Below, in pieces: positions 1-39,710 of a stretch of 39,710 nucleotides of DNA. The notes beneath the pieces are model-generated. The model saw nothing but the letters and a program-made list of their open reading frames with translations, was not told where the DNA came from and searched no databases. This DNA comes from Deltaproteobacteria bacterium (GTDB lineage: Bacteria; Desulfobacterota; Syntrophobacteria; Syntrophobacterales; Thermodesulforhabdaceae), in NCBI GenBank assembly GCA_019309115.1, contig JAFDGW010000025.1, positions 1-39,710 on the forward strand, in the 5' to 3' direction. Numbering within the stretch: position 1 is the stretch's first letter; every line of letters starts with the position of its first letter. Both the position numbers and the translations under genes were made by a program.

Positions 1-572
1 AAGACTGATAGGCAACCCAAGCACCGAATGGCAAAAACCCTGAATCATCCTGCGGCTGTTTCCCGCTATCCCTGCAAGCTCAATCATAAGTGCAGAAAGC
101 CGGGGACCATATCCCACCTGGTATTCCGAAGGAATGTAACCCTTTTCCTCCCTGCCGCACGAACAACACCTACCTCTGTAAAGATGAAAATGTGACACTT
201 CCAGGGGAATTACGGGAAGCTCAATATATTGGTGTGTATAATAATGTTGAATGTCTTCAAACTCACAACAACCACACTTGCACTGTTCCGGATAAATATG
301 ATGCTCTTCGGTGGGCTCCAATAACTGCTCTTTTCCTTTTCCCTGCTCGCCCTTGGCTTGCGATAAGGACCATCCGACGAAGGAGGCTGGTCTGAGTTGG
401 AAGAATCGCGGTTTAAAAGTTCTTCAATCTGTCTTTCAAGCTCCTCAATACGTTTCGAAAGCTCGGCCATCGTCTTCTTATCTTCAATACTCGCCTTTTC
501 ACGCTCAATGATAAAATGCCGAACCGCTATGGGTGTTGCCTCCCAGTCTTCCTCCGAAAAAGGCAATCCCAA
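1..572 (-). pseudogene. IS66-family transposase (TnpC), frameshifted and cut by the window edge
   Basis: The minus strand encodes the N-terminal part of an IS66-type transposase. There is a leucine/glutamate-rich coiled coil (MAELSKRIEELERQIEELL) followed by the IS66 hallmark NSDQPPSSDGPYRK. The reading frame is then lost. The downstream part continues in another frame from about position 366 to the left edge, with a cysteine-rich CKCGCCEFED / CCSCGREEKGYIP zinc-finger region and QVGYGPRLSALMIELAGIAG, which is typical of IS66 just before the DDE domain. A frameshift therefore lies at about 345-370. The frame appears to open with TTG at 572. The rest of the gene is outside the window. The two-frame structure suggests a dead copy, although a sequencing error is possible. 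No partner genes (tnpA, tnpB) or terminal repeats were found nearby; 573-725 holds nothing I recognise. Confidence 0.8.
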
Positions 573-725
573 AGCTTTTGTACTTGATGAAATATCAACG
601 GTGGGTGCTTTCTTTCACCTCAACAATCTTCTCCTCTAAGACCACTCCCACCTATCACAAAGCCCGCTCACTGTATACAAAAATCTGCAATGCCACTATC
701 GTTATCCTGTGATCTCTTACAACAA

Positions 726-1100
726 AACAGACGCTGGATACACAGCTGGAATTTTGCCCAGCTCCAACAGTTCATAGAATATAAAGCTCAAGCTAAAGGA
801 ATAAGAGTGGTCTATGTAGATGCACGCTACACCTCTCAGAAGTGTAGCAGGTGCGGATATATTTCCCGTTCTAACCGACCTGACCAGTCCCACTTTGTTT
901 GTAAACAATGCGGTTTCTCCCTTAATGCTGACCTTAACGCCAGCAGGAACATAGTCAGGAACTATCTGACTTCTCTCCAAAGGAGAGAAGTCAGGGCTGG
1001 GAGTGGCATGTCCCTCCCGGTGGGGCGCTGTCAACCGTCCCAATGTAGCGGTGCTACCTGTTAGCATCAGCTACAAGCTCCTTCCGTTAGGGAGGAGTAG
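726..1100 (+). pseudogene. 3' remnant of an IS200/IS605-family TnpB (RNA-guided nuclease) gene
   Basis: Only the C-terminal third of a TnpB/OrfB protein is left. It holds the segment around WNFAQLQQFIEYKAQAKGI, the zinc-ribbon cysteines CSRCGYIS ... CKQCGF, and the final RuvC aspartate in LNADLNASRNI. The RuvC-I and RuvC-II regions are missing, so this cannot be an active nuclease. The open frame stops at 1064, but another frame reads QLQAPSVREE and stops at 1098-1100. That is the kind of tail TnpB proteins end with, so the 3' end is also shifted. The tail contains a perfect 11-bp hairpin (arms 968-978 and 982-992, loop AAA) and a second hairpin at 1078-1097, as expected where tnpB coding sequence overlaps the omega-RNA and right end. 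It lies directly upstream of the cobalamin riboswitch promoter. Confidence 0.8.
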
Positions 1101-1107
1101 TTGACAC
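1078..1107 (+). repeat. IS605-type right-end hairpin and terminus
   Basis: The hairpin arms CTCCTTCC (1078-1085) and GGGAGGAG (1090-1097) are followed by TAGTTGACAC. The sequence 1091-1107 (GGAGGAGTAGTTGACAC) closely matches the minus-strand sequence 7840-7824 (GGCGGAGCAGTTCACAG), which also follows a hairpin at the end of a TnpB-like remnant. I read both as right ends of related IS605-family elements. Exact cleavage sites cannot be set from sequence alone. Confidence 0.5.
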
Positions 1108-1133
1108 AACAAAGTGCGCACCTGAACATTTGG

Positions 1134-1163
1134 TTGACATAACAGCAAAAATTGAAATATGTT
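1134..1163 (+). promoter_or_regulatory. Sigma-70-type promoter of the riboswitch/cbpAB transcript
   Basis: A perfect -35 TTGACA (1134-1139) is followed after 18 bases by TATGTT (1158-1163). Transcription would start near 1170, just ahead of the first riboswitch stem at 1182. The -10 box is a weak match, so this is a positional prediction. Confidence 0.5.
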
Positions 1164-1181
1164 TACTAACTGTTGATAAAA

Positions 1182-1333
1182 GGCTTCGACATCCCGGAAC
1201 ACGGTGAAAATCCGTGGCGGACCCGCCGCTGTGATCGGGGACGAAAGTCGCAACAATGCCACTGTCCACCTCAAGGTGGATGGGAAGGCGCGGCGAGTAG
1301 GATGATCCGAGAGCCAGAAGACCTGTCGAAGCC
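1182..1333 (+). promoter_or_regulatory. Cobalamin (B12) riboswitch aptamer
   Basis: The region carries the conserved cobalamin riboswitch core: GGAACACGGTGAAAATCCG, then GCGGACCCGCCGCTGTGA, GGGAAGGCG, and the B12 box AGCCAGAAGACCTG (1312-1325). The outer helix is visible: GGCTTCGACA (1182-1191) is an exact reverse complement of TGTCGAAGCC (1324-1333). It lies in the leader of the cbpA-cbpB-like genes, so adenosylcobalamin or a related cobamide should control them. The expression platform is the terminator at 1365-1417. Confidence 0.93.
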
Positions 1334-1364
1334 TGAGACGGGAAAATCCTGATGGCAAAAGGAT

Positions 1365-1417
1365 CCCGGATCAGTCCTTGTACCTGAGCATAGGTGGGGA
1401 TTGGTCCGGGTTTTTTT
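1365..1417 (+). terminator. Riboswitch expression platform: intrinsic terminator
   Basis: CCCGGATCAGTCC (1365-1377) pairs over 13 positions, with two G-T wobbles, with GGATTGGTCCGGG (1398-1410). A run of seven T (1411-1417) follows. The hairpin sits between the aptamer and the ribosome-binding site of the first gene, so the switch most likely works by transcription termination. The inner ACCT/AGGT pair (1382-1385, 1391-1394) extends the stem. Confidence 0.88.
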
Positions 1418-1454
1418 ATTCGTGGACGATTCTAAAGAGAAAGGAGGTGAACAG

Positions 1455-1547
1455 ATGAAGAGAAAAATCATCAGTTACAGGCGTCGTTGCCGTTCCTCGA
1501 TAGGAACAGGGCTGTCTCATTACATTTTGCTAACGCCTAAGAAGTAA
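1455..1547 (+). CDS. cbpA: Small peptide precursor of a cobalamin-riboswitch-linked RiPP (CbpA-like)
   Basis: This 30-residue open frame starts at ATG 1455 and ends at TAA 1545-1547. It has a near-perfect Shine-Dalgarno sequence, AAGGAGGTGA (1441-1450), 7 bases before the start. The peptide is basic, with an N-terminal MKRKIISYRRRCR segment, a single cysteine at position 12, a glycine-containing middle (IGTGLSHY) and a C-terminal LLTPKK. It sits between a B12 riboswitch and a SPASM radical SAM enzyme, the usual place for a peptide substrate. From memory this fits the family described as modified peptide precursor CbpA, whose partner is the peptide-modifying radical SAM enzyme CbpB. The mature product and its role (perhaps cobalamin- or metal-related) are not established; that part is inference. 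Confidence 0.75.
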   Translation: MKRKIISYRRRCRSSIGTGLSHYILLTPKK

Positions 1548-1561
1548 GGTTTGACCTGATG

Positions 1562-1591
1562 GCCGCCTTCCCTGCATCTGGGAATGGCGGC
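1562..1591 (+). other. Intercistronic hairpin between cbpA and cbpB
   Basis: GCCGCCTTCCC (1562-1572) pairs with GGGAATGGCGGC (1580-1591), with one bulged T. There is no T run, so it is more likely an RNA-stability or processing element than a terminator. Such a hairpin would favour more precursor peptide than maturase. Confidence 0.5.
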
Positions 1592-1625
1592 AATATCGCA
1601 AATCCATGTTAGGGGGAAATAGAAG

Positions 1626-3017
1626 ATGAACGGAGGGAAATACGCAAACTCAGGATATGGCCCATCATTCGCTGTTCTGGATATTGGGGTAGAAGACAGG
1701 GTTGCCGTGGTTGAGCCAGATACGGGTTTCTGGGCATTAGTTGAAACCGATGGTGCCATGCGGGATGCTCTATCAGGTGAACTGGTAGAAAAATTTTTCA
1801 ACGAAGAAAATACTCTTAGAAAGGAAATGCATTTCTTTAGATTTGAACTCAAGCCATCGGCTGTGTACTTTAACCCCACTGAGCGTTGTAACTTCAACTG
1901 TACATATTGCTATATCCCAGAAGATATGCGTCGAAACGGTGTTACAATGACGGAAACCCAAATCTTGGAGGCTCTGGAACGTTTGAAGGAGTATTTTTTG
2001 GAGTCCTTACCTGAAGGTGTAAAGCCACAAATAATCTTCCACGGCAGTGAACCTATGATGGTCAAGGATAACATCTTTCGGGCAATTGAAAAATTCAACG
2101 GAGATTTTCTCTTCGGCATCCAGACCAACGGTTCACTTTTGACGGAAGATGATATTGATTTCTTGAAAGAGCACTCCGTTGGAATTGGTCTTTCTCTAGA
2201 TGCCCCAGTGGAAGATATTGCCGACAGCGTTCGCAAAAATTGGAGCGGCCACGGAGCATTTAAGCACATAATAAAAGTCCTGGAAAAGCTTAATAGTTAT
2301 TCAGCTTATAACGTCATAACTACTGTCACCAGAGTAAACTGCGAACTCCTCCCAAAGATGATAGACTTTTATGCCGACCACGGTGTTCACATGGTGATGC
2401 TCAATCCCGTTCGATGTACTCAGCGGGGCGGTAAAGACCTGAAACCAGACAACGGCAAGCTTGCACACTATTTCTGCAAAGCTTTGGATAGGACACAGGA
2501 AATACTTGATAAAACAGGCCATAAAATAGTGGTAGTAAACTTTGCAAACGTGCTGGCCGGCATACTTGGACCAACAACCCGTCGTCTTATGTGTGACATT
2601 TCACCCTGCGGAGGTGGAAGATGCTTTTTTGCTGTGGCGGCAACAGGGGACATTTTCCCCTGCAGTGAATTTGTCGGCTTTCCTGAATTCTGCGGTGGCA
2701 ATGTGTTTAAAGATTCTATTTCTCAGGCACTTGAATCATCACCCCTTAAAAAGGTTACTTCACGAATTGTTGAAAACATCTCCCCCTGTAATCGTTGTGC
2801 AATAAGGCATTTCTGCGGAGCTCCTTGCCCTGCGGAAGTTTATTCGCTTAATGGAGATTTAAACTCACCCGCACCTTACTGCTCTTTTTATGAAGAACAG
2901 GTAAGGTATGCATTTCGGATAATAGCAAGGGGGGAAGAGCTGAACTTTCTGTGGAATGGATGGGACGACGAGACCGAACAAATTTTTCACTACTCAAGCC
3001 AGAAAGAAACCGTCTAG
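1626..3017 (+). CDS. cbpB: SPASM-domain radical SAM peptide maturase (CbpB-like)
   Basis: This 463-residue radical SAM enzyme is predicted to modify the small peptide encoded 78 bases upstream. The SAM [4Fe-4S] motif is CNFNCTYC (C88, C92, C95). It is followed by a glycine-rich FHGSEPMM segment (about 138-145), IQTNGS (165-170) and LSLDAP (189-194), as in the partial TIM barrel. The C-terminal half carries a SPASM-type auxiliary cluster region with C328, C333, C346, C388, C391, C397, C401 and C419 (ISPCNRCAIRHFCGAPCPAE). Residues 1-75 look like an N-terminal peptide-recognition region. Start ATG 1626 follows AGGGGG about 9 bases upstream. It shares the riboswitch transcript with the precursor. 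Family assignment to CbpB rests on gene context and architecture. Which bond it forms is unknown. Confidence 0.85.
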   Translation: MNGGKYANSGYGPSFAVLDIGVEDRVAVVEPDTGFWALVETDGAMRDALSGELVEKFFNEENTLRKEMHFFRFELKPSAVYFNPTERCNFNCTYCYIPEDMRRNGVTMTETQILEALERLKEYFLESLPEGVKPQIIFHGSEPMMVKDNIFRAIEKFNGDFLFGIQTNGSLLTEDDIDFLKEHSVGIGLSLDAPVEDIADSVRKNWSGHGAFKHIIKVLEKLNSYSAYNVITTVTRVNCELLPKMIDFYADHGVHMVMLNPVRCTQRGGKDLKPDNGKLAHYFCKALDRTQEILDKTGHKIVVVNFANVLAGILGPTTRRLMCDISPCGGGRCFFAVAATGDIFPCSEFVGFPEFCGGNVFKDSISQALESSPLKKVTSRIVENISPCNRCAIRHFCGAPCPAEVYSLNGDLNSPAPYCSFYEEQVRYAFRIIARGEELNFLWNGWDDETEQIFHYSSQKETV

Positions 3018-3039
3018 ACGTTAATAAAGTCGATACACA

Positions 3040-3060
3040 GGAGCGTGCTCAGCACGCTCC
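3040..3060. repeat. Perfect inverted repeat between converging genes
   Basis: GGAGCGTGCT (3040-3049) and AGCACGCTCC (3051-3060) are exact reverse complements around one base. It lies between the convergent ends of the radical SAM gene and livF. It may serve as a terminator for both, but there is no T run on either side, so termination is uncertain. Confidence 0.5.
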
Positions 3061-3076
3061 GTTCCGAAGCTAACAA

Positions 3077-3778
3077 TCAAACGGCAAGATACCGGCACTG
3101 AACGTCTCTGTTGCTCATCAACTCTTCTTTCGCTCCTTCAAAACATATTCTCCCTTTTTCAATAATGTACCCTCTGTCCGCGAGTTGCAAAGCGAAACGA
3201 GCGTTCTGTTCGGCAAGCAAAATTGGAATTTTCTTTTTCAATTCGGTAATAACTTCTCCAAGAAATTCAACAATAACGGGGGCAAGTCCCTCACATGGCT
3301 CGTCCAGCAACAATAAGTCCGGATTTCCTACTAGTGCTCTGGCTATCGAAAGTAACTGTTGCTCTCCACCGCTTAATTCCCCACCTTTTTTGTTCCTTAA
3401 TCTTTTGAGTATAGAAAAAGTTTCAAAAACCCTTTCTATAGTCCATGGATCTTCCAAGTGTTCTGGTAATTTCGTCGCTACCTCCAGATTTTCCTCGACG
3501 GTCAGGGAAGCAAAAACCCTTCGATCTTCAGGAACATACCCCAACCCCATTCGTGCGATCTCATACACTGGCAGCCCACTTATTCTGTGCCCTTTAAATA
3601 AAACTTCGCCTCTAACCGGTACCGCATAACCCATTATAGTGCGCATGGTTGTGGTTTTCCCTGCACCGTTTCTTCCAAGCAAACAAACGAGTTCCCCTTC
3701 TCTTACCCCCAGGCTAACACCCTGAAGTATGTAACTATCACCGTAGTAAACGTGGACATCCCGAACATCAAGTATCAA
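3077..3778 (-). CDS. livF: Branched-chain amino acid-type ABC transporter ATPase LivF (system 1)
   Basis: This 233-residue cytoplasmic ATPase drives a hydrophobic amino acid (HAAT) family importer. Walker A is GRNGAGKTT (about 36-44), the ABC signature LSGGEQQ (about 135-141) and Walker B LLLLDEP. The end (LLAEQNARFALQLADRGYIIEKGRI) has the LivF-type layout, and the length is standard. It overlaps the end of livG by 11 bases and is the last gene of livKHMGF. The transported substrate cannot be read from the ATPase. Amino acids, short organic acids and aromatic acids are all imported by this family. Confidence 0.93.
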   Translation of the reverse strand: MILDVRDVHVYYGDSYILQGVSLGVREGELVCLLGRNGAGKTTTMRTIMGYAVPVRGEVLFKGHRISGLPVYEIARMGLGYVPEDRRVFASLTVEENLEVATKLPEHLEDPWTIERVFETFSILKRLRNKKGGELSGGEQQLLSIARALVGNPDLLLLDEPCEGLAPVIVEFLGEVITELKKKIPILLAEQNARFALQLADRGYIIEKGRICFEGAKEELMSNRDVQCRYLAV

Positions 3779-4532
3779 GAGAACCTCCTAGGTATGCTTC
3801 TCGAACCTTCGGATCAGCTCTAATGTCTTCCGGCTTACCCTGAGCCAAAAGTTCACCTTGATGTAACACATAAATATACTCGGCAACGGAAAAAACCACA
3901 TTCATATCATGTTCTGTAAAGAAAAAGGTCGTTTCGGTAGTAGTAGCGAGGTTTTTTATAAGGTGAACCATCTTTTCCGTTTCTTCCGGGGTCATGCCAG
4001 CGGTAGGTTCGTCCAGCAACACAAGCTGCGGTTTTCCGGCGAGCACAATCGCTATTTCCACCAACCTTCTGTCGCCGTAAGAAAGTTCCCTCGTTACCCT
4101 GGCGTAAACATCCTCCAGTCCTACGAGGCTCAGTACCTTCATTGCCTCATTGAATAAGTGTCGATCTTTCCTGTACTTCGTCCAGAAATAAAACCCTTTG
4201 CCTTCATGAAGGGCTATGGGAATCATTACATTTTCAATTACCGTCAATTCGTGGAAAATATTTGTTATTTGAAAAGACCGGGAAAGCCCCATAAGTGACA
4301 GCTTGTGCGGCGAATAACCCGTTACGTTTACTCCATTAAAGATAATTGACCCTCTGCTGGGACGGTACTTGCCAGACACCACGTTGTAGAATGTAGTCTT
4401 ACCAGCACCGTTGGGACCAATCAATGCGGTAAGTCTTTCTTCTGGCACAGTGATAGTGACATCTTTCAAGGCAATGAAATCTCCATAACGATGGGTAACA
4501 TTCCTAACTTCAAGAATATTTTCACTGGCCAT
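3768..4532 (-). CDS. livG: Branched-chain amino acid-type ABC transporter ATPase LivG (system 1)
   Basis: This is the second ATPase of the first HAAT importer (254 residues). It has Walker A GPNGAGKTT (about 38-46), the LivG-type switch region SRSFQITNIFHELTVIENVM, an ABC signature altered to LSYGDRR (usual for LivG), Walker B LVLLDEPTAGM and the H-loop FFFTEHDMNVV. The C-terminal RADPKVREAYLG is typical. It overlaps livM upstream by 11 bases and livF downstream by 11, so the genes are translationally coupled. Confidence 0.93.
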   Translation of the reverse strand: MASENILEVRNVTHRYGDFIALKDVTITVPEERLTALIGPNGAGKTTFYNVVSGKYRPSRGSIIFNGVNVTGYSPHKLSLMGLSRSFQITNIFHELTVIENVMIPIALHEGKGFYFWTKYRKDRHLFNEAMKVLSLVGLEDVYARVTRELSYGDRRLVEIAIVLAGKPQLVLLDEPTAGMTPEETEKMVHLIKNLATTTETTFFFTEHDMNVVFSVAEYIYVLHQGELLAQGKPEDIRADPKVREAYLGGSLDT

Positions 4533-5508
4533 GGGAACCTCGTCCTGATGATTTCATCAAATTCAACACCGTGCCCAGTATGCCACGAGGGAAAAAAAGA
4601 ACGATAGGAATAAGCAGGAGACCGAGCACAAACATCCAATTCTCGGTTATGTTAGTCACAAGCTGTTCTAGCACGAAGAATATAACCGCTCCAACAAAAG
4701 GCCCCCAAAACACCTCTGCGCCACCAAGTATCGTCATTAGAACTGGTTTTGCTGAAAAACTCCAATGAAGCATATCTGGCGTGGCCATACGATTAAAAAT
4801 ACAAAAAAGCATTCCTGCAAGACCCGACAACCCACCTGCCATAAGGAAAGCTACAAGGCGAACACTGGCGACATTGCCTCCTGAAAATGCCAATCGCTCC
4901 TTATTCTCACGGGATGCTTTGAGCATTAATCCAAAATGAGAATGAACGACCACTTGCAGGATGCAAAGGCCCACAAAAACAAAAGCTAGAACAAAATAGT
5001 AACCGTGAAGTGGGTGAAACAAACTAATCTTGGAAAAGCCCAAGTCGACTGGCGGAACGGTAGAAAGAGGTAATCCATCACTTCCCCCTGTAACTTCTCG
5101 CCAGTTGTGAGCTATTGTGAAAAGCATCATTCCAAAACCTAATGATAACATAGCAAAAAATATTTCATCCCTTCGGACACACAGATATCCTATGAAATAG
5201 GCAGCTATCAGTGTAGCGGTAATCGAAGCAATGCAAATCAGGATATACGAACCAACACCTTTAGACAGCAAGAGTGCCGTTACATAAGCCCCCACACCAA
5301 AAAAACCGGCTTGTCCGAAAGACAACAGTCCACAGTAACCAAAAAGTAAATTAAAACTTGTAGCAAATAACCCCATTATCAGGATTTCTGTTACCACCAT
5401 TACCCAGTAGGTAGGGATTACGAGGGGAACAAATAAGCCTAACACGAGAAAGACAATCAAGCCTGAGAATGGATACTCGAGAATTCGGCCTATCTTTTGA
5501 TGAACCAA
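4522..5508 (-). CDS. livM: Branched-chain amino acid-type ABC transporter permease LivM (system 1)
   Basis: This 328-residue inner-membrane permease has multiple hydrophobic segments starting near residue 14. The LivM signature is LLFGYCGLLSFGQAGFFGVG (about 53-72), with a cytoplasmic loop SRENKERLAFSGGNVASVRL and a GGLSGLAGML segment. It most likely starts at TTG 5508, because GGAGGTG lies a few bases upstream inside the end of livH. It forms the transmembrane pore together with LivH. Confidence 0.92.
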   Translation of the reverse strand: MVHQKIGRILEYPFSGLIVFLVLGLFVPLVIPTYWVMVVTEILIMGLFATSFNLLFGYCGLLSFGQAGFFGVGAYVTALLLSKGVGSYILICIASITATLIAAYFIGYLCVRRDEIFFAMLSLGFGMMLFTIAHNWREVTGGSDGLPLSTVPPVDLGFSKISLFHPLHGYYFVLAFVFVGLCILQVVVHSHFGLMLKASRENKERLAFSGGNVASVRLVAFLMAGGLSGLAGMLFCIFNRMATPDMLHWSFSAKPVLMTILGGAEVFWGPFVGAVIFFVLEQLVTNITENWMFVLGLLLIPIVLFFPRGILGTVLNLMKSSGRGSHGQ

Positions 5509-5509
5509 T

Positions 5510-6370
5510 CTACACCTCCTTTCCGAAGATGCCCCTGGGACGAAATAGCAGCACTACGATAAGAAGCAGGTAAGGCAAAGCCATCTGAACCCTGCCGGCA
5601 AACATGGTGCCAAAGGATTCAAGCAAACCAAGAGCAATAGCACCAATAAAGGCACCAGGAAAGCTTCCCAGACCCCCTACAACCACAACTATGAAGCTTT
5701 CTATGATTATTTTTTCGCCTAGAGACGGTCCAATGCTCTGATAAGGTGCTGACAGAGCTCCTCCCAAAGCTGCAAGCCAGGTACCCAGTGCAAATACCAG
5801 CGTGAATAGGCGAGGCACCTGAATTCCTACTCCTTCAGCCATCTCTCGATCAAGTGCTGCGGCCCGAATTACCTTTCCCCAGCGGGTTTTTTGAAAGAAA
5901 AACCAGAGGCTCAACCCAACAACGGGGCCAAAGCATAGAAGAAACAACCTGTAAAGGGGGTAGGATTGGTCAAAAAAGCTAATAGTTCCCGAAAGCAAAG
6001 GTGGAGGATCAACAATATGATAAGCCGGTCCCCATATCAGCCTTACCGCGTCATCGAGAACCAGAAGCACGGCAAAGGTGAGGAGTAACTGAAAGGTTAC
6101 ATCTCTTCTGTACACGGGCCTCAAAAGAAAAACCTCAATGAAAATGCCCAGGCCGGCAACCACAACAGGGCCAATAATTAAGCCAATCCAAAAATTGGGA
6201 ATCCATTCCATAATCTGCATAGCCACGTAGGCACCCAACATGAAAAGAGAACCATGTGCGAAATTGAGCACCCCCATTACGCCAAAAACGGTGGTGAGAC
6301 CAACAGAGATCAGGAACAAAAGCATTCCCCAACAAAGGCCGTTCAATAGGTTTATGGCAAAGGTATCCAT
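5510..6370 (-). CDS. livH: Branched-chain amino acid-type ABC transporter permease LivH (system 1)
   Basis: This 286-residue permease subunit has many membrane segments and the LivH signature GVLNFAHGSLFMLGAYVA (about 33-50). A central AALDREMAEGVGIQVPRLF loop contacts the ATPase. The IGPSLGEKIIIESFIVVVVG and GGLGSFPGAFIGA segments near the C terminus are also family features. It ends one base before livM starts. The binding-protein gene lies 78 bases upstream. Confidence 0.92.
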   Translation of the reverse strand: MDTFAINLLNGLCWGMLLFLISVGLTTVFGVMGVLNFAHGSLFMLGAYVAMQIMEWIPNFWIGLIIGPVVVAGLGIFIEVFLLRPVYRRDVTFQLLLTFAVLLVLDDAVRLIWGPAYHIVDPPPLLSGTISFFDQSYPLYRLFLLCFGPVVGLSLWFFFQKTRWGKVIRAAALDREMAEGVGIQVPRLFTLVFALGTWLAALGGALSAPYQSIGPSLGEKIIIESFIVVVVGGLGSFPGAFIGAIALGLLESFGTMFAGRVQMALPYLLLIVVLLFRPRGIFGKEV

Positions 6371-6448
6371 GGCACTGTCAAAATCGTTGTGGTTTTGTTT
6401 TGGAGCGGGAGGCGAAAAAGCCTCCCTGCCTTGTTTTACAGTAGCCTG

Positions 6449-7675
6449 TTAGTGCATTTCGCAACCCGTTTTGTCAACAGGCGGAGTAACCTTTTCGGCC
6501 GGAAAGGTTCTAATTGGGTTGAGAACACGGATCGGATATTTCGGATCAGCAGCGGTTCGACCCCAGGTTGCCGGTGTGAGGGCCTGATGATCCTCGGCTC
6601 GAATTACCACCGTTCCTACGGGTAATTCTATCTTCAAACCTTCAAGGGCTTTTACTATAGCTTCTTTATCGGTCGATTGGGCCTTTTCTGCTGCAGCTTT
6701 GTACGCTTGCACGGCAGCATAAGCACCATGCGCATTGTAAGAAGGATACTCACTAAAACGCTTGAAATATGCTTCACGAAAAGCAACGTTTACCGGAGAG
6801 TCATTTCCGAGAAACCAATATCTGGTCCCCACCCAGATCCCTTCGGGCATTTTATCTTTCAGTGCGTAGAGAACTTCAGTGGCGGCACCAAGGGTCATAA
6901 GCACTTCCCACTTTCCAGAGAAAAATCCCATTTCCGAAGCCTGGCGCACGAAGTCTATAAGGTTTCCTCCCCATAGGGAAATTAAGACACCTTCGGGCTT
7001 TGCATGCATAATCTTGGTTATATACGGGCTGAAATCCGTAGTTTTGATGGGAGCAAAGGCAACCTTATCATCGGGCATAAACTCAACGTCTGGTTTTAGC
7101 TCTTTTAAATACTTCTGGAAATATTCCCATGACTGATGTCCAAAAGCGTAATCAGGCCCCACAGTTGTCCAAGTTTTTGCTTTCGTCTCGGAAGCAATAA
7201 GTGCTGCCGCTTTAACATTCTGAGCCAGGTTTACAGAAATGCGGAAAGTGTATTTATTACAAACCTTGCCGGTAACGTCAGGAGTTGCAGCGTGAGTAAT
7301 AATAAGAGGTGTCTTCATTTCATTCATTAAAGGAACAACGCTCTTCGCAACACCGCTTGAATCTAGACCTATGAGGCAGTCCACATTTTCCTGATAGACG
7401 AGCTTTCTAAATGCCCTTGCAGCAACATCAGGCTTCCCGGTGGAATCTTCAAAGAAAGCAACCACCTTTCTGCCAAGAATACCGTCCTGTTTGTTTATCT
7501 CGTCTATAGCCAGCTCAGCCCCTCGCTTTGCAAACTGCCCGTAAGTGGCAAAAGGCCCCGACATGATGTAAACAAAGCCAAGTTTAACCGGTTTTCCGGT
7601 TGCGTTGACAGCAGGCCCGGCAAGGATCATGCCGCAGGCAACAATGACGAAAATAGCTAAAAACATACGCTTCAT
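6449..7675 (-). CDS. livK: ABC transporter substrate-binding protein, LivK type (system 1)
   Basis: This periplasmic ligand-binding protein of the Leu/Ile/Val-binding (type I fold) family has 408 residues from ATG 7675. That start is preferred over an upstream in-frame codon at 7702 because GGAGGGAG lies 7 bases before it and it begins the signal peptide (MKRMFLAIFVIVACG ... cleavage after about residue 25, AVNA). The mature start KPVKLGFVYIMSGPFATYGQ is typical, as is YVQ/DSSGVAKSVVPLMNEMKTP-like ligand-pocket spacing. The long C-terminal tail (HQALTPATWGRTAADPKYP) resembles the amide/organic-acid type more than E. coli LivJ. It is the first gene of its operon. The nearby acyl-CoA ligase hints at a carboxylic acid ligand, but that is only inference. 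Confidence 0.9.
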   Translation of the reverse strand: MKRMFLAIFVIVACGMILAGPAVNATGKPVKLGFVYIMSGPFATYGQFAKRGAELAIDEINKQDGILGRKVVAFFEDSTGKPDVAARAFRKLVYQENVDCLIGLDSSGVAKSVVPLMNEMKTPLIITHAATPDVTGKVCNKYTFRISVNLAQNVKAAALIASETKAKTWTTVGPDYAFGHQSWEYFQKYLKELKPDVEFMPDDKVAFAPIKTTDFSPYITKIMHAKPEGVLISLWGGNLIDFVRQASEMGFFSGKWEVLMTLGAATEVLYALKDKMPEGIWVGTRYWFLGNDSPVNVAFREAYFKRFSEYPSYNAHGAYAAVQAYKAAAEKAQSTDKEAIVKALEGLKIELPVGTVVIRAEDHQALTPATWGRTAADPKYPIRVLNPIRTFPAEKVTPPVDKTGCEMH

Positions 7676-7789
7676 AGCTTCTCCCTCCTTTTTTAGATTC
7701 ACCCAATAACAAACCCATTAAGACATTATATAGAGTCTCCCTCTGGAGGAACTCCTTCTTCCGACCAGCCTCTGAGCTTATAATAATCA

Positions 7790-8060
7790 CTACAAAGCTC
7801 CAGGAACTCTTCCTTTTGCCATACTGTGAACTGCTCCGCCCTTTAAGGACGGAGCTTCTAAGGGAGTTTGATAGGCTATTCCTACCACCTTTTTCTTTGT
7901 TACTCTCGTTTCCTCGTCGCAGGGCTCGGTAACGGGAGTGTAATTCTCATCTACCAGTTTAACTTCTACTTCTGCTTCCTTTTATCCCCAAAAGACTTTT
8001 CAAGATGCTTACGCACCTCCGGGCTTTCACCCCCTCCCCTATACGAAGGGGGTTCTCTCG
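7790..8060 (-). pseudogene. Possible second IS605/TnpB 3' remnant
   Basis: The stretch between livK and the acyl-CoA ligase has no intact gene. On the minus strand two frames read like a decayed protein tail: VRKHLEKSFGDKRKQK, then after a shift EVKLVDENYTPVTEPCDEE and KKVVGIAYQTPLEAPSLKGG, ending at 7790. LEAPSLKGG resembles the tail of TnpB-type proteins. The hairpin CTCCG...CGGAG (7834-7854) with the adjoining terminus matches the right-end-like sequence at 1091-1107. No zinc ribbon or RuvC motif remains, so this is a tentative call. The plus-strand open frame across the same bases shows no protein-like features. Confidence 0.4.
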
Positions 8061-8106
8061 CCCACAGACGAAGGGTGGCAATTAAAGTAAATCATTGTCG
8101 CAGAGA

Positions 8107-9798
8107 CTACAATACATTACTTGTCCTGGCTTTTTTCAATTCCTCTGCTTTGAGTTCCTTTCTCAAAATCTTTCCAACTGTGCTCTTTGGCAGGTCATCT
8201 CTGATTTCAACAAGTTTTGGAACTTTGTATGCCGCAAGCTTCTTTTTGCAGAAAGAAATTATTTCATCTTCCTTCAGCGTTTCTCCAGGTTTTGGCGAAA
8301 CAAAAACTTTTACAATTTCACCCCTGTACGGATCAGGAACTCCAATGGCCACCGCATCTAACACTTTCGGATGTTCATAGAGGACTTCCTCAACCTCACG
8401 AGGATATACACTATAACCTCCGGTGATAATCATGTCCTTCTTTCGATCCACAATGTAGGTGTAGCCATCTTCATCTATGCGGGCTATATCACCCGTATAA
8501 AGCCAGCCGTCCCTTAGTGTTTCAGCGGTTTCCTTTGGGCGATTCCAGTATCCCAGCATAACTTGAGGACCGCGAACAACGAGTTCACCTTCTTTTCCCA
8601 CTTCTACTTCCTTGGTGCCGTTCTCTAGATCTACAATTTTGCATTCAGTATCGGGAAGCGGTATTCCAACAGAACCAGCCTTCTTCAAACCATAAAGCGG
8701 GTTGCAGTGAGTAACAGGGCTGGATTCAGTAAGCCCAAATCCTTCTACAATAACACTTCCCGTCATTTTCTCGAATTTCTCTAAAATTTCTACAGGCATA
8801 GGAGCAGAACCGGTAACGCAGAACTTGATAGATGACAGATCAAACTTTGCTATTTTCGGATGATTCACTATGGCCACAAACATAGTGGGAACACCGGGGA
8901 AAAGGGTCGGACGGAAGCGGGAAACAAGCTTTAAAAATTCGTTAATTTCGAATCGAGGAATTAAAAGAACGCAGCTTCCCGTATAAAGAGCCAAGTTCAT
9001 GCACGTGGTCATGCCAAAAACATGGAAAAGCGGTAGGATCCCTACTAGTCGTTCCCTACCCCACTCAAGCCCCGGAAACCACGCCGTAATCTGAACTACA
9101 TTGGCGAGGATGTTCCTGTGGGACAGCATAACCCCCTTGGCAACACCGGTCGTCCCACCTGTGTACTGAAGCAAAGCTATATCGTCCAAAGCGGCCGAAC
9201 ACGGTCTCTTCGTGGGCACTGTGCTGTCAATCAGCTTCTTGAAAGGCAAAACATGATCATCATAAGGAACAGCCGTAAAAAGTTTTTGCTTTCTTGCTTT
9301 TAAGGGATACAAAGCCGCCAGATGAAGTGGAAGAGCATCTTTGAGGCTTGTAACCACAACGTGTTCAATACTCGTCTTTTCCAGCACAGACTGAACCCGC
9401 GGGAAGAGATGATCTAGAACAACTGCTACTTTTACACCAGCATCATTCCATTGATACTCTATTTCCCGCTCCACATACATGGGATTGGTGTTTACAACTA
9501 TGCCGCCCAGCCATAGAATGGCATAGTAGGCAATAACATTCTGAGGGCAGTTGGGGAGCATGATCGCCACTCGATCGCCCTGTTTAATACCAAGACGGGA
9601 AAGGGCTTCGGCAAATCTTGAAATCCTCCGCCAGAGATCACCATGGGTCAAAACACTGCCGTAGAACTCAATAGCTGGCCTGTGCGCCCATTTATCTAGA
9701 TTTTTTTTGAAGATCACTGGCAATGGTTCATTGGGGTATTCAGCATGACGAGGAACCAGCGAGTTATAGTGCTTCAACCACAATTCTTCCAAATTCAT
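8107..9798 (-). CDS. Long-chain-fatty-acid--CoA ligase (FadD-like, ANL superfamily)
   Basis: This 563-residue AMP-forming acyl-CoA synthetase converts a carboxylic acid, ATP and CoA to acyl-CoA, AMP and PPi. The P-loop-like motif is YTGGTTGVAKG (212-222), followed by the A5 motif GFGLTESSPVTH, the A7 motif YTGDIARIDEDGY, A8 DRKKDMIITGGYSVYPREVE and the C-terminal catalytic lysine region LPKSTVGKILRKEL. The length and the NTNPMYVEREIEYQ linker fit the medium/long-chain FadD group. It has no membrane segment. It lies upstream of the liv system in the same orientation but is separated by the IS remnant. etfA, upstream, ends at its own terminator. True chain-length preference is not visible from sequence. 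Aromatic or branched acids are possible. Confidence 0.9.
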   Translation of the reverse strand: MNLEELWLKHYNSLVPRHAEYPNEPLPVIFKKNLDKWAHRPAIEFYGSVLTHGDLWRRISRFAEALSRLGIKQGDRVAIMLPNCPQNVIAYYAILWLGGIVVNTNPMYVEREIEYQWNDAGVKVAVVLDHLFPRVQSVLEKTSIEHVVVTSLKDALPLHLAALYPLKARKQKLFTAVPYDDHVLPFKKLIDSTVPTKRPCSAALDDIALLQYTGGTTGVAKGVMLSHRNILANVVQITAWFPGLEWGRERLVGILPLFHVFGMTTCMNLALYTGSCVLLIPRFEINEFLKLVSRFRPTLFPGVPTMFVAIVNHPKIAKFDLSSIKFCVTGSAPMPVEILEKFEKMTGSVIVEGFGLTESSPVTHCNPLYGLKKAGSVGIPLPDTECKIVDLENGTKEVEVGKEGELVVRGPQVMLGYWNRPKETAETLRDGWLYTGDIARIDEDGYTYIVDRKKDMIITGGYSVYPREVEEVLYEHPKVLDAVAIGVPDPYRGEIVKVFVSPKPGETLKEDEIISFCKKKLAAYKVPKLVEIRDDLPKSTVGKILRKELKAEELKKARTSNVL

Positions 9799-9855
9799 TA
9801 AGAGGAACCTTCCGACACGTTCCCACCCTCAATGATTACAACACAAAATAACAAA

Positions 9856-9876
9856 GGCTCCGGGAAACCCGGAGCC
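9856..9876 (-). terminator. Intrinsic terminator after etfA
   Basis: GGCTCCGGG (9856-9864), loop AAA and CCCGGAGCC (9868-9876) form a perfect 9-bp stem. On the minus strand it is followed by TTTGTTATTTTGTG. It closes the etfBA transcript and separates it from the acyl-CoA ligase. Confidence 0.85.
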
Positions 9877-9894
9877 CATAATTGATGAAACAGC

Positions 9895-10881
9895 TTATTC
9901 AGAACTCTTCAGCCTGCGCACTTCTTCGGTAAACACGGGAATAAATTTGAACAAATCTTCCACCACACCGTAATCAGCTTTGCTAAAAATGGGGGCATCG
10001 GGATCCTTGTTCACAGCCACAATATATTTGGATGATCCCATGCCGGCAAGGTGCTGAATTGCACCGGAAATTCCAACAGCGATATACAGATTAGGCGTTA
10101 CCACCTTACCCGTTTGACCGACCTGATCCGAATGAGGCCTCCAGCCAGCGTCAACGGCCGCTCTCGACGCACCAACGGCCGCTCCAAGAAGACCAGCAAG
10201 CTCTTCCAGCATCGCAAAGTTTTCTGGACCTTTCATGCCTCGACCACCAGACACAATAATATCCGCTTCGGTCAGCTCGATCTTGCCAGAAGTGTCCATA
10301 TCGACGGATACCACCTTGGACCTGGCCTCGGGTACCGACACATCTACCTTGACCACTTCTGCCTGCTTGCTTTCATCAGGTTCAAGCATACTCATTACAT
10401 TTGGACGACAGGAAATCATAACCAGGGCACCGTCCGCCCATTCATACCAGCCCAAACACTTACCACCAAAAAGTGGCCTCTTTGCCTTGATCTTACCATC
10501 TTCCACGGAAATTTCCGTGGAATCCTGAGCAAGTCCCGTTTCCAAACGGGCAGCGAGCCTTGCCGAAAGATCCTTACCATTCATAGAGGCAGGCAAAAGC
10601 ACCACCGCCGGATCGCACTGTTGAAGCATTTCCGCAACGGCTGGCACATAAGTCTCAGCAATGTAATGCTCAAAAGCCGGATCATCAGCAACCAGAACCT
10701 TCTCAACACCATACTTGGCAAGTTCCTGTACTTTGTCAGAAACGCCAGACCCTATTGCAATTCCGTAAAGTTTCAAGCCAAGAGTATCGGCGATACGACG
10801 CCCTTCACTGGCAATTTCATAGGATACCTTCCGAAAAGCTCCATCTCGGTATTCAGCAACTATGCATACGGACTCAGCCAT
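9895..10881 (-). CDS. etfA: Electron transfer flavoprotein alpha subunit
   Basis: This is the FAD-binding large subunit of ETF (328 residues), which takes electrons from acyl-CoA dehydrogenases to a membrane or cytoplasmic acceptor. The C-terminal FAD domain is well conserved: SGGRGMKGPENFAMLEELA, GASRAAVDAGWRPHSDQVGQ, TGKVVTPNLYIAVGISGAIQ and the final AVNKDPDAPIFSKADYGVV. The N-terminal domain is the usual nucleotide-binding fold. It follows etfB by 33 bases and ends with a terminator. There is no ferredoxin-like N-terminal extension, so it is the simple type. Confidence 0.95.
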   Translation of the reverse strand: MAESVCIVAEYRDGAFRKVSYEIASEGRRIADTLGLKLYGIAIGSGVSDKVQELAKYGVEKVLVADDPAFEHYIAETYVPAVAEMLQQCDPAVVLLPASMNGKDLSARLAARLETGLAQDSTEISVEDGKIKAKRPLFGGKCLGWYEWADGALVMISCRPNVMSMLEPDESKQAEVVKVDVSVPEARSKVVSVDMDTSGKIELTEADIIVSGGRGMKGPENFAMLEELAGLLGAAVGASRAAVDAGWRPHSDQVGQTGKVVTPNLYIAVGISGAIQHLAGMGSSKYIVAVNKDPDAPIFSKADYGVVEDLFKFIPVFTEEVRRLKSSE

Positions 10882-10914
10882 TGCTTTCTCCTCATCCTCC
10901 CAAATTCTTTTAAT

Positions 10915-11712
10915 TTAAATAACCTTAGCTTCCTCACGCAGCGCCCTGACGAGTTCCTTAGCTTTACCCTCTGTGTCGAGATCACCGTTTATGATCCGAC
11001 CGGGCTTACGCTCCGGTGGCATCTCCAAAGAAACAAGTCTGATTTTGGCTGCTCCCGATCCACATTCTTCTGGGTTGAGCCCCAGATCGGCCAGTTTTTT
11101 CACGTCCAGAGGTTTCTTTCTAGCCTTCATAATGCCTGGAAGGCTTGCGTACCGAGGATTCCAGACGGCATGAGAACCACCCATGGTGACCACTGCCGGA
11201 AGAGAAGATTCAACCACCATCTTACCACCCTCAACAGGCCGCTCTATTTTCACAGTGGTCCCGTCACATTCTAGGCTAACGGCAAGAGGAAGATGTGGCC
11301 AACCAAGTAGCTCTGCCACCATCGGGCCTCGTTGATTGTGATCATAATCAACCGCCCTGTGGCCACAAAGGACAATGTCCGGATTCAATTCTTGAACGGC
11401 CGCAGCAAGAACCTTAGCAATGCCAAGGCTGTCGCTTTCTTCTAAGGCTTCGTCGTCTATGAGCATTCCCTTATCAGCTCCCATCGCCAGAGCTGTTCTG
11501 ATGGACTCGACCACCCTCTGCGGCCCCCAGCTTACAATGGTAACCGTCCCTCCATGCTGTTCCTTCAGCCTCAGAGCCGCCTCAACGGCGAATTCATCAT
11601 AAGGATTGATAATCCATTTGATGTCCTGGGTCTCAATGGACCTTCCATCTCCAGCAATCCGAATAACCGATTCAGTGTCCGGTGTTTGTTTGAGCAACAC
11701 CACAATGTTCAC
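10915..11712 (-). CDS. etfB: Electron transfer flavoprotein beta subunit
   Basis: This is the small ETF subunit (265 residues from GTG 11712). The GTG start is chosen because AAGGAGG lies 7 bases upstream and the protein then begins VNIVVLLKQTPDTES, the usual EtfB N terminus. The frame open to 11751 would add a 13-residue tail lacking support. The AMP/FAD-binding features LGMADKGMLIDD-like (AMGADKGMLIDDEAL) and CGHRAVDYDHNQRGPMVAELLGWP are present. Paired with etfA it forms the heterodimer. Whether it serves ordinary beta-oxidation or electron bifurcation cannot be told from the subunit alone. Confidence 0.94.
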   Translation of the reverse strand: MNIVVLLKQTPDTESVIRIAGDGRSIETQDIKWIINPYDEFAVEAALRLKEQHGGTVTIVSWGPQRVVESIRTALAMGADKGMLIDDEALEESDSLGIAKVLAAAVQELNPDIVLCGHRAVDYDHNQRGPMVAELLGWPHLPLAVSLECDGTTVKIERPVEGGKMVVESSLPAVVTMGGSHAVWNPRYASLPGIMKARKKPLDVKKLADLGLNPEECGSGAAKIRLVSLEMPPERKPGRIINGDLDTEGKAKELVRALREEAKVI

Positions 11713-11913
11713 GTCCCGTCCTCCTTGACTTTGATTTTTTTGACCATCCACTCCAATTGCAAGTCTCTTACACTAAGGCAAATTTTTATTTGCATTGCAA
11801 GAATTTTCATTATCACAAATTTCTTGAATGGGCATTCATTTACGACGTAGCAAAAAATTTGTGGAATTCAACAAAAAACCGGTTGGAAATTTACATATGG
11901 TTTGGCGAGAAAA

Positions 11914-13803
11914 TCAACAGAACAATTCTTCTGCCTCATTAACTGACCGATAACGTTTTACGTAAACCATCAGAATTGATAACGCAGCTGGTGTAATGCC
12001 GGGAATGCGTGAAGCTTGCCCAAGTGAGTGAGGCCTTATGTTCTTTAGCTTTTCCCGAAGTTCGTTGGAAAGGCCCGGCACATCATCATAAGAAAAATCA
12101 TCAGGTATTTTTACCCTCTCGAGATGTTTGAACTTCTTAACTTCTGCCTCCTGCCTGGCAATGTAACCTTCGTACTTGCACATAATTTCCACCTGCTCCT
12201 TCACTCGATCAGGAAGAGGAACGGGCGGAGGAAAAAGTGATTCCACGTCTGCGTAAGTTATTTCAGGACGCTTCAAAAGTTTCGCCAAACTCGTGGGCTC
12301 TCCAAGGGGAGCGGAAGACTTTAAAGAAAGGAAATCGTTTATTTTTTTCGTCGGGCGGAGCACCGTACTTTTCAAACGCTTCATCTCAGCTTCAATGGCT
12401 CGCTTTCGCTCAAGCAATTCGCGATAAGTATCTCTGTCGTGAAGTCCCAGTTCATACCCCTTTTCCAGAAGGCGCAAATCGGCATTGTCTTCCCGAAGAA
12501 GCAATCGATACTCGGCACGGGACGTAAACATACGGTACGGCTCATTAGTTCCCCTGGTAACAAGATCATCAACAAGAACGGCCATATAGGCTTCGGACCT
12601 ATCTAGAATGAACGGCGGTCTTCCCTGAACTTTCAAAGCAGCATTTATGCCTGCCCATAGCCCCTGAGCTGCAGCTTCTTCATAACCTGACGTCCCGTTT
12701 ATTTGTCCAGCCAGATAAAGCCCTCTAACCAGTTTTGTTTCAAGGGTCGGCGTCAACTGAGTCGGCTGAACGAAATCGTACTCAATTGCATAGGCCGACC
12801 TCATAACCTCGGCTTCTTCAAGACCAGGAATAGAATGGATTATCTTGAGCTGAACTTCGTAAGGAAGAGAATTACCCGTCCCGCTGGCATAAATTTCCTC
12901 AGTGTCTAGCCCTTCCGGTTCCAGAATAATCTGGTGGAACTCCTTATGAGGAAACTTCATAACTTTATCTTCCAGAGACGGACAGTATCGGGCTGAAACA
13001 CCCGTGATAGTACCGTTGTAAAGGGGAGAGAAATGTATGTTTTCCCTTACAATTCGATGCGTTTCCTGTGTTGTTCTTCCGATAAAGCAAGAAACTTGTG
13101 GCAGATCAATGCGTTCGGTAAAAAGAGAAAAAGGACGTGGATTCTCGTCGCCTTTCTGTTCGTCAAAACGAGAAAAGTCTATGCTTTTCCGGTGGATCCG
13201 TGCTGGAGTCCCGGTCTTCATCCTCCCCAGCTGAAAACCCAACTCAATCAGTTGATCGGCAAGGCGATTAGAAGGGAACTCACCAGCCCGGCCTGCAGGG
13301 ATTTGCTTCGGCCCTATATGTATCAGGCCGTGAAGAAATGTACCGGTAGCAAGCACCACCGCCGAAGCAGAGTAAAAATTTCCTATCTCATCCACCACCC
13401 CAACAACTTGACCATCTTCTACCACAAGCTCTTCCACCAGAGCCTGCTTGAGATCCAGGTTTTCAGTCTGCTCGATAAGATGCTTCATTAGGGTTCGATA
13501 TCTGACTTTATCGTTTTGTGTGCGTGTTCCCCTAACGGCAGGACCTTTCTTCGTGTTTAAACGTCTAAACTGTATCGCCGTTTTGTCGGTTACCCTTGCC
13601 ATAAAACCACCGAGGGCGTCTATTTCCTTGACCAGATGGCCCTTGGCAATGCCTCCAATAGAAGGAGAACAGGGCATGTGGGCTACTGTATCCAGGAATA
13701 TTGAGAGCAATAGAGTTTTGCATCCCAGTCTAGCCGAAGCCAGAGCAGCTTCGCACCCCGCATGTCCTGCCCCAACGACTATAACATCATAATTGAACGC
13801 CAT
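11914..13803 (-). CDS. mnmG: tRNA uridine-34 5-carboxymethylaminomethyl modification enzyme MnmG (GidA)
   Basis: This 629-residue FAD protein, with MnmE, installs the cmnm5 group at U34 of several tRNAs. The FAD-binding motif is [18 protein letters not shown] (10-27). The family signatures [37 protein letters not shown] and [20 protein letters not shown] are intact, and the C-terminal helical MnmE/tRNA-binding domain is complete ([33 protein letters not shown]). The length is normal. Its mnmE partner is not in the window. A GGAGGAGGT ribosome-binding site lies somewhat far (14 bases) upstream. It lies 90 bases after the purine-salvage genes and may share their transcript. Confidence 0.97.
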
Positions 13804-13893
13804 CTCAACAGTGGCTACCTCCTCCCTTCAACATTCTACAACTCATAAGTAAAATCTAATTTCTTTCACAAGGCAATGAACCTATTAAGGTGT

Positions 13894-15207
13894 TCAATTT
13901 TTTGATGCAAAAAGCTTTTTGATAGTTTCCAGGACATTCGAAAGATCAACCGTCGTAAGCTCACCGTTCCTGACGACTTGCCTTCCAGCAACCCAAACAT
14001 GCCGCACATCGGATGCCTTGGCCGAATAAACAATATGAGACACCGGATCATACAGGGGTGTGGCATGGGAAACGGTCACATCCAAAGCAATAAGGTCAGC
14101 ACTTTTGCCCACTTCAATACTCCCAGCGATATCGGATAATCCTAAAACCTTGGCCCCACCAAGGGTTGCCATACGCAAAACTTCGATTGCAGAACAAACG
14201 GTAGGATCCTGCCTGATACCTTTGTGAAGCAAGGCAGCCATTCTCATTTCACCGAACATGTCCAAGTTATTATTACTGGCCGGTCCGTCCGTCCCAAGTC
14301 CACACACAACCCTATGCTGAAGCCACATTGGCAAATCAGCAACACCGGAGGCAAGTTTCATATTACTCTCAGGGCAATGAACCAGCTTTGCATGCTGTTC
14401 TGCAATCAGCTGAATTTCTTTCCTTTCAAGCCACACTCCATGAATGCAAACTGTTTTTTCGCCCAATACTCCTAAATCGTTCAGATACCTTCCTGGCGTT
14501 AATCCATAACGTTTTTCCACTTCTCTAATTTCTTGAATCGTCTCGGCCAGATGAATTTGAAAGATCAGATCATTTTTCACGCAAAATTCATGTGCTTTTC
14601 GTATGGTGTCAGGACTACACGTGTAAGGAGCATGACAAAACACGGCCGGCCTTACGATCTCCGACGAAGGAAACCCCTCAATAAAATCGCTTATCCTCTT
14701 CATCCAACGTTCAGGCTCAGGATTATCAGGAGTTGGGTAATCCAACACCCCTTGTCCTACAACAGCTCGCATTCCAGCGTCTGCCGCTGCCCGTGCAACT
14801 TCTTCCTCATAAAAATAGCCGTCACAAAAGGTGGTGGTGCCACCAAGAAGCATTTCAGCAATGGAAAGCAAAGCTCCTGCGTAAACGCTTTCTCTGTTAA
14901 TCAACTTCGCCTCTGCCGGAAAAATAACCTCATTGAGCCATTTTTGAAGAATCATATCATCGGCCAGCCCCCTGAAAATACTCATGGGAACATGGGTATG
15001 ACTATTCACAAGCCCCGGCATTAGAATGTGTCCGGGCAGGGAAATTATCGACACACCCGGAGCAAATGTGTCTTTGATATCTATGCTGCTACCAACCCAT
15101 ACGATTTTCGAGCCTTTAATGGCGACAGCACCTTTTTCCAAAATGGTATTAGATCCATCACAACAGACAACGTATTCAATATCCGATATTACAAAATCAG
15201 CATTCAT
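13894..15207 (-). CDS. mtaD: MTA/SAH deaminase-family amidohydrolase (copy 1)
   Basis: This 437-residue metal-dependent amidohydrolase is closest in motif layout to 5-methylthioadenosine/S-adenosylhomocysteine deaminases (TrzA/AtzB-like branch). The metal ligands are in HTHVPMSIFRGLADD (H70, H72), with the substrate loop HAPYTCSPDT, a conserved HLAET and the metal aspartate in GLGTDGPASNNNLDMFGEM. The C-terminal composite domain returns with GKSADLIALD. It lies 37 bases after a paralogue and in the same operon as a purine nucleoside phosphorylase, which supports an adenosine-type substrate. The family also includes guanine, chlorohydrolase-like and other deaminases, so the exact substrate is inferred. 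Confidence 0.82.
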   Translation of the reverse strand: MNADFVISDIEYVVCCDGSNTILEKGAVAIKGSKIVWVGSSIDIKDTFAPGVSIISLPGHILMPGLVNSHTHVPMSIFRGLADDMILQKWLNEVIFPAEAKLINRESVYAGALLSIAEMLLGGTTTFCDGYFYEEEVARAAADAGMRAVVGQGVLDYPTPDNPEPERWMKRISDFIEGFPSSEIVRPAVFCHAPYTCSPDTIRKAHEFCVKNDLIFQIHLAETIQEIREVEKRYGLTPGRYLNDLGVLGEKTVCIHGVWLERKEIQLIAEQHAKLVHCPESNMKLASGVADLPMWLQHRVVCGLGTDGPASNNNLDMFGEMRMAALLHKGIRQDPTVCSAIEVLRMATLGGAKVLGLSDIAGSIEVGKSADLIALDVTVSHATPLYDPVSHIVYSAKASDVRHVWVAGRQVVRNGELTTVDLSNVLETIKKLFASKN

Positions 15208-15244
15208 TGCTCATCTATCCTTTCTGCAAAATCGCTTATTTATC

Positions 15245-16567
15245 TCAGCATCTAATTATTTGAGCTGCTATTTTGGATACCTGATGTCTAACCTCGTCTA
15301 GGTCGATGGTGATCAGTTCCCTGTTTCTCAAAACCCACCTGCCGTCTATCATAACATCTCGTACGTCGGAGCCCCTGGCAGTATAAACCATGTGGCTAAC
15401 GGGGTTGTAGCAGGGAATAAGGTGAGGTTTTTCAAGGTCAACAATTATCAGGTCCGCCACACATCCGGATTCGATCATTCCGATGGGCACATCCCAAGCC
15501 ATCCCGAGTGCTTTCCCGGCTTTCCTAGTCGCCATTGCCAGAACATCCGTGGCTGGAAGGACAGTTGGATCGAGCCACACTGCCTTGTGAAGCTTAGCAC
15601 ACGTGTTCATTTCTCCGAACATATCAAGATCATTGTTGCTGGCGCATCCATCAGTCCCAAGCACTACGCGAACGCCGCATCTGAGAAGCTCAGGCACCGG
15701 AGCGATACCGGAACCGAGTTTCAGGTTGCTTTCGGGATTGTGAACCACCGTAACACCGTTGCGGGCAAGCGCAGATATATCCCTTTCGTCCAGTTCGACA
15801 CAATGCGCTGCAATAAGCCTTGGAGACAGCAGGCCCAGGTGGGCCAGGTGTTGAACAGGTCGCCTTCCGTACCGCTTCAAGCATTCCATAACCTCGTCTT
15901 CCGTCTCCGAGAGGTGAACGATCATGGGCACATCGTGTTTTTCTGCTAGATCGAGACATTGCCTTAGAGTATCGGGAGAACAAGTGTAAACGGCGTGAGG
16001 CTCCACAACAGCCCTTATCCTGGGATGATACTTCCATTCCCGTATGAGAGCATCGGTAAAGCCCAATCCATTTTCAAGAGGCCCGTAATTGGGAGATAAA
16101 AAATCGTAAAGCACTTCGCCAATAATGGCTCTCATGCCAGCTTCGTCGGCAGCCCGTGCAACAGCTTGTTCGAATAGATACATGTCGCAAAAACAAGTGG
16201 TACCCGCCATGATCATCTCTGCACAGGCCAGCTTTGTACCCCAATAAACCCACTCTTCCTTTAGCTTCTTTTCGGCAGGGAATATATGTTCCTGCAACCA
16301 CTTCATTAAAGGCATATCGTCAGCAAGCCCTCTGAACAAGGTCATTGCAGCGTGGGTATGACAATTGATCAGTCCGGGCATGATAACGCAACCCGTTGCA
16401 TCAAGGACTTCCTTCGGGCAAAGACGAGCCTCGACAGATGGATCGAAAACCCCAGTTTCAATGATAATACCACCGCGTACGGCTACATACCCAGGTTCCC
16501 ATAGCGACCCATCATCATCTATAGTGAGGACGATACCACCTCTTATCAAGCAGTCCACTCGCTCCAC
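15245..16567 (-). CDS. mtaD: MTA/SAH deaminase-family amidohydrolase (copy 2)
   Basis: This paralogue (440 residues, GTG start at 16567 with GGGGAGTG upstream) shares the same motifs as the adjacent gene. H70 and H72 lie in CHTHAAMTLFRGLADDMPLM, and the protein has HAVYTCSPDTLRQC, HLSETEDEV, HCVELDERD and LGTDGCASNNDLDMFGEMN. The two proteins are clearly related but diverged along their whole length, so they may split MTA, SAH or 5'-deoxyadenosine between them. It starts 13 bases after the phosphorylase gene, so it is probably co-transcribed and coupled. Deamination of MTA would give methylthioinosine, a substrate for the neighbouring enzyme. Confidence 0.83.
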   Translation of the reverse strand: MERVDCLIRGGIVLTIDDDGSLWEPGYVAVRGGIIIETGVFDPSVEARLCPKEVLDATGCVIMPGLINCHTHAAMTLFRGLADDMPLMKWLQEHIFPAEKKLKEEWVYWGTKLACAEMIMAGTTCFCDMYLFEQAVARAADEAGMRAIIGEVLYDFLSPNYGPLENGLGFTDALIREWKYHPRIRAVVEPHAVYTCSPDTLRQCLDLAEKHDVPMIVHLSETEDEVMECLKRYGRRPVQHLAHLGLLSPRLIAAHCVELDERDISALARNGVTVVHNPESNLKLGSGIAPVPELLRCGVRVVLGTDGCASNNDLDMFGEMNTCAKLHKAVWLDPTVLPATDVLAMATRKAGKALGMAWDVPIGMIESGCVADLIIVDLEKPHLIPCYNPVSHMVYTARGSDVRDVMIDGRWVLRNRELITIDLDEVRHQVSKIAAQIIRC

Positions 16568-16580
16568 CTTTCACTCCCCG

Positions 16581-17426
16581 TTATGTTGCATGAATTCTTG
16601 CTACGATACCTGAAAAAAGCTCCATTAACTTCGGGGATGCCCTATCGGCCGTGGCTATAACCTTCTCAAGAGGTACCGGCTCATAACAGTCCGGTCTGTT
16701 AACATTGGATATAACCGACACTGCCAGCACCTCCATGCCCATATGCACAGCCGTTATAACTTCCATAATTGTTGACATGCCCACGGCATCGGCTCCCAAC
16801 ATCCGAAGCATTCTGGTTTCGGCAGCAGTTTCCATGCTGGGTCCCAGCACGCCGACATAAACGCCACGATGTAAAAGAATGCCTTTTTCCCTCGCTACGT
16901 CCAAAGCGATCCGTTGCAGCCTTCTGCTGTATGGTTCAGTCATGTCAGGAAATCTGGGTCCCCAGGCATCAACGTTGGCACCAACGAGCGGATTGCGCCC
17001 TGTAAAGTTTATGTGATCGACAATTAGCATCAAATCAGCGGGTTCAAAGAGGGTATTTAAACCGCCGGCGGCATTGGAAAGAAGCAGAATTTTTACACCC
17101 AGTCCACCCAGAACCCTTATTGGAAAAGCTATTTCCTTTGGTTCATATCCTTCATAAAGATGGAACCTTCCTTTCAAGGCAACAACCGGTACGCCCTCCC
17201 ACTTTCCGAAAATAAGCCTGCCCTCATGGCTTTCAACGGTTGACCTTGGAAAATGGGGAATTTTTTCGTAAGGAACATCGGTAGCATCTTCCAGAGATTC
17301 CGCAACCCGTCCAAGGCCTGTGCCTAGCATTACGGCAATTTTAGCTTTGAAAGACATAAAAGGCTTAAGGAATGCCACCGCATCCTGAACCCTTACGTAT
17401 TCACCGTCGCCGTTCACCATGACCAT
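16581..17426 (-). CDS. punA: Purine nucleoside phosphorylase (trimeric PNP/MTAP family)
   Basis: This enzyme (281 residues; 279 from the alternative ATG at 17420, which has the better-spaced GAGG) cleaves purine nucleosides with phosphate. Seen motifs are MLGTGLGRV (phosphate loop), STVESHEGRLIFGKWEG, LKGRFHLYEGYEP, LSNAAGGLNTLFEPADLMLI, DHINFTGRNPL, the methionine-containing GMSTIMEVITAVHMGMEVL and SVISNVN. The asparagine in the last motif is what 6-oxopurine-specific PNPs have; MTA phosphorylases carry aspartate. With two deaminases downstream, the likely job is inosine or methylthioinosine phosphorolysis. It is the first gene of this operon. Confidence 0.9.
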   Translation of the reverse strand: MVMVNGDGEYVRVQDAVAFLKPFMSFKAKIAVMLGTGLGRVAESLEDATDVPYEKIPHFPRSTVESHEGRLIFGKWEGVPVVALKGRFHLYEGYEPKEIAFPIRVLGGLGVKILLLSNAAGGLNTLFEPADLMLIVDHINFTGRNPLVGANVDAWGPRFPDMTEPYSRRLQRIALDVAREKGILLHRGVYVGVLGPSMETAAETRMLRMLGADAVGMSTIMEVITAVHMGMEVLAVSVISNVNRPDCYEPVPLEKVIATADRASPKLMELFSGIVARIHAT

Positions 17427-17671
17427 CCTCGCTCTGACATTACCTCACCTAATAACCGCAAAAAGCTTTATTTCTATTTACCACAATCAATTCCATCCTT
17501 TCAAACCATGAGAACGCGGAAACAGAACCGACAATCGATGACAACAATTTGATGGCCGAAAAGATGTGCGGTACAGTCCAATTCAGTACACTGGGTCGTA
17601 TATTATACAGTGAGCATAATGTGCGTTATTTCAATAAGTTATAGCTCATTTTCAAAAAACGTGAGTCCAAT

Positions 17672-17688
17672 ATTGAACACAATTCAAT
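17672..17688. promoter_or_regulatory. Inverted repeat, possible activator site upstream of the sigma-54 promoter
   Basis: ATTGAA (17672-17677) and TTCAAT (17683-17688) form a perfect inverted repeat with a 5-base spacer. It lies about 80-100 bases upstream of the -24 element, where enhancer-binding proteins of sigma-54 promoters usually sit. Otherwise the 530-base divergent gap 17427-17956 is AT-rich and holds no gene I can support. Confidence 0.3.
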
Positions 17689-17769
17689 TTGCGAAAATAT
17701 TCTCTAATAAAATCCAAAATATTGTCAAACGGCTGTGCTCGTGAGGAATAAAGGCTAATTTTTCCTAAA

Positions 17770-17785
17770 TGGCAAGCAAATTGCT
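17770..17785 (+). promoter_or_regulatory. Candidate sigma-54 (-24/-12) promoter of the CoA-transferase operon
   Basis: TGGCAAG (17770-17776), four bases, then TTGCT (17781-17785) matches the sigma-54 consensus TGGCACG-N4-TTGCW with one mismatch, and the GG to GC spacing is the required 10 bases. Transcription would begin near 17797, leaving a leader of about 160 bases. A second Shine-Dalgarno-like AAGGAGGTGAG at 17876-17886 in the leader has no convincing gene behind it. Confidence 0.6.
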
Positions 17786-17956
17786 GCATTTTATGGTTGG
17801 TTGCTTGGCGCAGTCTTTGTCAGAAAAGTCCGCAAGTGAAAGTCTAATTACGAATATGGTTCAGTTATTTGTTCAAGGAGGTGAGAAAAAGACAGGTTGT
17901 TTGGTGTTTAAGGTGGGTGGTCTTAATGAGATGACAACATTAAGGAGGTTCAAAGC

Positions 17957-19432
17957 ATGGCGAGGGAAGTAAAGGAAGTCGAAATCAAGAGTAGGGCCGA
18001 TACGCTGAAGCAGCGTCCATGGCCTGCGTCGCCTCCTCCATCCAGGGAAGAAGTGGCAAAGGTGTACGCCCGACGTAAAGCTGAAGAGTTCGGTGCATGG
18101 TGCGAAGACAACCTTTGGTTTCACAAAAGATTTGATAAACCGGAGGCATTGCAAGGAGTCAGGGTTCTTGAAGTAGGTCAGTGGCGTCTTGGAAATATGT
18201 TCGCTGGTTCGTTACTTGCCGAGTTAGGGGCAGAAGTGATTAAAGTGGAGCCTCCAGAGGGAGACCCCGTGAGAAAGTATACTCCCTTTGGACGCGAAGA
18301 GTACATGCTCAAAGACCCTGAAACAGGCGAACCATGCGGCCTCGAGTTCATCCATGAAATGCGCAACAAATATTCGGTAACGTTGAATCTGGAAACGCCA
18401 GAAGGTCGAAAACTCTATAAAGGTCTTGCCGCAAGAGCTGATATTATATTTGAAGAATATCCACCTGGATATATGGATGAACTGGGGATTGGATACAGGC
18501 AGCTGTCCAAGATTAATCCAAGACTGATTTACTGCTGGATTGGTGTCCTTGGTCAATGGGGTCCAGAGAAAGATAGGGTCTCCAAGTTCGGACAGTGGAT
18601 GCTTGATCCCTTTGCCCAGGCAGCATGTTCGTTCATCCACAACACCGGTTACCCTGATGACTTTTTGCCAAGGGGTTCAGGCGGTGACCCCACACGTTCG
18701 GGCGTGTGGCTCTGTGACTACGTTGCTGGTGAACAGGCAGCAGTTAATGCCCTTGCCGCCCTTTACTACCGGGATGAAAAGAGCGGAAGGGGACAGTTCA
18801 TCGAAGTTACCGGTGCAGAAGCAATGCTGGACATCCTGGACTTCGATATAAGCTGGTACGGCTTCAACGAAAGCATCAAGGCTCGTACTGGTGCCTGGGA
18901 CCCGAACTTGAACCAGTACGCATGGAACCCCTGCAAGGACGGCTACATGATGATTGGTGGTCAGACGGACCGCCTGTGGTACCGTATTGGCATGTGCATT
19001 GAGCGTGACCTACCTCAGTTCGGTCGCCTCATTCACGAAGACCCACTCCTGAAAGAGATGGCTGCCCGTAACGCACTCCAGGCCCTAACCAAAACCTACA
19101 CATTGACCGCAATGTGGCTCAGAGAAACCAACCGCGTGGAAGCCGAAGAAAAGCTTATGGAATATGAAATTGCCGCGGGCCCGCTCCTGTACATTGATGA
19201 GACATGTGAATTTCCGCACTTCAAGTATCGTCCATGGATATACTCCATTGAGGATGAACATTATGGCACACTTTTATACGCAACGGCGACTACTTCTTTC
19301 CAGCAGAGGACACCTGCCCGCGTGAAGTGGCTTGGTAGGCCACTCGGAAAGGACAACGGTGAAATCTTTATTAAATACCTTGGTGTTGGTCAGCGTATGC
19401 AGGAAGTGTTGAAAGAAAAGGGGGTGATCTGA
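17957..19432 (+). CDS. Class III (CaiB/BaiF family) CoA-transferase, subunit A
   Basis: This 491-residue member of the formyl-CoA transferase/CaiB/BaiF family moves CoA between carboxylic acids through an aspartyl-CoA thioester. An N-terminal extension of about 65 residues not usual in the family precedes the core [10 protein letters not shown]. Core features are [20 protein letters not shown] (88-107), [20 protein letters not shown], the [18 protein letters not shown] strand and D217 in MLDPFAQA, which aligns with the catalytic Asp. It is longer than typical 400-residue homologues. ATG 17957 has AAGGAGG 8 bases upstream. It ends in TGATG overlapping the next gene, a second CoA-transferase, so a heteromeric enzyme like the BbsEF type is likely. 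The substrate is unknown. Confidence 0.85.
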
Positions 19433-20844
19433 TGACGGATCCAAGAGAAGTCAGGTTGGAAGATCTTCCGGGCCCCAAGAGTCGGGAAGAACTGGAAGAT
19501 ATGAAGGCTCCCTACGAGGAGTATTGCAGAAAGCTTTTTGATGTAGGCAACGAATACGTAAAACCGGCCGCCCTTGATGGAATCAGGTGGATGAGTTGTA
19601 CTATGTACATCTTTACACCTCATTCGGTTTCTAACTTGGCGGAACTGGGGGCGGAGGTCATAAAGATTGAGATGCCCAGGATGGGTGACCCAATGAGGCA
19701 CACGTCCCCATTTAATGAATGTTATTACTATCCCCTACATGACACCCGTCCGAAGACCGGAACGGGTATAGGTGTGTTGAATGCCAACGTAAACGAATAC
19801 TACATTACTATGGACTATCACCGGGAAGAGGCGAAAGAACCCTTTTACCGGTTGGTAAAAATGAGCGATGGACTTACGGAATGTTATCGCCCTGGAACCT
19901 TCGACAGGTGGAAACAAAGCTACCGTTATCTTCAGGAGATAAATCCGCGCTTTATTTACGTGTGGGGCGGTGGCTTCGGTTACGGTCCCAAAGCCTTCGG
20001 CGGTTCCTACGACATTCTGGGACAGTCCCACGCCGGTCTCGCCAGTATAACGGGCTTCCATGAAGACTTCGGTGGTCACCCGGTCAAGCACACCAACTGG
20101 TGCATTGACTGGTACTCGGGAACACAGATCACCGTCGCTGTTCTGGCCGCTTTGTACTGGCGCAGGAAAACCGGATTGGGCACGATGATTGAGTTTTCTC
20201 AAGTGCAAGCTGCTACTAGATGTACGGGTTATGCTGTGCCGCTTTATGGAAGATTTGGAGTTGTACGTCAGCGCTGGGGCAACTGGGATACTCAGCTTTG
20301 TGTGCATGGTATTATACTCTGCGGAAAATCTGACTATCCTGATGAGAAAAATCCGCAGCTCAGAAATGAAGCCCGTTATGTTATGGTCAGCGCATTCAAC
20401 GATCCCGACTTCAAAGAACTGTGCAACATCATCAAGAGGCCGGATCTTTACGAAAAGTACAAAACCCACAAACAAAGGGTTGAAGCAGAAGCTCAGGTTG
20501 AAATCTACAGGGAAATTGAAAAATGGGCCGCTGATAAATCCCGCTCCGAGGTAGTTCGGATTCTCACCGATGCAGGTATTCTTGCCGCACCGGTCAAAAA
20601 CGACAAAGAAGTATATGATTCCGAACATTTCCGTCAGAGGGGATCGGTCAGATGGCTTGATGATCCAATGATGGGTGATGTTTTGTGCCATAGTTCTTTT
20701 AGCTGTGGTTTGCTCTCGGAGACCCCAAGACGCAAATTCTGGGATTTTAGGCCTGTTGGTGCTGACAATATTAAAGTTTATCATGAGCTTCTAGGTTATC
20801 CAATGAGTACCATCAAGAAATGGTATGAAGAAAACTTGATTTAA
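19432..20844 (+). CDS. Class III (CaiB/BaiF family) CoA-transferase, subunit B
   Basis: This second CoA-transferase family subunit (470 residues) overlaps subunit A by one base (TGATG), so translation is coupled. The conserved core begins at about residue 48 ([15 protein letters not shown]) and includes [37 protein letters not shown] and D194 in [20 protein letters not shown], again aligned with the catalytic Asp. [12 protein letters not shown] and the C-terminal [20 protein letters not shown] are also family-typical. An insertion at about 93-125 ([20 protein letters not shown]) is unusual. Both subunits keep the Asp, so which one is catalytic is unclear. The partners encoded downstream suggest a larger complex. 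Confidence 0.85.
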
Positions 20845-20858
20845 AACGGAGGTGTACC

Positions 20859-21326
20859 GTGTGTGATATCATTTGGTGCAAAAAGTGCAACACGGTGAAT
20901 TACCTGGACCCGTACTGCTTTTGGAACTGGGAGGGTAAAATAAACTGTGCCGAGTGCGGTGAGGTTTATTATATCCACATGATCCAGGGGCATATGTACA
21001 GGGGGCCAGAACCAAGGCCGGGTGAAAAACCTGACATTATGCCGCTCTATGCGGACAAGCCTCTGGAGGGCTATAAGAACTACCTGCCCGGAACTGAAGG
21101 GCGTACAAGGCCGTACAACTGTACGCCCCGACACATCTATCTGGGCCACGCTGATTACAGAAAGTTCAGCATACGAAATCGACCGATGCGTGCATGGGCT
21201 CCGCAGCCGGCCGCAGGTGGAGTTGCCGGAGCCTACGGATTCTACTGGGATATTAAGAAACTTAGCCCAGAGGTTTGGGAAGAATACCAGGAAAAGATTA
21301 AGAAGGGAGAAGTCAGAGACTGGTAA
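20859..21326 (+). CDS. Cysteine-rich zinc-ribbon-like protein of the CoA-transferase operon
   Basis: I do not recognise this 155-residue protein. It starts at GTG 20859, 14 bases after the CoA-transferase B stop, with GGAGGTG before it. The N terminus has two CxxC pairs (C7/C10 in CKKC and C30/C33 in CAEC) plus C2 and C20, which suggests a zinc ribbon or a metal site within the first 40 residues. The rest is rich in Pro, Tyr, Arg and Trp (GHMYRGPEPRPGEKPDIMPL, RPMRAWAPQPAAGGVAGAYG) with no membrane segment or signal peptide. By position it should be an accessory or structural subunit. A DUF35/BbsA-like role is conceivable but unproven. Confidence 0.8.
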   Translation: MCDIIWCKKCNTVNYLDPYCFWNWEGKINCAECGEVYYIHMIQGHMYRGPEPRPGEKPDIMPLYADKPLEGYKNYLPGTEGRTRPYNCTPRHIYLGHADYRKFSIRNRPMRAWAPQPAAGGVAGAYGFYWDIKKLSPEVWEEYQEKIKKGEVRDW

Positions 21327-21337
21327 AGGGGGACCCA

Positions 21338-21574
21338 ATGGTGGACAGCAAGGACTTGAAACCGCACGAGTTTCTGGCCAAGATACTGGAGCCAGAAAAG
21401 AAAACGGATCACATATGCTGGACCTGTAAGCATTTCAAGCCAGTTTTGAAGGGTTCCAAATTTCCACCCGCCGATCTGGTCGGGTGGTGCAAAAAAATTC
21501 ACTGGCCCTTCTACTGGTGTGTATCTGAATACGATGTAATCAAGAGTTGTTACGCCTATGAGAAGCTGGAATAA
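21338..21574 (+). CDS. Small five-cysteine protein, possible Fe-S subunit
   Basis: This 78-residue protein has ATG 21338 preceded by GGGGGA. Cysteines lie at 27, 30, 51, 61 and 71: ICWTCKHFKPVLKG ... GWCKKIHWPFYWC ... SCYAYEKLE. The C-x2-C-K-(H/F)F-P, then G-x-C, W and terminal C-x-x-Y pattern recalls the small HiPIP-like Fe-S subunits of glycyl-radical enzymes (BssB/BssC, HpdC). No glycyl radical enzyme or activase is present in the window, so the likeness may reflect a shared small Fe-S fold. It lies 11 bases after the zinc-ribbon-like gene, and its end overlaps the next gene by 17 bases. Confidence 0.8.
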   Translation: MVDSKDLKPHEFLAKILEPEKKTDHICWTCKHFKPVLKGSKFPPADLVGWCKKIHWPFYWCVSEYDVIKSCYAYEKLE

Positions 21575-21839
21575 TGATGAATTGGTACGGATAGAAAAGA
21601 TGGTTTTGGCCTGGAAGGAGCATTATCTCCTCCAGGCTGGCCCGGAAGATGGTTGGGAGTTTCTGTGTGATGATTTCCGGGATGAGATTCAAACGCATGT
21701 TTATCCGTACCTGAGGAGAATGTGTGAGTCTAAGTTGTTAGCATGGGATGAGATGCGGGTCTTCCTCGAATACTGTGATTTTTTGGTGGAAGACCTGCGC
21801 CTAAAAATAAAGGAGAGGAGCCATGCCGGCAAAGTGTAG
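21558..21839 (+). CDS. Hypothetical helical protein of the CoA-transferase operon
   Basis: This 93-residue acidic protein is predicted to be mostly helical (VRIEKMVLAWKEHYLL, VYPYLRRMCESKLLAWDEMR, FLVEDLRLKIKERS). I recognise no family. The annotated ATG (21558) lies inside the previous gene and has no clear ribosome-binding site, so expression may depend on translational coupling. It overlaps the next gene by 17 bases. The unbroken packing argues that it is real. It could be an assembly or regulatory subunit of the neighbouring CoA-transferase. Confidence 0.65.
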   Translation: MRSWNNDELVRIEKMVLAWKEHYLLQAGPEDGWEFLCDDFRDEIQTHVYPYLRRMCESKLLAWDEMRVFLEYCDFLVEDLRLKIKERSHAGKV

Positions 21840-22314
21840 GGTAGTCGTTTGCGGCTTTGACCCCATGTTGGTCAGGGGTTACTTGAAGACGGGGGCCAGA
21901 GCACTCTGGTGGTATCTCCCGGACGAAATTTATGAAGAATTCAATGTCAAATCGGGTTACAAGGTAAAAGGTAAGCTGTTGGCTGTGTATAATCCCCGGG
22001 GGGAAGTGCGGTACGCTCATCCAACAGAAACATTCGAGTGGGCACCACCGGTATCTGCCCCCAGTAGAGTGGTTGGAGAGCCATTTACCTGGGAAACTTC
22101 GAAAGAAACCGGCCTTGCAGTGGTATTACCGGCACAAACCATAATTAAGTATGGGCTTACAGAGTTCCACTTCCTAGAACTGGTGATAGAAGCTATCGTT
22201 AAAGAAAACGGCGAAGAGGTGGAAGTGTATCCCGGTGAGGAGAAACAAAGCAGTAAGTGGTGGCCTGAGGACAGATTAAAAATGGATTACTACGTTGAAT
22301 TCGTGGCCCCATAG
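21823..22314 (+). CDS. Hypothetical beta-rich protein, last gene of the CoA-transferase operon
   Basis: This 163-residue protein has ATG 21823 with AAGGAGAGG just upstream. The N-terminal part (RALWWYLPDEIYEEFNVKSG then YKVKGKLLAVYNPRG) resembles in layout an AbrB-like or small barrel fold, with a hydrophobic strand, a short helix, G-x-K-V and a beta turn, but no family match is evident. A second part (TGLAVVLPAQTIIKYGLTEF, then VIEAIVKENGEEVEVYPGE) is followed by a charged C terminus. There is no signal peptide. A terminator follows 27 bases after the stop, so this closes the six-gene operon. Function unknown. Confidence 0.75.
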   Translation: MPAKCRVVVCGFDPMLVRGYLKTGARALWWYLPDEIYEEFNVKSGYKVKGKLLAVYNPRGEVRYAHPTETFEWAPPVSAPSRVVGEPFTWETSKETGLAVVLPAQTIIKYGLTEFHFLELVIEAIVKENGEEVEVYPGEEKQSSKWWPEDRLKMDYYVEFVAP

Positions 22315-22341
22315 TTAGTGGGCAATTAGAAAAAAGTGGGT

Positions 22342-22371
22342 GGGGAGAGGAAAGGAAACTCTCCCCTTTTT
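22342..22371 (+). terminator. Terminator of the CoA-transferase operon
   Basis: GGGGAGAG (22342-22349), a 9-base loop and CTCTCCCC (22359-22366) are followed by five T. It lies 27 bases after the last stop codon and is a strong intrinsic terminator. Confidence 0.88.
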
Positions 22372-22577
22372 AGCAAAGAAAGCAGGTTGATGTATTATTG
22401 AACATTCATTTTTTGTTGGACTTATTCCCCACAGCACCTTGGAAAAATCTTGCTCCCAATCGGTAAGCCTAACGTGCGGTTGGTATTTTCAATTTTAAGG
22501 CTTCATGGTTTGTGGTGTAGCACTGAGCAAGTCAAACGTGACGAATTCGAAACTTGAATCAAAAAGAGGAAAAACTC

Positions 22578-23768
22578 ATGAAAGATGAAGCTGTACGAGC
22601 TGCCGAAGGCTGGAGGTCAGTTTCTGATTTCTTTGAGGGAGATGATAATGCGCTTTGGAAAAACATGTATTTTTGGGAAGGTTTTGATCTTTCATCCAAT
22701 ATCTATCTTGTAAAAACCCAAGAAGGGGTTGCACTCATCGACCCCGGAAATGACTATTCTGCTTTTTACGAGCTATTTGCATCGGGGTTGTGCGAACCCG
22801 TTGATATACGAAAAGTCCTGTTAACACATGGCCATCATGAGCATGTAATGGGCGTTTTTGAACTTCTCAGAGGCTATCCCACCCTTCGTTCCAGTGGCCA
22901 TCTTGATATTTATATTCACGAAGCATGCCCTAATGCCTTCAGAGAAATTGCGGAAAACCTGGGTTGCAAAGTGCATTTTATAAAAAACAATGAATTAATA
23001 TCCATTGGACCCTTTACCTTCAAAGCATTGCACACTCCCGGTCACACCATGGACAGCATGTGCTATTTTCACGAGGAAACGCGCTCTCTTTTCAGCGGCG
23101 ATACCGTCTTACCCTTTGCCGTAGCATCACCAGATCCGATTGCCGGTGGGCGTATAGATTTTCAAATGTTTTCTATGCGTATTTTACGACAGCTCAAACC
23201 GCTCCATCTCTTCCCAGGCCATGGTGAAATTGTAAGAGATAATGCATCTAAAGTGCTTGAAGGAAATTATGCCGGTGTAATAAAAAAAGTTATAGGCTTG
23301 CAATGTCCTTGGATAGAAGGGGCACAGTTTCTCATACAGAAAGGTTATCTTGATGAAACGGTGTTTTGCTGTGACAAAGTTCTTGAGGAAGACCCAGACA
23401 ATAAAATGGCTCTTTATCTGAAAGCTTCTTGCCTTAATGACATGGGTCGTTTTGAGGATGCATTAGGCGTACTAAAAGAAATTAAAGCCAAGGGTATATT
23501 CAACAACCCTATGTACTATATTGCTTATGGATGCGCCTTGCTGGGCATGGGAAAATATGACGAGAGTATTTCATACTTTGATAAAGCCCTGGAGCTGACA
23601 CCAGGTTTTGAAAATGCCTTAGTTTATAAGGGACTGGCTTTGTATCTTTCAGGTAGGGTAGATGAGGCATTCGATATAGGGGAATTTGAAAGAGCTTTCA
23701 TGGGCAATTTTAAAGAGCAATTACTAGAAACTTACGGACAATCTCAGGAGAAAACAGAACAAAGCTAA
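22578..23768 (+). CDS. Metallo-beta-lactamase-fold hydrolase with C-terminal TPR repeats
   Basis: This 396-residue cytoplasmic protein starts at ATG 22578; AGAGGA lies 7 bases upstream, while the upstream in-frame TTG at 22554 has no such site. Residues 1-230 form an MBL fold: LTHGHHEHVMG (H84, H86, H89), HTPGHTMDSM, FSGDTVLP and LFPGHGEIV. The metal motif reads HxHxEH and not the usual HxHxDH, so the second site may be altered. Residues of about 250-380 contain TPR units (DETVFCCDKVLEEDPDNKMA, GKYDESISYFDKALELTPGF) likely used for protein binding. The substrate is unknown; glyoxalase II-like thioesters or other esters are possible. It is separated from the CoA-transferase operon by a terminator and has its own terminator. 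Confidence 0.85.
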   Translation: MKDEAVRAAEGWRSVSDFFEGDDNALWKNMYFWEGFDLSSNIYLVKTQEGVALIDPGNDYSAFYELFASGLCEPVDIRKVLLTHGHHEHVMGVFELLRGYPTLRSSGHLDIYIHEACPNAFREIAENLGCKVHFIKNNELISIGPFTFKALHTPGHTMDSMCYFHEETRSLFSGDTVLPFAVASPDPIAGGRIDFQMFSMRILRQLKPLHLFPGHGEIVRDNASKVLEGNYAGVIKKVIGLQCPWIEGAQFLIQKGYLDETVFCCDKVLEEDPDNKMALYLKASCLNDMGRFEDALGVLKEIKAKGIFNNPMYYIAYGCALLGMGKYDESISYFDKALELTPGFENALVYKGLALYLSGRVDEAFDIGEFERAFMGNFKEQLLETYGQSQEKTEQS

Positions 23769-23826
23769 AGCGCAACCTCAGGTTAATAAGTCAAAACCAC
23801 GAAATAACCTAGGTTTGGCGCTTTTT
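23769..23826 (+). terminator. Terminator after the MBL/TPR gene
   Basis: AGCGCAACCTCAGGTTA (23769-23785) pairs, with small bulges, with TAACCTAGGTTTGGCGCT (23804-23821). A T run (23822-23826) follows directly. The stop codon lies next to it. Confidence 0.75.
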
Positions 23827-23934
23827 CCAGGTTTTGCGTTTTGGCATGCGCAAGAGTGATAACTTCTATCTGAAAGATTATTCTATTCAAGAGCGGTTGC
23901 TAGCTATTCCCTACTATTTGCATTCCCTACTCTA

Positions 23935-24555
23935 TCAGGTTCCTTTTTGTAACTTCACAACAACTTCCTGAAATACAAAGTTATGCTTTTTCCTGTCCCA
24001 GATTTTCTGGCGAATAACCAGACGGTCTTTGAATATAGCCGTTACCACACCGTCTTTATTTCCAATAGGGGTACCAACCTCCACTATATAACCCTTCCCG
24101 GTTGGATCTTCTATAATGGCCTTCCTGCCCAGAGGCCCCCATAATGTGCCTTTGAAACCTCTCTGAATTTCGCTTATGTCCATCTTCTGAAGGGGAGTTA
24201 ATATGAAAGGTTCCGGAGGAATTAACTCTTCGACTGATGCGGTGGCCAGTGTCTCTTCCTTCTTTGGTGGCTTTACAAACGGTATAAACGGGTCGGGAAG
24301 TGTAACGTAGGATTTATAATTGATGGATGGTTTCAAGAGCTCTTTAAGGAGCTTGCTTTTTAACAATTGCATGGCTTCTTCTGGCGAAGCTGGCTTTTTT
24401 TCTCCAGGCTTCACCACTGTCGTTTCCTGGATGCCCTTTTGAACTTTCCATGAGAGACATGATCCAGAAGTTAGGGCAATAATAATCATAGAAGCACAAA
24501 AAACCAATAAGACAATACTCAACCCTTTTCTTTTATTTTTTCTATTCCCCCTCAT
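23935..24555 (-). CDS. PilP-like (type IV pilus inner-membrane) protein
   Basis: This 206-residue protein has one N-terminal membrane anchor (residues of about 13-30, LSIVLLVFCASMIIIALT) and a cysteine at about residue 33, which could be a weak lipobox (TSGSC). It then has a Pro/Lys-rich linker (LPDPFIPFVKPPKKEE) and a small C-terminal beta domain: LWGPLGRKAIIEDPTGKGYIV followed by GTPIGNKDGVVTAIFKDRLV. That order matches PilP, which links PilN/PilO to the secretin PilQ, where DPxGKGYxVxxGxxIG is typical. No other pilus genes lie next to it, so it is an orphan or may belong to another trans-envelope system. It lies 123 bases after the MFS gene. Confidence 0.65.
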   Translation of the reverse strand: MRGNRKNKRKGLSIVLLVFCASMIIIALTSGSCLSWKVQKGIQETTVVKPGEKKPASPEEAMQLLKSKLLKELLKPSINYKSYVTLPDPFIPFVKPPKKEETLATASVEELIPPEPFILTPLQKMDISEIQRGFKGTLWGPLGRKAIIEDPTGKGYIVEVGTPIGNKDGVVTAIFKDRLVIRQKIWDRKKHNFVFQEVVVKLQKGT

Positions 24556-24678
24556 TTCCGCTCGCCCCGTATTACCCTTCGTTTTCTTGTGGCTTTGCCT
24601 AACCTATGACTACAATTTAAAATAACTAGATTGTTAATGACAAGCCCTTTTACAAAAGGAAATTTCTGTTAGCTTCAG

Positions 24679-25965
24679 TCAATCATTTTGGGATATTATT
24701 TCATTTTTACCAGCATTATCCGGAACTGCGGTAAGCAAAATTAGGCCAACTATGAAAAAGGTAAGCGTGCTACCTACTGCGTACCTCAGGTTACCAACAA
24801 TCTCATATACCATTCCAAAGATAAACGGGCCAAGCACAGCGGAAACTTTCCCGCCAATGGCGTAAAACCCAAAATAACCGGAAGCTTGAGCGGGTATCAT
24901 CTTCGCGAAAAAAGAACGACTCAACGACTGAGTACCACCTATTACTACACCAACAAAACCAGCAAGAACCCAGAACTCTCTGGCACTTTCCATGATCATT
25001 GCATAAGAAACTATTAAAATCCAGCAAAATAAAGAAGCTACGAGTGCTCTTTTTGTCCCCAACCACTTACCCAACCATGCAAAAACACATGCGCCTGGGA
25101 CACCCACAAACTGAGTAAACAAAACCGCTCCCATGAGCTGGTACACAGGAAGGTGCAGTTGCTTCGAACCGTAAATAGAAGCCGTGGCAATAACGGTTTG
25201 TACGCCATTATTGTAAAGGAAAAAGGCCACCAGAAATATAATAAGCCCCTTCGAAATTCCCTTCAATCGAGGGAAAAAATGAAACCTTTGCAGTTTTTTG
25301 GCCTGGCCGGCCTTTACCGGATCCCTTGGCAAAATGAAAAGTGCAGGCGTGGAAAAAAGAAACCACCAAATTCCAACCGACCCCAGACAAAACCTGATTA
25401 TCTGATAGCGATCAGCTGATAACTCTGAAGAATGCCTCGCCAGTATCCAGAGATGAATGGCCAAGAGAAGACCTCCTCCAGCGTAGCCCAAAGCGTAACC
25501 CAGGCCAGATAAAACATCTTGCTCTTTCGCTTCGGCAATATCCAACAAATAGCTGTTGTATAGAACCTCGGACCACATAAAGCTGATATAAGCCACACCA
25601 AATAAACTGATGACTTCCCAAACCCACCCCGGATATGCCCAAAAAAGACATGTTGAGGAAAGGCAACCAACAACTGTTACAATGACAAACAGTTGCTTCC
25701 TAATTCCCTTAAAGTCAGCGATATACCCAAGAAGAGGTGCTATAAGTGTCGCAAATAAGACTGAAGCAGAAACTCCGTAAGTCCAGATTGCCACGCCGGA
25801 AAGGTGCAAGTTAAAAAAAGCGCCATCGATCTGGACACCTTCCTCTGGTACCACCATAGTGGCGAAATATACCGGCAATAATCCGGCAAGGAGCGATGTT
25901 GCAAAAGCAGAATTAGCCCAGTCGTAGAAAGACCATGCAATCCATAGCTTTTTCTTATCATCCAT
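24679..25965 (-). CDS. MFS transporter, UMF1 family
   Basis: This 428-residue inner-membrane protein has about 12 hydrophobic segments. The N-terminal signature IAWSFYDWANSAFATSLLAG is diagnostic for the UMF1 (Atg22-like) branch of the major facilitator superfamily. Other conserved parts are APLLGYIADFKGIRKQLF (A-like motif), GYALGYAGGGLLLAIHLWIL and GGTQSLSRSFFAKMIPAQAS. The substrate is not known for most bacterial members. Efflux of metabolites or amino acids is the usual guess. It starts 30 bases after the trmO-like gene, so the two are probably one operon. Confidence 0.88.
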   Translation of the reverse strand: MDDKKKLWIAWSFYDWANSAFATSLLAGLLPVYFATMVVPEEGVQIDGAFFNLHLSGVAIWTYGVSASVLFATLIAPLLGYIADFKGIRKQLFVIVTVVGCLSSTCLFWAYPGWVWEVISLFGVAYISFMWSEVLYNSYLLDIAEAKEQDVLSGLGYALGYAGGGLLLAIHLWILARHSSELSADRYQIIRFCLGSVGIWWFLFSTPALFILPRDPVKAGQAKKLQRFHFFPRLKGISKGLIIFLVAFFLYNNGVQTVIATASIYGSKQLHLPVYQLMGAVLFTQFVGVPGACVFAWLGKWLGTKRALVASLFCWILIVSYAMIMESAREFWVLAGFVGVVIGGTQSLSRSFFAKMIPAQASGYFGFYAIGGKVSAVLGPFIFGMVYEIVGNLRYAVGSTLTFFIVGLILLTAVPDNAGKNEIISQND

Positions 25966-25995
25966 CTTTATGAAGTGAAACCACGAAAGAAGAAC

Positions 25996-26448
25996 CTACT
26001 TCCTGGGTGAATTTTCAGAAGCCCCGGGAACGACAAAGGGCTTAATATCAATAATCGGGGTTCCATTGTACATATCTATACCCCTGACTTTCAGTTTATT
26101 CCCGTTCACTTCAAGCACTTCCAATACAGAAAGCCCTATCGGATTTGGGCGAATAGGGGAACAAATACTAAAAACTCCCATAACCCTGTTCAAATGAGAA
26201 GGTTTTTGCTTCAGGTATTTCAAGTCGAAGGGGGGACTCTTGTGAAAGTGGAACAAAACAATAATACGATCCCCTTCCTTTATATCCTTCAATCCTTCTT
26301 GGTATTTTGGCTCTATGATCAATTCTCCCACTACATCCGATAAGGTCCAATGTCTTGGAACCTTCTCAACATCAACATGAACGTATCCGATCGGGCGAAA
26401 TATTATTTCTTTGTCAGTCAAAGATTTACCTCCGAATTTATCATCCAC
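25996..26448 (-). CDS. trmO: TrmO-family tRNA (t6A37) N6-methyltransferase
   Basis: This 150-residue protein of the TsaA/YaeB/TrmO (UPF0066) family uses SAM to methylate N6-threonylcarbamoyladenosine at position 37 of some tRNAs. Conserved elements are FRPIGYVHVD, LVIIEP-like ELIIEPKYQEGLKDIKEGD, VLFHFHKS, VFSICSPIRPNPIGLSVLEV and GIDMYNGTPIIDIKPF. It is shorter than E. coli TrmO because the C-terminal extension is missing, as in many small homologues whose substrates are less certain. It is followed by the UMF1 permease. Confidence 0.85.
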   Translation of the reverse strand: MDDKFGGKSLTDKEIIFRPIGYVHVDVEKVPRHWTLSDVVGELIIEPKYQEGLKDIKEGDRIIVLFHFHKSPPFDLKYLKQKPSHLNRVMGVFSICSPIRPNPIGLSVLEVLEVNGNKLKVRGIDMYNGTPIIDIKPFVVPGASENSPRK

Positions 26449-26679
26449 CTAACCTACAAAAATTGTCAGCAAATCAATTAACTTAAGTATATACTCTTTC
26501 CAACTATCCATGAAATACTTCCAATACAGCTAAATTTATGTCCCTACAACAGAAGACCATCCCTTCTCGTAACATTGCCTACTTCAAGAAAACCTCATTA
26601 ATGCGCGAGAATGTGCACTCGAAAAGAATCCACGCCAAGAAAAATTAAGGCATCCCAGCGTCTTAAAAATCGTCCTTCC

Positions 26680-27048
26680 TTAACCTGATTCTTCTCGGGC
26701 TTCCAAGGCCATGGCGATCTTTTTTTTCAGTTCCGTGAGGTCGAAACTTTTCACCACATAATAATCCGCAGCAAGTGATTTTGTATCTTCCTTAAAAGTA
26801 TCATAGGCCGTGGAAAGAATAACCGGTAAATCATAAAACTTAGCCCGAATATCTTGAAGCAAATCTAAGCCATTGTAGTCTACCAATTTAATATCAAGTA
26901 TCACAAGATCGGGTTTTTCCTCTTCTATCCTTTCTAGAAGCTTATAACCCGAATCAGCCGTAACCACCTCATATCCAACATCCGTCAGTTCTTCAGCGTA
27001 CAACATCCGAATATGTTCTTCATCGTCAACAACCAGAATTTTTGCCAT
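26680..27048 (-). CDS. Single-domain response regulator (CheY-like)
   Basis: This 122-residue receiver domain without an output domain starts at ATG 27048, with GGAGGT 8 bases upstream; an in-frame TTG at 27054 is too close to it. The acidic pair D8/D9 lies in ILVVDDEE, the phospho-acceptor is D52 (VILDIKL), the switch threonine T80 is in LST, and K100 is in VVKSFD. It follows the glycosyltransferase gene by 17 bases and is the last gene of the hflKC operon. No histidine kinase is in the window, so the partner is unknown. Confidence 0.9.
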   Translation of the reverse strand: MAKILVVDDEEHIRMLYAEELTDVGYEVVTADSGYKLLERIEEEKPDLVILDIKLVDYNGLDLLQDIRAKFYDLPVILSTAYDTFKEDTKSLAADYYVVKSFDLTELKKKIAMALEAREESG

Positions 27049-27065
27049 TGTCAATTACCTCCATG

Positions 27066-28277
27066 CTAGGTCTTTATCCAGTTATTCACAAGATACCGCT
27101 TATTTTCCTCAAAAACCATACACTCCTTTTCGATCACTTCTTCGGCTTGCTGAGTGGACATTCTTTCCGTCTTTTTAACGAAAGAAACCACTTTCCCATA
27201 ATAAAGTGGCAAAAGGGCATCCAGAATCTCTTCTCTGTCCTCCGGTGATGCGTCTCTATAAGCCAGAGCAAAGTCGAAAAGCACAATTGCCCATGTGTGA
27301 TCGGGAAAAGCAAAGTTGCCAAATCCAAGGTTTCTTACTTCTTCAAGCTTTCTCATTTCCGGAAGATGCAATATAGATTCGAGTCTGAATTTGTATCTAT
27401 CAAAGCCTCGCACATACAAATCGTACAACCTGTAGATGTTAACTTCCATCGGAGCGATGGCTTCAACGTCAAGGGTATCGGCATTGAACAGGATGGTGGG
27501 ACGACTCCACTTGACCTTTAACCATAGATCCTGAAAAGGCCCCATAAGGTCAAAAAAAACGCCGACCATGTTGGAAAAGGCACGATTAATTTGTGAAAAG
27601 GGTTCCTTCAACCTGTGCACCTTTGGCGCGCCCAAAAAGGACTGACACAAAGGAACCCGCGCCTTGATCGCTTCAGTTACCATCCAAATATCAATTCCAT
27701 CCTCACCGACTCCCTGACTCCAAACCTCGGCTTTGCTGTAAGCATCCACAAGCTGTTGACCAAAGGCACATTCACCCACCGCTGGTCGCCTGAGCCTCCT
27801 GCCGTAGAGGCATCTCAGGAGTGGATACAACACCAACGATTCGATTGTGCTTTCATACTTGTGAGAAACATACAAAGGAACCACAAATCCTGCACCCTTT
27901 AGAATTGGTTCGACCAGGCAGTAAATCCACAGAGGCTTTATGTTCCTGATATCCGCTTCGATTATGACAACAACCTCGGGTTGCAAATCTCTTACCCAAC
28001 TGAAAAAATTCCTCAAATTATTACCTTTGCCCCTGACACCAGGTGGAGTGGACAGATAAACCTTTTCGCTATGAGTTTCTGTTGCCAGAAACGCTTCCTT
28101 AGTTCCATCCGTAGAACAATTATCGCAATTTACGATTACACTCTTTAACGAGGGGTAATGTAGCCGTAGTCCCTCATCCACCTTGCTGGTTACATTAGCA
28201 ATCGTGGTAACTTCGTTGAAAGTTGGAATTGCTACCACAATATCCGCCTTTTGCACCCCGGATGGATTTTCTTCCAT
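27066..28277 (-). CDS. Family 2/81-like glycosyltransferase
   Basis: This 403-residue cytoplasmic protein has a GT-A nucleotide-sugar fold: VVAIPTFNEVTTIANVTSKV (about 13-32), VNCDNCSTDGTKEAFL, RGKGNNLRNFFSWV and VVIIEADIRNIKP, where EAD replaces a classic DxD. Later VGEDGIDIWMVTEAIKARVP and PKVHRLKEPF recall glucosyl-3-phosphoglycerate and mannosylglycerate synthases, which make compatible solutes. That link is inference. There is no membrane segment. It starts 12 bases after hflC and is followed by the response regulator. Confidence 0.75.
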   Translation of the reverse strand: MEENPSGVQKADIVVAIPTFNEVTTIANVTSKVDEGLRLHYPSLKSVIVNCDNCSTDGTKEAFLATETHSEKVYLSTPPGVRGKGNNLRNFFSWVRDLQPEVVVIIEADIRNIKPLWIYCLVEPILKGAGFVVPLYVSHKYESTIESLVLYPLLRCLYGRRLRRPAVGECAFGQQLVDAYSKAEVWSQGVGEDGIDIWMVTEAIKARVPLCQSFLGAPKVHRLKEPFSQINRAFSNMVGVFFDLMGPFQDLWLKVKWSRPTILFNADTLDVEAIAPMEVNIYRLYDLYVRGFDRYKFRLESILHLPEMRKLEEVRNLGFGNFAFPDHTWAIVLFDFALAYRDASPEDREEILDALLPLYYGKVVSFVKKTERMSTQQAEEVIEKECMVFEENKRYLVNNWIKT

Positions 28278-28289
28278 AACTCTCCCCCC

Positions 28290-29258
28290 TCACTCTGCTC
28301 CTTGCAGATATTGAAAGGCCTCCGTCTTCGTGGAAAAAACAAAGATTGCGTTGGGATTGGTGAAATTGTTGTAAACTTCCAGGGATCTGTAAAAATCATA
28401 AAACTTCGGATTCTTGCTGTAGGCTTCTGCATATATCCTGGTTGCTTTTGCGTCTGCATCACCCCTGATTTTTTGAGATTGTTTGTATGCCTCAGACCTG
28501 ATTTTGGCCAACTCCTTTTTCATTTTACCCAGAATAACCGCCTTTTCCCCTTCACCCTCGGATCGGTACTGAGCGGCTATACGTTTTCTCTCGGAAATCA
28601 TTCGCTCAAAAACCTTCTTTTGAACAGATTCTACATAGTTTATGCGCTTTATCCGAATGTCCAGAAGTTCGATGCCCATCTCCGGCATAAGTCTTGCCGC
28701 ATCCGCGACCATTTCCCGCGTGATCTTTTCCCTACCCTTCTTTATGGTCAACGGTTCCTCAGCACTCTTTTCCTGAATCAAGCTTAATATCTTATAATCA
28801 ACAGTTCCACTTTCTATCAAAGACTTTCCCGCCTTTTCCCAGCCTTCGCTACGCACCAGCTCAACCAATAAACTATCAGCCACATGATCCCTCACGACGG
28901 AATCAATAATACCGTCAAGACGACTAAGCGCTGTCCTTATAGTGCCAACCCTCTTAAGGAACAAAAGCGGATCCTTAATTCTCCACCTTGCTGTCGTATC
29001 GACCCATATGTATTTCTTGTCCCGTGTGGGAATTTGAGTTGGGTTTCCATCCCATTTCAGAATCCGTTTTTCAAAAAAGTGGGCTTTTTGAATAAGAGGT
29101 AGTTTGAAATGAAGCCCGGCCTCGCGAATAGGTTCTCCAACGGGCTTTCCAAGTTGAGTAATTACTACCTGTTCCGTTTCATCAACTATAAAGAAACTAT
29201 CTACTCCAAGCAAAAGAACTATTATCGTCAACGGAATTAACCATTTCGCCTGTTGCAT
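28290..29258 (-). CDS. hflC: Protease modulator HflC (SPFH protein)
   Basis: This 322-residue SPFH/band 7 protein has an N-terminal membrane anchor (LIPLTIIVLLLGVDSFFIV) and the sequence EQVVITQLGKPVGEPIREAG. The C-terminal coiled coil includes GEGEKAVILGKMKKELAKI and RGDADAKATRIYAEAYSKNP, and the end FYRSLEVYNNFTNPNAIFVF is typical of HflC. HflC and HflK form the periplasm-facing cage that controls the FtsH protease. It lies 11 bases after hflK. Confidence 0.94.
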   Translation of the reverse strand: MQQAKWLIPLTIIVLLLGVDSFFIVDETEQVVITQLGKPVGEPIREAGLHFKLPLIQKAHFFEKRILKWDGNPTQIPTRDKKYIWVDTTARWRIKDPLLFLKRVGTIRTALSRLDGIIDSVVRDHVADSLLVELVRSEGWEKAGKSLIESGTVDYKILSLIQEKSAEEPLTIKKGREKITREMVADAARLMPEMGIELLDIRIKRINYVESVQKKVFERMISERKRIAAQYRSEGEGEKAVILGKMKKELAKIRSEAYKQSQKIRGDADAKATRIYAEAYSKNPKFYDFYRSLEVYNNFTNPNAIFVFSTKTEAFQYLQGAE

Positions 29259-29269
29259 AGAAACCCCTT

Positions 29270-30376
29270 TTACTTTTGAATCTCGGTTTGATGAGCTTTC
29301 CTGTGGAGCTTGCTTCCAGGCTCACTTTGCAAGTCTTTGACCTTTTCAACCTTCATAACCTTGCCTATATCTAAAAAGTTTAAAACGTTACCAGTCTGAT
29401 TTTCATCCAACACCACGACCCCTTTAATATTTCTCAAGAATTGTTCAAAGGCTTCCAAATACATACGCTTTTTAGTTATATCAGGTGCCTTTTGATATTC
29501 CGCCAGAATTCGTAGGAAACGCTGCGTATCACCCTGAGCTCGATTAACCCTTTCTAGTGCATATCCTTCAGCTTCCGTTATCATCTGCTGGGCTTGCCCT
29601 CGAGCTCGGGGAATCTGTTGATTATACATTTCCTGAGCTTCGTTGATCATGCGTTCCTTTTCCTGACGTGCCTCGTTAACTTCATTAAAAGCAGCTTTCA
29701 CGGGATCGGGGGGATTAACATTTTGAAGTTTAACTGTAACGATCTGAAGTCCCGTTTCGTAGTGATCCATTATGGCCTGCAGTTCTTTCCTCACCAATTC
29801 AGCAATTTCCGCCCTTCCGACCGTTAAAACCTCGTCGGCATAACGATTCCCCACCATACGGCGCATCACCGATTCAGAAATGTCGTCTAGAGTCGATTCC
29901 ACATCTCGAACCCTGAAAAGATACTTGACCGGATCGGCAATTTTGTACTGAACGGTCCATTGCACGTCCACCACATTGAGATCTCCGCTCAGCATTCTGG
30001 CTTCTTCTTCAAAGCCCTTTTCCGCGAATCGGCTCCTGACACCAGCGCGTATAGTTCTATAGCCATACTCCCTCTGCAAGATCCTACCCGTCACGACCTT
30101 CTGCACTCGCTCGATACCAAAAGGCCACTTCAAATGAAAGCCGGCATCAGCCGTCCTTACAAAGCGACCAAACCTCGTCACAACTGCCGTTTCCTGGGGA
30201 TTTACGATGTAATAAGAGTTTAACCCCGCCAGAATCAAAAGTACGACCACAGGCACAATCCAAAAAGGACCGCGGCTAGCTGGTCTTCTACTTTTGAAGG
30301 CTTCACTTACCTTTCTAAAAAATTCCTCAATACCCAACTGGACTTGTCTCTGTGGGCGCTGGGGTTCCCATGTCAT
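29270..30376 (-). CDS. hflK: Protease modulator HflK (SPFH protein)
   Basis: This is the partner of HflC (368 residues). It has a short N-terminal cytoplasmic part, an anchor (PFWIVPVVVLLILAGLNSYY) and NPQETAVVTRFGRFVRTADA. The conserved QIVTVKLQNVNPPDPVKAAF, EARQEKERMINEAQEMYNQ and RAQGDTQRFLRILAEYQKA follow. The N-terminal Gly/Asn-rich tract of enterobacterial HflK is absent, as in many anaerobes. Start ATG 30376 follows AGAGGT. It is the second gene of the operon. Confidence 0.94.
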   Translation of the reverse strand: MTWEPQRPQRQVQLGIEEFFRKVSEAFKSRRPASRGPFWIVPVVVLLILAGLNSYYIVNPQETAVVTRFGRFVRTADAGFHLKWPFGIERVQKVVTGRILQREYGYRTIRAGVRSRFAEKGFEEEARMLSGDLNVVDVQWTVQYKIADPVKYLFRVRDVESTLDDISESVMRRMVGNRYADEVLTVGRAEIAELVRKELQAIMDHYETGLQIVTVKLQNVNPPDPVKAAFNEVNEARQEKERMINEAQEMYNQQIPRARGQAQQMITEAEGYALERVNRAQGDTQRFLRILAEYQKAPDITKKRMYLEAFEQFLRNIKGVVVLDENQTGNVLNFLDIGKVMKVEKVKDLQSEPGSKLHRKAHQTEIQK

Positions 30377-30381
30377 TGATT

Positions 30382-30573
30382 CTACCTCTTGTTTTTTTCA
30401 GTATGCACTGCTTCAAAAAGATACGCAAAAAACAACAACAGCCCTACCACCACCAACCACGCCAGTGCACCTCCCATGGGGATAAAAAAATGCATGAGAA
30501 AATAAGCAAAAAAACAACTCAGACCCAACCTCACCAGGAAAACCTTCAAACGAAAGCGGCGAAAATATTTCAA
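30382..30573 (-). CDS. Small membrane protein upstream of hflK
   Basis: This 63-residue protein has two hydrophobic stretches (VRLGLSCFFAYFLMHFFIPM and GGALAWLVVVGLLLFFAYLF) and a basic start MKYFRRFRLK. It starts at TTG 30573 with GGAGAGG just upstream and ends 6 bases before hflK, so it is the first gene of the operon. I do not recognise the family. It may assist HflKC/FtsH in the membrane, as an inference from position. Confidence 0.7.
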   Translation of the reverse strand: MKYFRRFRLKVFLVRLGLSCFFAYFLMHFFIPMGGALAWLVVVGLLLFFAYLFEAVHTEKNKR

Positions 30574-30614
30574 GGACCTCTCCTATCGTGTTTATTCACA
30601 ATGAGTCACCTCGA

Positions 30615-30643
30615 ATCGTAAAGGCAAGGGTTAATACTGTCAA
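30615..30643 (-). promoter_or_regulatory. Sigma-70-type promoter of the hflKC operon
   Basis: On the minus strand, TTGACA (30643-30638) is followed after 17 bases by TACGAT (30620-30615). Transcription would begin near 30608, about 35 bases before the small membrane protein gene. The remaining 30644-30929 in this divergent gap holds no gene I can support. Confidence 0.6.
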
Positions 30644-30929
30644 GAAGGGCAGAAAAATCACTTGAAAAACCGAAATGGATATTTGGCTGTTACTATTTAA
30701 CCGGCGGTTCCCAGTGCTCACTCGTATCTGAAACCATGTAGCGTTATAAATTTCGCCGACGGCTTGCTTCAGTCCATCTTTTTTGACTACCGGTTACCTT
30801 ATGTCAAGCAAAGTTGGCGATGCGGAACTGTTCGGAAAATACTGACTACGAAGTTCCATGGTTTTGTTTTCTTGGATTTTAGTTTCGCATTATAAAACAA
30901 AGCCTTACAATTCATATCGAGAATTGTTC

Positions 30930-30958
30930 TTGACATATGCAAAATGCCTGAAATAAAA
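30930..30958 (+). promoter_or_regulatory. Candidate sigma-70 promoter of the second liv operon
   Basis: TTGACA (30930-30935) is followed after 17 bases by ATAAAA (30953-30958), about 90 bases before the binding-protein start. The -35 is perfect and the -10 moderate. Confidence 0.45.
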
Positions 30959-31047
30959 GTCGGTAAGCTCTTGAGAGTTCTAAGAATTTTTGTGGAACGG
31001 CAGTGTCTGGATGAACTGAAATTTAGGAAGAGGAGGAGGAGATAGGT

Positions 31048-32178
31048 ATGAAAGGAATCAGGTGGTTTAAAATCCTCAGTGTTTTGATGGCATTGTGTGC
31101 TTGCTTTGTTTCGCCTGCCTTTGCAGAGGATGTAATAAAGATCGGTGCGTACCTTCCCATGACCGGAGCTGTTGCAGCCTATGGTCAGATGGAATGGAAC
31201 GGACTGCAGATTGCTCATGAGATGCGCCCGAAGGCGCTTGGTAAGGAAATCAAACTAGTACTGGTTGACACCAAAAGTGATAAGATTGAAGCAGCTAACG
31301 CCGTCAGCCGTCTAATCGAAAAGGAGAAAGTGGTCGCAATCATCGGTGAAGCTATCAGTGGAAACACCATGGCCGGAAATCCTATATCTGAAGCGGCGAA
31401 AATTCCTTCTGTCAGCCCTACGGCTACTAACCCTCTGGTAACCCAGGGAAAGAAGTATGCATTTCGGGCCTGTTTTATAGATCCATTTCAGGGTCAGGTA
31501 GCCGCACGTTTCGCTCGTGATCATTTGAAAGCCAAAAAGGCAGCCGTTATTATTGACATTGCCCAGGATTATTGTGTTGGTCTTGCTAATTTCTTCGTAA
31601 AAGAGTTCGTGAAACTTGGTGGTCAGGTAGTATCTACGACCTATATCCAAACGGGCGACCAAGATTTTACGGCCCAGCTCAGCGCTGTACAGGCTGCCAA
31701 TCCGGACATCATTTATGCACCCAATTACTACACCGAGGATGCCCTCATGGCCAAGCAGGCAAGGGATCTTGGAATCAATGTACCGATTCTTACCGGAGAT
31801 GGGGCCCAAGCAGACGAACTGATCAAGATAGGCGGCAAGGCTGTCGAGAACATGTACTTTACAGCTCACTTTCACAAAAAGGCTGCCACCACCGAGCTGG
31901 CCAAAGAGTACATCAAGAAGTTTGAGGCCAAATATAAGAAAGAAGCCGATGCATTTGGTGCCCTTGCTGCAGATGCTTACTTCCTGCTGGTTGATGCAAT
32001 TGAGCGGGCCGGATCAACAGATGGCACAAAAATCCGGGATGCTTTGGCTTCCACCAAGAACTTCCAGGGCGTTTCTGGTGTAATCACCATGGGAGAAAAC
32101 GGAAATCCCATTAAGAGCGTCGTTATTAACAAGGTTGAAGATGGGAAGTTTGTTTATGTAACCACGGTTAATCCGTAG
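31048..32178 (+). CDS. livK: ABC transporter substrate-binding protein, LivJ/K type (system 2)
   Basis: This 376-residue periplasmic binding protein has a clear signal peptide (MKGIRWFKILSVLMALCACF; cleavage after AFA, about residue 26). The mature protein starts DVIKIGAYLPMTGAVAAYGQ. The type I fold is complete, with AIIGEAISGNTMAGNPISE, IPSVSPTATNPLVTQGKKYA, ADAYFLLVDAIERAG and GVSGVITMGENGNP. GGAGGAGGAG precedes the start. It is closer in length and motifs to branched-chain amino acid binders than the system 1 protein is. It is the first gene of a run reaching to the carbonic anhydrase gene. Confidence 0.93.
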   Translation: MKGIRWFKILSVLMALCACFVSPAFAEDVIKIGAYLPMTGAVAAYGQMEWNGLQIAHEMRPKALGKEIKLVLVDTKSDKIEAANAVSRLIEKEKVVAIIGEAISGNTMAGNPISEAAKIPSVSPTATNPLVTQGKKYAFRACFIDPFQGQVAARFARDHLKAKKAAVIIDIAQDYCVGLANFFVKEFVKLGGQVVSTTYIQTGDQDFTAQLSAVQAANPDIIYAPNYYTEDALMAKQARDLGINVPILTGDGAQADELIKIGGKAVENMYFTAHFHKKAATTELAKEYIKKFEAKYKKEADAFGALAADAYFLLVDAIERAGSTDGTKIRDALASTKNFQGVSGVITMGENGNPIKSVVINKVEDGKFVYVTTVNP

Positions 32179-32214
32179 TTAAAGTAACTAGGGCTATGCG
32201 AGCCCTCAAGTGAT

Positions 32215-32252
32215 GGGCAGAGAGGGAAAATGTGGTACTCTCTGCCCTTTTT
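32215..32252 (+). terminator. Attenuating hairpin between binding protein and permeases
   Basis: GGGCAGAGAG (32215-32224) and CTCTCTGCCC (32238-32247) form a perfect 10-bp stem followed by TTTTT. It lies between the binding-protein gene and livH. Partial termination here would keep the binding protein more abundant than the membrane subunits, a common arrangement. Confidence 0.85.
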
Positions 32253-32290
32253 GTGGGCAAAGTTAACGCCAAGGAGGACTGAAAAAACCG

Positions 32291-33184
32291 GTGACTACGA
32301 AGATATTTCTTCAACAGCTCAGTAACGGTATATCTCTCGGTAGCCTGTATGGCCTTGTAGCTATAGGCTACACCATGGTTTACGGAATTTTGCGACTTAT
32401 AAACTTCGCTCATGGCGATCTCCTCATGGTTGCTGCCTACACTGCCATATACGGCATAACCTTGTTCTCTCTACCCTGGTATGTGAGTTTCCCACTGGCG
32501 ATTATTATAACGGGCATAATCGGAATTCTTCTGGACAAATGCGCATACAAACCTTTAAGAGATGCCCCAAGAATATCTCTCCTCATATCGGCTATTGGAG
32601 CAAGCTTCCTCCTGGAAAACTTGGCACTTGTGATAATCGGCGGAGTTCCAAAGGCTTTTCCTCGCCCGGAAGTTTTTGCAAAGGTTATTGAAATAGGAGG
32701 CATCAGAATTCAAATGCTGACCATCTACACCCCCATCATCACATTGATCCTGCTTTTTGGGCTTCTTTACATCGTTTTCCACACTAAGGTAGGCAAAGCC
32801 ATGCGAGCAGCATCCGTTGACTTTGAAACAACGCGACTAATGGGCATAGACCTGGACCGTATAATAGCTTTTACCTTCCTTCTCGGATCCTCTCTCGCAG
32901 CAGCAGGCGGCGTTATGTGGGCTATGAAGTATCCTCAAGTGAACCCGTTTATGGGCGTGATTCCCGGGCTAAAAGCCTTCATTGCTGCCGTTTTGGGAGG
33001 TATAGGAAACATAGTCGGTGCGGTTCTCGGAGGTTTCCTGCTTGGGCTCGGAGAAATTCTCCTGGTAGCGTTTATGCCAGAGATGGCACAGTACCGCGAC
33101 GCCTTCGCCTTTGCCATACTCATATTGGTGCTTTTATTTCGACCAACCGGGATTATGGGTGAGCCACTCGTAGATAAAACCTGA
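32291..33184 (+). CDS. livH: ABC transporter permease LivH (system 2)
   Basis: This 297-residue inner-membrane permease starts at GTG 32291, with AAGGAGG 13 bases upstream (longer than ideal). The LivH signature YGILRLINFAHGDLLMVAAY (about 35-54) and several membrane segments are present. The cytoplasmic loop RAASVDFETTRLMGIDLDRI and the GLKAFIAAVLGGIGNIVGAV segment are family-typical. It pairs with LivM 23 bases downstream. Confidence 0.93.
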   Translation: MTTKIFLQQLSNGISLGSLYGLVAIGYTMVYGILRLINFAHGDLLMVAAYTAIYGITLFSLPWYVSFPLAIIITGIIGILLDKCAYKPLRDAPRISLLISAIGASFLLENLALVIIGGVPKAFPRPEVFAKVIEIGGIRIQMLTIYTPIITLILLFGLLYIVFHTKVGKAMRAASVDFETTRLMGIDLDRIIAFTFLLGSSLAAAGGVMWAMKYPQVNPFMGVIPGLKAFIAAVLGGIGNIVGAVLGGFLLGLGEILLVAFMPEMAQYRDAFAFAILILVLLFRPTGIMGEPLVDKT

Positions 33185-33207
33185 TGATTAATCGGACGGG
33201 TTGAACA

Positions 33208-34248
33208 ATGACGAAGACACGACGAAATTTGATACTAAACTGCGCAAGCTTGGTGGTTCTCTTTGGAATTCTGTGGCTTTTTCAAGAATACGGAACGGAA
33301 TACCAGATAAGAATTCTCAACAACATTGCCGTATTTATAACCTTGGCTGTAAGTTACAACCTTGTAAATGGAATCTGTGGCCAGCTTCATCTTGGGCCAA
33401 ACGCTTTTATTACTATAGGGGCTTATACGTCGGCCCTTCTTACAATGAGCCCGACGGAAAAACAGATGAGCTTCATCATAAAACCATTGATATGGCCGCT
33501 TAGTGTTATACAGGTTCCATTTTGGATAAGCCTTATAATGGCCGGGACCGTGGCCACTGTATTTGCTTTCTTTATAAGCTTCCCGGTTTTTCGAGTTAGA
33601 GGAGACTACCTTGCCATTGTAACTTTGGGCTTCGGTGAAGTGGTGCGTGTTCTATGCAACGCTCTACAGAGTGTAACCAACGGTCCTCTCGGTCTGAAAG
33701 GCCTGAAACCCTACACAAATCTGTGGTGGTCTTGGAGTATAGCCATTTTCACAATCATAGTGATTCAGAGGTTGATAAACAGCAGTTGGGGTCGCGCAAT
33801 GAAGGCCATTCGGGAAAATGAAATTGCTGCCCAAGCTATGGGCGTTGACCCATTCAAGCATCTCATGATGGCTTTTCTCATAAGCGCTTTTTTCTCCGGC
33901 GTTGCAGGAGGACTTCTGGCGCATCTTATAACGACTATTTCCCCTACTCTTTTTACCTTTTTCCTTACTTTTAACCTACTCATAATCATCGTAGTCGGAG
34001 GACTTGGAAGCACCACGGGAGCGGTTATCGGTGCAACGCTTTTTGCCTGGGGCGGAGAAGCCCTGAGAGTTGTGGAAAGCCCAATGGACATAGGTCCGAT
34101 TCATATTCCTGGGATTCCGGGCATGAGGATGGTTCTTTTCAGCGTGATTCTCATGGTTGTTATTATTTTCGCCCGCAGAGGGATAACGGGGAGGAACGAA
34201 TTCAGCTGGGATTGGCTGTTAGGTAAACTCTCTTTTGGGAGTCGATAA
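33208..34248 (+). CDS. livM: ABC transporter permease LivM (system 2)
   Basis: This 346-residue permease has many membrane segments and the LivM features SYNLVNGICGQLHLGPNAFI and TLGFGEVVRVLCNALQSVTN. The ATPase-contact loop is KAIRENEIAAQAMGVDPFKH, followed by GVAGGLLAHLITTISPTLFT. It ends 3 bases before livG, so the genes are coupled. Confidence 0.93.
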   Translation: MTKTRRNLILNCASLVVLFGILWLFQEYGTEYQIRILNNIAVFITLAVSYNLVNGICGQLHLGPNAFITIGAYTSALLTMSPTEKQMSFIIKPLIWPLSVIQVPFWISLIMAGTVATVFAFFISFPVFRVRGDYLAIVTLGFGEVVRVLCNALQSVTNGPLGLKGLKPYTNLWWSWSIAIFTIIVIQRLINSSWGRAMKAIRENEIAAQAMGVDPFKHLMMAFLISAFFSGVAGGLLAHLITTISPTLFTFFLTFNLLIIIVVGGLGSTTGAVIGATLFAWGGEALRVVESPMDIGPIHIPGIPGMRMVLFSVILMVVIIFARRGITGRNEFSWDWLLGKLSFGSR

Positions 34249-34251
34249 CGA

Positions 34252-35043
34252 ATGGCGACGTTGGGAAGTGCACTTTTTGAAGCAAGAAACCTTACCATGA
34301 AGTTTGGAGGGCTTGTTGCGGTCAACAACTTTTCGCTTAGACTGGAGGGCGGTGAGCTCATGGGCCTCATCGGCCCCAATGGAGCGGGAAAAACAACGAT
34401 CTTTAACATGATCACCGGCAACCTAGTACCCACATCGGGAAACGTTATTTGGCAGGGGGAGGATATAACGGGATTGCCGCCACATAAAATCACTGCGAAA
34501 GGAATTGCCAGAACCTTTCAAAACATCAGGCTTTTTGCGGATATGACTGTACTTGAAAACGTTATGGTGTCTTTCCATTACAAAATTAAAGCATCTTTTT
34601 GGCATGCCATGTTGGGATTGAATAAATACCGGCGCGAAGAAGAAAGAATCCGTGAAAGATCCATAAATTTACTTCGCGAGGTGGGGCTGGCTCATCTGGC
34701 GGGCGAAAAGGCCGGGGCGCTGGCATACGGCCAGCAAAGGCGCCTTGAAATCGCGCGAGCACTTGCAACATCTCCAAAACTCCTTCTTCTAGACGAACCT
34801 GCCGCTGGCATGAACCCGCAGGAAACCATGGAACTTGCCGACTTCGTGAGAAAAATAAGGGACTCCTTTAACCTCACCATTTTCTTGATAGAACACGATA
34901 TGAAGTTCGTCATGGGACTGTGCGAATGGATTAAAGTACTAGATTACGGAAACACCATAGCCGAAGGCACGCCGGAGGAAATCCAGAACAATCCTGAAGT
35001 TATCAAGGCCTATCTGGGGGAGCCGAAATATGCTACAGGTTGA
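34252..35043 (+). CDS. livG: ABC transporter ATPase LivG (system 2)
   Basis: This 263-residue ATPase has Walker A GPNGAGKTT, the Q-loop region ARTFQNIRLFADMTVLENVM, signature LAYGQQRRLEIARAL, Walker B LLLLDEPAAGMNPQE and H-loop FLIEHDMKFVMG. The substitution of the canonical LSGGQ by LAYGQQ is usual for LivG. It overlaps livF by 14 bases. Confidence 0.94.
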   Translation: MATLGSALFEARNLTMKFGGLVAVNNFSLRLEGGELMGLIGPNGAGKTTIFNMITGNLVPTSGNVIWQGEDITGLPPHKITAKGIARTFQNIRLFADMTVLENVMVSFHYKIKASFWHAMLGLNKYRREEERIRERSINLLREVGLAHLAGEKAGALAYGQQRRLEIARALATSPKLLLLDEPAAGMNPQETMELADFVRKIRDSFNLTIFLIEHDMKFVMGLCEWIKVLDYGNTIAEGTPEEIQNNPEVIKAYLGEPKYATG

Positions 35044-35731
35044 TGATATCCACGTTTATTACGGTGGAATTCACGCTCTTAAAGGCATATCCCTGAAGGT
35101 TAAAGAAAGGCAAATAGTTACGCTTATTGGAGCAAATGGGGCGGGCAAAACCACCACTTTGAGGTCTATCGTCGGGCTAGTAACTCCAAAGAGTGGTAAG
35201 ATCACTTTCAACGGGAAGGAAATTCACAGGCTAAAAACCCACGAAATAATGCGACTCGGCATCGGGATAAGCCCGGAAGGCCGTCGAGTATTTCCAAATC
35301 TAACGGTGTTGGAAAACTTGGAACTTGGAGCTTACCATCGTCCACCTCAGGAATTTAAAAAAGATCTTGAATGGGTGTATTCTCTTTTCCCGCGACTCGC
35401 GGAAAGACAAAAGCAGCTCGCTGGGACACTGAGCGGAGGTGAACAGCAAATGCTAGCGCTGGGACGAGCGCTGATGAGCAGACCTCAGCTTGTTCTCCTG
35501 GACGAACCATCCCTTGGGCTGGCACCACTCGTGGTAGAAGAAGTATTCGAAACTATTAAAGCTATAAACGAGCAGGGCTCCACAATCCTGCTGGTAGAAC
35601 AAAACGCCATGGCCGCTTTACACGTCGCTCATTACGGTTATGTTTTAGAAACGGGTCGCATTGTGCTACATGGAACTGGTGAAGGGTTGCTAAAAGACGA
35701 GCGAGTAAGGAAGGCATATCTGGGAGAATGA
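35030..35731 (+). CDS. livF: ABC transporter ATPase LivF (system 2)
   Basis: This 233-residue ATPase has Walker A GANGAGKTT, SPEGRRVFPNLTVLENLELG, signature LSGGEQQMLALGRALMSRP, Walker B LVLLDEPSLGLAP and LLVEQNAMAALHVAHYGYVL. Its stop overlaps the mlaC-like start (ATGA), so the transport operon runs on into other functions. Confidence 0.94.
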   Translation: MLQVDDIHVYYGGIHALKGISLKVKERQIVTLIGANGAGKTTTLRSIVGLVTPKSGKITFNGKEIHRLKTHEIMRLGIGISPEGRRVFPNLTVLENLELGAYHRPPQEFKKDLEWVYSLFPRLAERQKQLAGTLSGGEQQMLALGRALMSRPQLVLLDEPSLGLAPLVVEEVFETIKAINEQGSTILLVEQNAMAALHVAHYGYVLETGRIVLHGTGEGLLKDERVRKAYLGE

Positions 35732-36405
35732 AAAGAGGAAAATTTCGATTGCAAACGCTACTGGCCGTGGTGGTTATCTTCTTTACCGTTTTTAATACCG
35801 CTGCATCGGTAAATCCCTCAGGCACCCTTTCGATTAATAGCCCTCAGAAGGTAGTACAAACACTGGTCGAAAAGATCCGCTCCATTAAACGACCCGAGGA
35901 TGACAACTCCAACCTGTCGCCAAAAGATATCAAATACAATAATAAGCTTTACGGAGAAATATCCAGCCTCATAGACATCATGGGAATAAGTCGTTATGCC
36001 CTGGACGACGATTGGAATCGTGTTGGCGTAAGCGGGCAAAAGAAATTTCAGAATCTTTTTCGACAGTTGCTTGAAAAGGTAGCATATCCGAACACGGCAA
36101 AATTCTTCAAGGATCTGGAGTTGGAAATCCGTAACGTCAAAGTGATCAAAAGCAAGGCGATGGTTTATACATCAGTATATCATGAAGAAGAAGGCAGAGT
36201 GGACATTGATTTCAAGCTTCAAAAGAACGATCACAGTTGGGTCATTGTGGATGTTTACCTCGATGGGGTAAGCCTGGTCAGGAACCTGCGTACTCAATGC
36301 CAAAAGATCATACGGGAGCACTCTTTTGCCGAGCTTCTGAAACGCATGGAAAAGAAGCTCAGTGAAGAAGATAAAGCCGACATATCGGAGATAACGGCGA
36401 GGTAA
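35728..36405 (+). CDS. MlaC/Ttg2D-like periplasmic phospholipid-binding protein
   Basis: This 225-residue protein has an N-terminal hydrophobic export signal (LQTLLAVVVIFFTVFNTAAS). The mature part has the MlaC order SPQKVVQTLVEKIRSI, ISRYALDDDWNRVGVSGQKK, FQNLFRQLLEKVAYPNTAKF, then a beta region DIDFKLQKNDHSWVIVDVYL and DGVSLVRNLRTQCQKIIREH. In the Mla system the protein ferries phospholipids across the periplasm. The other mla genes are not here, so this is a lone member. It starts within the livF stop (ATGA), which suggests co-expression with an importer. A shift in envelope role is possible. Confidence 0.85.
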   Translation: MKRGKFRLQTLLAVVVIFFTVFNTAASVNPSGTLSINSPQKVVQTLVEKIRSIKRPEDDNSNLSPKDIKYNNKLYGEISSLIDIMGISRYALDDDWNRVGVSGQKKFQNLFRQLLEKVAYPNTAKFFKDLELEIRNVKVIKSKAMVYTSVYHEEEGRVDIDFKLQKNDHSWVIVDVYLDGVSLVRNLRTQCQKIIREHSFAELLKRMEKKLSEEDKADISEITAR

Positions 36406-36409
36406 TTCC

Positions 36410-37918
36410 ATGAAAATTGAGAAATTTCCGGAGAAAATCCGAAATTATCTTATACCATCTCCATCGGGAGATTATCGTTATAGGTGCCTGGGTTGCGGTA
36501 ATGAATACGGTATCGATGAACTCTTGTATGTATGTCCTGAGTGTAAACAGGTTCTGCTCATCGAAGACCGCAACTGGGACAGGCTCAAAAATATCCCCGG
36601 TACGTTGTGGCGAGATATTTTCGATTATCGATCCATGCTGACATTGTCAGGCCTCAGGGGTATATATCGTTTTCAGGAACTTCTTGGATCTATATTGCCA
36701 CTGGACAGCGTTATCTATCTCGGCGAAGGGCATACTCCCGTTGTTTTCGCCAACAGTGTCATGTGCGACTGGGCCGGAATGCCCTTTTGCTTCAAAAATG
36801 ACGGTCAAAACCCAAGTGCATCTTTTAAAGATAGGGGTATGGCCAGCGCCTTTAGCTATTTGAATTATCTCGTCAAAAAGAAAGGTTGGAAAAATGTTCT
36901 CGCTATATGTGCTTCTACCGGGGATACCTCAGCAGCGGCAGCTCTTTATGCATCTTACTTTACCGACAGCGTTCGCTCCGCCGTTCTTTTGCCACACGGC
37001 AAGGTTACGCCTCAGCAATTAGGACAGCCCCTGGGAAATGGAGCTTATGTCATAGAACTGCCGGGCGTCTTCGACGACTGCATGAAGGTAGTCGAATACC
37101 TGTCGGAAAAATATCCCGTGGCTCTGATGAACTCAAAAAATGCTTGGCGCATCTTGGGGCAGGAATCTTACAGCTTCGAGATAGCTCAGCAGTTCGACTA
37201 CGACGTTGGACATCTTACAGTGGTTGTTCCAATTGGAAATGCAGGAAATATAACGGCCGTTCTGAGCGGTTTTCTTAAACTTTATGATCTCGAAATAATA
37301 ACCGAGCTTCCCACCATATTAGGAGTACAATCGGAACATGCAAATCCTGTTTTTCTGTATTATCTCGAGCCGAACCCTCAACAAAGAGAATTCCACCCAG
37401 TCACTGTTCGGCCCAGTGTAGCTCAGGCAGCAATGATCGGCAATCCCGTATCCATGCCCAGGGTTGTTGAGCTGGTAGAACGTTATCGGGAAACTGCTGG
37501 ACGTTCGAATGCTTTCCAGGTTGTCGAAGTGAGTGAGCAGGAAATTATGGACTCCATGATGATGGCAAATCGAAACGGACATATAGCCTGTACCCAAGGT
37601 GGTGAATGTCTAGCCGGCCTTAAAAGGGCGGTGAATCAGAAGCTCGTGAACACTGACGGCATAGCCATCCTGGATGCCACCGCCCATGCTCTTAAATTTG
37701 CCGTATTCCAGGAAAAGTATTTCAATGATGACTTCGAACCGGAATATGAAATAACGCCTAAAGATGAGCTGAAAAACAATCCAATCCTTTTAAGACTTCC
37801 TGACACAGTTCCCGTACCGTCTCAGGGCAAGAAGCTTCCTCCAGATGAGTTTCAACGCTTTGTGGAACACTCAGCTCACGAAATTGCGCGAATGTTGGGA
37901 TTAGAAACAACTTCTTAA
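36410..37918 (+). CDS. thrC: Threonine synthase
   Basis: This 502-residue PLP enzyme converts O-phosphohomoserine to threonine. An N-terminal zinc ribbon (C26, C29, C42, C45; YRCLGCGNEYG, CPECK) precedes the fold-type II core: LGEGHTP, KNDGQNPSASFKDRGMASAF with PLP lysine K140, CASTGDTSAAAALYASY and VVVPIGNAGNITAVLSGFLK. A C-terminal part near ACTQGGECLAGLKRA completes it. The length is that of the long bacterial type. It lies 4 bases after the mlaC-like gene. Threonine feeds isoleucine, so linkage to a branched-chain amino acid importer may be meaningful. Confidence 0.93.
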   Translation: MKIEKFPEKIRNYLIPSPSGDYRYRCLGCGNEYGIDELLYVCPECKQVLLIEDRNWDRLKNIPGTLWRDIFDYRSMLTLSGLRGIYRFQELLGSILPLDSVIYLGEGHTPVVFANSVMCDWAGMPFCFKNDGQNPSASFKDRGMASAFSYLNYLVKKKGWKNVLAICASTGDTSAAAALYASYFTDSVRSAVLLPHGKVTPQQLGQPLGNGAYVIELPGVFDDCMKVVEYLSEKYPVALMNSKNAWRILGQESYSFEIAQQFDYDVGHLTVVVPIGNAGNITAVLSGFLKLYDLEIITELPTILGVQSEHANPVFLYYLEPNPQQREFHPVTVRPSVAQAAMIGNPVSMPRVVELVERYRETAGRSNAFQVVEVSEQEIMDSMMMANRNGHIACTQGGECLAGLKRAVNQKLVNTDGIAILDATAHALKFAVFQEKYFNDDFEPEYEITPKDELKNNPILLRLPDTVPVPSQGKKLPPDEFQRFVEHSAHEIARMLGLETTS

Positions 37919-37933
37919 ATTACGGGGGATTTT

Positions 37934-38491
37934 ATGGATGGTGTCCTTCCTTTTAAAAATACTTTTCCCCAACTGGGAGAATCCGTTTATATCGCGCCAG
38001 GTGCATGGGTTATAGGAGATGTGATTATCGGGGATCGGTCAAGTGTATGGTTTAATACCATTGTACGTGGAGATGTGAATTACATAAGGATTGGTAAAGA
38101 AACAAACATACAGGATCAATCCACACTGCATGTCACGACCGACAGGTTTCCTCTGAACATAGGAAGCAGAGTTACCATTGGACATGGAGCCACTGTTCAC
38201 GGCTGTACTGTGGAAGATGAATGCCTCATAGGCATAGGAGCCATTATCCTGGACGGAGCTTACATTGAAAGGCATGCAGTGGTTGCCGCGGGGGCAGTGG
38301 TAACACCTGGTACAAGGGTGCCAGCTAAGTCAATGGTGGCCGGAATTCCCGCCAGAGTAGTAAGGGAACTGAACGCTGAAGAAGTGGCAAAAATCGTACA
38401 GACAGCTCGTCATTATGTAAAATTAGCCGAAGAATACATAAAACCCCGCTATTTGAACGACGAAAAACCAGTTAGGGGATTTTTAAGGTGA
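37934..38491 (+). CDS. Gamma-class carbonic anhydrase family protein
   Basis: This 185-residue left-handed beta-helix protein has hexapeptide repeats (VIGDVIIGDRSSVWFNTIVR, GCTVEDECLIGIGAIILDGA). The three zinc-binding histidines are H66 (TLHVT), H84 and H89 (GHGATVHGC), with the normal 18- and 5-residue spacing. The acidic loop of archaeal Cam is missing, so it belongs to the CamH/YrdA type. Carbonic anhydrase activity is probable but not assured; other acyl-binding roles exist in this group. It follows thrC by 15 bases and closes the operon. Confidence 0.92.
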   Translation: MDGVLPFKNTFPQLGESVYIAPGAWVIGDVIIGDRSSVWFNTIVRGDVNYIRIGKETNIQDQSTLHVTTDRFPLNIGSRVTIGHGATVHGCTVEDECLIGIGAIILDGAYIERHAVVAAGAVVTPGTRVPAKSMVAGIPARVVRELNAEEVAKIVQTARHYVKLAEEYIKPRYLNDEKPVRGFLR

Positions 38492-38510
38492 AAATATGAT
38501 AATAACTGAT

Positions 38511-38532
38511 GTTACGCACAATGTAACTTTTT
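38511..38532 (+). terminator. Weak hairpin after the carbonic anhydrase gene
   Basis: GTTAC (38511-38515), a 7-base loop and GTAAC (38523-38527) are followed by TTTTT. The stem is only 5 bp, so it is a weak candidate terminator for the plus-strand operon. Confidence 0.3.
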
Positions 38533-38592
38533 CAGTTCAATCATACAATTAAGTTTAAAATATCTTTAATTTCTAACATCTTTCCTCCTCTA

Positions 38593-38675
38593 AGCTAACG
38601 CAAAGCTCAGTGGCGAGCAACCGCCAAGCCATAGGCGCAGGCGGGTTGCGAGTCCACTGCAGCGCCTTGTTCGAT
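38593..38675 (-). repeat. Integron attC site A (downstream of the cassette gene)
   Basis: The site reads on the minus strand. It has a simple-site core near 38594-38599 (GTTAGC on the minus strand) and an opposite core TCGAAC at 38674-38669. The imperfect arms (CAGTGG/CCACTG and GAGCAACCGCC/GGCGGGTTGCGAG with extrahelical G bases) form the stem-and-loop with unpaired bases that attC sites need. The arm ends share AAGCTCAG with site B and the same GCTGAGCTT/CACTGAGCTT motif. It lies directly after the stop of the cassette gene, as an attC should. Confidence 0.75.
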
Positions 38676-38683
38676 TTTTGCTT

Positions 38684-39571
38684 TTAATTATATTTCATAA
38701 AATTCATACTTTTAAGTTCAGTAAGGATATCCCTAAAAAAATGTTCAAATTTATGGAGATGTAAAGTCATAAATTCTGAAATTTCCTTGTATCCTTTTGA
38801 AGGCTTATATTCTACTGAAAAATCAATAATTTTCTTTGTACCATCTGGATATTCTACTGTGCCCTCAAATCTTTTTTGATCAAAATAGATATTATTATCA
38901 TTAATCATTCTTGAACGACGAGTATCGGGAAAATAGGATGGTGTCGTTTCGGGGACAATAACAGGATAATTGATTATTCTTGTGATATCTCCCCATTTAT
39001 GGATTTCATACCCATCAGAGACTGTTATAACCATTCGATGAACCAAGTGATGTCTATATTCCCGTACTTGTTTTAACCAAACAAGATATTTCTTTATTAT
39101 ATTAATAAAACTATTATTCATACAATTCTTATCCGCACATTTGATGAAAGTCTGTATTGAATTATTAACAGTTATTCCTTTAAAATATAAACTACAAGCA
39201 GTAGCAATAAAATCTAAAGAGCTCTTAAGCGCCTCAAAAAAAGCAGCAAGTTCATATATGAAATGATCTGCTGTTCTAATAACTGATATTTTGACTTTTG
39301 CATTCTCGGAGAGCCGTTTTTTATCTAATAGATCTGAATCATCTGGTTTTATTAAATTTTCTTCAAGCAATTGGTTGACTCGTGCAAGATGATAACATGC
39401 AGCTCTGTATTTTCTAAAAGCATACATTAGTATCGTTTCATGTCTTTCCTTTGTGTCCTCATTTAGAAAAATTGAACTTTCCCCAATAACAACGTTATCC
39501 ATTGCTGAAAAATAATCATCTAAAATTGTAAAAATATCTAATTTTTTATTTGACCTATCAGTATTACTCAT
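38684..39571 (-). CDS. Integron cassette gene; protein with HEPN-like motif, function unknown
   Basis: This 295-residue protein starts at ATG 39571, about 25 bases after the attC core, as in most cassettes; upstream TTG 39583 is possible but has no ribosome-binding site. It is largely helical. R173 and H178 lie in YRHHLVHRM, fitting the R-[NHD]-x3-H motif of HEPN ribonuclease-like domains. The C-terminal half looks beta-rich (FEGTVEYPDGTKKIIDFSVE). There is no signal or membrane segment. Base composition is far more AT-rich than the rest of the window, consistent with recent gain. HEPN assignment is a motif-level suggestion; a defence role is only inferred. Confidence 0.7.
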   Translation of the reverse strand: MSNTDRSNKKLDIFTILDDYFSAMDNVVIGESSIFLNEDTKERHETILMYAFRKYRAACYHLARVNQLLEENLIKPDDSDLLDKKRLSENAKVKISVIRTADHFIYELAAFFEALKSSLDFIATACSLYFKGITVNNSIQTFIKCADKNCMNNSFINIIKKYLVWLKQVREYRHHLVHRMVITVSDGYEIHKWGDITRIINYPVIVPETTPSYFPDTRRSRMINDNNIYFDQKRFEGTVEYPDGTKKIIDFSVEYKPSKGYKEISEFMTLHLHKFEHFFRDILTELKSMNFMKYN

Positions 39572-39592
39572 ATTGTTTACCAAATTTTAGAA

Positions 39593-39652
39593 ATCGAACG
39601 CCCAAGCTCAGCGGCGGGCGATTAGCCCGTCCGCTGGAGTGGTTTGTTAGAT
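39593..39652 (-). repeat. Integron attC site B (upstream of the cassette gene)
   Basis: This 60-base site has cores ATCGAAC (39593-39599) and GTTAGAT (39646-39652). The inner arms CTCAGCGG ... CCGCTGGAG and GGGC ... GCCC pair with unpaired bases between. Its size and stem match the classic 59-base element. It has the same orientation as site A, so the two bound a cassette of about 1.0 kb (about 38598-39598). Confidence 0.8.
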
Positions 39653-39710
39653 ATACTTCCACTCTCGAAATTTTGGTTGTAAATCTTTGCGGTCTTTAAA
39701 AGCTAAAAAA
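39647..39710 (-). CDS. 3' end of a second integron cassette gene (partial)
   Basis: The minus strand reads through the right edge with an open frame of 20 codons, ending FLAFKDRKDLQPKFREWKYI and a TAA stop (39649-39647) that lies inside the attC core TCTAAC. Stops within the attC are common in cassettes. The start is beyond the window, and nothing more can be said of the protein. Confidence 0.6.
   Translation of the reverse strand, partial: FLAFKDRKDLQPKFREWKYI

Follow-up and report, generated by a model that had tools for sequence, protein, structure and literature searches.

A cobalamin riboswitch-associated CbpA/CbpB-type peptide and radical SAM/SPASM enzyme gene pair with a possible role in corrinoid acquisition or handling

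Organization of the cbpAB locus

The DNA analysed in this study (the window) comprises 39,710 nucleotides of contig JAFDGW010000025.1 from a deltaproteobacterial genome (assembly GCA_019309115.1). On its forward strand, a promoter-like site, a cobalamin riboswitch, a terminator hairpin, a ribosome-binding site (RBS), a 30-codon gene and a gene encoding a radical SAM/SPASM enzyme follow one another in this order (Table 1). A preliminary description of the region had named these elements, and the riboswitch, the terminator, the RBS, the small gene and the SPASM enzyme are all present. The proposed promoter was upheld only in part: the two hexamers are there, but the region contains 5 promoter-like sites as against 4.8 ± 2.4 in shuffled sequences, i.e. 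no excess over chance.

Table 1. Features of the cbpAB unit (nucleotide positions refer to the window)
Feature	Position	Strand	Evidence
Promoter-like hexamers TTGACA-N18-TATGTT	1134..1163	+	10 of 12 consensus positions; plausible by position only
Cobalamin riboswitch aptamer	1196..1322	+	RF00174, 85 bits (gathering threshold 31.5), E 9.9e-20
Intrinsic terminator (putative expression platform)	1365..1417	+	Arms 1365-1377/1398-1410 (13 nt), T7 at 1411-1417
RBS AAGGAGGTGA of the peptide gene	1441..1450	+	Sequence; AGGAGG-type sites also in relatives
cbpA-type precursor gene, 30 aa, MKRKIISYRRRCRSSIGTGLSHYILLTPKK	1455..1547	+	TIGR04164 match, conservation, purifying selection
Possible RBS AGGGGG of cbpB	1611..1616	+	Sequence only
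cbpB, radical SAM/SPASM peptide maturase, 463 aa	1626..3017	+	TIGR04163; Pfam Radical_SAM and SPASM; alignment; AlphaFold2
Possible peptide-binding (RRE-like) domain of CbpB	residues ~13-72		Predicted structure

The upstream flank was judged by eye to consist of insertion-sequence debris, and the genes downstream of cbpB lie on the opposite strand. The cbpAB unit therefore stands alone.

The riboswitch, which scored above the gathering threshold, was the only Rfam match in the window. The leader region (positions 1170-1425) folds with an energy of -106.8 kcal/mol (z -4.5). A simple terminator scan gave no call at the hairpin, presumably because of its long loop. When the homologous leaders were analysed, a hairpin of less than -14 kcal/mol with at least five T residues was found between the aptamer and the peptide gene in all 37 of them, as opposed to 31 of 740 dinucleotide shuffles. 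This layout is that of a B12-off transcription switch; if the leader works in this way, the product would be made when cobalamin is low, in line with the logic put forward in the preliminary description.

The peptide gene

The small gene (30 codons between the ATG at 1455 and the TAA at 1547) encodes a peptide with the invariant residues R9, C12, G19, L20 and H22; it carries the core RxxC...GLSH(Y/F) and lies directly upstream of cbpB. The peptide matches the CbpA model TIGR04164 with 29.7 bits (E 3.2e-07), which does not reach the curated cut-off of 35, likely because the stretch from the Cys to the Gly motif is one residue longer. Its sister peptides (22-33 bits) likewise remain below this value. 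On account of the sub-cut-off score we refer to the peptide as "CbpA-type", since NCBI's own rule gives it no automatic CbpA name. All 54 aligned homologous peptides match the model at E<=0.001 (one archaeal peptide entered the alignment with one residue too many, which left the core unaffected). Comparison of five family members gave a pS of 0.735 vs a pN of 0.140, and the 30-codon frame is thus a real gene under purifying selection.

To place the pair in a wider context, 115 CbpB loci were collected, which were chosen by CbpB and not by CbpA. At 110 of them a CbpA gene is located just upstream of cbpB. Four of the CbpA-less loci (L046, L066, L124 and L128) are cut by a contig end, and the genome of the fifth (L041) encodes an unlinked CbpA elsewhere (VFSYRRVCKGVNGTGLSHYILLTPSK, L160). 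A CbpA was therefore found for every one of the 111 judgeable CbpB loci, one of them unlinked, and the conservation of the frame beside homologous enzymes, on which the preliminary description had made the peptide gene depend, is thereby established. The initial search pattern, with Ser-His-Tyr, was too strict, as peptides with GLAHY, GLTHY or GLSHF escaped it; relaxing the pattern removed nearly all exceptions.

Among 102 different peptides the invariant pattern is R-x-x-C...G-L-x-H. The Arg at Cys-3 was absent from the search pattern. GL and His formed part of it; their invariance is considered genuine, because every judgeable locus gave a match. The residue before the His is Ser in 95 peptides, Thr in 4 and Ala in 3, the one after it is Tyr in 99 and Phe in 3, and the Cys-to-His spacing is 9, 10 or 11 residues. 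Of the modification sites suggested previously, Cys12 is borne out by its invariance across the homologous peptides. The suggestion of residues 21-23 (SHY) holds for the invariant His, but not for Ser21 (S/T/A) and Tyr23 (Y/F), whose variability makes chemistry via a Ser hydroxyl or a Tyr phenol unlikely as a general rule. The conservation pattern thus leaves Cys12, His22, the aromatic ring and backbone carbons as candidate sites. No obvious export signal was recognised in CbpA.

The CbpB enzyme

CbpB scores 657.8 bits against TIGR04163 (cut-off 375), with a match to positions 2-427 of the 428 positions of the model, and contains the Pfam Radical_SAM and SPASM domains, both above cut-off. The earlier assignment of the pair to CbpA/CbpB is thus secure for the enzyme; the peptide falls under the CbpA cut-off, yet it belongs to a set of homologues that all match the model. 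In an alignment of 55 sequences, the cysteines of the radical SAM CX3CX2C cluster (C88/C92/C95) are invariant, as are eight in the SPASM region: C323, C328, C346, C388, C391, C397, C401 and C419.

An AlphaFold2 model of CbpB (pLDDT 90) has CteB as its best solved fold (Z 34.5, residues 13-435), followed by an anaerobic sulfatase maturase (Z 33) and ChlB (Z 32.7). Residues 16-74 of the model form three strands and helices. The alignment with CteB starts at residue 13, whereas most other matches span residues 71-423 only. Among protein profiles, the best full-length relative of CbpB is PapB (139.7 bits). The invariant Cys323 is without an equivalent in CteB, which suggests that auxiliary cluster I of CbpB may be fully ligated and that the mechanism of CteB may not transfer.

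Association with cobalamin genes

The occurrence of riboswitches was examined for 64 CbpB loci of other named genomes, an RF00174 match being counted if it shared the strand of CbpB and lay upstream at a distance of less than 740 bases. By this criterion 48 loci have a cobalamin riboswitch of their own. Ten of the remaining 16 belong to operons for cobalamin biosynthesis or uptake, each of which holds five to twelve cobalamin genes; this gives a riboswitch or a cobalamin operon for 58 of the 64. Among further, short loci, the riboswitch was found in 37 of 39, and in the two riboswitch-free ones (L012 and L013) a CbiM gene comes after CbpB.

The operon neighbours include genes of biosynthesis (CbiA/CobB, CobQ, CbiB, CobO, CobT, CobS, CobU, CbiC, CbiD and CbiG) as well as CbiM, BtuF, BtuC and TonB receptors. 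At least two of these neighbours were observed at 18 of 65 CbpB loci vs none of 13 control SPASM loci, a small control set. The label of each locus (operon or alone) changes 10 times on the CbpB tree, so the association with cobalamin genes recurs and is not one inherited arrangement. In the window's genome four cobalamin riboswitches were identified; the other three adjoin a TonB-receptor system (C10), a gene for a CbiK-like cobalt chelatase (C20) and one for a CbiL-like methyltransferase (C54), which indicates that cbpAB is a member of the B12 regulon of the cell. Moreover, CobT was detected in 33 of 35 CbpB genomes vs 245 of 360 others; these counts ignore kinship, and the co-occurrence fits cobamide use. 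Taken together, these sequence comparisons support with high confidence both the B12 link of cbpAB and the CbpA/CbpB identity of the pair.

Gene context shows the pathway (cobalamin), not the step, and several roles within it were weighed. In five loci (L055, L056, L063, L066 and L098) genes for a TonB receptor, BtuF and BtuC are present in the same operon as CbpB. Such an arrangement, together with the expected expression at low B12, would suit an exported scavenger, i.e. a modified CbpA that is released from the cell to bind extracellular corrinoid or cobalt and is then re-imported by the TonB/BtuFCD systems. We consider this role unlikely: the uptake operons form a single clade of the CbpB tree, most loci consist of cbpA and cbpB only, and neither an exporter, nor a protease, nor a recognisable signal in CbpA was found.

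The search for a third conserved gene, performed by all-against-all clustering of the neighbouring frames, yielded only cobalamin genes, generic ABC ATPases and antisense artefacts. This result bears on the hypothesis of B12 sparing, in which an enzyme takes the place of a cobalamin-dependent one under B12 scarcity and has the modified peptide as its cofactor or as a small subunit. B12-independent isozymes, too, are controlled by cobalamin riboswitches, and SPASM maturases make enzyme-bound cofactors (PQQ, the gamma subunit of QHNDH). On the other hand, no recurring partner enzyme is encoded beside the standalone pairs, and the operon neighbours are biosynthesis and uptake genes rather than isozymes, which makes B12 sparing improbable as well.

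Distribution of the family

Within the phylum, 35 of 395 genomes pass the CbpB cut-off; within the class, 24 of 56 do. CbpB loci of named bacteria come from the Desulfobacterota/Myxococcota-type, Planctomycetota, Verrucomicrobiota, Lentisphaerota, Omnitrophota, Elusimicrobiota, Nitrospirota, Nitrospinota, Chloroflexi, Actinomycetota, and Alpha- and Betaproteobacteria; the isolates Dechloromonas hortensis, D. hankyongensis, Magnetospirillum fulvum and Rhodoblastus acidophilus are among the carriers. A locus assigned to a "Methanomicrobia archaeon" led to an archaeal class in which 7 of 58 genomes pass the CbpB cut-off. The archaeal CbpA reads KQSVMAYRLKC..TANGGL[ST]HYMF, and in five archaeal loci CobT is encoded directly downstream of CbpB. 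Locus L104 holds an archaeal CbpB that is truncated and is accompanied by a CbpA of its own. Weak matches with 22-28% identity (L105-L117; L105 is without a CbpA) were rejected as CbpB and represent other SPASM enzymes.

The core of CbpA hardly differs between Desulfobacterota, Actinomycetota and archaea. Among radical SAM RiPPs there are many antimicrobials and signals, and the modified CbpA could be one that is released under B12 stress. However, a nearly invariant core is unlike that of diversifying toxins, and recurring immunity or export genes were not found at the loci; a signal or antimicrobial function is thus extremely unlikely.

Corrin synthesis and lower-ligand genes in CbpB genomes

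A genome-wide test of marker genes was carried out for 40 CbpB genomes. CbiC, a marker of both corrin-ring routes, is missing from 13 of them, including all five with uptake-type operons (the five loci specified above). In 12 of these 13 a full-score CbiF is missing too, although CbiF is the weaker marker, because two CbiC-positive genomes also miss it. The 12 genomes include one isolate, D. hankyongensis, the others being metagenome-assembled. A CbiD gene was observed nearby in one member of the CbiC-less set (L071). Considering this gene and the predominance of metagenome-assembled genomes, the absence of the markers may partly reflect incompleteness.

These data weaken cobalt insertion as a role of the peptide. 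Delivery of cobalt for insertion in de novo corrin synthesis might be suggested by the genes of the cobalt transporter CbiM after CbpB (L012, L013/L045 and L054), and the window's genome itself makes corrins and has the riboswitch-linked CbiK-like chelatase. Nevertheless, cbpAB persists where neither CbiC nor CbiF was detected, as in all five genomes with uptake-type operons and in D. hankyongensis, and we regard cobalt delivery as very unlikely. The retention of cbpAB where corrin-ring synthesis was not detected suggests that the pair probably acts after the ring has been made, in corrinoid uptake, activation or trafficking.

The standard lower ligand is made by BluB, which scored above its cut-off in 21 of the 40 genomes; this likewise weakens the peptide as a general source of lower ligands. 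CbpA could in principle be the precursor of a small molecule cut from its H-[YF] region, e.g. an unusual cobamide lower ligand or a PQQ-like cofactor. CobT, which activates lower ligands, is encoded after CbpB in the five archaeal loci and in L064, and near it elsewhere; the short conserved core also resembles PqqA and MftA. Besides the coexistence of BluB with CbpB, the fact that the Tyr can be Phe speaks against such a precursor, as does the need of PQQ and mycofactocin for several further enzymes, none of which recurs beside cbpAB. A small-molecule precursor is therefore quite unlikely.

Proposed role of cbpAB

The reading that we favour, with moderate confidence, is that cbpAB may be a B12-repressed two-gene modified-peptide system for the acquisition or intracellular handling of corrinoids (cobamides). 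At ample cobalamin, the ligand-bound riboswitch would let the terminator form and transcription would stop; at low cobalamin the terminator would not be formed, and cbpA and cbpB would be transcribed together. CbpB would then hold CbpA, probably through the N-terminal RRE-like domain, cleave SAM at the C88/C92/C95 cluster and oxidatively modify the core C12...G-x-G-L-x-H-[YF].

The likeliest product, to which we give about an even chance, would be a thioether between the invariant Cys12 and a nearby core residue. PapB is a known thioether former and CteB a thioether maturase, and it is the kinship of CbpB, together with the invariant Cys, that favours a peptide thioether, though not securely. 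Enzymes with the SPASM fold also carry out C-C, C-O and oxidation chemistry, the anaerobic sulfatase maturase lies only slightly behind CteB in structural similarity to CbpB, and a Cys-to-His spacing that varies from 9 to 11 is odd for one fixed cross-link. The main alternative would be a cross-link of the C-C or C-N type in which His22 or the aromatic ring takes part.

The modified CbpA would most likely be intracellular, given the lack of a conserved protease, exporter or third enzyme and of an obvious export signal. It might act as a helper that ligates corrinoid or cobalt (a chaperone, or a redox or ligand aid) via the conserved His and/or the modified Cys. A more specific and tentative version, which we consider possible but somewhat unlikely, is that CbpA could be a dedicated cobamide ligand or chaperone, common to bacteria and archaea, that holds the corrinoid through the His and the modified Cys and passes it on at low B12. 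The binding of cobamides is an extrapolation from these two conserved residues.

The preliminary description had left the role wide (cobalamin uptake, sparing, or binding of a metal or cobamide); gene context and the genomes that appear to rely on salvage narrow it towards corrinoid acquisition or handling. Among the papers that were searched, none on CbpA/CbpB or on a cobalamin-linked RiPP was found. To the catalogued family our analysis adds the operon evidence, archaeal members with CobT, the persistence of the pair in likely corrinoid salvagers, the variability of Ser and Tyr, the conservation of the terminator platform and the absence of any other gene conserved with the pair. Riboswitches and operons are two lines which tie CbpA/CbpB to cobalamin across many bacterial phyla and archaea, and they turn an undefined family role into a specific, testable idea, that of a modified peptide in corrinoid acquisition or handling. 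If this is true, a step of vitamin B12 metabolism that is widespread has so far escaped notice.

Comparison with known systems

In PqqA/PqqE and MftA/MftC, a short conserved precursor is likewise combined with a SPASM radical SAM enzyme in cofactor biology, but those pathways include several conserved downstream enzymes, none of which recurs with cbpAB. The anaerobic sulfatase maturase, a SPASM fold match, has a Cys at the position of CbpB Cys323. Its substrate is a large enzyme, in which a Cys or Ser residue is oxidised, whereas the Ser position of CbpA can be Ala, and no sulfatase was seen. The PapB family (NF047865) is the next-best NCBIfam profile for CbpB, over residues 80-415 and far below its cut-off of 340; in comparison with PapB substrates, CbpA lacks CX3D repeats and has only one conserved Cys.

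The SCIFF ranthipeptide system CteA/CteB, for which we know of no link with B12, provides the best solved fold for CbpB, over a span that takes in its possible N-terminal peptide-binding region, and both systems comprise two genes and have an undefined role. CbpB and CteB share 21-23% identity, CbpB has the additional invariant Cys323 at the auxiliary cluster, and CbpA has one core Cys as opposed to six in CteA. CteB contains a peptide-binding RRE at its N-terminus as well as one auxiliary cluster, whose open site is thought to bind a Cys of the substrate (PMC8326336).

The closest counterpart is the catalogued family CbpA/CbpB (TIGR04164 cobo_pep and TIGR04163 rSAM_cobopep), whose name refers to cobalamin. 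The Cys-to-His distance in the window peptide and its near relatives is 10 residues, as against 9 in the catalogued CbpA. The enzyme family, the gene order, the peptide core and the upstream cobalamin riboswitch are the same, and the pair described here is a new member of this family.

Gene neighbourhoods of cbpAB

The fragmentary or truncated CbpB genes that we identified (see the table) indicate that loss of the CbpA/CbpB system is under way in some lineages; the CbpA beside the truncated CbpB of the archaeal locus L104 still looks intact. In only one CbpB genome, that of locus L041, is CbpA unlinked, and its gene adjoins that of a different SPASM radical SAM protein. A search of this genome for a cobalamin riboswitch found none.

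Transposase-like remnants, judged by eye only, were observed directly 5' of the window's cbpAB unit, at the contig start. Just 3' of cbpB, between convergent genes, lies a perfect inverted repeat (GGAGCGTGCT-C-AGCACGCTCC), which lacks a T-run and is perhaps a bidirectional terminator. Contig C10 of the window's genome carries another riboswitch-linked cluster, whose products include a TonB receptor, a BtuF-related protein and a possible ExbB-like protein; after it comes a very long frame.

Locations of features
Feature	Location	Strand	Basis
Fragmentary or truncated CbpB genes	G016:C14; G423:C22; L104 9841-10546
Unlinked CbpA gene and neighbouring SPASM radical SAM gene	L162 about 5080-5180 and 3791-4987
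IS66-type and TnpB-type (zinc-ribbon) transposase-like remnants	window 210-572 and 690-1064	- and +	by eye
Inverted repeat	window 3040-3060
TonB/BtuF-related cluster (C10)	L140 3337-9228
Very long frame (C10)	L140 2-3472

In the uptake-type cobalamin operons, cbpAB and btuFCD are flanked by genes for an asparagine-synthetase-like protein that has roughly 316 aa and lacks a glutaminase domain, located beside CbpB in L055, L056, L063 and L098, and for a Dph6-like ATP pyrophosphatase, present in these four loci and also in L066. Both proteins may possibly participate in amide formation, either as part of corrinoid salvage or with CbpA as the substrate.
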